Shown here: one piece after another, positions 1 to 53,246 of the stretch
How positions within the stretch are numbered: the first letter of the stretch is position 1
How the letters are laid out: the number at the start of each line of letters is the position of its first letter
Origin: Phycicoccus sp. Soil748
Lineage (GTDB): Bacteria; Actinomycetota; Actinomycetes; Actinomycetales; Dermatophilaceae
DNA: 53,246 nt
Reading direction: 5' to 3'
Assembly: GCF_001428025.1 (NCBI RefSeq)
Contig: NZ_LMSC01000005.1
Location: 174,717 to 227,962, forward strand
The notes under the pieces: model-generated
Database searches by the model: none
The model's input: only the letters and a program-made list of their open reading frames with translations
What the model was told of the DNA's origin: nothing
Made by a program: the position numbers and the translations under genes

Positions 1-1476
1 GCACGCACTGCCGCCGTCGCGGGGCGGTTGAACCGGGCGCAGGCCGAGCTGGTCGACATCGCCGCCGAGCTCATCACCGACCGGCACTGGGGTGACGGCG
101 GGTCGAAGACCCCCGAGCACTACCTGGTGGTGCGGGCGGGGTTGTCGCCGGCGCACGCCAAGGACGTGGTGGCGGTCGCGCGCCGCCGGGCCGAGCTGGT
201 CGACGCCGCGTCCGCGTTGGATGCGGGTGAGCTGTCGTTGGACCAGGTCGCGGTCATCGCCCACGGCGTCCCGGCCGGCTACCAGGCCTCGGTCACCGCG
301 TTGGCCCGGGAGGCGACGGTGCCGCAGCTGCGCCGGGCCGTGTCCCGGCATGCGTTCCCCGCCGCCGCCGTCGCCGAGGAGGCAGGTGGGGGCGCGGCTG
401 CCGAGGCGGCCGAGTCCTCGCCCGACGACTCGACCGCAGACTCGGGTGTCGACCCGCGTGCGGAGGTGGAGCGTGCGCAGGAGGCTGCTCGGCAGTCGGT
501 GGCCGAGCAGCGGGCGTGCGCCAGGCCCGAGCTGTCGATGAGCTACGACGCGGACGGCCGGTTCCAGCTGCGGTACTCCGCCCCGGCCACCATCGGCGCC
601 CTGGTCGAGCAGGCGGTCAAGGAAGCCAAAGACGCGCTGTTCACCCGTCGCCGCGATGATGCCGCAGTCACGCGTGTGGAAGAGCGGCATGCGGGGTTGC
701 CGACGTACGCCGATGCGTTGGAGGAGATGGCCACCCGCTCCCTCGCCTCGGTGACCTCGACCAGCCGGGCAGCGCACTACCGGGTCTACCTGCACCTGGA
801 CACGGGCGGCGCCTGGGTGAGCGGTGGGCACGCGATCCCGCTGAGGCTGCTCGGCCGGTTCATCTCCGACGGTGTGGTCCAGCCCGTCTGGGAGACCGAC
901 GGCACCCCCGTGTCGGTCGGCCGGGCGATGCGGATCCTGCCCGAACGCACCCGACGCCTCATCGCCGACCGCGACCGCGGCTGCCGGTTCCCCGGCTGCA
1001 CCACCACCGCCTTCACCGAGATCCACCACCTGCACACGTGGGCCGACGGTGGGAGCACGGACATCGCCAACCAGGTCTCCTTGTGCACCGCCCACCACGA
1101 CGGCATCGACCGCGGCGACCACACCATCACCGGCGACCCCAACACCCCCGACGGACTCGTCGTCACCAACCGCCACGGCCTGACCATCAGACCACCCCGA
1201 CCAGCCGACACCGCCCCACCACCCGGCGGCGACCCCCAACCACCGCCCGGCACCTCCCAGCCACCCAGCGGCGGACCCATCACCTGGACCGACATCGAGG
1301 TCCCACCCGACAGCCACCTCGGTCAGCGACGCCTCACCGTGGTGCCACCAGCCGATCCGGCACCCAAAGTCCCGCAAGGCCTCTACTCCGAACCTGAACC
1401 GGAACCCGAACCAGCCTCCGTCTCCTGGCTCGACGACCCCGCCAACCCCGACCGCGGACTCATCCGCGTCCTCTGA
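1..1476 (+). CDS. DUF222 / HNH endonuclease domain protein (5' end outside window)
   Basis: The frame is open from the first base, so the true start lies upstream; the TTG at 28 is only the first start-like codon. The N-terminal two thirds has the alanine/arginine-rich look of the DUF222 (13E12-repeat) family. The C-terminal HNH motif lies near residues 319-370 counted from base 28: a CRFPGC zinc-type pair, then EIHHLH, then CTAHHD. A proline-rich low-complexity tail follows. Proteins of this family occur in many copies per genome in high-GC actinobacteria and are thought to be mobile or homing-like nucleases; their substrate is not established. No partner gene of an obvious defence system is adjacent. 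Family is certain, role is not. Confidence 0.93.
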   Translation, partial: ARTAAVAGRLNRAQAELVDIAAELITDRHWGDGGSKTPEHYLVVRAGLSPAHAKDVVAVARRRAELVDAASALDAGELSLDQVAVIAHGVPAGYQASVTALAREATVPQLRRAVSRHAFPAAAVAEEAGGGAAAEAAESSPDDSTADSGVDPRAEVERAQEAARQSVAEQRACARPELSMSYDADGRFQLRYSAPATIGALVEQAVKEAKDALFTRRRDDAAVTRVEERHAGLPTYADALEEMATRSLASVTSTSRAAHYRVYLHLDTGGAWVSGGHAIPLRLLGRFISDGVVQPVWETDGTPVSVGRAMRILPERTRRLIADRDRGCRFPGCTTTAFTEIHHLHTWADGGSTDIANQVSLCTAHHDGIDRGDHTITGDPNTPDGLVVTNRHGLTIRPPRPADTAPPPGGDPQPPPGTSQPPSGGPITWTDIEVPPDSHLGQRRLTVVPPADPAPKVPQGLYSEPEPEPEPASVSWLDDPANPDRGLIRVL

Positions 1477-1566
1477 GCCCCAAGGCCCGCGCTTGCGCTG
1501 GCATGACTGGGCGGGCCCGAGCGAACCCGCCACCCGCAGGCGCGTCGCATGGGAACCTGACCGTGT

Positions 1567-1587
1567 CTCCTCTCCGTCACAGAGGAG
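1567..1587 (+). promoter_or_regulatory. 7-bp inverted repeat upstream of the 1617 gene
   Basis: CTCCTCT and AGAGGAG are perfect inverted repeats separated by 7 nt, about 30 nt before the start codon and upstream of a GGGGGAGG ribosome binding site. It could be an operator or a leader hairpin. The right arm itself resembles a ribosome binding site, so chance is possible. Confidence 0.25.
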
Positions 1588-1616
1588 TCGAGCAGTCCGG
1601 CCCTGGGGGAGGCGGC

Positions 1617-2168
1617 ATGAGGCGCAAACGGGTGGTCGCAACCCTGGGCGCCCTCGTGGTGGTCGCCGCCCTCGGCATGCTGGCGTCGTCCGCGGGGTTC
1701 CCGCCGGGGTCACGTGTGCGCATCGAGCTGTTCGAGCTCCCCGGGCCGAGCGGCGCACCGGTCGGGCCGGTCCGTGACGGCCTCCTCGTCGACCAGCTGG
1801 TCGAGGCGGACCCCTCTCACTGGGCAGGGTCGTTCGCCGATGGCCACAGCCTCGTGGCGACCTACGTCGGCGTCGACCAGGCCACCGCTCGGCGTGCGCT
1901 GACCGATGCGGGGGTGTCGTCGGCCGTCCGGCTGGAGGCGCGGTCCGTCAGCCGCGCGGACGCCGACGCGGTCCGCGACCTCATCCAGGGGAGCGGGCTG
2001 TGGGGAAGCCGCATCTCCGGCCTGGGCTTCGACCCCTACCGCTGCGTGGTGGAGGTCGAGGCGCGCAGGCCCAGCCTCGAGCTGGTGCGCCGCCTGGAGG
2101 AGGTCACGTCCGGGAGCGACGTGCCGGTCCGCATCCACTGGCAGCTCCACGCGCCGCGCGCTGTCTGA
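1617..2168 (+). CDS. Unknown exported or membrane-anchored protein
   Basis: 183 residues. The ATG at 1617 is chosen because a strong GGGGGAGG lies 7 nt upstream and because it places a basic MRRKR segment directly before a hydrophobic stretch (about residues 7-25), a signal peptide or N-anchor. No lipobox cysteine is seen. The rest is a soluble alpha/beta-like sequence without a recognised motif; residues about 80-125 suggest an alternating helix/strand fold such as a sporulation-repeat-like or ACT-like domain, but this is a guess. It stands alone between the HNH gene and a convergent amidohydrolase gene. No function is assigned. Confidence 0.72.
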   Translation: MRRKRVVATLGALVVVAALGMLASSAGFPPGSRVRIELFELPGPSGAPVGPVRDGLLVDQLVEADPSHWAGSFADGHSLVATYVGVDQATARRALTDAGVSSAVRLEARSVSRADADAVRDLIQGSGLWGSRISGLGFDPYRCVVEVEARRPSLELVRRLEEVTSGSDVPVRIHWQLHAPRAV

Positions 2169-2203
2169 CGACACCAGGCCGCGACCGGTCCGGCCCGGCC
2201 CGT

Positions 2204-3100
2204 CTAGTGGGGGAACGACGTCCGGGCGGGGCGTTCGAGGTCGTCGCGGTGGTTGCGGATGAGGTCGAGGTTGCGGTCGCGCAGGTGGTCGAACCCCTGC
2301 CCGATGTTGGATCCCGGCGTCAGGGACGCGAGCGCCGTTGCGGGGTCGAGCCGGGCCGAGACCCATCCCTCGTGCGACGCGGCCTTGGCGACGATGTGGC
2401 CGACGGGTGTGACGATGTGGGAGTTGCCGAAGTAGAGGACCCCAGCCGCATCGACCCCGGTGGCGTTGGCGCCGACGACGAACACGTGGTTGTCGTAGGC
2501 CCGCGCGCGAGAGGTCAGCTCCCAGATGTCGGCCGAGCGCAGCAGCGCCGACGGCCGCAGGATCACCTCGGCGCCCTGGACCGCCTGGATCCTGGAGAGC
2601 TCGGGGTAGTCGCCGTCGAAGCAGATGATCATGCCGATGCGCCCGAGGTCGGTGTCGACCACGGTCACCGTGTCGCCGGGGGTCACCCAGCCGCCGCCGT
2701 CGACGTGCTCGGTGCAGAACGGGTGGGTCTTGCGGTAGACGCCGACCACCTCGCCGCGGGGGTCGATGAGCACCGAGGCGTTGTGGACGACGCCGCGCTC
2801 GGGGCCGCGCTCGTACGTGCCGAGGCAGACATGGACACCGAGGTCACGGGCGACCTGCTGCACGGGCTCGGTGACGGGGCCCGGGATCTCCGAGACCAGG
2901 TCCCAGAGCTCCTCGGTCGAGCAGTCGGGCGTGAACCCGGTCGTCGCCGTCTCCGGCAGGACCACGAGCTCGGCCCCGGTGGCGTCGACGCACCGTCGGG
3001 TGAGGTCGACGCACTTGTCGAGGTTCTTGCGGACGACCTCCGGTGACAGCGGTCCCTGGACCGGCGCCAGCTGCACGGCCGCCGCGGTGAATGCGCGCAT
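2204..3100 (-). CDS. Carbon-nitrogen hydrolase (nitrilase superfamily)
   Basis: 298 residues, the usual length for the family. The Glu-Lys-Cys triad is visible: E50 in VVLPETA, K124 in YRKTHPF and C160 in IICFDGDYPE. The ATG at 3100 follows GGGAGGCG and overlaps the coxG stop by one base (TGATG), so it is translationally coupled as the last gene of the molybdenum hydroxylase operon. Family members cleave non-peptide C-N bonds in N-carbamoyl compounds, omega-amidates or nitriles. Given the permease and carbamoyltransferase-like genes nearby, a ureide or amide intermediate of N-heterocycle breakdown is the most reasonable substrate, but that is inference. The stop is TAG. Confidence 0.9.
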   Translation of the reverse strand: MRAFTAAAVQLAPVQGPLSPEVVRKNLDKCVDLTRRCVDATGAELVVLPETATTGFTPDCSTEELWDLVSEIPGPVTEPVQQVARDLGVHVCLGTYERGPERGVVHNASVLIDPRGEVVGVYRKTHPFCTEHVDGGGWVTPGDTVTVVDTDLGRIGMIICFDGDYPELSRIQAVQGAEVILRPSALLRSADIWELTSRARAYDNHVFVVGANATGVDAAGVLYFGNSHIVTPVGHIVAKAASHEGWVSARLDPATALASLTPGSNIGQGFDHLRDRNLDLIRNHRDDLERPARTSFPH

Positions 3101-3759
3101 CAGCGTCGCCTCCCTAGGTTCCACCCGACGATAACCCCGGCGAGGGCCACAGCCCCACCGGTGAGCACGCCGTACGCCCAGCTGCGGTCCGGACCGCGCC
3201 CGGCCCCGGCCCTGCCCAGCTGGGCAGCGGGCGTCGCGGCCACTCCCGCATAGACGGGTGCCCCTGCGGGGGCGCCGGGTGCTCGGGTGAGCACGGGCGA
3301 CTCGATGGGTACGGGGCGCACGCCGGCGATGTCCGCGTCCACGGACGCGAAGAACTGGGCTGCCATCTTGCGGGTGGCTCCCGCCAACATGCGCTGGCCG
3401 ACCCCGCCGATCACACCACCGACGGCCGCGTCGGCGTCGTAGGCGAGGTCGGTGCCCCCCGCCGCAGCCGGGCTGAGGCGTACGACCACGTCCGCGTCCA
3501 CCGTGCCCGGCGCCCCGGAGCCGGTGGCCTTCATGGTGAACTGGCCCGGCGGTCGGGGGTCCTGCAGCGCGACCTTGCCGTCGTACGTGCCCTTGATCGC
3601 CGCGACCCCGGCAGTGACGGTCATGGCGTACTCGTCCTGGCCCACCTGCGTGAGGGACTCGCACCCCGGCAGGCACCGAGCGAGGACGGCGGGGTCGTGG
3701 AACGCGTCCCAGACCTGCTCGGGCGTGGAGGTCAGGGTGGCCGTGCCGGAGATCTTCAT
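3100..3759 (-). CDS. CoxG family SRPBCC protein with C-terminal membrane anchor
   Basis: 219 residues. The N-terminal 150 residues are an SRPBCC/CoxG domain beginning MKISGTATL and containing the family-typical CLPGCE segment. A linker rich in Ala, Pro and Gly leads to a single C-terminal transmembrane helix (about residues 193-214) ending GRRR. CoxG of aerobic CO dehydrogenase is reported to carry menaquinone between the molybdenum enzyme and the membrane. Here it probably lets the adjacent hydroxylase pass electrons to the quinone pool. The start lies in an ATGA overlap with the large-subunit stop and is preceded by GAGGAA, so expression is coupled. Confidence 0.9.
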   Translation of the reverse strand: MKISGTATLTSTPEQVWDAFHDPAVLARCLPGCESLTQVGQDEYAMTVTAGVAAIKGTYDGKVALQDPRPPGQFTMKATGSGAPGTVDADVVVRLSPAAAGGTDLAYDADAAVGGVIGGVGQRMLAGATRKMAAQFFASVDADIAGVRPVPIESPVLTRAPGAPAGAPVYAGVAATPAAQLGRAGAGRGPDRSWAYGVLTGGAVALAGVIVGWNLGRRR

Positions 3760-6182
3760 CGGGGCTTCCTCGTCGTCGCGTCGTGGTTGCGCAGGGAAGG
3801 GATCTCGCCGGCCTCGTGGCGTCGGCGCAGCTCCCACAGCTCCACGGGGGAGATGGGCATCGAGGTGATCGCGAAGCCCTCGGCGTCGGAGATGGCCGAG
3901 GCGATGACCGCGCTCACCGGTATGCAGCCCGCTTCGCCGGCGCCCTTGATCCCCAAGGGGTTCAGCGGCGACGGCGTCTCGAGGTGGTCGGTCTCGATGT
4001 GTGGGACCTCGGAGGCGTAGGGCATCAGGAAGTCCATGAACGAGGCGTTGAGCAGCTGGCCCGACTCGTCGTAGACCATCCGCTCGTAGAGCGCGCCGCC
4101 GACTCCCTGCGCGACCCCGCCGTGCACCTGGCCCTCGACGATCATCGGGTTGATCATGGGGCCGCAGTCGTGGACCACGCAGTAGCGCAGGATGCGGATC
4201 TCGGCCGTCACCGGGTCGGTCTCCACGATGGCGGCGTGCATGCCGTTGGCGAACGTCGCCTGCGTCGGGGAGTAGAAGTCGCGGCCCTCCAGCCCCGGCT
4301 CGTCGTCCTCGGCGACCGGGGGGCGGTCGGGGTCGTTGCCGTGGGCGAACTGCGTGGCCGCCTGGGCCGCCTCGTCGAACGCGTAGCGCAGCGGGTTGGA
4401 CATGACCGACACGGTGCCGAGCGACATCTGGGTGTCGGGGGCGCCCTTGACGCGGACGACGCCGTCGACGATCTCGAGGTCGTCGGCAGCCACCTCCAGA
4501 GCGTCGGCGGCGATGCGCAGCGCCTTGGCTCTCACCTGTCGTGCCGCGAGGGCGATCGCGTTGCCACTCATCACCGCCGCTCGCGACGCGAAAGTACCCA
4601 CGGCGTAGGGCATCCGGCGGGTGTCACCGGTGGTGACGAAGACGTCCTCGATGGGGACGCCCAGCTCCTGCGCGACCACCTGGGCGAAGGCCGTCTCGTG
4701 GCCCTGGCCCTGCGACGTGAGCCCTGTCGAGACATTGACGCGGCCGCTGGTCTCGACCTGGATGTGGCCGCCCTCGTAGGGTCCCACCCCGGTGCCCTCG
4801 ACGTAGCACCCGATCCCGAGCCCCACCCTGCGCCCGGCAGCCTCGGCCTCCATGCGGTACTGCGCGAAGTCGTCCCAGCCCACGAGGGCCTTGAGCTTCT
4901 CGAGCGTCGCGGGGAAGTCCCCCGAGTCGTACTTCAGCGGTCGCCCGTCCTGGAACAGCAGCCCGTGGTCGTAGGGCATGTCCGCCGGGAGGATGAAGTT
5001 GCGCGCACGCACTTCGGTGCGGTCGAGCCCGAGCTCGTCGGCGATGGCGTCCATCGTCCGCTCCATCGCGAAGCAGCCCTGCGGCCGGCCGGCGCCGCGG
5101 TACGGCGTGACGAGGACGGTGTTGGTGTAGAGCGACCAGAACTCGCAGCGGTAGGCCCCCGGCTTGTAGGGCCCGAGCAGCTGTGTGGAGGTGATGATCG
5201 GGACGATGATCCCGTACGGCGTGTAGGCGCCGTTGTCGTGCCAGAACCTCACGTCGAGGGCCAAGAGCCGCCCGTCGTCGTCGAAGCCGACCCGCACCTG
5301 CTGGAGCTGCCCGCGCTCGTGCGCCGAGGAGATGAAGTGCTCGCGACGGTCCTCGACCCACTTGACCTCCGTGCCGAGCGTCTTGGCGACCCAGGGGACG
5401 AGCACCTCCTCGGGCCACGGGTGGTTGATCTTCACCCCGAACCCGCCGCCGACGTCGGGGGCGATGCACTCGACCTTCGCCAGCGGCATACCGAGCTTGG
5501 CGGCCACCGCGGCGCGCACACCGGTGGAGGTCTGGGTCGAGGAGTAGATGCGCAGCTCGTCGCGGTCGGCGTCCCAGCGGGCGTAGACCCCCTTGCCCTC
5601 CAACGGCATGCAGGCGCTGCGTTCGATGGCGAGGTCGAGGTCGAGCACGTGGGGGGACGCCGCCAGCGCGGCCTCGACGTCACCGACCTCCTGGAGCATG
5701 TGGGCGGCGACGTTGCCGGGGACGTCCTCGTGCACGAGCAGGTCGCCCGTGCGGGCGGCCTCGAGGCCGACGACGGGCGGCAGCGGCTGGTAGTCGACGC
5801 GGATGCGGGCACAGGCGTCCTCGGCGAGGTAGCGGTCGCGGGCCACCACCATGACCACGGGCTCGCCGACGTGGTTGACCTCGTCCTTGGCCAGGGCGTA
5901 CTGGGTGCGGCCGTGGGTCAGGGTGGGGTGCGGGATCAGCAGGGGGAGGGGCTCACCGACGCGGCCAGGGAGGTCCTCGTGGGTGTAGATCGCGACGAGG
6001 CCGTCGACGTCGAGGGCGTCCGTGACGTCGATGTCGACGACCTTGGCGTGGGCGTGGGGGCTGCGGACAAAGGCTGCAGCCAGGGCGCCACGACCCAGGT
6101 CGTCGAGGTAGCGGCCGCCGCCGGTCACCAGGCGCGGGTCCTCGCGGCGACGGATGGGCGCCCCGAACATCTGGGTGGTCAC
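3756..6182 (-). CDS. Molybdenum hydroxylase large subunit (xanthine dehydrogenase / form II CoxL-like)
   Basis: 808 residues, normal for CoxL-type molybdopterin subunits. The GTG start at 6182 overlaps the small-subunit stop (GTGA) and gives VTTQMFGAPIRRRED, the standard N-terminus; the frame stays open upstream only as overlap. The active-site loop reads PYRGAGR near residues 360-366. This is the form II/xanthine-dehydrogenase type and not the Cys-containing AYRCSFR loop of genuine CO dehydrogenase. The catalytic glutamate is E750 in IKGAGEAG. The protein would bind the Mo-MCD cofactor and hydroxylate a carbon next to nitrogen in a heterocycle. Substrate is not readable from sequence; the neighbouring nucleobase-type permease points to a purine, pyrimidine or related ring. 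Confidence 0.93.
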   Translation of the reverse strand: MTTQMFGAPIRRREDPRLVTGGGRYLDDLGRGALAAAFVRSPHAHAKVVDIDVTDALDVDGLVAIYTHEDLPGRVGEPLPLLIPHPTLTHGRTQYALAKDEVNHVGEPVVMVVARDRYLAEDACARIRVDYQPLPPVVGLEAARTGDLLVHEDVPGNVAAHMLQEVGDVEAALAASPHVLDLDLAIERSACMPLEGKGVYARWDADRDELRIYSSTQTSTGVRAAVAAKLGMPLAKVECIAPDVGGGFGVKINHPWPEEVLVPWVAKTLGTEVKWVEDRREHFISSAHERGQLQQVRVGFDDDGRLLALDVRFWHDNGAYTPYGIIVPIITSTQLLGPYKPGAYRCEFWSLYTNTVLVTPYRGAGRPQGCFAMERTMDAIADELGLDRTEVRARNFILPADMPYDHGLLFQDGRPLKYDSGDFPATLEKLKALVGWDDFAQYRMEAEAAGRRVGLGIGCYVEGTGVGPYEGGHIQVETSGRVNVSTGLTSQGQGHETAFAQVVAQELGVPIEDVFVTTGDTRRMPYAVGTFASRAAVMSGNAIALAARQVRAKALRIAADALEVAADDLEIVDGVVRVKGAPDTQMSLGTVSVMSNPLRYAFDEAAQAATQFAHGNDPDRPPVAEDDEPGLEGRDFYSPTQATFANGMHAAIVETDPVTAEIRILRYCVVHDCGPMINPMIVEGQVHGGVAQGVGGALYERMVYDESGQLLNASFMDFLMPYASEVPHIETDHLETPSPLNPLGIKGAGEAGCIPVSAVIASAISDAEGFAITSMPISPVELWELRRRHEAGEIPSLRNHDATTRKPR

Positions 6183-6709
6183 GCGGTGCTCCCGGCCGCC
6201 GGGCCCTCGGATGCGGATGCTTCTGCCTTGATCTCGGCGGCGCGCAGGACAGACTTGACGATGTTCTGGTAGCCGGTGCAGCGGCACAGGTTGCCCGAGA
6301 TCGCCTCGCGCGCCTCGTCGGCCGTCGGGTCAGGGTGGTCCTCGAGGTAGGCGGTCACCGTGGTGACGAAGCCCGGGGTGCAGAAGCCGCACTGGAGCCC
6401 GTGGCACTCGGTGAACGCCTGCTGCACCGGTCCCATGGCCTCGACCGTCCCGAGCCCCTCGACGGTGGCGACCCGGTGGGCCTGGGCCGTCACGGCGAAC
6501 ATCAGGCAGGACCGCACGGGGGCGCCGTCGACGAGCACCGTGCACGCTCCGCAGACACCGTGCTCGCACCCGACATGGGTTCCGGTGAGCCCGACGTCGT
6601 GGCGGAGGAAGTCCGACAGCAGCCGGCGCGCCGGCACCCGGGCGTGGCGGGGAACGTCGTTGACCGTGACCGTCACGTCGAGCAGCACCTCGGGCACCGG
6701 TTCGCTCAT
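6179..6709 (-). CDS. Molybdenum hydroxylase small subunit, two [2Fe-2S] clusters
   Basis: 176 residues. All eight cluster ligands are present: C48, C53, C56 and C68 (plant-ferredoxin-type cluster, CEHGVCGAC) and C107, C110, C142 and C144 (CGFC and CRC, the helical cluster next to the molybdopterin). It transfers electrons from the Mo centre in the large subunit to FAD in the medium subunit. The ATG overlaps the medium-subunit stop (ATGA). Gene order medium-small-large is that of coxMSL/cutMSL operons. Confidence 0.95.
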   Translation of the reverse strand: MSEPVPEVLLDVTVTVNDVPRHARVPARRLLSDFLRHDVGLTGTHVGCEHGVCGACTVLVDGAPVRSCLMFAVTAQAHRVATVEGLGTVEAMGPVQQAFTECHGLQCGFCTPGFVTTVTAYLEDHPDPTADEAREAISGNLCRCTGYQNIVKSVLRAAEIKAEASASEGPAAGSTA

Positions 6710-7590
6710 GCGGCTGAGTCTCCTTGTGCGGCAACGGCATCCGTGGCGGCCTCGGCGAGCACGAGGTGGGCGAGCTGCGTGGCCAGCATCGCGCGGTACT
6801 CGGCCGTCGCATGGATGTCGTCCTCCGGCGCGAGGTGCTCGCGGACGAGGTCGTCGCAGGCCGACCAGTCGATTTCTCCTGGCGCCTGCCCGCGGCACGC
6901 CTCCGTCACGTCGAGGATGCCGGGCACGTCGGTGACGGAGACGAACGACAGCCGGGCCGAGGACACGACACCGTCCTCGACGGCGACCGCGGCGGCCACC
7001 CCGGCGAGCGCGTAGTCGCCGTGGCGACGAGCGCGCTCGGCAAAGGCCGTCCCCGTGGTGGCGCCGAACAGGGGGAAGCGGACGCCGACCGCCAGCTCGT
7101 CCGGCTCCAACGCCGTCTCCATGGGGCCGAGGAAGAAGTCGTGGCAAGGGATCTCGCGCGCCCCCCGGGCACTTGCCACCTCCACCACGCCACCGGTGAG
7201 GGCGAGGACCGCCGGCATCTCCCCGGCCGGGTCGGCGTGGACGATGGAGCCGACCGTCGTGCCGCGGTTGCGGATCACGGGGTGGGCCACGTGCCGCACC
7301 ACGCGGCGCAGCAGCGGCGACGCGCCGTACACCACCTGGTCGTGCTCGAGCCGTGCGTGCCGGACCAGGGCACCCACCCGTACCGCGTCCGCGGTCACCG
7401 TCAGGTCGTCGAGCCCGCTGACGGCGTTGACGTCGACGAGGTGGGCCGGCGACGCGAGCCGCATGTTGAGGATGGGGATCAGGCTCTGACCGCCCGCAAG
7501 CACCTTGCCGTCGTGCCCGACCCGCGCAAGCACCTCCACGGCCTCCTCGACGGTGCGAGGCGCGTGGTGCACGAACGGTGCCGGCTTCAC
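6706..7590 (-). CDS. Molybdenum hydroxylase medium subunit, FAD-binding
   Basis: 294 residues. FAD-binding motifs of the family are clear: AGGQSLIPILNMRLA near residues 32-46 and RNRGTTVGSIVHADP about 70 residues later, followed by the CO dehydrogenase flavoprotein C-terminal domain. The GTG start at 7590 overlaps the permease stop (GTGA), giving VKPAPFVHHAP. It accepts electrons from the iron-sulfur subunit. With CoxG present, the likely final acceptor is the membrane quinone pool and not only NAD or oxygen; this is inference. Confidence 0.94.
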   Translation of the reverse strand: MKPAPFVHHAPRTVEEAVEVLARVGHDGKVLAGGQSLIPILNMRLASPAHLVDVNAVSGLDDLTVTADAVRVGALVRHARLEHDQVVYGASPLLRRVVRHVAHPVIRNRGTTVGSIVHADPAGEMPAVLALTGGVVEVASARGAREIPCHDFFLGPMETALEPDELAVGVRFPLFGATTGTAFAERARRHGDYALAGVAAAVAVEDGVVSSARLSFVSVTDVPGILDVTEACRGQAPGEIDWSACDDLVREHLAPEDDIHATAEYRAMLATQLAHLVLAEAATDAVAAQGDSAA

Positions 7591-9149
7591 GAGCGGCCGT
7601 CCCGCGTCCCCTCCGTGCGCGACGCGTCCCGGTCTCCGACCCGGTCTCCGGCCTGGTAGAGGTCGTCGACGTCGCTCTCGCCGTAGGTGTCGCGCCCGAG
7701 CACGATGCCGGCGCCGCCGGGGCGGTTCGCACGGTCGCGCAGCTCGCGCGGGGCCACCGCCTTGGCCAGGTGGTAGCCGCCCACCGCGACGATGGTGCCG
7801 AGGGCGATGCCGCTCAGGGAGAAGTTGTCGGTGAACTTGATGGCGACGTTGCCGATGCCCATGATGATGCCGGCGGCCAGGGGCACGAGGTTGATCGGGT
7901 TGCCGAAGTCGACCCCGTTCTCCTTCCAGATCTTGGCGCCGAGCAGGCCGATCATGCCGTAGAGGACCACGGTGATCCCGCCGAGGACGCCGCCCGGCAC
8001 CGAGGCGACCAGCGCACCGAACTTGGGGGAGAGGCCGAACAGGACGGCCACGAGTGCGGCGACGTAGTAGGCGGCTGTCGAGTAGACGCGTGTGGCCGCC
8101 ATGACTCCGATGTTCTCGGCGTAGGTCGTGGTCGGGGAACCGCCGACCGAGGAGGCGAGGGCGGTGCCGATGCCGTCGGCGGCGATGGCGCGGCCCATGT
8201 AGGGGTCGAGGTTGTGGCCGGTCATCTCGGCGACGGCCTTGACGTGCCCGGTGTTCTCGGCGATCAGCGCGATGACGGCGGGGAGCACCAGCAGGATCGC
8301 CGTCATCGAGAACGACGGGGTGTGCCACCCGACGACCTCCTTGCCGTCGGCAGCGATCGTCGTCTGCGACGGGAAGCCGAACCACGCGGCCTCCTTGACG
8401 GCCCCGAAGCTCGTGCGGAAGTGCTCGAACGGGGTGGCGACGCAGTACGTGCCGGCCGCCTGGCAGGCCTTGCCGGCACCGTCGAGGAGGTTCTGCCCGG
8501 GCAGGGCGCTGGTGAGCTGGCCCGCGGTCTTGTCGAGGACCCACGACAGGACCGTGCCGAAGATGAGCGCGAGGAAGACGGCGATGCGGCCGATGAACCC
8601 GCGGAAGGCGACCGCGCAGACGATGGTGAAGACCATGACGAGCAGGGCGACCCACTGGTCCTGCGGCCAGTAGATCCCGGCGACGACGGGCGCGAGGTTG
8701 AAGCCGATGAGCATGACGACCGCGCCGGTCACCGAGGCCGGCAGCACGCGGTGGAGCAGGCCGGAGCCCAGGAAGTGGATGAGGATGCCGACCGCGGCGA
8801 GCACCAGGCCCGCGACGAGGATCGCGCCGGTGACCTCCTTGGAGTCCCCGCCCTGGGCGCGGATCGCCGCGACACCGCCGACGAACGACGCGGACGTGCC
8901 GAGGTAGCTCGGCACCCGTCCGGAGACGATGAGCAGGAACACGATCGTCGCGATGCCGCTCATCATGATCGCGAGCTGCGGGTTGAGGCCCATGACGATC
9001 GGGAAGACGAAGGTCGCCCCGAACATCGCCACGACGTGCTGGGCGCCGAGCCCGACCGTCTTGCCCCAGCTCAGGCGTTCGTCCGGCGCGACGACGTCGT
9101 CCGGTCCGGCGAGGTTGCCGTCGCCGTGCAGCTTCCAGCCCAGTGCCAT
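7587..9149 (-). CDS. Uracil/xanthine permease family (NCS2) transporter
   Basis: 520 residues with about 12-14 hydrophobic segments, typical of NCS2 (UraA/UapA-type) nucleobase:cation symporters. The conserved IALIAENTGHVKAV segment carries the E and N residues that contact the base, and GGSPTTTYAENIG is the second half-helix motif. The ATG at 9149 has AAGGAG 6-7 nt upstream. It is the first gene of the hydroxylase operon and very likely imports the ring compound that the enzyme oxidises. An extra extramembrane loop near residues 225-275 has a pair of cysteines. NCS2 members divide into uracil, xanthine and urate carriers, and I cannot separate these by eye. Confidence 0.93.
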   Translation of the reverse strand: MALGWKLHGDGNLAGPDDVVAPDERLSWGKTVGLGAQHVVAMFGATFVFPIVMGLNPQLAIMMSGIATIVFLLIVSGRVPSYLGTSASFVGGVAAIRAQGGDSKEVTGAILVAGLVLAAVGILIHFLGSGLLHRVLPASVTGAVVMLIGFNLAPVVAGIYWPQDQWVALLVMVFTIVCAVAFRGFIGRIAVFLALIFGTVLSWVLDKTAGQLTSALPGQNLLDGAGKACQAAGTYCVATPFEHFRTSFGAVKEAAWFGFPSQTTIAADGKEVVGWHTPSFSMTAILLVLPAVIALIAENTGHVKAVAEMTGHNLDPYMGRAIAADGIGTALASSVGGSPTTTYAENIGVMAATRVYSTAAYYVAALVAVLFGLSPKFGALVASVPGGVLGGITVVLYGMIGLLGAKIWKENGVDFGNPINLVPLAAGIIMGIGNVAIKFTDNFSLSGIALGTIVAVGGYHLAKAVAPRELRDRANRPGGAGIVLGRDTYGESDVDDLYQAGDRVGDRDASRTEGTRDGRS

Positions 9150-9280
9150 GAGGACTCCTTGTCGACAGCCGCGCGGCGGCGAGACCCTTGCGAACCCTTC
9201 AGATCCTTCCGGACCCCCGTCGCCGGGGATAGGCGCAAACTACTGGGACCGGCAGGTCCCGCGTTGGGCAATTGTTGCTA
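9150..9280. promoter_or_regulatory. Leader and promoter region of the permease-hydroxylase operon
   Basis: Reading the minus strand, an IR GGGACC-TGCC-GGTCCC (9245-9260) is followed about 20 nt later by TATCCC as a possible -10, then three AAGG[A/G] elements spaced 9-10 nt apart, then the AAGGAG site. The inverted repeat is an operator candidate, and PucR is the obvious regulator to test. The assignment rests on position and symmetry only. Confidence 0.35.
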
Positions 9281-9318
9281 TCAGATGCCACGCATCTGGT
9301 GGACCTCGATGGCGATGG
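9274..9318 (-). repeat. Displaced copy of the pucR 3' end (left boundary of nuclease cassette)
   Basis: This block matches the end of pucR at 10623-10667 with 40 of 45 positions identical, including an exact 26-nt core at 9281-9306. Read on the minus strand it encodes AIAIEVHQMRGI and stop, compared with ALALKVHQMRGI and stop in pucR. The fragment has no gene body behind it, since similarity stops a few codons upstream. It contains the palindrome CAGATGC-CAC-GCATCTG at 9282-9298. It is either an attachment-site-like target duplication or a decayed pucR paralogue tail. Confidence 0.8.
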
Positions 9319-9375
9319 CGTGGCGGCTCACGGGGCGTCGAGGCGTGGCGGCGTCGGGGCGTCGCACCCGCGCCC

Positions 9376-9492
9376 AGTGATCACAGTGAGCGCTCGGGAC
9401 TCCTCCACCGCCTCAGCACCCGCGCCGAGTGATCACAGTGACCTGCAGGGACCCCTGCGCCGCGTCACGCCAGCCCCCAGTGATCACAGTGA
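9376..9492 (+). repeat. Three direct copies of TGATCACAGTGA, left flank of nuclease gene
   Basis: Exact 12-nt cores lie at 9378-9389, 9430-9441 and 9481-9492, spaced 52 and 51 nt. All three are preceded by AG. The first two share 25 of 26 bases including the upstream GCACCCGCGCC segment, while the intervening sequences differ. Matching copies in inverted orientation lie on the other side of the nuclease gene. Confidence 0.88.
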
Positions 9493-9518
9493 CCGGTGCC
9501 GTCGCGCCGTGGGCCGGC

Positions 9519-10427
9519 TCAGCCGCGGCCGGGGAAGTGCCCGCGCCAGCCGTCGCTGGTCCGGACGACCAGGCCGCGCTGCCGCAGGGCGACCGCGACC
9601 CGGTCGACCGTGGCGCCTGGTGTGCCGAAGACATCCACTGACAGGGCGACGAGCAGGCGCCACCCGCGCCCGTCCAGGTCCTCCCGCCTCCGCACGTCCC
9701 TGACCCACTGTCGTGAGTCCTCGGAGTGCTGGCGTCCGTCGTACTCGAGTGCGAGCTTCACCTGCGGCCAGCTCAGGTCGAAGCGGTAGGTCCAGCCGCC
9801 GTTCTCGTCGCGGAGGACGTGGTTGACCACGGGTTCGGGGAGACCGGCGAGGACCACGAGCAGTCGCAACCGGGTCTCCATCGGCGAGTCCACACCGCTG
9901 CGCACGAGAGCCGCCGCGCGACGGGCCAGGGCTGCCCGCGGTCCACGGTGCTGCCGCGCCTGCTCGACCAACAGTTCTGGAGTGGTGCGTCGGGCGCGCA
10001 CGAGCGAGTCACCGAGGACCACGAGGTCGACCAGGTCCAACCTCGTCGCCAGGTCCAGGAACGTGCGCTCCGGCCCGGTGACCGGGAGCCCCCGCAGCCT
10101 CAGGGCCGGCGGCATGCGTCGCGCCCTGCGCGCCTCGAGCTCGGGACGGCGTATCGGGCGGGCGTAGGGCACGGTGACCTGCACCCGGGACCGCGACGGG
10201 ACGACGCCACCCCACAGCCGTGCGGCGGTCTCGTGGCTGAACACCGCGCCCTGCGGCAGGACGAGGAGCGCGGCAGCGCACCGCATACGCAGGGTGTCGT
10301 CCACGCAGTCCTGGACGTGGACGCCGCGGAGCACGCGCCGGAACCGTGGTCCGCGGAGGGTGCTCCGCGGCACCGGAGACCGTGACGTCTCGAACGGTGT
10401 CGCCTCTGGGGTCGCGGGAGCCACCAC
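9519..10427 (-). CDS. AbiEi-like N-domain / DUF559 (Vsr-like) nuclease protein
   Basis: 302 residues. The N-terminal 150 residues resemble the AbiEi antitoxin-type domain found in many single-gene actinobacterial proteins. The C-terminal part is a DUF559 restriction-endonuclease-like fold: FDLSWPQVKLALEYDGRQHS supplies the D...ExD catalytic pattern, followed by a QW..D...RRE helix and the GWRLLVAL strand. The GTG at 10427 is the first start in frame. No toxin (AbiEii) gene is adjacent. The gene lies between pucR and the permease operon, flanked on both sides by TGATCACAGTGA repeats and, outside these, by two copies of the pucR 3' end. A role as a lone DNA nuclease of a small mobile cassette is inferred; its cut site is unknown. 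Confidence 0.85.
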   Translation of the reverse strand: MVAPATPEATPFETSRSPVPRSTLRGPRFRRVLRGVHVQDCVDDTLRMRCAAALLVLPQGAVFSHETAARLWGGVVPSRSRVQVTVPYARPIRRPELEARRARRMPPALRLRGLPVTGPERTFLDLATRLDLVDLVVLGDSLVRARRTTPELLVEQARQHRGPRAALARRAAALVRSGVDSPMETRLRLLVVLAGLPEPVVNHVLRDENGGWTYRFDLSWPQVKLALEYDGRQHSEDSRQWVRDVRRREDLDGRGWRLLVALSVDVFGTPGATVDRVAVALRQRGLVVRTSDGWRGHFPGRG

Positions 10428-10484
10428 CCGAGGGTGGACCAGGTGGGACAGGCCCGTCGCCGTTGTCCACAGGCCCTGGGCTGC

Positions 10485-10597
10485 TCACTGTGATCAGCTG
10501 GGGCTGTCGACGGGACGTGGACGGCTCCTGCACTGCTCACTGTGATCAATGGGGGCTGTTGGCGACACGGTCCCAGGGACGGGAGTGTTCACAGTGA
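10485..10597 (-). repeat. Inverted copies of TGATCACAGTGA, right flank of nuclease gene
   Basis: Exact minus-strand copies lie at 10485-10496 and 10537-10548, again 52 nt apart. A third, one-mismatch copy in plus orientation (TGTTCACAGTGA) lies at 10586-10597. On the minus strand the first two are preceded by CAGCCCC-type sequence, as in the third left-hand copy. The nearest copy is about 58 nt upstream of the nuclease start, so these could also be operators of that gene. Confidence 0.85.
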
Positions 10598-10622
10598 CCA
10601 GCCCCGTCACCGCACCCACCGA

Positions 10623-10667
10623 GCTGCTGTCAGATGCCACGCATCTGGTGGACCTTGAGGGCGAGGG
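10623..10667 (-). repeat. pucR 3' end, right copy of the 45-nt duplication
   Basis: The exact 26-nt core is 10630-10655 and starts with the pucR stop codon. It includes CAGATGC-CAC-GCATCTG (10631-10647), a perfect 7-bp stem with a 3-nt loop, which as RNA could also act as a short terminator hairpin at the pucR stop. Confidence 0.8.
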
Positions 10668-12387
10668 CCAGCTTGAGTCGCAGCTGCGGGTCGGAGGTGA
10701 ACGGCCCGAGCATCCGTTCGAGCTTGGCGATCCGGTAGCGCAGCGTGTTGTAGTGGAAGAACAGGGTGCGCGCGGTCTCGGCGACGTTGAGGTTGGTGTC
10801 GAGGAGCACGCTGAGCGTCTGGCGCAGGTCGGCGTGATCGGGGACGTCGTCGGTGGCGAGCGGGCCCAGCGACTCCTCGACGAAGCGGCGCAGGTCCGCG
10901 CTGTCGGGGATGAGCGAGAGCAGCCGGAAGATGCCCAGCCCGTCGAAGTGGGTCAGGGCCGAGGCGCCGTGCAGCTGCCGCCCCACGCTGACGGCGCTGA
11001 GGGCCTCCTCGTAGGCGGCGCGCAGGTCCGCGACGGAGTCGATGGGTCGTGACACACCGGTCGAGAACGTCCGCCGACCGCCGCCACCGTCACCGCGGAC
11101 CACGCGTACGACGTCGCCTACCGACCGCATGACCTCGTCGGTGTCCCAGTCGGCGGGTACGGCGTGCAGGGCCACGACCTCCTGGCTGAACCCCACGACC
11201 GCCGCCCGCGGGTCCCGCACGCCGACGGCCTGGATCCACGCGCGCGCGAACCGCTGCTGGAGGGACGCGACCTCCTCGGGCGCCCGGGTGGTGCGGCTGT
11301 CGTCCTCGTCGGTCTCGGCGACCACGACCACGAGCCGCCGGTCGAGGTCCCACCCGAGCGCGCTGGCGTGGGCGACGGCGTCCGCGGGTGTCCCGGCGCG
11401 TCCGGACAGGGCGTCCCGGAGGAACTCCGCGCGGTACTTGCCCTCCACCGCCGACACGGCCTGCTCCTTGGTGATGGCCAGTGCGGCCACCGTCGCTGCG
11501 CGCTCGAGCAGGTGCACGTCGTCGGACGTGAGGTCGCGGTCGACGAACGCCACGAGCAGCCCGTGGTCGAGCTGGCCCGCGACGATCCGGACGAGGGCGC
11601 GACCTGCGTTGCCGGTCCGGGGGTCGCGGATGCCCACGGGCTCGTGCTCGGTGATGAGGCGCCCGGTGCGGTCGAAGCAGTCGAGGGCCAGCGCGGCCGC
11701 CAGGTCGTCCTCGGCGCCGGCGCTCGCGACGAGCCGCCCGTCGGTGGTCGTCACCATGGTGGCGCCCCCGAGGAAGCCGGCGAGCCGCTGGCAGAGGTCC
11801 TGGAGGCCGCCGCCCGCGAGCACCACCCCGACGAGGATCTGGTGCGCCTCGTCGACGCGCTCGAGGATCTCGGCCTGCTGGTCGAGCAGCGCGCCGAGGA
11901 CCTCGGTCACGACACGCTCGGCGCTCGGGGCTGCGGTCAGCACGACCGGGGTGCCGACCTGCTCCCCGAACGCCTGCCACCCAGATGCCCCCGCGCCGCC
12001 TCCACGCGTGACGACGAGCGCAGCAGCGGTACGCAGCGCAGCCACCGCAGCGGGGGAGCCGAGGTCCCGTGGGGTGACCGCGGAGGGGTCCACGCACAGG
12101 AGCTGGTGGTCGAGGCGGAGGTCCTGCACGGGTGCCGCGTTGGTGGGCGAGGCGTCGAGCAGGCGCGCCCGGGTGACGACCCGAGCCGCACTGGCCGAGG
12201 ACCCTGTGATGGAGTCCGCCGTGTCCACGGGGTGCAGGGCGCCGTCGCGCAGCGAGGGCAGCTCGAGCAGCCGCTCGAGGGGCAGCCCGGTCACGAGCTC
12301 GCGGGCCTTGAGCGCGCTCGACGGAGGGCTCGCGGCGGCTGTCAACTCCGCGTCACGGACGCCCGCATCGTTGGCAACATTCACCAT
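10630..12387 (-). CDS. PucR family transcriptional regulator
   Basis: 585 residues. An N-terminal PucR-type ligand domain (first ~160 residues) is followed by a GAF-like middle, a CdaR GGDEF-like region and a C-terminal PucR helix-turn-helix (NVAETARTLFFHYNTLRYRI), ending HQMRGI. This matches the purine-catabolism regulator PucR/CdaR family, whose members usually sense pathway intermediates and activate. The ATG at 12387 is chosen because TACAGT, a good -10 element, ends exactly 6 nt before it (leaderless start). Upstream in-frame codons lie in the divergent gene's leader. It sits between the carbamoyltransferase-like operon (divergent) and the permease-hydroxylase operon (same strand), so it probably controls both. 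Its last 45 nt are duplicated at 9274-9318. Confidence 0.92.
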   Translation of the reverse strand: MVNVANDAGVRDAELTAAASPPSSALKARELVTGLPLERLLELPSLRDGALHPVDTADSITGSSASAARVVTRARLLDASPTNAAPVQDLRLDHQLLCVDPSAVTPRDLGSPAAVAALRTAAALVVTRGGGAGASGWQAFGEQVGTPVVLTAAPSAERVVTEVLGALLDQQAEILERVDEAHQILVGVVLAGGGLQDLCQRLAGFLGGATMVTTTDGRLVASAGAEDDLAAALALDCFDRTGRLITEHEPVGIRDPRTGNAGRALVRIVAGQLDHGLLVAFVDRDLTSDDVHLLERAATVAALAITKEQAVSAVEGKYRAEFLRDALSGRAGTPADAVAHASALGWDLDRRLVVVVAETDEDDSRTTRAPEEVASLQQRFARAWIQAVGVRDPRAAVVGFSQEVVALHAVPADWDTDEVMRSVGDVVRVVRGDGGGGRRTFSTGVSRPIDSVADLRAAYEEALSAVSVGRQLHGASALTHFDGLGIFRLLSLIPDSADLRRFVEESLGPLATDDVPDHADLRQTLSVLLDTNLNVAETARTLFFHYNTLRYRIAKLERMLGPFTSDPQLRLKLALALKVHQMRGI

Positions 12388-12393
12388 GAGGGG

Positions 12394-12399
12394 ACTGTA
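12394..12399 (-). promoter_or_regulatory. -10 element of pucR (TACAGT), leaderless
   Basis: On the minus strand TACAGT is followed by 6 nt and the pucR ATG, which puts the expected transcription start at the start codon. TAGCGT on the plus strand at 12411-12416 could be the -10 of the divergent DUF2877 operon, so the two promoters would lie back to back within 79 bp. Confidence 0.55.
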
Positions 12400-12466
12400 A
12401 CCGCACTGGGTAGCGTCGCACCGTCGGTCCCACCAGCCCGAGCCAGACTCTTGCACCGGAGGTCCT

Positions 12467-13303
12467 GTGGCGCAGCGCGAGCGGTCGTGGCCGGCGGCTG
12501 CCTCGTCGCGAGCCACTTCCGCGCTCGCCGGTCCACGCAGGGCCGCCACGGTGCTCGCCGCGCTCCCGCACGCTCTCTACCTGCGGTGCCACGACGGCTC
12601 GGTGCTCCCGGTGGTCACGGGCTCGGGCCTTCGCCTGCCGACCGCCCTCGTGCTCGCCTCGCCGGAGTCGCCGCACGGCTGGGACGTCCAACCCGGCGAC
12701 CCCGTGTGGGTGGGGGACGGCGAGGTCCGGCTGCCCCGGGCGACGGTGCGTGCCGTGCGGACCTGGGCGCCGGTGCCCTTCGGCGCAGCCCTGGCCCCGC
12801 CCGAGGCGGTGTCCTTGGTCGCCGACGGCGCGAGCGGGCAGTGGCAGGGCGTGGCCCTGTCGCTCGCCCGCGTGGCCCTGCGTGGTGACGACGTCACGGA
12901 CGCTGTTGCCGGCCTCGTGGGGAACGGCCCTGGCCTGACCCCGAGCGGCGACGACGTCCTGTGTGGCCTCCTGCTCGGCCTGCAGCCCGTGGCCCCCGCC
13001 CGGGACCGCGTGTGGGCGGCTGTCGCGCTGCGGCTCGGCGCCACGACGAGCCTGTCCGCCGTACTCCTCGGCGAGTCCGCTGCCGGGTATGCCGTGCCGG
13101 CCGTCCTGCGGCTCGGCTCGGCGCTGGTGGGTGGCTCAGCCGGGTACACCGACGACGCGCAGGTGCGTCGCGCCGTCCGGGAGGTCGTGGCCATCGGGCA
13201 CTCGTCCGGCGCCGACCTGCTCGCCGGGCTCGCCGCGGCCCTCCGGGCCCTCGCCGAGCCCGTGCGACGGTGTCCCCCCGCCGCCGTGGGGGTGCCCGCA
13301 TGA
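12467..13303 (+). CDS. DUF2877 protein, AllH-like carbamoyltransferase subunit
   Basis: 278 residues. The DUF2877 hallmarks are present: GNGPGLTPSGDDVLCGLL near residues 152-169 and GHSSGADLL near the C-terminus. The GTG start at 12467 has GGAGG 6 nt upstream. In E. coli the homologue YlbF (AllH) is reported to form oxamate carbamoyltransferase with FdrA (AllF) and YlbE (AllG), the last step of anaerobic allantoin use, giving carbamoyl phosphate from oxalurate. The stop overlaps the fdrA start (ATGA). The same three-gene set here, in the order H-F-G, strongly suggests a related carbamoyl transfer, although the actual substrate may differ. Confidence 0.88.
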   Translation: MAQRERSWPAAASSRATSALAGPRRAATVLAALPHALYLRCHDGSVLPVVTGSGLRLPTALVLASPESPHGWDVQPGDPVWVGDGEVRLPRATVRAVRTWAPVPFGAALAPPEAVSLVADGASGQWQGVALSLARVALRGDDVTDAVAGLVGNGPGLTPSGDDVLCGLLLGLQPVAPARDRVWAAVALRLGATTSLSAVLLGESAAGYAVPAVLRLGSALVGGSAGYTDDAQVRRAVREVVAIGHSSGADLLAGLAAALRALAEPVRRCPPAAVGVPA

Positions 13304-14850
13304 GCGACCACGTCGAGCTGCGCTCGGGTGTCTACGTCGACTCCGTCGGCCTCATGCAGGTCTCGCGGCAGGTCGCCACGACGCCCGGCGTGCAGGCCGC
13401 GCAGGTTGCGATGGCGACCGACCTCAACGTCGAGGTGCTCACCGGCATGGGTTTCACCGTGCCCGGGCACGCGACCCCCAACGACCTCCTCGTGGCGCTG
13501 CGCGCCGACGGCGAGGAGGGCATCGCTGCGGGCCTGGCCGCCGTGGAGGCGGCGTTCGCTGCCCTCCGTCCGGCCGACGGAAGGGCCGGCGGCGCAGGCG
13601 GCGCGGGAGCGACGTTCGGGCAGGTGCCGTCACCGCGCACCCTGGGGCGGGCGGTCGCCGCCGTCGACGCCAACCTCGCGCTGGTGTCGGTCCCCGGGCG
13701 CCACGCCGCGGTCGAGGCGTTCGACGCGGTCGACCGGGGCGTGAGCGTGATGGTGTTCTCCGACAACGTCCCCGTCGAGGACGAGGTGCGCCTCAAGGAC
13801 GCGGCCGCTGCCCGCGACGTGCTCGTCATGGGTCCCGACTGCGGCACGGCGGTGGTCGGCGGGGTGGCCCTCGGGTTCGCGAACGTGGTCGCCCGCGGCC
13901 CTGTGGGCATCGTCGCCGCCTCGGGCACGGGCGCCCAGCAGGTCATGGCCCTGCTCGACGCGGCCGGCGTCGGCACCAGCCACTGCCTCGGCGTCGGCGG
14001 CCGCGACCTGTCAGCGGCTGTGGCGGGCCGGTCGACCCGCCAGGCCCTGGCCGCCCTCGACGCCGACCCGGGCACGAAGGCCGTCCTCGTGGTCTCCAAA
14101 CCGCCGGCTCCGGAGGTCCTCACCGCCCTCGAGGGGTATGCCGCGGGGTTGGCCACTCCGGTCCACTGGGCCACCCTCGGCGCCGGGCGCCCCGACCTCA
14201 CCGAGGCCGTGGAGGCGCTGCTCGTGGCCACGGGCAACGCCGTACCGGGGTGGCCGCGCTGGGCGCCGCCGGTCGACGGACACGGCCCTGGCCCAAGCGC
14301 CGCGCTGCCGCGAGGACGCCACCTGCGCGGGCTCTTCTGCGGCGGCACGCTGGCCGACGAGGCGATGCTGGTCGCCTCGAGCGAGCTCGGCGGCATCCGG
14401 TCCAACATCCCGCTGTCGCCCGAGCTGGCGCTGGGACCCGACCTGGCCGCGGACGGCCACACCGTGGTCGACTTCGGCGACGACACGCTGACGCGGGGCC
14501 GTGCCCACCCGATGATCGACCCCTCGCTGCGCCTCGAACGCATCGCCGCCGAGGCCCTCGACCCGTCCTGCGGGGTGCTGCTGCTCGACCTGGTGCTCGG
14601 GTACGGCGCGCACCCCGACCCCGGCCCCCAGCTGGCTGCGGCGGTGAGCAGGGCGCGTGCGGCCGCGCGGGCCGGCGGGCGCGACCTCCCCGTCGTGGTC
14701 TCGCTGACCGGCACCCGCGGCGACCCCCAGGGGCTGGACAAGACGGCTGATGCGCTGGCGGCCGCCGGCGCCGTCGTCCACCTCTCCAACGCCGCCGCGA
14801 CGCGGGAGGCACTGGCCCTGCTGGCCGCCGGCCGTGAGGAGCAACCATGA
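13300..14850 (+). CDS. fdrA: FdrA family protein, AllF-like carbamoyltransferase subunit
   Basis: 516 residues, usual length. FdrA proteins resemble succinyl-CoA ligase alpha/beta subunits. Visible here are the N-terminal SGVYVDSV segment, MGPDCGTAVVGGVALGF near residues 178-194, GIVAASGTGAQQ with a CoA-ligase-like nucleotide motif, and a C-terminal domain containing LDLVLGYGAHPDP. The ATG overlaps the DUF2877 stop, and its own stop overlaps the DUF1116 start, so the three are coupled for a complex. An alanine/glycine-rich insert near residues 90-105 is probably a loop. In E. coli it is the AllF subunit of oxamate carbamoyltransferase. An acyl-CoA synthetase activity was assumed earlier from the fold alone. 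Confidence 0.92.
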   Translation: MSDHVELRSGVYVDSVGLMQVSRQVATTPGVQAAQVAMATDLNVEVLTGMGFTVPGHATPNDLLVALRADGEEGIAAGLAAVEAAFAALRPADGRAGGAGGAGATFGQVPSPRTLGRAVAAVDANLALVSVPGRHAAVEAFDAVDRGVSVMVFSDNVPVEDEVRLKDAAAARDVLVMGPDCGTAVVGGVALGFANVVARGPVGIVAASGTGAQQVMALLDAAGVGTSHCLGVGGRDLSAAVAGRSTRQALAALDADPGTKAVLVVSKPPAPEVLTALEGYAAGLATPVHWATLGAGRPDLTEAVEALLVATGNAVPGWPRWAPPVDGHGPGPSAALPRGRHLRGLFCGGTLADEAMLVASSELGGIRSNIPLSPELALGPDLAADGHTVVDFGDDTLTRGRAHPMIDPSLRLERIAAEALDPSCGVLLLDLVLGYGAHPDPGPQLAAAVSRARAAARAGGRDLPVVVSLTGTRGDPQGLDKTADALAAAGAVVHLSNAAATREALALLAAGREEQP

Positions 14851-16253
14851 CCACGCCGTTGCACGGGCTCCTCGAGCAGGACCCGGTCGTCGCCACGGCC
14901 GGGGCGGGGATGTTCGCAGAGGCCCTGAGGGAGCAGGCGGTCGTGGTCAGCGAGGCCGACTGGCGCCCGCCGCCGGAGGAGTCCGTCGAGGCACTGGGTC
15001 GGGTCCTGGCAGACCGGCGCAGGGCCGAGGCGAACACCCTTGCGCTGCAACGCATGACCGCGGCCGGTGCCGACCTGGTCGACGTGCGTCCCGCGCGAGA
15101 GGCGCTCGGCCTGGAGCGAGGGACGTTCCTGCACGCCGGGCCGCCGATCGAGTGGGAGCGCGCGTCCGGGCCCCTGCGGGGGGCGCTCGTCGGCGCGGTC
15201 CTGCTCGAGGGGCTGGCCGACACCTCGGAGGAGGCGGAGCAGCAGCTCGCGGCCGGCGTGCACGCGCTCGAGCCCTGCCACCACCGCGACGCCGTGGGCC
15301 CGATGGCCGGCGTCGTCTCGCCGTCGATGTGGGTCTACGAGCTGCGCGACGAGGTGCACGACCACACGTCCTGGTGCTCGCTCAACGAGGGCCTCGGCAA
15401 GGTTCTTCGCTACGGCGCCTACGGCCCGGGGGTCATCGAGCGGCTGCACTGGATGAACACCGTGCTCGGACCCCTGCTCCAGGAGGCCGTGCGGGCGCGG
15501 GGACCGGTCGACATCAAGGCGGTCATCGCCCAGATGCTCCAGATGGGCGACGAGGGCCACAACCGCAACCGCGCAGGCTCCCTCATGCTCCTGCGCGAGC
15601 TGCTCCCGACCCTGATCACCGCCGACGGCTCCTCGGCCGACATCGCCGAGGCGGTGCGGTTCTCCGGGGCCAACGAGCACTTCTTCCTCAACCTCGGGAT
15701 GCCTGCGTGCAAGCTGTCGACCATGGCCGCCGAGGGCATCCCCGGCTCGACCGTGGTGACGACCATGGCCCGCAACGGCACCGACTTCGGCATCCGGACG
15801 GCCGGCACGGGCGACCGCTGGTTCACCGGCCCGGCCAACACCCCGGAGGGCCTGTTCCTCGGCTCGTACGGCCCCGACGACGCCAACCCCGACATCGGCG
15901 ACAGCGCCATCACCGAGACCGCGGGCATCGGCGGGTTCGCCATGGCTGCGGCCCCGGCCATCGTGAAGTTCGTCGGTGGCGACGTCCCGTTCGCGCTGCA
16001 GGCCACACAGACGATGTACGAGATCACCGTCGGCGAGCACACGGCCTACCAGGTGCCGATCCTCGAGTTCCGGGGCACGCCCACCGGCATCGACGTCGCC
16101 GCGGTGGTCCGGACCGGCATCCTGCCGCAGATCAACACCGGCATGGCCGGCCGGGTCGCGGGGACGGGCCAGGTCGGGGCCGGGCTGGTGAACCCGCCCG
16201 CGGAGTGCTTCACCGCGGCCCTCGAGGCGCTCGCCGAGCAGCCCGAGGCCTGA
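14847..16253 (+). CDS. DUF1116 (YlbE-like) protein, AllG-like carbamoyltransferase subunit
   Basis: 468 residues, typical for DUF1116. Recognisable segments are [19 protein letters not shown], the conserved MGDEGHNRN motif near residues 233-241, and the C-terminal [14 protein letters not shown]. It is the YlbE/AllG homologue and, with the two preceding genes, completes the reported AllFGH set. The start lies in an ATGA overlap with fdrA. No carbamate kinase follows; the next gene is the housekeeping folD after 52 nt, so the carbamoyl phosphate product would have to be used elsewhere (ATP formation, arginine or pyrimidine synthesis). Confidence 0.92.
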
Positions 16254-16305
16254 GGGCCCGCGGCGGCGGTATGGCGCTCGGGCGGGCGTGGCAGGATACG
16301 GGACC

Positions 16306-17163
16306 GTGACAGCGCGCATCCTCGACGGCAAGGCAGTCCTCGCGACCATCAAGGGGGAGCTGCGCGGCAGGGTCGACGCGCTGCGCGAGCACGGCGTCGT
16401 CCCCGGGCTCGGCACGGTGCTGGTCGGTGACGACCCCGGCAGCCACTGGTACGTCAACGCCAAGCACAAGGACTGCGCCGAGATCGGCGTCACGAGCATC
16501 CGCCGCGACCTGCCGGCCACGGCGACCCAGGCTGAGGTCGAAGCCGTCATCGACGAGCTGAACGCCGACCCGGCCTGCACCGGCTTCCTGGTGCAGCAGC
16601 CCACCGGCCTCGACGAGATGGCCCTGCTGTCACGGGTCTCGCCGGACAAGGACGTCGACGGCCTGCACCCCACGAACCTCGGGTGGCTGGCGCTCGGGAA
16701 GCCGGCCCCGCTGCCATGCACCCCGATGGGCTGCATCGAGCTGCTGCGCCGCCACGACGTGCAGATCGCCGGCGCCAACGTCGTCGTCATCGGCCGCGGC
16801 CTCACCGTCGGCCGTCCCCTTGGTCTCATCCTGACCCGCAAGAGCGAGAACGCCACGGTCACGCTGTGCCACACCGGCACCAAGGACCTCGGCGCCGAGG
16901 TGCGACGGGCCGACATCGTCATCGCCGCGGCCGGGGTGCCCGGCATCGTCACCAAGGACATGGTCAAGCCGGGGGCGGCGGTGCTCGACGTGGGCGTCAG
17001 CCGGGTCGACGGCAAGATCGCCGGTGACGTGGCCCCGGACGTCGCCGAGGTCGCCGGCTGGGTCAGCCCCAACCCCGGCGGTGTCGGGCCGATGACGCGC
17101 GCGCTCCTGCTGACCAACATCGTCGTCGCCGCCGAACGGCAGCTCGCCGCGGCCACGGCCTGA
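16306..17163 (+). CDS. folD: Bifunctional methylene-THF dehydrogenase/cyclohydrolase FolD
   Basis: 285 residues. The GTG at 16306 is chosen because [12 protein letters not shown] aligns with the usual FolD N-terminus; an in-frame GTG at 16288 would add an unlike hexapeptide. Signature segments are [12 protein letters not shown], the NADP-binding [14 protein letters not shown] and [13 protein letters not shown] near the end. The active-site lysine region is YVNAKHKDC. The enzyme interconverts methylene- and formyl-THF. It is followed at 4 nt by a DUF3017 gene and then convergent mdh, an arrangement common in actinobacteria, so this marks the return to core genome after the catabolic island. 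CAGGAT ends 8 nt before the start and may be a -10. Confidence 0.97.
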
Positions 17164-17167
17164 CACC

Positions 17168-17437
17168 GTGACCGCGCCGCGCCTGGGCTGGTGGTGGGTC
17201 GCCGCCCCGGTGCTGCTCGTGGGGATCATCGCCTTCCAGCTCGGGCACGTCCGCTTCGCCGGCTTCACCCTCGCCGCCGGCCTCGGCTTCGCAGCGGTGC
17301 TGCGCCTCGTGCTCCCCAACGCCCTGAGCGGGGGCCTCGTGGTGCGGTCCCGGCTCGTGGACGTGTTCACCATGGCCGTGTTCGGCCTCGTCCTGGCCGT
17401 CATCACCTACAGCCTGGACCTCCACCCGCGCCGCTGA
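17168..17437 (+). CDS. DUF3017 small membrane protein
   Basis: 89 residues with two or three hydrophobic helices (about 9-25, 32-49 and 65-82) and a short basic C-terminus. The GTG start lies 4 nt after folD, so it is cotranscribed. DUF3017 proteins sit beside folD in many actinobacteria; function is unknown. Confidence 0.85.
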   Translation: MTAPRLGWWWVAAPVLLVGIIAFQLGHVRFAGFTLAAGLGFAAVLRLVLPNALSGGLVVRSRLVDVFTMAVFGLVLAVITYSLDLHPRR

Positions 17438-17462
17438 CGGCAGACGCGTGACGGCAGACGCG
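17435..17462 (+). repeat. 14-bp tandem repeat, two copies
   Basis: TGACGGCAGACGCG occurs twice back to back, starting inside the DUF3017 stop codon and leading straight into the terminator hairpin, whose first arm begins with a partial third copy (TGACGGC). Confidence 0.85.
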
Positions 17463-17463
17463 T

Positions 17464-17498
17464 GACGGCCGGCCCCGGGTGACCCGGGACCGGCCGTC
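17464..17498. terminator. Bidirectional hairpin terminator between DUF3017 and mdh
   Basis: Two 16-nt arms (17464-17479 and 17483-17498) pair with a single wobble or mismatch around a TGA loop. It lies between convergent genes and serves both strands. There is no U tract, as is common for high-GC actinobacterial terminators. Confidence 0.85.
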
Positions 17499-17521
17499 GC
17501 TGCGTACGGGGTGGAGGCGCC

Positions 17522-18511
17522 TCAGATGAGGCCCAGGCCCTTGACTGCGTCGCGCTCCTCCTCGAGCTCCTTGACGGAGGCGTCGATCTTGCCGCGCGAG
17601 AAGTCGTCGATGTCCAGGCCCTGCACGATCGACCACTGGCGGTCCTTCACCGTGACGGGGAAGGAGGAGATCAGGCCCTCCGGCACGCCGTACGAGCCGT
17701 CGGAGCAGACCGACATCGACACCCAGTCGCCGTCGGGGGTTCCGAGCGCCCAGTCGCGGGCGTGGTCGACGGTGGCGCTGGCGGCCGAGGCGGCCGAGGA
17801 GGCGCCACGCGCCTCGATGATCGCCGCACCGCGCTTGGCGACGGTGGGGATGAAGGTGCCGGCCAGCCAGTCCTGGTCGCCCACGGTCTCGGCGGCGTTC
17901 TTGCCCGAGACCTCGGCGTGGAAGAGGTCGGGGTACTGCGTGGCGGAGTGGTTGCCCCAGATCGTCATCTTGCGGATCTCGGTGACCGGCACGCCGAGCT
18001 TGGCTGCGAGCTGGGAGATCGCGCGGTTGTGGTCCAGGCGGGTCAGCGCCGCGAAGCGCTCGCGCGGGATGTCGGGGGCGTTGCTCATGGCGATGAGCGC
18101 GTTGGTGTTGGCCGGGTTGCCGGTCACGGTGACCTGGATGTCGTCGGCCGCGACCTTGTTGAGGGCCTTGCCCTGGGGGGCGAAGATGCCGCCGTTGGCC
18201 TCGAGGAGGTCACCGCGCTCCATACCAGGGCCGCGGGGGCGCGCGCCGACCAGCAGGGCGTGGTTGACGCCGTCGAAGACCTTCTCGGCGTCGTCGCCGA
18301 TCTCGACCTTGGCCAGCGTCGGGAACGCGCAGTCGTCGAGCTCCATGACGACGCCCTCGAGCGCCTTGAGCGCCGGGGTGATCTCGAGGAGCCGCAGCTC
18401 CACGGGGACGTCCGGGCCGAAGAGCGAACCGCTCGCGATCCGGAAGAGGAGGCTGTAGCCGATCTGGCCGGCGGCGCCGGTGACGGCGACCTTGACGGGG
18501 GTAGTGCTCAC
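17522..18511 (-). CDS. mdh: Malate dehydrogenase
   Basis: 329 residues, the LDH-like MDH size of actinobacteria. The NAD-binding [13 protein letters not shown] lies at the N-terminus, [12 protein letters not shown] about halfway through the Rossmann domain, [11 protein letters not shown] carries the catalytic aspartate side, and [11 protein letters not shown] holds the catalytic histidine. The GTG at 18511 gives [12 protein letters not shown] and has GAAGGG 7 nt upstream; the open frame further upstream is low-complexity and not conserved. A TCA-cycle enzyme, single gene, convergent with folD-DUF3017 and divergent from the Nudix gene. Confidence 0.97.
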
Positions 18512-18635
18512 GGTGGGCCCTTCACGTCGGTGGGGTGGGACAGCTGTCCCGACGCTAGCAGGGGCGGGGTGGTGCGTTCGCGGTGGTGCGCCCGCCGGGA
18601 GCACGCACGGGGCGCAGGGCTCGGGACCCCGTGGC

Positions 18636-18641
18636 TAGGGT
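18636..18641 (+). promoter_or_regulatory. -10 element TAGGGT, leaderless start of Nudix-GNAT gene
   Basis: TAGGGT ends 6 nt before the ATG at 18648. The same arrangement recurs before many genes in this window. No convincing -35 is seen. Confidence 0.55.
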
Positions 18642-18647
18642 CGTGGC

Positions 18648-19706
18648 ATGCCCACTCCGGACTTCATCCTGGCCCTGCGCGACAAGGTCGGCACCGACCT
18701 GCTGTGGCTCACCGGCGTGAGCGCCGTCGTCCGCAACGAGCGCGGCGAGGTGCTGCTCGTCCGGCGAGCCGACAACGGCCAGTGGGCGCTGGTCAGCGGC
18801 ATCCTCGAACCGGGGGAGCAGCCCGCCGAGGGCCTGCGTCGCGAGGTCGAGGAGGAGACGGGCGTCGTCGTGACGATCGACGCACTGACCGGGGTCTGGA
18901 CCCTGCCGCCGATCGAGTACCCCAACGGTGACGTCGCGCAGTACCTCGACCTCTGCTTCCTCGCGACCCACGTCTCCGGCGACGCGCGCGTCAACGACGA
19001 CGAGTCCCTCGAGGTCGGCTGGTTCGCCGTCGACGCCCTGCCGTCGATGCCGGAGCGGTCGCGCACCCGGCTCGACCGCGCGCTCGCCCACACCGGCCGG
19101 ACCTGGTTCGCCGCGGATGCAGCCGGAGAGTCCGTTCCCGGCCCGGACGGGCCGGAGGCGTATGCCGCCGGGCCGGCCCGCGGTGCCGCCCTCGCCACCC
19201 TGCGCGACGGCGACCGCGAGGTGGTGGTCCGCCGCGCCCGTGAGTCCGACCTGCCCGCCGTCGTGCGGCTGCTCGCCGACGACCGGCTCGGGGCGACCCG
19301 CGAGGACGAGGGCGACCTCACCCCGTACCGGCGCGGGCTCGCGGCGGTCGACGCCGACCCGCACCAGCTCCTGGTGGTCCTCGACGACGGCGGCGAGGTC
19401 GTCGGCACGCTGCAGCTGACCTTCATCCCCGGCATCTCGCACGGCGGCGCCTGGCGAGCCCAGGTGGAAGGGGTGCGTGTCGCCTCGGACCGTCGCGGCA
19501 GCGGTCTGGGTGGACGGCTGATGGAGTGGGTCGCGCAGGAGAGCCGTCGGCGCGGCTGTGCGGTGGTGCAGCTCACCACGAACACGTCCCGCACCGACGC
19601 GCACCGGTTCTACGAGCGGCTCGGCTTCGTGCGCTCGCACGAGGGCTACAAGCTCAGCGTGGTGGACGCCCGCCCCGCTGCGCCGGCGGAGGTCGCTGCC
19701 CCCTAG
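18648..19706 (+). CDS. Nudix hydrolase - GNAT acetyltransferase fusion
   Basis: 352 residues with two complete domains. Residues about 20-150 are a Nudix hydrolase with an intact box (GILEPGE, then seven residues, then REVEEETGV). Residues about 188-340 are a GNAT acetyltransferase with the acetyl-CoA loop motif RRGSGLG and a C-terminal FYERLGFVRSHEGYKL. A roughly 30-residue linker rich in Ala, Gly and Pro joins them. Nudix enzymes hydrolyse nucleoside diphosphate derivatives; GNAT enzymes acetylate amines. The combined substrate is unknown. It starts without a ribosome binding site at a leaderless-type promoter and is divergent from mdh. Confidence 0.92.
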   Translation: MPTPDFILALRDKVGTDLLWLTGVSAVVRNERGEVLLVRRADNGQWALVSGILEPGEQPAEGLRREVEEETGVVVTIDALTGVWTLPPIEYPNGDVAQYLDLCFLATHVSGDARVNDDESLEVGWFAVDALPSMPERSRTRLDRALAHTGRTWFAADAAGESVPGPDGPEAYAAGPARGAALATLRDGDREVVVRRARESDLPAVVRLLADDRLGATREDEGDLTPYRRGLAAVDADPHQLLVVLDDGGEVVGTLQLTFIPGISHGGAWRAQVEGVRVASDRRGSGLGGRLMEWVAQESRRRGCAVVQLTTNTSRTDAHRFYERLGFVRSHEGYKLSVVDARPAAPAEVAAP

Positions 19707-19709
19707 GTT
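19704..19709 (+). promoter_or_regulatory. -10 element TAGGTT before the 19716 gene
   Basis: TAGGTT overlaps the stop codon of the Nudix-GNAT gene and ends 6 nt before the ATG at 19716. This supports a separate leaderless transcript and that start codon over the ATG at 19734. Confidence 0.5.
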
Positions 19710-19715
19710 GGCGCC

Positions 19716-20204
19716 ATGCGCGAAGTGGGGGACATGGTCGTCAAGCAGGGTTTCTACCTCCGGCCGAGGTATCGCAACTACCTGGTGCTGTGGCCGGTCG
19801 TCCTCACGGTCGCCGAGGGCCGGCTGCGCCTCGTCGACCACAAGGACCGGGTGCACCTCGACGCGCCGGCGCAGGAGGTGTCGGCGCGGTTCAGCCGGTT
19901 CGGACTGATGCACCTGTCCCACGCGGGCCGCCGCCTCCCGCTGCAGCGCCACGGTGCCAACTGGTCGCCGAACTTCACGACGCGGCAGGTCGAGGAGCTC
20001 GAGGCGGCGGGGATGCCCGTGCCGGGGCTCGCTGGAGGCATGTCGGGCGGCGGCGGTGACGGGTTGCTCGACGCGCTCGCCGGCCTCTCGGCGCTCGGTG
20101 AGGCGGCCGACGCCGCAGCGTCGCTGGGGTCCGGTGGACCGCTTCGACGCAGCTGGCCCCCGATCCTGACGGCCCTCGGCTGCCGGGTCGAGACGCGCGG
20201 CTGA
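19716..20204 (+). CDS. Unknown small protein with PH-like N-terminal half
   Basis: 162 residues, not recognised. The first ~75 residues look like a small beta-rich domain (repeated strand-sized hydrophobic stretches: YLVLWPVVLTVAEGRLRLVD, VHLDAPAQEVSARF), reminiscent of PH/GRAM-like folds. A glycine/alanine-rich linker follows (GGMSGGGGDG), then a short hydrophobic helix and a basic C-terminus. There are no cysteines apart from one near the end and no signal peptide. The alternative start at 19734 has a GGGGGA upstream. The next gene downstream is unrelated. Confidence 0.65.
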   Translation: MREVGDMVVKQGFYLRPRYRNYLVLWPVVLTVAEGRLRLVDHKDRVHLDAPAQEVSARFSRFGLMHLSHAGRRLPLQRHGANWSPNFTTRQVEELEAAGMPVPGLAGGMSGGGGDGLLDALAGLSALGEAADAAASLGSGGPLRRSWPPILTALGCRVETRG

Positions 20205-20284
20205 CGCCCGGGGCTCGACCGCCCCCCAGCGGGCGGCTGGGGGAGTAGAACTGTCCTGACGGCTGGCACGGACAGGTGGGTGCG

Positions 20285-20686
20285 ATGGGCAGCGGAACCA
20301 AGGACGACCCGTGGGTGCTCAAGACCCCGCCGGGCACGGCTGACTACACGATGTACCGAGACGACGACGCCGACCCCGCGCAGCTGGTCTGCCAGGTCGG
20401 GTCGACACGACTGACGTACGACGCGCGCGTCGTCGAGGACCTGCACGTCTGGCTCCGTGAGCAGGGCGACTGGGTGTCCCTCGGATCTGCCGACGAGCAG
20501 AAGCCCGCCAGGGAGGGGACGGTCGAGGCGTGGGCCCGGTCCGCCGACAACCCGATCGGCGGGTGGTACGGGCTGCGCAAGGGGTACCGAGGTCGCGTGG
20601 GGATGTACCTGCCGCCACTTCTCGAGGAGCTCGGCCTGGCCGAGGTCGAGCACCTGCCCCGCAACAACCGGATGCGCGCGCTCTGA
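20285..20686 (+). CDS. Conserved hypothetical protein (DUF6855-like)
   Basis: 133 residues, rich in W, Y and charged residues, compact, with no signal or membrane segment. The start GSGTKDDPWVLKTPPGT and the end PRNNRMRAL match a conserved actinobacterial hypothetical family I recall as DUF6855. The ATG at 20285 is chosen over the GTG at 20276 because the family begins at MGSGTKDDPW. Function is unknown. It is convergent with the next gene, with a gap of only 9 nt. Confidence 0.8.
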   Translation: MGSGTKDDPWVLKTPPGTADYTMYRDDDADPAQLVCQVGSTRLTYDARVVEDLHVWLREQGDWVSLGSADEQKPAREGTVEAWARSADNPIGGWYGLRKGYRGRVGMYLPPLLEELGLAEVEHLPRNNRMRAL

Positions 20687-20695
20687 GCCGGAGCG

Positions 20696-21166
20696 TCAGC
20701 GTCGCGCGTGCTCCTCGGCTCTCAGGACCATGCTGCGGTGCATCCACGCGTACAGGGCCACGTCGCCGAGCCGGGTCGCCTCACCGTAGAGGCGGCCCGC
20801 CGTCCCTTCCGGCCTGAACGCGTGGCTCAGCTTCAGGCGGGACCCGTGGCCCTCGGGAGTGACCTCCAGCTCGAGGTCCATGTGGCCTGGCAGGCGCGTG
20901 TCGGGCTTCAGCACCATGCGGTGGCCGGCCTCCACGGCCGTGACGGTCCAGAAGTCCACCCGGTCGCCGACCCGCAGGGACCGGTCGGGGCGCCCGCGGC
21001 GACGCCCCGGGCCACCGATGAGCCGGTCCACCCCGCAGCGCGCCTGCCACACGAGCTCGGGGGTGAACCATCCGGTGTCTCCGCCGACCGAGGTCACGAC
21101 GTCCCACAGGACTGCGACGGGCGCGTCGACGTGCGAGCTGCGTGTGCCACCGATGACCGTGTCCAC
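20696..21166 (-). CDS. DUF2867 / SRPBCC-like protein
   Basis: 156 residues. The central run [28 protein letters not shown] and LRVGDRVDFWTV matches the DUF2867 family, which is often fused to SDR oxidoreductases; here it stands alone. These domains resemble SRPBCC ligand-binding folds. The GTG at 21166 is chosen because a TACCGT -10 ends 7 nt before it; the GTG at 21175 lies inside that element. It is divergent from the photolyase gene. Molecular role is unknown. Confidence 0.82.
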   Translation of the reverse strand: MDTVIGGTRSSHVDAPVAVLWDVVTSVGGDTGWFTPELVWQARCGVDRLIGGPGRRRGRPDRSLRVGDRVDFWTVTAVEAGHRMVLKPDTRLPGHMDLELEVTPEGHGSRLKLSHAFRPEGTAGRLYGEATRLGDVALYAWMHRSMVLRAEEHARR

Positions 21167-21173
21167 CCGGTCC

Positions 21174-21179
21174 ACGGTA
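21174..21179 (-). promoter_or_regulatory. -10 element TACCGT, leaderless start of DUF2867 gene
   Basis: On the minus strand TACCGT is separated by 7 nt from the GTG at 21166. Confidence 0.45.
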
Positions 21180-21267
21180 GGCGGCCGGACGGCGGACCGC
21201 TCGGCTCGCCGCCGCCGGGTGGGTCGCCCAGACTGGGTCGGGTGACAGGGCTTCCGGAGGTGCACGC

Positions 21268-22752
21268 ATGACGCGGCGGTGGCTGTTCGCCGACCAGCTC
21301 GGACCGCACTTCGATGTGGGGCGCGACGGGGTGCTGCTCGTCGAGAGCCGGGAGGCCCTCGGCCGTCGCCGCTACCACCGCCAGAAGCTCCACCTCGTCC
21401 TCTCGGCGCTGCGCCACCGGGCAGCCGAGCTCGGCGACTCCGCCGTCCTGCTGAGGACCGCCACCTACGGTGAGGCGCTGCGCGAGCTCGGGGAGCCGGT
21501 GCGCGTCTACGAGCCCACGTCGCGCTCGGCCGCCGACTTCGTCTCCCGCCAGCTCGAGGTCGGTGCCATCGAGGCGGTCGACGCGACGCCTGGGTTCTCA
21601 TTGTCCCGCAACGACTTCCAGCGCTGGGCAGGCGACCGGCGACGGCTGCGCATGGAGGACTTCTACCGGTTCCAGCGCCAGCGCCTCGACCTGCTCGTCG
21701 AGGGTGACGGGCACCCGGTCGGTGGACGCTGGTCCTTCGACGAGGACAATCGCGAACCCCCGCCCAAGGGTGCGTCGCGCCTCGACGTGCCCGCGCCGTA
21801 CCGGCCCCGCGAGGACGACATCGACGCGCAGGTGAGGGAGGACCTCGACCGCTGGGAGCGCGACGAGGGCCTGGAGACCGTCGGCCGCGACGGGCCGCGG
21901 CTGTTCGCGGTCACCCGGCGTGAGGCGCTCGCGGCGCTCGAGCGGTTCGTCACCCAGCGGCTCGGGGCGTTCGGGCCCCACGAGGACGCGATGCTGCGCG
22001 GCGACTGGGCGATGGCCCACAGCCTGCTGTCGCCGTCGCTGAACCTCGGGCTGCTCGACCCGGTCGAGGTGGCGGAGCGCGCGGTACGGGCCTACCACGA
22101 CGGCGACGCCCCGCTCGCGTCCGTCGAGGGCTTCGTGCGCCAGGTCGTGGGGTGGCGCGAGTACGTCTGGCATCTCTACTGGCACTTCGGCCCGACCTAC
22201 CGCAGCCGCAACGGGCTCGGCGCCCGCGAGCGCCTTCCGCAGTGGTTCGCCGACCTCGACGCCGATGCGGTCGAGGCCGCCTGCCTGAGGGACGTCCTCG
22301 CCGGCGTCCGCGACCGCGGCTGGGTGCACCACATCCCGCGGCTCATGGTGCTGGGCAACTGGGCCGCCGAGCGCGGCTACGACCCCGACGCGCTCACCGA
22401 GTGGTTCCAGACCAGGTTCGTCGACGGGTACGACTGGGTCATGCCGGCCAACGTCGTCGGCATGAGCCAGTACGCCGACGGGGGCGCGATGACGACCAAG
22501 CCCTACGTGTCGGGGGGCGCCTACATCAACAAGATGTCGGACTACTGCGGCGGCTGCCGCTACCGCCCGACGGTCCGTGTCGGCGAGGACGCCTGCCCCT
22601 TCACCGCCGGCTACTGGGCCTACCTCGACCGCACCGCCGACCGCCTCGAGGGCAACCCACGCATGGCGCGTCCGCTCCAGCAGCGCCACCGCCTCGCCGA
22701 CCTCGACGCGGCCGTGGAGCAGGAACGGGCCAGGGGAGCAGCTGCCCCCTGA
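21268..22752 (+). CDS. FeS-type (6-4) photolyase / cryptochrome-like protein (PhrB/FeS-BCP family)
   Basis: 494 residues. The N-terminus WLFADQLGPHF is typical of the deoxyribodipyrimidine-photolyase-related family, with an FAD-binding helical C-domain (GFVRQVVGWREYVWHLYW; the HHIPRLMVLGNWA region; DWVMPANVVGMSQYADGG). Four cysteines at 339, 427, 430 and 443 have exactly the 88-3-13 spacing of the [4Fe-4S] ligands known in Agrobacterium PhrB. This supports a prokaryotic (6-4) photolyase that repairs UV photoproducts using light. The ATG at 21268 has GGAGG 8 nt upstream. It is convergent with icd. Confidence 0.92.
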   Translation: MTRRWLFADQLGPHFDVGRDGVLLVESREALGRRRYHRQKLHLVLSALRHRAAELGDSAVLLRTATYGEALRELGEPVRVYEPTSRSAADFVSRQLEVGAIEAVDATPGFSLSRNDFQRWAGDRRRLRMEDFYRFQRQRLDLLVEGDGHPVGGRWSFDEDNREPPPKGASRLDVPAPYRPREDDIDAQVREDLDRWERDEGLETVGRDGPRLFAVTRREALAALERFVTQRLGAFGPHEDAMLRGDWAMAHSLLSPSLNLGLLDPVEVAERAVRAYHDGDAPLASVEGFVRQVVGWREYVWHLYWHFGPTYRSRNGLGARERLPQWFADLDADAVEAACLRDVLAGVRDRGWVHHIPRLMVLGNWAAERGYDPDALTEWFQTRFVDGYDWVMPANVVGMSQYADGGAMTTKPYVSGGAYINKMSDYCGGCRYRPTVRVGEDACPFTAGYWAYLDRTADRLEGNPRMARPLQQRHRLADLDAAVEQERARGAAAP

Positions 22753-22760
22753 CCCGTTCC
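22722..22760. terminator. Hairpin terminator between photolyase gene and icd
   Basis: Arms 22722-22736 and 22746-22760 pair over 15 positions with one mismatch around a 9-nt loop. The hairpin overlaps the photolyase stop codon. As the two genes converge here, it can stop both transcripts. Confidence 0.75.
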
Positions 22761-22773
22761 GGTGCTGCGTGGC

Positions 22774-25080
<2,307 letters not shown>

Positions 25081-25872
25081 TCAGGTCGCGGGCGTGAGGT
25101 CCTCGGGGTCGACCATGCCGACGATGTCCTCGTCGCGGCGGTCGACGCCGGTGACCAGGTGGTACGTCGCGCCGGCGATCGCGGCGCCGACCAGCGGCGC
25201 CACCCAGAACGCCCACAGCTGGCCGGGGGCGCCGTTGCCGTTGAAGAACGCCACGGCGGTCGAGCGGGCGGGGTTGACGGAGGTGTTGCTGATGGGGATG
25301 GAGACGAGGTGGATCAGCGTCAGGCCGAGGCCGATGGCGATGGGTGCGAAGCCCACCGGGGCACGGTCGTCCGTGGCGCCCAGGATGATGTAGAGGAAGA
25401 AGGCCGTCAGGATCGCCTCGGCGACCAGCACCGCGACGAGGGTGTAGCCGCCCGGGGAGTGGTCGCCGTACCCGTTGGCGGCGAGGTTGCCGGTGACGTC
25501 GAACCCGCGCACCCCGCGCGCGATCCCCCACAGGGCGAGCCCGGCCAGCAGGCCGCCGAGCACCTGGGACACGACGTAGGCGGGGACGTCACGCCACGGG
25601 AAGCGCTTGGCCACCGCGACGCCGAGCGTCACCGCCGGGTTGAAGTGCGCCCCCGAGACGTGGCCCACGGCGTACGCCATCGTCATCACGGTCAGGCCGA
25701 ACGCCAGGGCCACGCCGAGGAAGCCGATCCCGAGCTGGACGCTCTGGCCGGCGACGACGTTGGGGGCCAGGAACTTGGCGGCGAAGACCGCGCTGCCGCA
25801 GCCGCCGAACACCAGCCAGAAGGTGCCGAGCGCCTCGGCGCCCAGGCGCGAGGACAGAGGGGGAGTGCGCAT
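25081..25872 (-). CDS. aqpZ: Aquaporin Z-like water channel
   Basis: 263 residues, six hydrophobic segments. Both NPA boxes are present: [10 protein letters not shown] in the first half and [10 protein letters not shown] in the second, with a small residue after the first NPA and the R that completes the selectivity filter. Absence of the glycerol-facilitator D after the second NPA (NPAR followed by S) fits a water-selective AqpZ. The ATG at 25872 has AGGAGA 6 nt upstream, so the longer frame is not used. Plasma membrane. Monocistronic by context. Confidence 0.93.
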
Positions 25873-26119
25873 CACGGTCTCCTGACGGTGGAGGGACCCC
25901 CGTCGGCCCCCGCTTGGGTCCATGGTGGTGGGGACGGCAGGCGCCCACAAGAGCGGCGCGCTGTGGCGCCTCCAGGGGGCGCACCTCGTCCGAACGGTCG
26001 AGGCCGGGGTCGGCCGTTGGTCCGGACCAGTCGGGCGAAAACGGCACGAAAGCGACGAGGTGCTCCGGGCGTCTTTACCGAGTGCTGGTGAAGCCGACGC
26101 GCGCGCTTTACCTTTCTGT

Positions 26120-26161
26120 CATGGCTCCCGGGCTTTCTTGGGGGAGAGCTCGGGAGCCATG
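26120..26161. terminator. Long inverted repeat upstream of aqpZ
   Basis: Arms 26120-26136 and 26145-26161 match at 15 of 17 positions around an 8-nt loop. Lying 160 nt beyond the S10 terminator and 250 nt before aqpZ, it may be a second terminator or a structured operator/leader element. Confidence 0.5.
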
Positions 26162-26252
26162 GACTTTGGGATCTGGCTCCGCACATGGGGGTGTGCGTGG
26201 GTCCGGGCCGGGCGGCGCCCGACGTGGTGCCGCCCGACCCGGTCTCGCAGGG

Positions 26253-26298
26253 CACGAGGGGCGGTGGCGTCGCAGCGGCGACGGCACCGCCCCTCGTG
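26253..26298 (-). terminator. Terminator of the S10 peptidase gene
   Basis: The outer 14-bp stem is perfect, followed by one G-G mismatch and a further perfect 6-bp stem closing an AGCG tetraloop. It begins 18 nt after the stop codon. No U tract follows on the minus strand. Confidence 0.85.
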
Positions 26299-26316
26299 GC
26301 GTCTGCGGTGGTCCGC

Positions 26317-27870
26317 TCAGCGCCCGCTGGCGCGGGTGACGAAGTCGGCGAGGTCGCGGCTCTGCTGCAGGCGCGACGGCTCGTGGACGTACATCATGTG
26401 CCCCGCCTCGTAGTAGGCGTGCTCGATGTTGTCCTGCAGGGCTGCCGGCACCTGCAGGTGCGCGACGACGTCCTGTGCCCCGTAGTACGGGGTGGCGCCG
26501 TCGTGGTACCCGTAGGCGATGTGCACCTTGAGGTGGGGGTTGCCGCGCATCGCCCGGGCGAGCTTGTCCGAGACGTCGACCGGCTTGCCCTCGAACTCCT
26601 TGTAGGACCAGTCCGTGGCCGCCTGCCGGGAGAAGACGGCGTAGGGCAGCTCGTTGCGGTAGCCGAGCTCGTCGCGCACGTAGTGGTTCCATGCCGCGGA
26701 GTAGGGCCCGAGGATCGCGTCCATGGACGGGTCGGCGTCCCAGGTCTCGGCGTTGCCCGACGCCAGGGGGCCGGTGAAGCGGCTGTCGAGGCGACCGGTG
26801 GCCAGGCCCTGGTCGCGCAGCAGCTCGGTGAAGAACCGCACGTGCTCGATCCGCAGGTCGGCCCGGTCCACGTAGGTCGGGGACAAGCCGGTCAGCGCAG
26901 CGACCTTCGCGACGTGCTCCGCGCGCTCGGTCGCGGTCAGCCGCGACCCGCGGGACAGGGCCCACGGGTAGTCGCGCGCTGCATACTCCTCGGCCTCGGC
27001 GAGCACGGTGCGCAGCGACCTCCGGCCGTGCTTGCCGTGGTGGTGCGCGGTGGCGGCGTACGTCGGCAGGTAGTCGACGTGCGCGCGGTCGTTCCTGAAC
27101 TCGAACTCCACCGTGGCCAGGTCGAGCACTGAGCTGATGAGCATGAGCCCGTTGAGGTAGAGGCCGTGGCGCGCCTGCAGGTGCTCGGCGAGCGCGGCAG
27201 CACGGATGGTGCCGTAGGACTCGCCGGCGATGAACTTCGGTGACAGCCAACGGTTGTGGCGCGTGGTCCACAGCCGGATGAGCTCGCCGACGCTCTCGAT
27301 GTCGGCCGTGAAGTCGTGGTAGTCCTTGGCCTTGCCGCCCTCGACGGCCCGGGAGTAGCCGGTCGAGACCGGGTCGATGAAGACGAGGTCCGACACGGCG
27401 AGCAGGGAGTCGGGGTTGTCGAGCAGGCCGTACGGCGGCGGGGTCGGGGACCCGGCGTCGCCGGAGTCGACCCGACGGGGACCGAGCAGCCCGAGGTGCA
27501 GCCACACCGAGCTCGAGCCGGGACCGCCGTTGAACGCGAACGTGACCGGTCGCTGCGTGGTCCCCGGGGTGTCGACGACGTAGGACGTGATGCTCAGCTC
27601 CGCCTTGGCGTGGTGGCCCTTGAACACGGAGTCCTCGAAGACCTCCTCGCGCAGGACCACCCGACCAGTCGTGGCGGTGTAGCGCAGGCGACGTCGTCCC
27701 ACCGCGAGCGTGTGGTGGGTCTCGACGAGGTCGTCCTCCGGCGGGGCGGGGGTCGTCGTGACGGTCCGCGTGTCGGTGGTCGTCGTCACCGTGGCACCGG
27801 GCTCGGCGGCCGTGCCGGGGCCGGTACCGGGCGTGGTGGCGGACGGCTGGGCGGAGGAGTCCTCGGGCAT
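26317..27870 (-). CDS. S10 family serine carboxypeptidase-like protein
   Basis: 517 residues. Peptidase S10 features: FAFNGGPGSSS (oxyanion-side motif), the nucleophile S218 in GESYGT, the Asp segment HDGATPYYGA and the His segment GHMMYVH near the C-terminus. The first ~45 residues are a Thr/Pro/acidic low-complexity segment without a hydrophobic core, so no signal peptide is visible and the enzyme may be cytosolic or exported by another route. The ATG at 27870 is chosen because a TAGGGT -10 ends 7 nt before it. It probably trims C-terminal residues from peptides at acidic pH, as known members do. Monocistronic, divergent from exonuclease III. Confidence 0.9.
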   Translation of the reverse strand: MPEDSSAQPSATTPGTGPGTAAEPGATVTTTTDTRTVTTTPAPPEDDLVETHHTLAVGRRRLRYTATTGRVVLREEVFEDSVFKGHHAKAELSITSYVVDTPGTTQRPVTFAFNGGPGSSSVWLHLGLLGPRRVDSGDAGSPTPPPYGLLDNPDSLLAVSDLVFIDPVSTGYSRAVEGGKAKDYHDFTADIESVGELIRLWTTRHNRWLSPKFIAGESYGTIRAAALAEHLQARHGLYLNGLMLISSVLDLATVEFEFRNDRAHVDYLPTYAATAHHHGKHGRRSLRTVLAEAEEYAARDYPWALSRGSRLTATERAEHVAKVAALTGLSPTYVDRADLRIEHVRFFTELLRDQGLATGRLDSRFTGPLASGNAETWDADPSMDAILGPYSAAWNHYVRDELGYRNELPYAVFSRQAATDWSYKEFEGKPVDVSDKLARAMRGNPHLKVHIAYGYHDGATPYYGAQDVVAHLQVPAALQDNIEHAYYEAGHMMYVHEPSRLQQSRDLADFVTRASGR

Positions 27871-27877
27871 GCGCGTC

Positions 27878-27883
27878 ACCCTA
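27878..27883 (-). promoter_or_regulatory. -10 element TAGGGT, leaderless start of S10 peptidase gene
   Basis: On the minus strand TAGGGT is followed by 7 nt and the ATG at 27870. Confidence 0.55.
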
Positions 27884-27936
27884 GTGCGCGGGAGCGGCCA
27901 CAGGGGGCCGGTCATGAGGTACCGGGTGGCCCGCGC

Positions 27937-27942
27937 CAGAAT
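27937..27942 (+). promoter_or_regulatory. -10 element CAGAAT, leaderless start of exonuclease III gene
   Basis: CAGAAT ends 6 nt before the ATG at 27949. There is no ribosome binding site at that start. Confidence 0.45.
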
Positions 27943-27948
27943 GGTCGG

Positions 27949-28752
27949 ATGCGCCTGATCACCGCCAACGTCAACGGCATTCGCGCCGCGGCCCGCAGGG
28001 GAGGCGTCGCCTGGCTGGCAGCGCAGGGCGCCGACGTGCTGTGCCTGCAGGAGGTGCGGGCCGACGACGACCAGCTCGCTGCCGCGCTCGACGCGGACGG
28101 GTTCGCCGGGTGGCACGTGGCGCACACCGAGGCAGCGTCGAAGGGCCGCTCGGGCGTCGCGGTGGTCTCCCGTGACCCGCACCTGCGCGTCGGGACGTCG
28201 GTCGGGCCGCAGGAGTTCGACGGCCTGGGCCGCTGGCTGGAGGTCGACCTCGCCACCCCGGCCGGCCCGGTCACGGTGGTCTCGACCTACGTGCACACCG
28301 GCGAGGCAGGCACCCCACGGCAGGAGGAGAAGCTGCGCTTCCTCGATGCCGTCGACGCTCGGCTGCGGCGGTGGGCCGCGGATGGGGCCCTCGCCGTGGT
28401 CACCGGTGACCTCAACGTCGCCCACGCGGAGCACGACCTCAAGAACTGGAAGGGCAACCTCAAGAAGTCAGGGTTCCTGCCCGACGAGCGGGCCTACCTC
28501 GACCGGTGGTTCGCTGACGGCGAGTGGGCCGACGTGCACCGGACCCTGCACGGACCCGGTCCCGGTCCGTACACGTGGTGGTCGTGGCGGGGGAAGGCCT
28601 TCGACCACGACGCGGGCTGGCGGATCGACTACCAGCTTGCCAGCCGGCCCCTCGCGGACCGGGCGGTGCGCGCCTCGGTCGGCCGCGCGGCGGCATACGA
28701 CCAGCGCTGGTCCGACCACGCGGCCGTGACGGTCGACTACGACCTCGCCTGA
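27949..28752 (+). CDS. xthA: Exodeoxyribonuclease III (AP endonuclease family)
   Basis: 267 residues, typical size. The endonuclease/exonuclease/phosphatase signatures are all present: ITANVNGIRAA, the metal-binding glutamate in CLQEVR, GDLNVAHAEHDLKN, the W-x-RIDYQLAS segment and the catalytic SDHAAV at the end. It repairs abasic sites and removes blocked 3' ends. The ATG at 27949 is preceded by a -10 motif and no ribosome binding site, suggesting a leaderless mRNA. Its 3' end overlaps the convergent YunG-like gene by 16 bp. Confidence 0.95.
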   Translation: MRLITANVNGIRAAARRGGVAWLAAQGADVLCLQEVRADDDQLAAALDADGFAGWHVAHTEAASKGRSGVAVVSRDPHLRVGTSVGPQEFDGLGRWLEVDLATPAGPVTVVSTYVHTGEAGTPRQEEKLRFLDAVDARLRRWAADGALAVVTGDLNVAHAEHDLKNWKGNLKKSGFLPDERAYLDRWFADGEWADVHRTLHGPGPGPYTWWSWRGKAFDHDAGWRIDYQLASRPLADRAVRASVGRAAAYDQRWSDHAAVTVDYDLA

Positions 28753-29153
28753 CCCGGTCCGTCCTCGAGGGGTGGTGCGGCGAGTGATGCCAGCACGCGC
28801 TCGCGCAGGAGCTCGTACTGCTCGCGGTGGCGGCGAGGGCCCTCGGGCGGCCGGACGACCACCGTGCCGCCGACGACCTCCTCCTCGGGGAGGAACTGGT
28901 CGCCGGTGAGGTCGAGCTTCGCCCCGTCCGGCAGCACGTTCCAGTAGTGGTGGCCCACCTTGACACCGTCCACGTGGACCTCGGCGAGGACCAGGTCGCC
29001 GCCCAGCACGTCCTGCACGACCAGCGCCGTCATGCCGCACTGGTCGCGGGACGGGTTGTCCGGGCTCCACTCGTCCCGGCTGTCGGGGTAGCAGGTGTCA
29101 GGGCCCCAGGCCGACCGGAAGTGGGGGAGCAGGCCCTCGGCTGTCGTCGTCAT
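28737..29153 (-). CDS. YunG family protein
   Basis: 138 residues. The sequence CYPDSRDEWSPDNPSRDQCGMTALVVQD followed by GHHYWNVLPDG matches the YunG family of Bacillus and actinobacteria. The conserved Cys, His and Gln residues resemble a papain/transglutaminase-like arrangement, but no activity is established to my knowledge. The ATG at 29153 is preceded by CAGGGT ending 6 nt upstream. The gene overlaps the exonuclease III gene tail to tail by 16 bp. No signal peptide. Confidence 0.82.
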   Translation of the reverse strand: MTTTAEGLLPHFRSAWGPDTCYPDSRDEWSPDNPSRDQCGMTALVVQDVLGGDLVLAEVHVDGVKVGHHYWNVLPDGAKLDLTGDQFLPEEEVVGGTVVVRPPEGPRRHREQYELLRERVLASLAAPPLEDGPGQARS

Positions 29154-29159
29154 GCCCGC

Positions 29160-29165
29160 ACCCTG
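29160..29165 (-). promoter_or_regulatory. -10 element CAGGGT, leaderless start of YunG-like gene
   Basis: On the minus strand CAGGGT is followed by 6 nt and the ATG at 29153. Confidence 0.4.
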
Positions 29166-29211
29166 CCACCGACCCCCGACAGCGGTTCGGTCCACCGAGA
29201 CCCCCGCTGGG

Positions 29212-29252
29212 GCGGGTCGCGTCCGAGCCAGGGGCATCCGGACGCGACCCGC
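29212..29252 (-). terminator. Terminator of the bgaL-deoR-galT-galK operon
   Basis: Perfect 14-bp arms (29212-29225 and 29239-29252) around a 13-nt loop, 14 nt after the galK stop. No U tract. Confidence 0.8.
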
Positions 29253-29265
29253 GGTCAGGGATGGT

Positions 29266-31537
<2,272 letters not shown>

Positions 31538-31541
<4 letters not shown>

Positions 31542-32350
31542 GCCTGGCTCCTGGTGGTCCTGGCCGCTCGGGCGGTCGTGGGGGCGGCGAGGACGATCTC
31601 GACCCCGGCGTCGGTGAGCGCCTGCTGGGCCCGCGGGCCGAGGCCCGGGTCGGTGACCAGCAGGTCGACCGAACCCAGCGGGATGATGGTGCTGAGCCCC
31701 ACCGTGCCCCACTTGCTGTGGTCGGCGAGGACGCACACCTGGCGGGCCGTCTGGACGAGGGCCTGGTTGGTCTCCGCCTCGACGAGGTTGGGGGTGGTGA
31801 GGCCGGCGCGGGCGTCCATGCCGTGGACGCCGAGGAACAGCCGGTCGACGTGCAGCATGCGGAGGGCGGCCACGGCGACCGGCCCCACGAGGGCGTCGGA
31901 CGGGGTGCGGACACCGCCGGTGAGGACGACGGTCTGCCCCGGCGCGCCGGACTCGTGGAGCAGCTGCGCGACGGGCACCGAGTTGGTGACCACCGTGAGG
32001 TCCGGCACCGTGCGCACGGCCCGGGCGAACTCGTAGGTGGTCGTGCCGGCGGAGATGCCGATGGCGGCCCCGGGCTCGACGAGCTGTGCGGCTGCCATGG
32101 CGATGGCGTTCTTCTGGACCTGCATGAGGGCGGACTTCGCCGTGAAGCCGGGCTCCTCGCTCGAGCGGCCGCCGACGGCGAGCGCCCCGCCGTGGACGCG
32201 CTCGACGAGCCCCTCGGTGGCGAGCTGCTCGATGTCGCGACGGACGGTCATGTCGGAGACGCCGAGCTGCTCCACGAGCTCGGACACGCGCACAGCACCG
32301 CTGTCCTCGACGAGGCCGAGGATGGTCGCGCGACGCTGGCTGGCGAGCAC
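31538..32350 (-). CDS. DeoR/GlpR family transcriptional regulator
   Basis: 270 residues. An N-terminal DeoR-type winged helix (RRATILGLVEDSGAVRVSEL then SDMTVRRDIEQLATEGLVERVHGG) is followed by a DeoR C-terminal sugar-phosphate sensor domain (GAAIGISAGTTTYEFARA, ADHSKWG). Such proteins usually repress sugar operons and release DNA on binding a phosphosugar. The GTG at 32350 overlaps the bgaL TAG by one base. The most likely targets are the two similar GGTTTTTG-containing sites in the bgaL / binding-protein intergenic region. A galactose-derived phosphosugar as effector is inferred. Confidence 0.93.
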
Positions 32351-34335
32351 TAGGCCTCCCTGACCACCGCGACGGCGCCGGGCGCGAGACCGGTGGTCGA
32401 GGTGAACTCGCGGTCGGCCACGAGGTCGTGGCCCTTGACCGGGACGTGCTGCTCGGTGCCGGTGTCGTTGACGAGGAAGACCCAGGAGCCGCTCTCGCTG
32501 CGGCGGCGCACTGCCTCCACGCCTGCGGGGACCTCGACCACCGGCGTGACGCTACCGGCCGCCGTGACCTGCTCGAGCAGCGCCCCGAGCGAGGCGTCGT
32601 CGAGCAGCGTGCTGAGGTACCACGCGGCTCCGGTACCGGTCGCGCGGCGCGTGAGCGCGGGGCGGCCGGCGAGGGGCCCGGAGGTGTAGCGCTGCAGCAC
32701 CTCTGCGTCGACGGGGGTCACGTCCTCGGACCAGAGCCTGCCCGTGCCCGCGTCGAGGGCGACCTCCTCGCCGACGAGGAGGGGGAAGAACTCCTCGACG
32801 CGGACGCCGAGCAGGTCGCGGAAGGCCCCGGGGTAGCCGCCGAGGCGCACGTGGTCGTCCTCGTCGCTGATCCCGGAGAAGAAGGTCACCAGCACCTGGG
32901 CGCCCGCCTCGGCCGCGGCACCGACCGCGGCGGCGTGCTCGTCGCTGACGAGGTAGAGGGTGGGCACGACGACGACCTTGTAGGCCGTGAGGTCGGCGCT
33001 GGGGTGGACCACGTCGGCCGTGATGCCCCGCTCACGCAGCAGCCGGTGGACGGCGTGCGGGGTCGTGGCGTAGCCGAGGGCGCTCGACGGCATCGCCGGA
33101 CCGGAGGCGGCCCACTGCGCCTGGTAGTCCCAGAGGATCGCGACCTCGGCCTCCACGCGGGAGCCGAGGGCCTCACCGAGCCGCTGGGCGACCCGGCCGA
33201 GCTCGACGACCTCGCGGAACCGCGCGCTGTCCCGACCCGCGTGGGGCACGAGGGCGGAGTGGAACTTCTCCGACCCGGAGCGCGACTGCCGCCACTGGAA
33301 GAAGCCGAGGGTGTCGGCTCCGCGGGCCACGTGGGCCAGGCTGTCGCGCAGCGTGCCGCCGGGGACCTTGGCCGGGTTGACCGGCTGCCAGTTGACCGCG
33401 CTGGTCGAGTGCTCCATGAGCATCCACGGCCGGCCGCCGGCGAGCCCGCGGGTGAGGTCACCGCTGAAGGCCAGCTCGGCCCTGGGGTCCTCGAGCGCGG
33501 CGACGACGTAGTGGTCCGTGCTGACGACGTCCTGCTCGCCCGCCCACTGGTGGTAGTCGAGGTGGTCGAAGTGGGCCAGCGTCATGAAGTTCGTCGTCAC
33601 CGGGACGCCGGGCGACAGCTCGTTCAGCACCGCCTTCTCGCTGCGGTAGAAGTCGAGCAGGGTGTCCGACTGGAACCGCTTGTAGTCGAGCACGTGCGTG
33701 GGGTTGGCGAAGGTGGTCGTCAGCCGCGGCGGGAGGACCTGCCCCCAGTCGGTGTAGCGCTGGCTCCAGAAGGCCGTGCCCCACGCGTCATTGAGCCGCT
33801 CGAGCGTCTCGTGCCGCCGCTGCAGCCAGACCCGGAAGCCGGCGGCGCAGGTGTCGCAGTAGCAGGGGATGTTGTGGCAGGCGTACTCGTTGGAGACGTG
33901 CCACATCGCCAGCGCCGGGTGGTCGTGGTAGCGCTGGGCGAGCTGCGTGGTCAGGGCCAGGGCGAAGTCGCGGTAGACGGGCGAGCTCGGGCACCAGGCC
34001 TGCCGGCTGCCGGGCCACAGCGTGTGCCCCTCGTGGTCGACGGGGAGGATCTCCGGGTGCGCCGCCGACAGCCACGGGGGAGGGGTGGCCGTGGCGGTGG
34101 CGAGGTCGACCGCGATGTCGTTGGCGTGCAGCATCTCCATGATGTCGTCGAGCCAGGCGAAGTCGTACTCGCCCTTCGCGGGCTCGAGCCACGACCACGA
34201 GAAGACTCCCAGGGTGACGAAGGAGACGCCTGCCTCGCGCATGAGCTCCATGTCCTCGGACCAGACCTCGCGCGGCCACTGCTCCGGGTTGTAGTCGCCG
34301 CCGAGGGCGACCTGACGGTTCGGCCATGAACGCAT
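32350..34335 (-). CDS. Beta-galactosidase, GH42
   Basis: 661 residues, standard for GH42. The acid/base is E150 in WHVSNEYACHN and the nucleophile is E308 in WMLMEHSTSAVNW. The zinc-site cysteines of the family (CHNIPCYCDTC plus AWCPSSP) are intact, and domain B/trimerisation and C-terminal beta domains follow. There is no signal peptide, so it acts in the cytosol on imported galactosides. The ATG at 34335 gives MRSWPNRQVALGGDYNPEQWP; a TTGACA -35 overlaps the operator candidate about 35 nt upstream. First gene of the operon with deoR, galT and galK. Confidence 0.96.
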   Translation of the reverse strand: MRSWPNRQVALGGDYNPEQWPREVWSEDMELMREAGVSFVTLGVFSWSWLEPAKGEYDFAWLDDIMEMLHANDIAVDLATATATPPPWLSAAHPEILPVDHEGHTLWPGSRQAWCPSSPVYRDFALALTTQLAQRYHDHPALAMWHVSNEYACHNIPCYCDTCAAGFRVWLQRRHETLERLNDAWGTAFWSQRYTDWGQVLPPRLTTTFANPTHVLDYKRFQSDTLLDFYRSEKAVLNELSPGVPVTTNFMTLAHFDHLDYHQWAGEQDVVSTDHYVVAALEDPRAELAFSGDLTRGLAGGRPWMLMEHSTSAVNWQPVNPAKVPGGTLRDSLAHVARGADTLGFFQWRQSRSGSEKFHSALVPHAGRDSARFREVVELGRVAQRLGEALGSRVEAEVAILWDYQAQWAASGPAMPSSALGYATTPHAVHRLLRERGITADVVHPSADLTAYKVVVVPTLYLVSDEHAAAVGAAAEAGAQVLVTFFSGISDEDDHVRLGGYPGAFRDLLGVRVEEFFPLLVGEEVALDAGTGRLWSEDVTPVDAEVLQRYTSGPLAGRPALTRRATGTGAAWYLSTLLDDASLGALLEQVTAAGSVTPVVEVPAGVEAVRRRSESGSWVFLVNDTGTEQHVPVKGHDLVADREFTSTTGLAPGAVAVVREA

Positions 34336-34366
34336 GCGGCACAGTCTCGTCCCGCCCACAGGGCGA

Positions 34367-34384
34367 TGTCAACAAAAACCAACA
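34367..34384 (-). promoter_or_regulatory. DeoR-type operator candidate, bgaL side
   Basis: On the minus strand this reads TGTTGGTTTTTGTTGACA. It overlaps the -35 of bgaL. It shares TG[T/A]TGGTTTTTG[T/A]T with the plus-strand site at 34622-34639, and GT-rich direct-repeat sites of this kind are typical for DeoR-family repressors. Confidence 0.55.
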
Positions 34385-34621
34385 TGTGCGTCCGTGGCTG
34401 CGGAAGGCCTTGACCAGCGGCGGTCGGCGGGGCGGTTGCGTCCGAGCGACCCCTGCCCGTTCTGCACCATTGCTGCAGGCTTGTTCTCCCGTGGTTGAGC
34501 CATATTCGGCGGTATCGAGCCCATGCCGACCGTCGTCGGCGGCCTCGTCGGGCGCGGCGCCACATCGTGATGGGCAAACCCTTGACAGGCGCTGGTCGGC
34601 AGCGCCATCCTCGGAACTTGT

Positions 34622-34639
34622 TGATGGTTTTTGATCGAA
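34622..34639 (+). promoter_or_regulatory. DeoR-type operator candidate, transporter side
   Basis: TGATGGTTTTTGATCGAA, 13 of 18 positions identical to the inverted-orientation site near bgaL, core GGTTTTTG identical. It lies just downstream of the predicted transcription start, a position suited to repression. Confidence 0.55.
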
Positions 34640-34698
34640 TCTGTCGGATGACGGAGTCAGCCATCGCACCGGTGCAACCGTGTCAAAGGAGACCCGAA

Positions 34699-36045
34699 AT
34701 GACCCGCCCGACCTCTGAGGCCGAGTACCTCGCCAGCCTCGTCCCCGCCTCCGTCCGCGGTGTCAGCCGTCGGACCCTCCTGCGCGGCGCCCTGGGCGCC
34801 GGCACCCTCCTCGCCGCCCCGTCCCTGCTCGCAGCCTGTGGTGGTGGCGGCAGCACCTCGACCGGCGGCAAGGCCACCGGCACCGTCACGATCGGCTCGA
34901 ACCAGTCCGACGCCGTGCCGAAGGCCGCCATCCAGGCCGTGATGGACGCCTTCCAGAAGGCGAACTCCGGCCTGACCACCAAGATCAACACGATCGACCA
35001 CAACTCCTTCCAGGAGAACATCAACAACTACCTGCAGGGCTCGCCCGACGACGTGTGGATGTGGTTCTCCGGCTACCGCATGCGGTTCTTCGCCTCCAAG
35101 GGACTCGCCGGTGATGTCTCCGACGTCTGGAAGGACCTCGCGGGCATGTCCGACGCGCTGAAGAAGGCGTCGACCGGCGACGACGGCAAGCAGTACTTCG
35201 TGCCCTCGACCTACTACCCGTGGGCGATGTTCTACCGCAAGAGCGTCTTCGAGAAGTTCGGCTACACCGAGCCCAAGACGCTCGACGAGTTCAAGACCCT
35301 CGGCACCCAGATGAAGAAGGACGGCCTCGTCCCGATCGCCTTCGGCGACAAGGACGGCTGGCCCGCGATGGGCACCTTCGACCAGCTCAACCTGCGCGTC
35401 AACGGCTACCAGTTCCACGTCGACCTCATGGCCGGCAAGGAGGCCTGGAACGGCGACAAGGTCAAGAAGGTCTTCGACACCTGGGCCGGCCTGCTCGACC
35501 TGCACCAGCCCGACGCCCTCGGCCGCACCTGGCAGGAGGCCGCCCAGACGCTCCAGCAGAAGAAGGCCGGCACCTACCTGCTCGGCTCGTTCGTCGCCCA
35601 GCAGTTCAGCAAGGGTGCCGAGCAGGACGACCTGACGTTCTTCAACTTCCCCGAGATCGACTCGACCATCGGCGCCGACGCGATCGAGGCGCCCATCGAC
35701 GGCTACATGATGGCCAAGCGCCCGAAGAACGAGGCGGGCGCCAAGAAGCTCCTCGGCTACGTCGGTTCGGCGGACGCCCAGAACATCGTCGTCAAGGCCG
35801 ACCCGAGCGTCATCGCGACGAACGACAAGGCCGACCAGGCCTCCTACACCGCCCTCCAGAAGAAGTCGGTGGAGTTCGTCTCGCAGGCCAAGTCCATCGC
35901 CCAGTTCATGGACCGCGACACCCGGCCCGACTTCGCCTCCACGGTGATGATCCCGGCCATCCAGTCCTTCCTGAAGAACCCCAAGGACATCGACGGCCTG
36001 GTCAACAGCATCGAGAACCAGAAGAAGAGCATCTTCAGCTCCTGA
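34699..36045 (+). CDS. ABC sugar-binding lipoprotein
   Basis: 448 residues. The N-terminus carries both a twin-arginine-like SRRTLLRGALGAG and a lipobox LAAC followed by a Gly/Ser linker, so it is probably exported as a lipoprotein, possibly by Tat. The mature part is a family 1 extracellular solute-binding protein (PDDVWMWFSGYRMRFFASKG, AEQDDLTFFNFPEID). The ATG at 34699 has AAAGGAG 8 nt upstream; longer frames extend into the promoter and are rejected. It is the first gene of the transport operon, separated from the permeases by a hairpin. Genomic context with GH36 and GH42 points to raffinose-type or other galacto-oligosaccharides. Confidence 0.94.
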   Translation: MTRPTSEAEYLASLVPASVRGVSRRTLLRGALGAGTLLAAPSLLAACGGGGSTSTGGKATGTVTIGSNQSDAVPKAAIQAVMDAFQKANSGLTTKINTIDHNSFQENINNYLQGSPDDVWMWFSGYRMRFFASKGLAGDVSDVWKDLAGMSDALKKASTGDDGKQYFVPSTYYPWAMFYRKSVFEKFGYTEPKTLDEFKTLGTQMKKDGLVPIAFGDKDGWPAMGTFDQLNLRVNGYQFHVDLMAGKEAWNGDKVKKVFDTWAGLLDLHQPDALGRTWQEAAQTLQQKKAGTYLLGSFVAQQFSKGAEQDDLTFFNFPEIDSTIGADAIEAPIDGYMMAKRPKNEAGAKKLLGYVGSADAQNIVVKADPSVIATNDKADQASYTALQKKSVEFVSQAKSIAQFMDRDTRPDFASTVMIPAIQSFLKNPKDIDGLVNSIENQKKSIFSS

Positions 36046-36050
36046 GACCT

Positions 36051-36088
36051 GGGTCTGGGCAGGACGCCCCGGCATCCTGCCCAGACCC
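36051..36088 (+). terminator. Intra-operon hairpin after the binding-protein gene
   Basis: Perfect 14-bp arms (36051-36064 and 36075-36088) with a 10-nt loop. Located between the binding-protein stop and the first permease, it probably works as a partial terminator or 3' stabiliser, allowing more binding protein than permease. Confidence 0.75.
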
Positions 36089-36115
36089 GTCGCCGCCCCC
36101 ACCGAGGAGGTTCTC

Positions 36116-37009
36116 GTGGCGAGACGCAAGTACAAGGGCATCGACCACCTCAGTTCCGTCGACCGGGTCGTGGTCGCCCTGATGGTCGTGGTGCCCACCC
36201 TGCTGGTCCTCTGGCTGGTCTGGTTGCCGGCAGTCGGGTCGGTCCTGCTGTCCTTCACCAACTGGGACGGGATCGGGCCCATCTCCTCAGCCAAGGTCAT
36301 CGGGCTGAAGAACTACCACGACGTGGTGACGATCTACCCACCGTTCTGGCCGGCGGTGCAGCACAACCTCATCTGGCTGGGGGTGCTGTTCCTCGTCGCG
36401 ACGCCCTTCGGGCTCTTCCTCGCCGTCCTGCTCGACCGCGAGCTGCGGGGCTCGCGGGTCTACCAGACCGCCATCTACCTCCCGGTCGTGTTGTCCCTGG
36501 CCCTGGTCGGCTTCATCTGGCAGCTCATCTACAGCCGTGACCAGGGCCTGATCAACCAGGTGACCGGCGGGACGATCGACTGGTACGGCGACCAGCGCTA
36601 CAACCTCTGGGCAGCGCTCCTGGCGGCCAGCTGGCGCCACGTGGGCTACATCATGCTGCTCTACCTGGCGGGCCTCAAGGGCGTCGACCCGACGCTGCGC
36701 GAAGCGGCCAAGGTGGACGGCGCCAACGAGCGCACGACGTTCTTCCGCGTCGTCTTCCCCGTCATGGCGCCCATCAACGCGATCGTGCTCGTCGTGACGG
36801 TGATCGAGTCGCTGCGCGCGTTCGACCTCGTCTGGGTCATCAACAAGGGCCGCAACGGGCTGGAGCTCATCTCGACGCTGGTCACCAGCAACATCGTCGG
36901 CGAGGCGAGCCGGATCGGGTTCGGGTCGGCCATGGCCACGATGATGCTGCTGATCTCGAGCGTCTTCGTCGCCATCTACCTCCGCTACACCTTCAAGGAG
37001 CAACGATGA
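36116..37009 (+). CDS. ABC sugar transporter permease 1
   Basis: 297 residues, six transmembrane segments. The coupling-helix EAA motif reads LREAAKVDGANERTTFFRVVFPVM (second half of the protein). It belongs to the MalF/UgpA-type binding-protein-dependent permeases. The GTG at 36116 has GAGGAGG 7 nt upstream. The stop overlaps the next permease start (ATGA). Confidence 0.94.
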   Translation: MARRKYKGIDHLSSVDRVVVALMVVVPTLLVLWLVWLPAVGSVLLSFTNWDGIGPISSAKVIGLKNYHDVVTIYPPFWPAVQHNLIWLGVLFLVATPFGLFLAVLLDRELRGSRVYQTAIYLPVVLSLALVGFIWQLIYSRDQGLINQVTGGTIDWYGDQRYNLWAALLAASWRHVGYIMLLYLAGLKGVDPTLREAAKVDGANERTTFFRVVFPVMAPINAIVLVVTVIESLRAFDLVWVINKGRNGLELISTLVTSNIVGEASRIGFGSAMATMMLLISSVFVAIYLRYTFKEQR

Positions 37010-37929
37010 GTGCCGTCGTCGAGCCCAACGCCACGACCAAGGCGCTGCTGGGCCAGGGTGGTCGGCCCAAGCCCGTGGGCGGTGGTCGAGGGCGGCTGGC
37101 GACCCAGATCTTCCTCGCCGTCGTGGCGCTGATCTGGATCTTCCCGGTGGCGTATGCCGTCCTGGGCAGCTTCCGTGACTACGACTACACGAGCAAGCAC
37201 GGGTACTTCTCCCTCGGCGGGTTCACGCTCGCCAACTACAAGGACGCGTGGCAGCAGGCGAACTTCACGCACACGATGCTCAACTCGGCCATCATCACCG
37301 TCCCGGCCGTGCTGCTCACGCTGTTCCTGTCCTGCTGCGTCGCGTTCGTGGTGGCCCGGTTCTCGTGGCGCTTCAACCTGGCCCTGCTCGGTCTCTTCAC
37401 GGCGGCCAACCTGCTGCCCCCGCAGGCGCTGCTCATCCCGGTCTACCGGATGTTCCGGGCCATCGAGGTGCCGTTCTGGTTCAGCGACTCCGGCACGCTG
37501 CTCAACAGCTACTGGGGCCTGATCGCGGTCAACGTCGCCTTCCAGACGGGGTTCTGCGCCTTCGTGCTCTCCAACTACATGAAGGCCCTGCCGCGCGAGC
37601 TCTACGAGTCGGCGGTGGTCGACGGTGCCGGTGTCCTGCGACAGTTCTTCCAGCTGACCCTGCCGCTGTGCCGGCCCCCGCTGGCCGCCCTGGCGACGCT
37701 CGAGGTCACCTGGATCTACAACGAGTTCTTCTGGGCGACCGTGCTGCTGCAGTCCGGTGACAAGTACCCCGTCACCAGCTCGATCAACAACCTGCGTGGC
37801 CAGTTCTTCACCGACAACAACCTGGTCGCGGCGGGCTCGGTCGTCATCGCCCTGCCCACCCTCATCATCTTCTTCCTCCTGCAGAAGCAGTTCGTCGCAG
37901 GCCTGACGCTGGGAGCCACCAAGGGATGA
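37006..37929 (+). CDS. ABC sugar transporter permease 2
   Basis: 307 residues. MalG/UgpE-type permease with a ~30-residue cytoplasmic N-tail rich in Gly and Arg, six membrane segments and the EAA-like motif LPRELYESAVVDGAG. It is coupled by ATGA overlaps to permease 1 upstream and to the alpha-galactosidase downstream. No ATPase gene lies in the locus, so a shared MsmK/UgpC-type ATPase encoded elsewhere is expected; this is known for many actinobacterial and firmicute oligosaccharide transporters. Confidence 0.94.
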   Translation: MSAVVEPNATTKALLGQGGRPKPVGGGRGRLATQIFLAVVALIWIFPVAYAVLGSFRDYDYTSKHGYFSLGGFTLANYKDAWQQANFTHTMLNSAIITVPAVLLTLFLSCCVAFVVARFSWRFNLALLGLFTAANLLPPQALLIPVYRMFRAIEVPFWFSDSGTLLNSYWGLIAVNVAFQTGFCAFVLSNYMKALPRELYESAVVDGAGVLRQFFQLTLPLCRPPLAALATLEVTWIYNEFFWATVLLQSGDKYPVTSSINNLRGQFFTDNNLVAAGSVVIALPTLIIFFLLQKQFVAGLTLGATKG

Positions 37930-40088
37930 CCTCGACCGCCACCTCCACCATGACCCTGCGGTCCGCGGGCACCTGCCTGGTCATGGAGGTCCCGGACGAG
38001 GGGCTGCCGAGGGTGCTCCACTGGGGCGCCGACCTCCCCGACGCGGCCGTCGCGGAGCTGCCCGGCCTGCTCGACGGCCCGGTGCCGCACAACGCCCTCG
38101 ACGAGCCGTGGCCGCTCACCGTGCTGCCCACGGGAGGCGACGGCTGGCTCGGTACCCCGGCATTCGCCGCCCACCGCGCCGGTGGCGCCGCGGCGCCCCG
38201 CTGGGTGGCCAGCACGGAGCAGCCGGGCGAGCGCGAGCTCGTGACCACGGGCGAGGCCGGTGCGACCCAACTGGTCGTGCGCCACCGCCTCGACGACCAC
38301 GGTGTCCTCCGCGTGAGCCAGTCGGTCACCAACCTGGGTCCGGAGGGCGACGCAACGGCCCTCGACCTCGCTGCGCTGCGTGCGGTGCTGCCGCTGCCCT
38401 CCCGCGCCACCGAGGTGCTCGACCTCACCGGGCGCTGGTGCCGCGAGCGGGCACCGCAGCGCTCGCGCCTTCGTGACGGCACCCACCTGCGGGCCTCGCG
38501 CCGCGGGCGGACAGGTCACGACGCGACGCTGCTGCTCACCGTGGGCACGCAGGGCTTCGGCTTCCGCTCGGGCGAGGTGTGGTCGGTCCACGTCGCGTGG
38601 AGCGGCAACCACGAGCACCTCGTCGAGCGGCTGCCCGAAGGGGCTGGTGCCCACGCGGCGGTCCTGGGTGGCGGCGAGCTCCTCGAGGCGGGTGAGGTGC
38701 GGCTGGCGCCGGGGGAGACCTACAGCGCTCCAGACGTCGTCTTCCTCCACTCCACCGACGGGCTGGACGGCCTCTCGCGACGGCTGCACCGCAGCCAGCG
38801 CGCGACCGCCGCGCACAGCAACGACCCGCGCCCCCTCGTGCTCAACACGTGGGAGGCCGTCTACTTCGACCACGACCTCGACCGGCTCACCGCGCTGGCC
38901 AACACCGCGGCCTCGATCGGCGTCGAGCGGTTCGTCCTCGACGACGGGTGGTTCGGCAGCAGGCGCGACGACACCAAGGGGCTCGGCGACTGGGTGGTGT
39001 CCACCGACGCCTGGCCCCGTGGCCTGCAGCCGCTCGTCGAGCACGTCAAGCGGCTCGGGATGGAGTTCGGGCTCTGGTTCGAGCCCGAGATGGTCAACGC
39101 CGACTCCGACCTCCTGCGCGCCCACCCGGACTGGGTGCTGGGCCCGCGCTCCGGCCTGCCGAGGGCATCGCGCCAGCAGCACGTCCTCGACCTCGCCAAC
39201 CCCGAGGCAGCGGCCCACGTCGAGGGCCAGATTAGTGCCCTGGTGGGCGAGCTCGGCATCGACTTCGTCAAGTGGGACCACAACCGCGACCTCCACGAGG
39301 CGGTCCGGTCCGACGACCGCGGAGTCGACCGCGCCGCGGTGCACGAGCAGACCGTCGCCTTCTACGCGCTGCTCGACCGGCTGCGCGCCGCCCACCCGGA
39401 CCTCGAGATCGAGTCGTGCGCCAGCGGCGGCGGCCGGGTCGACCTCGGCGTGCTCGCGCGCACGGACCGCATCTGGACCAGTGACTGCAACGACGCCCTC
39501 GAGCGGGCCTCCATCCAGCGCTGGACCTCCCTGCTCGTGCCGGCCGAGCTCATGGGCACCCACATCGGCCCGGCGACGGCCCACACGACGCACCGGACCC
39601 TCGACCTGCCCTTCCGGATGCTCGTCGCCCTGCAGGGCCACGCCGGCCTCGAGTGGGACATCGAGACCTGCACGCCGGAGGAGCTCGACGCCCTGCGGGA
39701 GTGGTCCGCTCTCTACCGCGAGCTGCGCCCGCTGCTGCACACGGGCGACCTCGTACGAGCCGACCTCGCCGAGGAGCAGGGGCTGCTCGTGACGGGCACG
39801 GTGGCCGCGGACCGCGCCGAGGCGGCGTACACCGTCCTCCAGGTCCACACGGGGCCGGCCGCCGTACCCGGTCTGGTCGTGTTCCCGGGGCTCGACCCCG
39901 AGCGCACGTACACGGTGCGGGTGCGCCCGCAGGCAGGGCTTCCGGCGACGGTGCAGAAGCGGGGCCCGCGGTGGTGGGACGAGGCTCTCGCCGACGGCGT
40001 CCGCGTGAGCGGGGCGCTGCTCGGGCGGGTCGGCCTGCCCATGCCGGTGCTCGCCCCCGCCCAGGGGCTGCTGCTCCACCTCACCTGA
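37926..40088 (+). CDS. Alpha-galactosidase, GH36
   Basis: 720 residues, normal for GH36. An N-terminal beta-supersandwich precedes the (beta/alpha)8 barrel. The nucleophile is D451 in FVKWDHNRDL and the acid/base is D520 in IWTSDCND. LDDGWFGSRRDDTKGLGDW and the GLWFEPEMVN segment are further family landmarks. No signal peptide, so it is cytosolic and acts after import. It removes alpha-1,6-galactose from raffinose-family sugars or melibiose. The ATG overlaps the permease stop, making it the last gene of the transport operon. Confidence 0.96.
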   Translation: MTSTATSTMTLRSAGTCLVMEVPDEGLPRVLHWGADLPDAAVAELPGLLDGPVPHNALDEPWPLTVLPTGGDGWLGTPAFAAHRAGGAAAPRWVASTEQPGERELVTTGEAGATQLVVRHRLDDHGVLRVSQSVTNLGPEGDATALDLAALRAVLPLPSRATEVLDLTGRWCRERAPQRSRLRDGTHLRASRRGRTGHDATLLLTVGTQGFGFRSGEVWSVHVAWSGNHEHLVERLPEGAGAHAAVLGGGELLEAGEVRLAPGETYSAPDVVFLHSTDGLDGLSRRLHRSQRATAAHSNDPRPLVLNTWEAVYFDHDLDRLTALANTAASIGVERFVLDDGWFGSRRDDTKGLGDWVVSTDAWPRGLQPLVEHVKRLGMEFGLWFEPEMVNADSDLLRAHPDWVLGPRSGLPRASRQQHVLDLANPEAAAHVEGQISALVGELGIDFVKWDHNRDLHEAVRSDDRGVDRAAVHEQTVAFYALLDRLRAAHPDLEIESCASGGGRVDLGVLARTDRIWTSDCNDALERASIQRWTSLLVPAELMGTHIGPATAHTTHRTLDLPFRMLVALQGHAGLEWDIETCTPEELDALREWSALYRELRPLLHTGDLVRADLAEEQGLLVTGTVAADRAEAAYTVLQVHTGPAAVPGLVVFPGLDPERTYTVRVRPQAGLPATVQKRGPRWWDEALADGVRVSGALLGRVGLPMPVLAPAQGLLLHLT

Positions 40089-41141
<1,053 letters not shown>

Positions 41142-41150
41142 GGTCGAACC

Positions 41151-41663
41151 GTGCCCACCATCGGCGTCTCGATCGCGATCCCGTCGCCCCATGCGGAGAT
41201 GCTCCAGGCCAAGCGCGCGTCCTTCGGTGACCCCCTCGCGGAGTGCATCCCGACCCACGTGACCCTGCTCCCGCCGACCGAGGTGCCGGAAGGGGAGCTC
41301 GAGGCCGCGGTGAAGCACCTCGAGGAGGTCGCTGCCCAGGGCCACCCCTTCCCGATGGTGCTGAGGGGCACCGGCACGTTCCGCCCCACCTCGCCCGTCG
41401 TCTTCGTCCAGGTGTCCGGCGGCATCGCCGACTGCGAGCTGCTCGAGAAGGCTGTGCGCCAGGGGCCGCTCGACCGGCGGCTGGACTTCAACTACCACCC
41501 GCACGTCACCGTCGCCCACCACGTGCCGGACCCCAACCTCGACCGCGCGTTCACCGAGCTCTCGGGCTTCGAGTGCGCGTTCGAGGTCGAGGAGTTCCAC
41601 CTCTACGAGCACGGCGACGACGGTGTGTGGCGACCGGTCCGCTCGTTCGCCCTCGGCGGCTGA
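41151..41663 (+). CDS. 2'-5' RNA ligase / phosphodiesterase (2H) family protein
   Basis: 170 residues. Both catalytic HxTx motifs of the 2H superfamily are present: THVTLLPP near residues 35-42 and HPHVTVAH near residues 118-125. Such proteins ligate or hydrolyse 2'-5' or cyclic RNA phosphates; the natural substrate of the stand-alone bacterial type is unsettled. The GTG start at 41151 has a -10 6 nt upstream. The stop lies 3 nt before the YihY gene, so they are cotranscribed. Confidence 0.92.
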   Translation: MPTIGVSIAIPSPHAEMLQAKRASFGDPLAECIPTHVTLLPPTEVPEGELEAAVKHLEEVAAQGHPFPMVLRGTGTFRPTSPVVFVQVSGGIADCELLEKAVRQGPLDRRLDFNYHPHVTVAHHVPDPNLDRAFTELSGFECAFEVEEFHLYEHGDDGVWRPVRSFALGG

Positions 41664-41666
41664 CAC

Positions 41667-42761
41667 GTGCAGACCCTCAAGAGGTGGTGGGCCCGCCTCC
41701 AGGCCACCCACGCGTGGCAGGCCTGGAAGCGCTATGGCGACCACCGCGGCAACGTGCTCGCCGGCGGCGTCGGCTACTTCGCCTTCTTCTCCATCTTCCC
41801 CGCGGTGGCGCTCGCCTTCACCATCGGCGGCATCGTCCTGCGCGGGCACCCCGAGCTGCTGACCGAGGTCCGCCAGTACGTCGACCAGACGCTGCCGGGG
41901 TTCGTGCGCGACGAGCAGCACAAGACCGGGGTCATCCCCATCGCCATCCCGCAGAAGAACGCCCTGACCATCACCGGTCTGGTGGGCCTCGTCGGCCTCG
42001 TGCTCGCCGGCCTGGGCTGGCTCGGGGCCCTGCGTGACGGCATCCGCGCGGTGTTCGAGGCTCCCGGCCAGCCCGGCAACGCGGTCATGCTCAAGCTGCG
42101 CGACCTCGGCGTCATGGTCGTGCTCGGCTTCGGCGTGCTCGTCTCGGCCGTCGTGACGGTGGCCGCGGGCGGGGTGGCCACCAAGGTCGCCGAAGCAGTC
42201 GGCCTGGGCTCACAGTCCTGGGTCGTCGGCGTGGTCGGCTTCGCGATCGGGGTCGTGCTCGACACCGGGTTGACGGCGCTGATGCTGCGTGTCCTCAGCG
42301 GCGTGCACATGCCGTGGACCGCACTGCGCAACGGTGCCGTCTTCGGCGGCGTGGCGCTCACCGTCCTCAAGGTCGGTGGCTCGCGGCTCGTGGCCGGCAC
42401 CACCGGCAACCCCCTCTTCGCCTCCATCGCCGTGGTCGTGGGGTTGCTCGTCTGGCTCAACCTGATCTCCCGGGTGATGCTCGTGGCTGCGGCCTGGGCG
42501 GCCAACGACGTGGCGGCGCAGGACGCGGCAGCCAAGGACGCGGCGCGGCTCACCGGGGCGCAGAGGGACAAGCTCGTAGAGGGTCCGGCACCCGAGCCCC
42601 TGGACAGCATCCGCGACCGCACCGACGCGGGGCTGCCGACGTTCGGGCAGCGCGCCGCCGACCGCACCTCCGTGGCCGCCGGGGCGGTGCTCGGCGCCGT
42701 GGGCACGGTGGCCGTGGGCTCGCTCGCCGGTGGCGTGCGCCGCCTCCTGCGCCGCCGCTGA
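41667..42761 (+). CDS. YihY/BrkB family inner membrane protein
   Basis: 364 residues with six to seven hydrophobic segments. The N-terminal GNVLAGGVGYFAFFSIFPAVAL and the later GWLGALRDGIRAVFE are characteristic of YihY/virulence factor BrkB. The C-terminal ~85 residues are a hydrophilic Ala/Arg/Asp-rich tail. The family was once called ribonuclease BN by mistake; it is a membrane protein of unknown, possibly transport, function. GTG start, 3 nt after the preceding stop. Confidence 0.92.
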   Translation: MQTLKRWWARLQATHAWQAWKRYGDHRGNVLAGGVGYFAFFSIFPAVALAFTIGGIVLRGHPELLTEVRQYVDQTLPGFVRDEQHKTGVIPIAIPQKNALTITGLVGLVGLVLAGLGWLGALRDGIRAVFEAPGQPGNAVMLKLRDLGVMVVLGFGVLVSAVVTVAAGGVATKVAEAVGLGSQSWVVGVVGFAIGVVLDTGLTALMLRVLSGVHMPWTALRNGAVFGGVALTVLKVGGSRLVAGTTGNPLFASIAVVVGLLVWLNLISRVMLVAAAWAANDVAAQDAAAKDAARLTGAQRDKLVEGPAPEPLDSIRDRTDAGLPTFGQRAADRTSVAAGAVLGAVGTVAVGSLAGGVRRLLRRR

Positions 42762-42764
42762 GGG

Positions 42765-42778
42765 TCCCTCCGGAGGGA
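42765..42778. terminator. Short palindrome between yihY and DUF389 genes
   Basis: TCCCTCCGGAGGGA is a perfect palindrome in the 21-nt gap between convergent genes. A stem of 5 bp with a CCGG loop is short, so termination is only likely by position. Confidence 0.45.
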
Positions 42779-42782
42779 GGGA

Positions 42783-43724
42783 TCAGGCAGGCACCGCCGT
42801 ACGGCGTCGGAGCCGGTCCCAGAGCGCCCGTTGCAGCAGCAGCGTGAGGACCCCGGCCACCGTCATGCCGACGATGTTGACGCCGAGCTGGGCCGCGGCG
42901 CCCCCGAGCTGGCTCCACGCCCCGGAGGCGAGCGCGACGGAGAAGTCCCCGGCTGCGGGCACCGTCGTCACCGAGATGAAGACGCCGACCAGGGCGTTGC
43001 TGCGACCCGCCGTGGTCGACAGCACGCCCGCGGCCCCGGCGAGGACCGCGACCACCAGCGACCAGCGGTCCGGCCGCCAGATGAACCCGGTCAGCGGCCG
43101 TGGGGAGGCGACCGTCGACGCGTCGATCCACCCGGCGGCGACGGCGGCCAGCGCGATGAGGGTGGTGAGGGCGATGGCGATGACGAACCCGCGCACCAGC
43201 AGCCCGAGGGCTCGGGCGGCGAGGCGCCGACGGCCGAGCGCCAGTCCCACGGACAGTGAGGCGACGGCGCTGAACTCCGGCCCCACGACCATCGCCCCGA
43301 CCACGAGGATCGCCGAGTCCGTCACCACGGCGACCGACGCGATGAGCGTGGCCAGGCACAGGAACGCGTAGTAGGACCACGAGCCGTGCGACTGGCCCTC
43401 GGCGGTGTCGCGCACCGCGTCCCAGACCACGGCGTCGTCGGGGGCGCCGGGTGCGTGCTTCTCGGCGGCGACGGCGTTGCGTGACGGCGACGCCTCGACG
43501 GCGAGGATGGTGATGCCCCCGCGGTCGTGCAGCCCCAGCCGGTCCAGAGCCCTCAGCAGGTCGTCGGTGGCCTCCCGGGCCACATCCGCCTCCACGAGGT
43601 CACCGGCCGGCTTGAGGCTCCCGCCGCGGGTGAGTGCGAGGTTGGCCACGGCGTGGTTGGGCTCGAGCAGCGCGAGCACGTCGTCGGACAGGTCGGGCGG
43701 GACGGCCAGGCGCAGGTGCAGCAC
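42783..43724 (-). CDS. DUF389 membrane protein
   Basis: 313 residues. A soluble ACT-like N-terminal part of about 100 residues is followed by six hydrophobic helices beginning SYYAFLCLATLIASVAVVTDSAILVVGAMVVGPEF, the typical DUF389 core. The GTG at 43724 is placed exactly 6 nt after a TAGGGT -10. Transport or sensing has been suggested for the family; nothing specific can be read here. Confidence 0.9.
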   Translation of the reverse strand: MLHLRLAVPPDLSDDVLALLEPNHAVANLALTRGGSLKPAGDLVEADVAREATDDLLRALDRLGLHDRGGITILAVEASPSRNAVAAEKHAPGAPDDAVVWDAVRDTAEGQSHGSWSYYAFLCLATLIASVAVVTDSAILVVGAMVVGPEFSAVASLSVGLALGRRRLAARALGLLVRGFVIAIALTTLIALAAVAAGWIDASTVASPRPLTGFIWRPDRWSLVVAVLAGAAGVLSTTAGRSNALVGVFISVTTVPAAGDFSVALASGAWSQLGGAAAQLGVNIVGMTVAGVLTLLLQRALWDRLRRRTAVPA

Positions 43725-43730
43725 CCAGCG

Positions 43731-43736
43731 ACCCTA
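43731..43736 (-). promoter_or_regulatory. -10 element TAGGGT, leaderless start of DUF389 gene
   Basis: On the minus strand TAGGGT is followed by 6 nt and the GTG at 43724. Confidence 0.55.
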
Positions 43737-43791
43737 GCCGCAGAGCCGGAGCGCTCGGGCAGCCGGCGCCATTCCCGGCGGAGCGGTGCCG

Positions 43792-45117
43792 TCAGTGGCG
43801 GGCGGCGCGACGCCTGGCGGCAGCGCGCGAGCCGAGGACGCCCAGCAGGGCGGTGATGGCTGCCAGTACCCCGACGCCGAGCCACGGGGCCTGCTCGCGA
43901 GGGGCCAGGCCGATGCCCGGCAGCGCCGCGGCTGCTGCGGTCGCCCGGGACTCATCGGGCTCCGGCGTGGACCCAGCAGCTCCGGCTACCGCGGCGGGGG
44001 AGGGCGCCGGGGCGGGCGGCGTCGTCACGGTGCCGGGAGCCACCAAGGTGCCCACGGGCCGGGCCTTCGCGGCGTAACGGAACGCCCAGTCGTACATCGC
44101 CGCCTGGGGTCGCCACGAGGAGTCCAGCCCGTACATCTCGGTGAGCAGGTAGGTCCTGCCGCCGCGGGTGACCGCCGAGATGTAGGTGCGGTGCGCCGCC
44201 TCGGTGTAGCCGTTCTTGACGCCGATCGTGCCCTCGTAGTTGTAGAGCAGCTTGTTGTGGTTGTTGATGACGTAGGAGGCGCGCTTGTGGGTCCTGGGGT
44301 CGCGTCGACCCGGGAACGGCGCCTGCTTCGTGGTGACGTAGGTGCGGAAGTCCTGCAGCTTCAACGCTGCCCGGCCGATCAGGGCGAGGTCGTAGGCACT
44401 CGACGTCTGGCCCTTGGCGTCCAGGCCGGAGGGGTCGACAGCGACGGTGTCGTGGGCGCCGAGCTGGTCGGCCATGGCGTTCATGGCGGCGATGGTGGCC
44501 GTCCGGCCACCGGCCGCGGCAGCCAGGGCGTAGGCCGCGTCGTTGCCCGACGACATCAACAGCGCCTGGAACAGCTGGCGCCCGGTGTAGCCGAGGCCGG
44601 GCACGAGGCCGACCCTGGTGCCGTCGGCGTCGGCGTCGGTGTTGGTCGCGACGACCACGCGGTCGGGGGACACCTTCGGGATGAGCGTCAGGGCGGTCAG
44701 GGTCTTGAGCGTGCTCGCCGGCCTCAGCCGCGCGTGGGGCGCCTTGGCCGCGATGACCTGGCCCGTGTCGAGGTCGGCCAGCAGCCAGGAGACGTCGCGC
44801 AGCGCGGGCGGCCGCGGGACCCCCGGTGGCAGGTCGGCGACCAGTCCGGTGGAGGCGAGGCGGGGACCGCCGACGGACAGCTCGGGCCGCACTGTGTCAC
44901 GGGGGACGGGCAACGGCGTCGTCGTCGGCTTCGGCTTGGCCGCCGTCACCCGTACGGGCGCGACGGCTGCTGGGGCGACAGCGGCTGGTGCGACAGCTGC
45001 GGGCGCGGCGACGGCGGAGGGGGGACCGGCCGCCTGCGCGCCGGGTCCGAGGACGACGACGCCGCCGACCGCCAGCACGAGGCTGGCAGCGGCGGCGGGG
45101 GTACGTCGTCGGGGCAC
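43792..45117 (-). CDS. D-alanyl-D-alanine carboxypeptidase (peptidase S11, PBP5-like)
   Basis: 441 residues. Signal peptide at residues 1-29, then a four-fold PAAVA/APAAV low-complexity repeat, then the catalytic domain: SxxK in ASTLKTLTAL, SxN in MSSGNDAAY, and the third box reading KNG (GVKNGYTEAAHRTY), not the textbook KTG. A single transmembrane helix near residues 410-428 and a basic tail anchor it to the membrane. It trims the terminal D-Ala of peptidoglycan pentapeptides. The GTG at 45117 is preceded by CACACT 7 nt upstream; it also lies only 15 nt after sdhB and may be read through from the sdh operon. Confidence 0.92.
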   Translation of the reverse strand: MPRRRTPAAAASLVLAVGGVVVLGPGAQAAGPPSAVAAPAAVAPAAVAPAAVAPVRVTAAKPKPTTTPLPVPRDTVRPELSVGGPRLASTGLVADLPPGVPRPPALRDVSWLLADLDTGQVIAAKAPHARLRPASTLKTLTALTLIPKVSPDRVVVATNTDADADGTRVGLVPGLGYTGRQLFQALLMSSGNDAAYALAAAAGGRTATIAAMNAMADQLGAHDTVAVDPSGLDAKGQTSSAYDLALIGRAALKLQDFRTYVTTKQAPFPGRRDPRTHKRASYVINNHNKLLYNYEGTIGVKNGYTEAAHRTYISAVTRGGRTYLLTEMYGLDSSWRPQAAMYDWAFRYAAKARPVGTLVAPGTVTTPPAPAPSPAAVAGAAGSTPEPDESRATAAAAALPGIGLAPREQAPWLGVGVLAAITALLGVLGSRAAARRRAARH

Positions 45118-45132
45118 GCGGAGAAGTGTGCC

Positions 45133-45900
45133 TCAGAAGCGGCTGGTCAGGAGGGCTCTCTTGACCTCTTGGATCGCCTGCGTCACCTGGATGCCACGCG
45201 GGCAGGCGTCGGTGCAGTTGAAGGTGGTGCGGCAGCGCCACACGCCTTCCTTGTCGTTGAGCACCTCGAGGCGCTGGCTGCCACCCTCGTCACGGCTGTC
45301 GAAGATGAAGCGGTGCGCGTTGACGATCGCGGCCGGGCCGAAGTACTGGCCGTCGTTCCAGAACACCGGGCAGCTCGTGGTGCACGCGGCGCACAGGATG
45401 CACTTGGTCGTGTCGTCGAAGCGGTCGCGGTCCTGCTGGCTCTGGATCCGCTCGCGGGTGGGCTCGTTGCCCGTGGTGATGAGGAACGGCATCACCTCGC
45501 GGTAGGCGTCGAAGAACGGCTCCATGTCGACGATGAGGTCCTTCTCGACGGGAAGGCCCTTGATCGGCTCGACGGTGATGGGCTTGTCCGGGTTGACGTC
45601 CTTGATGAGCGTCTTGCAGGCGAGCCGGTTCTTGCCGTTGATGCGCATGGCGTCCGAGCCGCAGACGCCGTGGGCGCAGGAGCGACGGAACGACAACGAG
45701 CCGTCCTGCTCCCACTTGATCTGGTGCAGGGCGTCGAGCACGCGGTCGGTGGCGTGCGCGGTGACCTGGTAGCTCTCCCAGTGCTGCTCGCTGTCGACCT
45801 CGGGGTCGTAGCGCGCGATGCGGAGGGTCACGGTGAACGTCGGGACGGCGCCGACCTTGCCCTCGGTCCCCTCGGTCTTGGCTTCCACGGTGGCGGTCAT
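45133..45900 (-). CDS. sdhB: Succinate dehydrogenase iron-sulfur subunit
   Basis: 255 residues. [2Fe-2S] ligands in SCAHGVCGSDAM, then two ferredoxin-like motifs, CILCAACTTSCP and CTDACPRGI, for the [4Fe-4S] and [3Fe-4S] clusters. It carries electrons from the SdhA flavin to quinone. The ATG overlaps the sdhA stop by one base (TGATG). Confidence 0.97.
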   Translation of the reverse strand: MTATVEAKTEGTEGKVGAVPTFTVTLRIARYDPEVDSEQHWESYQVTAHATDRVLDALHQIKWEQDGSLSFRRSCAHGVCGSDAMRINGKNRLACKTLIKDVNPDKPITVEPIKGLPVEKDLIVDMEPFFDAYREVMPFLITTGNEPTRERIQSQQDRDRFDDTTKCILCAACTTSCPVFWNDGQYFGPAAIVNAHRFIFDSRDEGGSQRLEVLNDKEGVWRCRTTFNCTDACPRGIQVTQAIQEVKRALLTSRF

Positions 45901-47684
45901 CAGTACTTGCGCTCCATCGGCTGGTAGCGGGTCACGGTCACGGGCTTGTAGTCGAGGCGCACCTCGTCGGCGAACAGCGCCGACTCGGCCCCGAAACCCT
46001 CACCGGCGAGCGGGGCGCGGTAGGCCATGGTGTGCCGCATGAAGTTGACGTCGTCGCGGGCCTCGTAGTCCTCGCGGAAGTGGCCGCCACGCGACTCCTT
46101 GCGCGCCAGGGCGCCGAGGGTGATGACCTCGGCGAGCTCGATGAGGAACCCGAGCTCGACCGCCTCGAGCAGGTCGGTGTTGTAGCGACGGCCCTTGTCC
46201 TGCACCACGACGTTGGCGTAGCGCTCCTTGAGCTCGTCGATGACGCCGAGCGCCTCCTTCATGGAGCCCTCGGTGCGGAACACCTGGACGTTGCGGTCCA
46301 TGGTCTCCTGCAGCTCGCGGCGCAGGTCCGCCACGCGCTCGCCGCTCTCGCGGCCGCGGATGCCCTCGACCATGCCGTCGACCAGCGAGGCGGGGTTGGA
46401 GGGCAGCTCCACCCAGGCGGCGTTCGCGGCGTACTCCGCGGCGGCGATGCCGGCGCGGCGGCCGAACACGTTGATGTCGAGCAGGCTGTTGGTGCCCAGG
46501 CGGTTGGAGCCGTGCACCGACACGCAGGCGACCTCGCCGGCGGCGTAGAGGCCGGGGACGACGTCGGTGTTGTTGCGCAGCACCTCGGTCTCGACGTTGG
46601 TCGGCACGCCACCCATGGCGTAGTGGGCGGTCGGGTAGACCGGCACCGGCTCGGTGTAGGGCTCGACGCCGAGGTAGGTGCGCGCGAACTCGGTGATGTC
46701 GGGGAGCTTGGCGTCGATGTGCGCCGGCTCGAGGTGGGTCAGGTCGAGCAGCACGTAGTCCTTGTTGGGACCCGCGCCGCGGCCCTCGCGCACCTCGTTG
46801 GCCATCGAGCGGGCGACGATGTCGCGCGGTGCGAGGTCCTTGATGGTGGGGGCGTAGCGCTCCATGAAGCGCTCACCGTCGGCATTGCGCAGGATGCCGC
46901 CCTCACCACGGGCTGCCTCGGACAGCAGGATGCCGAGCCCGGCGAGGCCTGTCGGGTGGAACTGGAAGAACTCCATGTCCTCCAGCGGGATGCCGCGGCG
47001 GAAGGCGACACCCATGCCGTCACCGGTGAGGGTGTGGGCGTTGGACGTCGTCTTGAAGACCTTGCCGGTGCCACCGGTCGCGAAGACCACGGACTTGGCC
47101 TGGAACACGTGGATCTCGCCGGTCGCGAGCTCGTAGGCGACGACGCCGGCCGCGTGCTCGACGCCGTCGGCGCCGGTGTTCATGAGCAGGTCGAGGACGT
47201 AGAACTCGTTGAAGAACTCCACGCCCTGCTTCACGCAGTTCTGGTAGAGCGTCTGCAGGATCATGTGGCCGGTGCGGTCCGCGGCGAAGCACGAGCGGCG
47301 GACCGCGGCCTCACCGTGGTTGCGCGTGTGCCCACCGAAGCGGCGCTGGTCGATCTTGCCCTCGGGCGTGCGGTTGAACGGCAGGCCCATCTTCTCGAGG
47401 TCGATCACGGCGTCGATCGCCTCACGGCACATGATCTCCGCAGCGTCCTGGTCGACGAGGTAGTCGCCACCCTTGACGGTGTCGAAGGTGTGCCACTCCC
47501 AGTTGTCCTCCTCGACGTTGGCGAGGGCTGCGCACATGCCGCCCTGGGCCGCGCCGGTGTGGGACCGGGTGGGGTAGAGCTTGGTGAGCACCGCGGTACG
47601 CGTGCGGGTCGAGGACTCGAGCGCCGCGCGCATGCCGGCGCCGCCGGCTCCGACGATGACGACGTCGTACTTGTGCGTCTGCAT
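45900..47684 (-). CDS. sdhA: Succinate dehydrogenase flavoprotein subunit
   Basis: 594 residues. FAD-binding VVIVGAGGAGMRAA, the covalent FAD histidine in TRSHTGAAQGG, and the substrate-site FGGHTRNHGEAAVRRSC. The C-terminal RGGHFREDY is conserved. It oxidises succinate to fumarate. The ATG at 47684 has AAGGAA upstream and follows sdhD after 31 nt. Confidence 0.97.
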   Translation of the reverse strand: MQTHKYDVVIVGAGGAGMRAALESSTRTRTAVLTKLYPTRSHTGAAQGGMCAALANVEEDNWEWHTFDTVKGGDYLVDQDAAEIMCREAIDAVIDLEKMGLPFNRTPEGKIDQRRFGGHTRNHGEAAVRRSCFAADRTGHMILQTLYQNCVKQGVEFFNEFYVLDLLMNTGADGVEHAAGVVAYELATGEIHVFQAKSVVFATGGTGKVFKTTSNAHTLTGDGMGVAFRRGIPLEDMEFFQFHPTGLAGLGILLSEAARGEGGILRNADGERFMERYAPTIKDLAPRDIVARSMANEVREGRGAGPNKDYVLLDLTHLEPAHIDAKLPDITEFARTYLGVEPYTEPVPVYPTAHYAMGGVPTNVETEVLRNNTDVVPGLYAAGEVACVSVHGSNRLGTNSLLDINVFGRRAGIAAAEYAANAAWVELPSNPASLVDGMVEGIRGRESGERVADLRRELQETMDRNVQVFRTEGSMKEALGVIDELKERYANVVVQDKGRRYNTDLLEAVELGFLIELAEVITLGALARKESRGGHFREDYEARDDVNFMRHTMAYRAPLAGEGFGAESALFADEVRLDYKPVTVTRYQPMERKY

Positions 47685-47715
47685 CAGGGTTGGTTCCTTC
47701 GGTTTTGCAGGGAGG

Positions 47716-48192
47716 TCATCGTCCGGTGCACACGGAGAGCGTGGACGAGGGGTCGACGCACGGGTCGAAGGTGAAGATGACCAGCGTGCCGAGCACCAGC
47801 ACCAGGACGGCGCTCGCGACGAGCAGGCCCTTGAGCACCCAGCGCGTGCTGTCCTTCTCGGTGTAGTCGTTGATGATCGTGCGGACGCCGTTGAAGCCGT
47901 GGACCTCGGCGAGCCACAGCATCAGCAGGTCCCAGGTCTGCCAGAACGGGCTGGCCCACTTGCCGGCGACGAAGGCGAAGTCGACGCCGTGGATGCCCTC
48001 GCCGAGCATGAGGTTGACGAACAGGTGGCCGAAGACCAGCACGAGCAGCAGGACACCGCTGCCGCGCATGAAGACCCAGGACCAGAGCTCGAAGTTGCCG
48101 CGGCCCTTGGAGACCCGGCGGTAGCGCGAGGTCTTCGCGGAGACCGCGTCCGGACCGGCGTGGTAGTTGGTCTCGCTGGTGGTGGCGCTCAT
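47716..48192 (-). CDS. sdhD: Succinate dehydrogenase hydrophobic membrane anchor subunit
   Basis: 158 residues, three transmembrane helices. GHLFVNLML and the HGFNGVRTIINDY segment supply heme- and quinone-side residues. The second of two adjacent ATGs (48192) is preferred because GAGAGG is then 6 nt upstream; 48195 would leave only 3 nt. It lies 10 nt after sdhC. Confidence 0.92.
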   Translation of the reverse strand: MSATTSETNYHAGPDAVSAKTSRYRRVSKGRGNFELWSWVFMRGSGVLLLVLVFGHLFVNLMLGEGIHGVDFAFVAGKWASPFWQTWDLLMLWLAEVHGFNGVRTIINDYTEKDSTRWVLKGLLVASAVLVLVLGTLVIFTFDPCVDPSSTLSVCTGR

Positions 48193-48202
48193 CATCAGCC
48201 TC

Positions 48203-48580
48203 TCAGTGCGTGAAGACGACGGTCAGGTGGCGGATCGCGAACGGCGCGAAGAGCACCACGAAGCCGATGGCCACGGCCCAGAACATCTGGCGCTGGTACC
48301 TCGGGCCCTTGGCCCAGAAGTCGACCGCGATGATGCGAAGGCCGTTGAGCGCGTGGAAGATCACGGCAGCGACGAGGCCGGCCTCCGCGAGCCCGACCAC
48401 TGGGTTCTTGTAGGCGCTCATGACCTCGTTGTAGGCGTCGGGGGAGACCCGCACCAGCGCCGTGTCGAGCACGTGCGCGAAGAGGAAGAGGAAGATCAGT
48501 ACGCCGCTGATGCGGTGGGCCACCCACGTCCACATGCCTTCGCGGCCGCGGTAGAGGGTCCCGTTGGCTGCCTGCGCCAC
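48203..48580 (-). CDS. sdhC: Succinate dehydrogenase cytochrome b556 subunit
   Basis: 125 residues, three transmembrane helices. HRISGVLIFLFLFAHVLDTA carries the conserved His-Arg-x-Ser-Gly and a heme-ligand histidine; IFHALNGLRIIAVDF is the second conserved segment. The GTG at 48580 is chosen because AAAGGGA lies 8 nt upstream; an in-frame GTG at 48613 would add 11 residues with no such site. First gene of sdhCDAB. Confidence 0.92.
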   Translation of the reverse strand: MAQAANGTLYRGREGMWTWVAHRISGVLIFLFLFAHVLDTALVRVSPDAYNEVMSAYKNPVVGLAEAGLVAAVIFHALNGLRIIAVDFWAKGPRYQRQMFWAVAIGFVVLFAPFAIRHLTVVFTH

Positions 48581-48749
48581 TGCGCGTCCCTTTCGAAGCA
48601 GGAGTTCGGTCACGGCGAGTCGCGCAGAGCGTCGATGGCCGTTCTTCGTCCGTCAGGTTATCTGTCGCCGCAGGTCGGCCGCGCGCGGGCCTCCTGTGAG
48701 AAACCAGACAAGCCGGGTTACCGGCGGGTACCCAGCGCCGCCGGCGACC
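48581..48749 (-). promoter_or_regulatory. sdhCDAB promoter and leader region
   Basis: 169 nt between the mannosyltransferase stop and sdhC. On the minus strand GATAACCT near 48660 is a possible -10 about 80 nt before the start codon. I see no convincing -35 or operator. Confidence 0.3.
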
Positions 48750-49889
48750 TCAGCGGGCGGCGGCGCGCGCCGTGCGGACCGAGTCGTAGTGGTCGAGGAG
48801 CTCGTCGGTGACGCCGGACCACGAGCGGTGCTCCACCTGCTCCCGTCCCGCGCGACCGAGAGCCTCGCGCTTGGCCCGGTCGCCGGCGAGGTGCGCCACG
48901 GCGTCGCGCAGGCCGTCGGGCGAGTCCGGATCGAAGAGCAGTCCGGTGCGGCTGTGGTCGACCAGGTCGAGCGGCCCGCCGCGTGCCGGTGCGACGACGG
49001 GGAGCCCCGACGCGGCGGCCTCCTGCAGGGTCTGGCCGAACGTCTCACGGGTCCCGGTGTGGACGAACACGTCGAGCGCCGCATACGCCCGCGCGAGGTC
49101 GTCGCCGTCACGCCGGCCGAGGAACACGACGTCGAGCCCTGCCGCCGTGAGCAGGGCCCGGTCGTCGGCGCGGCTGGGTCCGTCGCCCACGACCACGACC
49201 CGGGTCCCCGGCACCGTGCGGAGGGCGGCGAGCCGGTGCAGCTCCTTCTCGGGTGCCAGCCGTCCCACGTAGCCGACCAGGACCTGGCCGTCGGGCGCGA
49301 GCGCGCGCCGCAGCGCGCGGGTGCCTGCGTCCGCCCGCCACGACGGGTGGAACGCGGCGGCGTCCACGCCGCGGGTCCACAGCGCCGTACGGGGCACGTC
49401 GTGCAGCGCGAGCTCGGCCAGGGCTGCGGAGGAGGGGGCCAGCGTGCGGTCGGCGAGGCCGTGCACGTGCCGTACCCACCGCCACGCCGCACGGGCGGCC
49501 CCGCGCCCGACCGGTCCGGGCGCGTGCTGGGCCAGGTAGCTGGGTACGTCGGTCTGGTAGACCGCGACCGACGGGATCCCCCGCCTGGCCGTCGCCGTGA
49601 GCGCGGCGGCGCCGAGGACGAACGGCGAGGCGACGTGGACGACGTCGGGGTGGAAGGCGGTGAGCGCCGCCTCCACCTCGCCGCTGGGCAGCCCCACCGC
49701 GAACTGGCGCACGGGGACGGACGTGAGGCCAAGCACCGGGTACCCGGCCCACTGCTCCGGAGCCGGTCGGGGGGCGAGGACCACCGCGTCGTGACCGCGG
49801 TCGCGCAGGCACTCCAGCACCCGGCACACGCTGGTGGTGACGCCGTTGACGCTGGGGAGGAAGGACTCGGTGACCATGGCGACGCGCAC
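48750..49889 (-). CDS. GT4 glycosyltransferase, GDP-mannose-dependent mannosyltransferase type
   Basis: 379 residues. The N-terminal TESFLPSVNGVTTSV and HVASPFVLG are typical of the MgtA/PimB-like GT4 group of actinobacteria. GYVGRLAPEKE opens the donor-binding domain and ETFGQTLQE is the E-x7-E motif. Likely transfers mannose from GDP-mannose to a lipid or glycan acceptor at the inner face of the membrane; acceptor unknown. It is divergent from manC, which makes GDP-mannose, and this supports the donor assignment. The GTG at 49889 has CAGGCT 6 nt upstream (leaderless). Confidence 0.9.
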   Translation of the reverse strand: MRVAMVTESFLPSVNGVTTSVCRVLECLRDRGHDAVVLAPRPAPEQWAGYPVLGLTSVPVRQFAVGLPSGEVEAALTAFHPDVVHVASPFVLGAAALTATARRGIPSVAVYQTDVPSYLAQHAPGPVGRGAARAAWRWVRHVHGLADRTLAPSSAALAELALHDVPRTALWTRGVDAAAFHPSWRADAGTRALRRALAPDGQVLVGYVGRLAPEKELHRLAALRTVPGTRVVVVGDGPSRADDRALLTAAGLDVVFLGRRDGDDLARAYAALDVFVHTGTRETFGQTLQEAAASGLPVVAPARGGPLDLVDHSRTGLLFDPDSPDGLRDAVAHLAGDRAKREALGRAGREQVEHRSWSGVTDELLDHYDSVRTARAAAR

Positions 49890-49895
49890 GGGACC

Positions 49896-49901
49896 AGCCT
49901 G
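49896..49901 (-). promoter_or_regulatory. -10 element CAGGCT, leaderless start of mannosyltransferase gene
   Basis: On the minus strand CAGGCT is followed by 6 nt and the GTG at 49889. Confidence 0.4.
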
Positions 49902-49976
49902 TGCGGACCCGGTGTGGAGGCCGTGACGTCGCGGGGTGTGTCAGGTGAGCGGGACGTGACCACGAGGTGCGTCGGC

Positions 49977-49982
49977 TAGCGT
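49977..49982 (+). promoter_or_regulatory. -10 element TAGCGT, leaderless start of manC
   Basis: TAGCGT is separated by 7 nt from the ATG at 49990; no ribosome binding site is present. Confidence 0.5.
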
Positions 49983-49989
49983 TCGCGCC

Positions 49990-51123
49990 ATGTCGAGTCC
50001 TGCCACGCGCCCCGAGGGTGCGGCCCCGACCACGTCCGGGACCAGCGCGCACGAGCACTTCTGGGCAGTCATCCCGGCCGGTGGAGCGGGGACCCGGTTG
50101 TGGCCGCTGTCGCGGCAGCGCTCGCCGAAGTTCCTGCACGACCTCACCGGCTCGGGCCGTTCGCTGCTGCAGGCCACCTGGGACCGGCTCACGCCGCTGA
50201 CGGGTTCGCAGGTGCTCGTGGTCACCGGGGCCGCTCACGTGGACGCGGTCCGTGAGCAGCTCCCCGGCCTGCCCGCCGACCAGCTCCTCGCAGAGCCCTC
50301 GCCGCGCGACTCGATGGCCGCGATCGGCTGGGCCGCGGCCGTCCTTGAGGCGCGCGACCCCGAGGCTGTCCTCGGGTCCTTCGCGGCCGACCACGTCATC
50401 GGCGACGAGGAGGCGTTCCGCGAGTGCGTCACCGCCGCGGTGGCTGCCGCGGCCGACGGCCACGTGGTCACCATCGGGATCGAGCCCACCCATCCCGCAA
50501 CGGGTTTCGGCTACATCGAGCTGGGTGAACCCCTGGGCGCCGGTCCGGCCCACGCAGTCAGCCAGTTCGTGGAGAAGCCGGACCGCGAGCGGGCGCGGAC
50601 CTACCTCGCCACCGGCCGGTTCCGTTGGAACGCAGGCATGTTCGTCGTCAGGGCACGGGTCCTGCTCGACCTGCTCGCCGAGTGGCACCCCGAGCTCGCG
50701 GCCGGTCTGCGCGCGCTCGCGGCCGACCCCACGCGGCTGGAGCAGGTGTGGCCCGGGCTCGAGAAGATCGCCATCGACCACGCGGTCGCCGAGCCTGCGG
50801 CTGCGCAGGGCCGCGTCGCGGTCGTGCCCGGCGGGTTCGGCTGGGACGACGTGGGCGACTTCGCCTCCCTTGGGTCGCTGCTCGAGGACGCGGTCGGTAT
50901 GCCGGGGGTGCAGGTCCTCGGGGACGCCTCTCAGGTGCGGCTCGTCGACTCCACGGGTGTCGTCGTCCCCGCGAGCGGGAGGCTGGTCGCCCTGGTCGGG
51001 GTGGAGGACGTCGTCGTCGTCGACACCCCCGACGCGCTGCTGGTCATGTCCAGGGAGCGCGCGCAGGACGTCAAGGGCGTCGTCGAGCAGCTCCACGTCC
51101 AGCGCCGCACCGACCTCACCTGA
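49990..51123 (+). CDS. manC: Mannose-1-phosphate guanylyltransferase
   Basis: 377 residues. The nucleotidyltransferase signature AVIPAGGAGTRLWPLSR lies at about residues 26-42, preceded by an extra ~22-residue Ser/Thr/Pro-rich extension. FVEKPDRERA is the sugar-binding motif, and the C-terminus WDDVGDF plus the left-handed helix region complete the GDP-mannose pyrophosphorylase fold. No phosphomannose isomerase domain is fused. It makes GDP-mannose for the divergent mannosyltransferase and other glycans. The extension contains SGTSAH, which also appears when the downstream 39-bp repeats are read on the minus strand. Confidence 0.95.
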   Translation: MSSPATRPEGAAPTTSGTSAHEHFWAVIPAGGAGTRLWPLSRQRSPKFLHDLTGSGRSLLQATWDRLTPLTGSQVLVVTGAAHVDAVREQLPGLPADQLLAEPSPRDSMAAIGWAAAVLEARDPEAVLGSFAADHVIGDEEAFRECVTAAVAAAADGHVVTIGIEPTHPATGFGYIELGEPLGAGPAHAVSQFVEKPDRERARTYLATGRFRWNAGMFVVRARVLLDLLAEWHPELAAGLRALAADPTRLEQVWPGLEKIAIDHAVAEPAAAQGRVAVVPGGFGWDDVGDFASLGSLLEDAVGMPGVQVLGDASQVRLVDSTGVVVPASGRLVALVGVEDVVVVDTPDALLVMSRERAQDVKGVVEQLHVQRRTDLT

Positions 51124-51136
51124 GCCCAGCCGCCCC

Positions 51137-51234
51137 GCCGAGGTCCCGGACTTCGGGGGAAGGGCACCGTCATGCGCCGAGGTCCCGGACTTCGGGGGAA
51201 GGGCGACGTCATGCGCCGAGGTCCCGGACTTCGG
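51137..51234. repeat. 39-bp tandem repeat (2.5 copies), each with a 19-nt near-palindrome
   Basis: Units begin at 51137, 51176 and 51215, a period of exactly 39 nt. Each starts with GCCGAGGTCCCGGACTTCGG, whose CCGAGGTCC / GGACTTCGG arms pair with one G-U wobble; copies 1 and 2 continue with GGGAAGGGC and CGTCATGC, and copy 3 diverges after the palindrome. The array fills the 128-nt gap between convergent manC and the exporter gene, so it may act as a serial bidirectional terminator. Confidence 0.9.
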
Positions 51235-51251
51235 TGGGGTGGTGAGCTCGG

Positions 51252-52856
51252 TCAGGTCACGAGGTCGCGGTGCCGGAACGCGGCATACCCGGCCGCGCCG
51301 GCGAGCAGGGTCACCAGGAGGAGCCCCGCGAGTCCCGCGGCGTCGGCGTCCCCGCCGGGGAGGCTGCCCAGGTGGTCGAACGGCGACAGGCCCATCGCCC
51401 AGCCCGGCAGGCTGACGAGCGGACCCAGCTCGCCGATGAGGACGAACGCCGCGAGCAGGCCCCAGGCCGCCGGCGTCCACAGGGGGACGAGGCCGAACAA
51501 CAGCACCGTCAGGGCGACGCAGACCAGCACGGCAGGGGCGGTGGCCACCGCTGCAGGGAGCACCTCGGCGACGCCCACCTCGCTCACCGCCCCGCCGGAC
51601 AGGCCTGCGCTGAGGCCCATGACGACGAGCAGCCAGAGGGACCCCAGGACGGCGACGAGCACGTGGCTGGTCAGCCAGCGCCAGCGGCTGACCCTGGTCG
51701 CGAGCGCGACCTCTGCGCGTCCGCCGGCCTCCTCCGAGCGCAGCCGCAGCGCGGTCGCGATCCCGAAGGCGGCGGCGCCGACGGCGAGGAACCGGATCTC
51801 CGTGCCGAAGAAGACCTCGAGCAGGCTGCCGTGCCCCCCGCTCATCTTGCGGAACATCTCCTCGATGCCCGGGCTGCTGGCGATCTCGTCCACGGACCGG
51901 GCGATGCTGCCGATGACCAGGCCGAGCACGGCGTAGCCGGTGGTCCAGCCGAGGAGGGCGCCGCGGTGCAGCCGCCACGCCAGTCCCAGTGGCGACCCGA
52001 GCGCGGAGGACGCGCGGGAGGGCCCGGGGCGCGCGGCCCACAACCCCGAGCCGAGGTCGCGGCGCTGCAGCAGGAGGTCGGCGACGACGAGCAGGGCCGC
52101 CATCGTCGCCACGGCCGGGAGCACCAGCCACAGCCGGTTCTCCCCGAACGGGCTCACCCGCTCGGCCCAGCCGAGGAACGACGCGTAGGCCAGGTCGGCT
52201 CCGCCGGAGGGGTTCGTGGTGCCGCCGGAGGTGTCGGCGACGGCCCGGACGACGAAGGCCAGCAGCAGGGTCGTGAGGGCGATGCCGCCGGCTCCTCGCG
52301 CGGTCGAGGTGAGCTGGCAGGCGACCGCGGTGATCCCCACCATGACCAGGCCGGCGACGACCTCCACGACCCCGAGGGCCACCGAACCGGTGGCGTCGAC
52401 GCCGGTCCCGACGAGGCTCAGGGCCGACAGCCCGCCGGTGGCCAGCACTGCTGCCGTGGCGAGCAGCACGGCGGCCGCGAGCGGGGCGCGTCGCCCGACC
52501 ACGCCGCCGGCGACGAGCTCGAACCGTCCCTCTTCCTCCTCCGTGCGGGTGTGCCGGCGCACCAGCGCGAAGGCCAGGAAGGCGGTGAAGAGGCTGCCCA
52601 GCATGATCGTCTTGAGCACCCCGACCGCGGCCGCGGTGAGTGAGGGGAGCGGTCCGTAGAGCGCCGTGATCGAGGGGTTGTCGGCCATGACCCGCGCCCC
52701 GGCGGCCGCCTCGGCGTCGGTGGGGTAGAGCTCCAGGGTGGCCGCCATCGACGAGTAGGCCGTGAGCACCAGGGCCGCCACGCTGGCGATGACCACCCAC
52801 CGGTCGCGTCGCCAGGCCAGGCGCAGCAGCGGCCAGGTGCCCGCGAAGGTGCTCAC
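51252..52856 (-). CDS. ABC exporter membrane subunit, tetronasin-resistance type
   Basis: 534 residues with about 12 hydrophobic segments, two six-helix halves as in actinobacterial ABC-2-like polyketide antibiotic/tetronasin exporter permeases. The GTG at 52856 gives VSTFAGTWPLLRLAWRRDRW and overlaps the ATPase stop (GTGA). An acidic TRTEEEEGRFELV loop is characteristic of this family. It pairs with the upstream ATPase. Substrate unknown; small hydrophobic toxins are typical. Confidence 0.9.
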   Translation of the reverse strand: MSTFAGTWPLLRLAWRRDRWVVIASVAALVLTAYSSMAATLELYPTDAEAAAGARVMADNPSITALYGPLPSLTAAAVGVLKTIMLGSLFTAFLAFALVRRHTRTEEEEGRFELVAGGVVGRRAPLAAAVLLATAAVLATGGLSALSLVGTGVDATGSVALGVVEVVAGLVMVGITAVACQLTSTARGAGGIALTTLLLAFVVRAVADTSGGTTNPSGGADLAYASFLGWAERVSPFGENRLWLVLPAVATMAALLVVADLLLQRRDLGSGLWAARPGPSRASSALGSPLGLAWRLHRGALLGWTTGYAVLGLVIGSIARSVDEIASSPGIEEMFRKMSGGHGSLLEVFFGTEIRFLAVGAAAFGIATALRLRSEEAGGRAEVALATRVSRWRWLTSHVLVAVLGSLWLLVVMGLSAGLSGGAVSEVGVAEVLPAAVATAPAVLVCVALTVLLFGLVPLWTPAAWGLLAAFVLIGELGPLVSLPGWAMGLSPFDHLGSLPGGDADAAGLAGLLLVTLLAGAAGYAAFRHRDLVT

Positions 52857-53246
52857 GCCCTGACCTCCTCGCCCACGGGGGACGGGGTGGCGAGGTCGTC
52901 GCGGTACTGCGAGAGGAACAGCTCCTCCAGCGTCGGGGGCTGGCACGTCAGGGCGAGGATGCCGTGGCCGCCGAGCCGCCCGACCACGTCGCCCACGGAG
53001 CTCGACTCGACCGACAGCACGAGGCGGTCGCGGTCGAGCCGGGCGCTGGAGACCCCCGGCCAGGCGCGGGCGTCGGCGAGGTCGGGGGTGTGTCCCAAGG
53101 TCGCGGTGACGCTCGTGCGGGTGAGGTGGCGCAGGTCGGCGAGGGTCCCGGAGTCGACGATCCGCCCGGCGCGCACGATGCTGACCCGGTCGGCGGTGGC
53201 CTCGACCTCCGACAGGATGTGGCTCGAGAGCAGCACCGTGCGCCCC
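52853..53246 (-). CDS. ABC exporter ATP-binding subunit (5' part outside window)
   Basis: 131 residues of the C-terminal part remain; the frame is open to the window end. The visible TVLLSSHILSEVEATADRV is the switch-histidine region that follows Walker B in drug-export ATPases (DrrA/CcmA-type), and an accessory C-terminal domain with GDVVGRLGGHGI and PTLEELFL follows. Walker A, signature and Walker B lie beyond the edge. Translationally coupled to the permease by a GTGA overlap. Confidence 0.92.
   Translation of the reverse strand, partial: GRTVLLSSHILSEVEATADRVSIVRAGRIVDSGTLADLRHLTRTSVTATLGHTPDLADARAWPGVSSARLDRDRLVLSVESSSVGDVVGRLGGHGILALTCQPPTLEELFLSQYRDDLATPSPVGEEVRA

Follow-up and report, generated by a model that had tools for sequence, protein, structure and literature searches.

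Gene Content and Target Duplication at the pucR Locus

The window analyzed here (the whole stretch of 53,246 nucleotides from Phycicoccus sp. Soil748) carries a lone nuclease gene between two direct copies of the 3' end of pucR, as the initial annotation had described, with pucR itself on one side and a xanthine/uracil-type permease gene on the other (Table 1). The annotation had given the copies as 45 nt long with 40 identical positions; the 26-nt exact core was recovered, but the copies measured 44 nt, of which 40 are identical. No gene body accompanies the left copy, again as described; it continues straight into the region upstream of the permease gene, being followed by the TAGCAACAATTGCCC region as found upstream of this gene in relatives. 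In our reading, each copy has drifted on its free side, the left one keeping the permease-side letters and the right one the pucR coding letters. Single-strand folding of the left copy gives a CAGATGC-GTG-GCATCTG stem that is barely better than those of shuffled sequences (z -1.4). The mirrored short repeats previously pointed out inside the two copies are present as TGATCACAGTGA, with three copies on one side of the nuclease gene and two in the opposite orientation on the other.

Table 1. Features of the interval between the permease gene and pucR.
Feature	Position	Strand	Remarks
Xanthine/uracil-type permease gene	7587-9149	minus	Adjoins pucR in 10/10 congeners searched
Displaced pucR 3' end on the permease side (target duplication)	9276-9319		40/44 identical to 10625-10668
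Downstream array	9364-9518	+	Three units spaced in 52/51-nt register; one TGATCACAGTGA copy per unit (9378-9389, 9430-9441, 9481-9492)
Nuclease gene	9519-10427	minus	302 aa; AbiEi-like N-terminal half and Vsr/DUF559-type (MTES_1575) C-terminal half (ORF, Pfam, Foldseek)
DnaA-box-like element TTGTCCACAG (TGTGGACAA on the gene strand)	10463-10472	+	44 nt upstream of the GTG taken as start
Upstream array	10485-10548	minus	Two opposite-orientation TGATCACAGTGA copies 52 nt apart (10485-10496, 10537-10548)
Degenerate third upstream copy, TGTTCACAGTGA	10586-10597	+	Inverted relative to the other two
Original copy, pucR 3' end and stop	10625-10668		Includes the inverted repeat CAGATGC-GTG-GCATCTG
pucR	10630-12549	minus	Coding sequence intact; PucR HTH and GGDEF-like domains (ORF list, Pfam)

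The nuclease gene is the sole ORF of the interval with a Pfam match. No integrase match was obtained for it, and the ten other ORFs of the interval had no Pfam match at E 0.1, in agreement with the integrase-less character attributed to the cassette. Likewise, Pfam returned no transposase among the cassette ORFs, the duplication is 44 bp long, and the cassette was not classed as an insertion sequence or MITE. No AbiEii toxin partner was found beside the nuclease gene in the window, its neighbors being pucR and the permease gene.

In all ten other genomes of the genus searched, the gap from pucR to the permease gene is 144-372 nt long and holds a single pucR tail, which is the arrangement that the annotation had expected of relatives, and the nuclease profile matched nothing between the two genes. 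The pucR insertion is present in this genome alone among 11 genus genomes. Since the ten congeners are empty with a single tail, the comparison shows the arrangement in Phycicoccus sp. Soil748 to be derived, the nuclease cassette having entered the 3' end of pucR and duplicated 44 bp of its target, as had been proposed. No second target duplication was noticed among the repeats inside the cassettes of this genome and at two arrays.

Predicted Fold of the Nuclease

The Pfam matches of the nuclease were weak (MTES_1575, E 5e-6; DUF559, 1e-3; AbiEi_1, 2e-3), all of them below the curated cut-offs, while PADLOC AbiEi models matched the N-terminal half with a best E of 1.5e-10. PF18741 was matched at E 0.01 by 54 of the 55 members of alignment A3, which consists of P0001 and 54 of 80 fetched loci. 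The structure predicted from 55 sequences had a mean pLDDT of 93.9, and a Foldseek search with this model placed the AbiEi antitoxin 6y8q first (E 2.4e-4, N-terminal half), as the only PDB match below 0.001, followed further down by the homing endonuclease I-Bth0305I (3r3p, E 0.038) and Vsr (1cw0, E 0.14) for the catalytic half, with some unrelated chains in between. A profile search gave 3hrl (E 3.4e-4) and 3r3p (0.075). Residues E184, E228, H234, and D244 are invariant among the 55 aligned sequences and D217 is nearly so; we tentatively assign them to the EDxHD homing-endonuclease type, a name taken from an abstract. The predicted fold thus comprises an AbiEi half and, less surely, a half of the Vsr/I-Bth0305I kind, and the Vsr-like nature suggested for the nuclease by the annotation is backed by resemblances with modest E-values.

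Repeats Flanking the Nuclease Genes

With up to two mismatches allowed, TGATCACAGTGA gave ten matches in the window, several of them being the two strands of one site, against 1.9 expected, and none of 100 shuffles reached ten. The exact 12-mer occurs eight times in the 3.97-Mb genome (reversed control, 0), five times at the cassette and three times in an array 26 kb distant with a spacing of 52 nt, and has no exact match in ten congeners. The distant array apparently lies between two convergent stop codons, and in the matching gap the stops are nearly adjacent in G006, whereas G001 holds a different hairpin there. None of the 11 nuclease paralogues detected in this genome, the cassette nuclease included, is near it; hence the expectation that sister cassettes with the same repeats would exist elsewhere held for the repeats but not for the nuclease. 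The TGATCACAGTGA arrays, taken as single strands, have folds only a little better than those of shuffled sequences (downstream, z -0.7; upstream, z -2.7); units from two other repeat families gave z -8.7 and -10.9.

By our reading, nine of the 11 paralogues have private repeats on both sides that differ from one paralogue to the next, those of L018 and L020 being imperfect; the remaining two, L011 and L017, are weak. The genus search gave 40 matches, which together with L020 make 41 places, and 37 loci from these were compared (L037 and L048, two pieces of one split gene, being counted twice). A word of at least 19 nt is common to both flanks at 20 of the 37 loci, as against 49 of 1332 mismatched pairs. 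At 30 loci there is a match between the outer flanks and some other locus compared, which marks them as orthologous places and explains at least part of the matches between mismatched pairs.

The bracketing was also seen in other genomes, for which the best 80 of 261 relatives were taken, 68 entered after omission of 12 with short flanks, and 65 passed the full-flank filter. Flank words of at least 14 nt were found at 45 of these 65 loci, compared with eight of 130 control segments within the loci and 119 of 4160 mismatched pairs; at 18 nt or more the numbers were 30/65, 1/130, and 23/4160, and at 20 nt or more 25/65, 0/130, and 17/4160. The other 20 loci had no common flank word of at least 14 nt. 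The same 65 loci served for the counts of motif sharing, promoter element, and register, and they are not all independent, since syntenic orthologues are included and motif sharing occurs mostly among these.

Although the repeat sequences differ between loci, one register is favored among them. Direct repeats spaced 50-53 nt apart, i.e., close to five DNA turns, occur in the flanks of 39 of the 65 loci and of four of 65 controls when words of 9 nt are used, and at 29 of the 65 loci and one control with 12-nt words.

A DnaA-Box-Like Element Upstream of the Nuclease Genes

The pattern TGTGGAYRA is present on the gene strand within 250 nt upstream of the nuclease gene at 50 of the 65 loci (opposite strand, three) and at none of them in five other locus regions, and reversed or shuffled patterns occurred at most once in any region. 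In 33 of 49 cases it stands 48-49 nt ahead of the inferred start, with a CAnnnT motif about 12 nt ahead of the start. The element matches the high-affinity DnaA box TTGTCCACA of Streptomyces coelicolor and Mycobacterium tuberculosis (excerpt of PMC4285127), and three copies of TTGTCCACAG are present in the dnaA-dnaN gap of this genome. It is not exclusive to nucleases: this genome has 18 copies of TTGTCCACAG, and of the seven that were assigned, three precede nucleases found here, three lie in the dnaA-dnaN gap, and one stands at the same distance of 48 nt ahead of a protein kinase gene. The element suggests that expression of the nucleases may be linked to replication.

Dispersed Arrays and Their Pairing With the Nuclease

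Counted on both strands, the palindrome of locus L014, GAAGTCYSRGACTTCGG, is absent from eight of the 11 genomes; its matches number 29 in the present genome, 87 in G009, and 29 in G010 (reversed control, 0), and these three are exactly the genomes whose orthologous nuclease is flanked by GAAGTCYSRGACTTCGG. At the orthologous locus of G002 and G003 another palindrome stands on both flanks. This second motif has 25 matches in four of the 11 genomes (G002, 7; G003, 13; G004, 1; G007, 4) and none in the other seven, and it is therefore not confined to nuclease-bearing genomes, as the genus search did not detect such a nuclease in G004 and G007. We read the copies in the latter two genomes as probable relics, yet they also weigh against a strict pairing. 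Overall protein identity did not predict the motif in a comparison that covered 14 of the 37 genus loci: L014 and L043 are 74% identical and have different motifs, whereas L014 and L039, at 67%, have the same.

Each of the 27 dispersed GAAGTC-family arrays examined, among which one lone GAAGTCYSRGACTTCGG match in G009 (C27) is not counted, contains at least two palindromes, mostly spaced in the 39-40 nt register of this subfamily, with three spacings of 36, 42, and 49 in G009. According to a heuristic gene call, 24 of the arrays lie outside genes (10 convergent, 12 tandem, 1 divergent, 1 edge) and three within genes. Within G009, 26 of 28 palindrome pairs have a spacer that contains GGCGTGT or the complementary sequence, as against none of 15 in this genome and none of 18 in G010, and whole units thus seem to have been copied within G009. 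When arrays L009 and L100 were compared with two relatives, the corresponding gaps were empty or held other sequence, and no target duplication was seen at either array. The L012 cassette beside rpsO was also considered for an empty-site comparison, and its neighborhood proved too variable in ten relatives for a clean empty site to be recognized.

A forward test started from the anonymous hairpin of the G001 gap, which gave nine matches in three of the 11 genus genomes. One of these copies (L268, in G001) adjoins a nuclease homologue that the earlier genus search had overlooked (profile A2, E 2.9e-14; profile A3, E 2.6e-9; small ORF set). The hairpin is present on both sides of this gene, the downstream one being imperfect, and the usual promoter element lies between hairpin and gene. 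No nuclease was found within 1.5 kb on each side of the other copies.

Distribution

Nuclease profile A2 matched 128 of 296 genomes of the phylum at E 1e-5, often in several copies, with up to eight candidates scored per genome. Among the best 80 of 261 relatives, actinobacteria account for nearly all of the named loci, and one record is titled Acidobacteria. Searches for a phage or plasmid source found a single partial match among 50,697 phage records and four among 72,556 plasmid records, and viral contigs gave three short matches. Since 30 of the 37 genus cassettes are at shared loci, they look mainly vertically inherited. RAYTs are likewise said to be inherited vertically at the species level (excerpt of PMC3116915).

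Discussion

Comparison between genomes showed the insertion at pucR, bracketing of nuclease genes on both sides, repeats that differ between paralogues and often stand in a fixed register, and their dispersal as arrays without a nuclease in other gaps. The association between nuclease and repeat is well supported by these comparisons, and from it we infer cutting and spreading. In our judgment the cassette is probably a member of a large class of actinobacterial chromosomal elements, in which an AbiEi-Vsr-type nuclease is combined with a private palindrome and has a role resembling that of a RAYT.

The resemblance to REPIN/RAYT systems lies in an enzyme gene placed next to its own palindromic repeats or with them on either side, with one repeat per enzyme, and in foldable doublets, extragenic dispersal, and ordered tandem clusters (excerpts of PMC3116915 and PMC3733652). 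Of the features of a REPtron, we found the private palindrome on both sides of the enzyme gene, though not at every locus, and, in the GAAGTC family, doublets dispersed in extragenic space. In contrast to RAYTs, the enzyme is an AbiEi-Vsr-type nuclease rather than a tyrosine (HUH/Y1) transposase, and the units often stand in a direct register of about 52 nt. A search for the RAYT family (PF01797, Y1) at E 0.001 had no match in the 11 genus genomes and was positive in five of 14 control genomes. Since the defining Y1 transposase was not found in the genus, we do not file the system as a member of REPIN/RAYT. For some families of repeats no enzyme is known, among them the CGTC-tagged REPs, which an excerpt of PMC3733652 describes as being without a dedicated transposase, and these palindromic, extragenic repeats without a RAYT resemble ours to an extent that we regard as a lead only.

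Under the preferred reading, the AbiEi-like half would bind the private palindrome and the Vsr-like half would nick or cut it. If host repair filled in a pair of cuts spaced by roughly one register, arrays could grow by exact units, and a unit, or the entire cassette, might occasionally be copied to the end of a gene, as at the pucR stop; paired cuts with fill-in would also produce a long target duplication. The length of the duplication, 44 bp, differs from the 52-nt register, which this cut-and-fill model has still to explain. The nuclease would play the part that RAYTs play for REPINs, without being a transposase. It is possible, though we put it somewhat short of probable, that such transposase-free "nuclease REPtrons" represent a class of selfish system that is widespread in actinobacteria and without a description in the literature searched, with a helical ruler of about 52 bp or five turns (40 bp in one subfamily), paired staggered cuts at the private palindrome, amplification and dispersal of fixed-length units and at times of the whole cassette through host repair, and DnaA-timed expression.

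Alternatively, the repeats could be operator sites, the AbiEi-like half being a repressor that uses them for autoregulation and a small regulon, with nothing moving. AbiEi antitoxins are DNA-binding autorepressors that use inverted repeats, and this behavior, the AbiEi-like N-terminal fold, the repeat set upstream of the start, and the presence of repeats near other genes would all agree with such a function. However, repeats are found downstream of the nuclease gene too, the dispersed arrays lie mostly in convergent or tandem gaps or even within genes, with a single divergent case, the tandem units in exact register look copied, and the promoter element common to the nuclease genes is a different one. 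We therefore consider the operator explanation unlikely.

We hold it to be more doubtful still that another enzyme, such as an undetected transposase, or replication slippage spreads the repeats and that the nuclease is a frequent neighbor or passenger. Nuclease-driven movement is something we infer, slippage can grow tandem units, and the second-motif copies in G004 and G007 would fit repeats that do not depend on the nuclease. Against this, the repeat is paired with the nuclease on both sides, orthologous cassettes at one locus have a different motif on both flanks, the search for the PF01797 family found no such gene in the 11 genomes, and the forward test led from a hairpin to a bracketed nuclease.

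The initial annotation had raised the possibility of a minimal homing-type cassette with pucR as its target, which is not supported in that form. In this case a conventional free-standing homing endonuclease would cut the empty pucR end, repair would copy the cassette into it, and the palindromes would be incidental terminators, with which the Vsr-like fold near I-Bth0305I, the empty pucR alleles, and the target duplication would agree. As a rule, homing leaves no 44-bp target duplication, no second pucR insertion was found in the 11 genomes, and the cassettes occur at many unrelated loci with palindromes that are private rather than generic. Moreover, unlike I-Bth0305I and Vsr, the nuclease is fused to an AbiEi-like half, is chromosomal and almost absent from phage records, and is tied to its palindromes, with a target duplication. 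The sharing of flanking DNA among genus loci speaks against a one-off event, and private palindromes on both sides of the nucleases together with arrays elsewhere resemble REPIN/RAYT more than homing, which makes the homing explanation very improbable. A defense or toxin-antitoxin gene of the AbiE type is hardly credible, since in spite of the PADLOC matches to the N-terminal half the gene is flanked by pucR and the permease gene, has no adjoining toxin partner as in the type IV AbiE system, and carries a nuclease half, which is not known to be part of AbiEi antitoxins.

In the open-licence PMC literature, taken as titles and the beginnings of abstracts, we found no earlier description of such a system; among open publications on DUF559, no title or abstract beginning dealt with dispersed palindromes beside such genes, and one mentioned CRISPR. 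What we rate as new is an enzyme unrelated to RAYT in this role, a rating that would fall if movement were nuclease-independent.

Dispersed palindromic repeats of bacteria are today explained mainly by RAYT transposases. If our preferred explanation is true, a nuclease that owns its repeats would be a second, independently evolved solution, and the large set of AbiEi/DUF559-type genes in the phylum would gain a role. The register near 52 nt offers a direct mechanical prediction, and the many natural pairs of enzyme and palindrome would provide material for reading DNA specificity.

Hairpins, promoter element and variable gap

In congener G001, members of the TTCGATGTAAACGCG hairpin family lie on both sides of a divergent DUF559-type nuclease (L268), and further copies with no nuclease close by were found in G001, G002 and G007. 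At the L049 nuclease the left flank carries a perfect hairpin, consisting of GGTATGCCGCGTGGCTG and its own complement, which recurs almost whole in the right flank, and GGTATGCC-type words are present in several flanks besides those of this gene. Two separate matches to the L011-type nuclease were obtained in G001, where the gene looks as if it were split, and its flanking repeats are still present.

An inverted repeat with 24-nt arms (GGGGGCCGAAAGGTGC...), lying ~270 nt from the TGATCACAGTGA array, may be a terminator or another palindrome family. In Soil748, a protein kinase gene is preceded by the DnaA-box-like promoter element at 48 nt, the same spacing as ahead of the nuclease genes. The gene content of the gap adjoining rpsO (L058-L068) varies between congeners, and this gap is likely a hot spot of gene gain.

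Coordinates of the features described
Feature	Locus	Genome position
Hairpin-flanked divergent nuclease	L268	G001:C3, hairpin near 260865
Nuclease with GGTATGCCGCGTGGCTG hairpins	L049	G007:C4
L011-type nuclease matches	L037/L048	G001:C5, about 325000
Inverted repeat	L009:7415-7470	G000:C5, about 157415
Element before kinase gene	L263:1261-1310	G000:C7:822160
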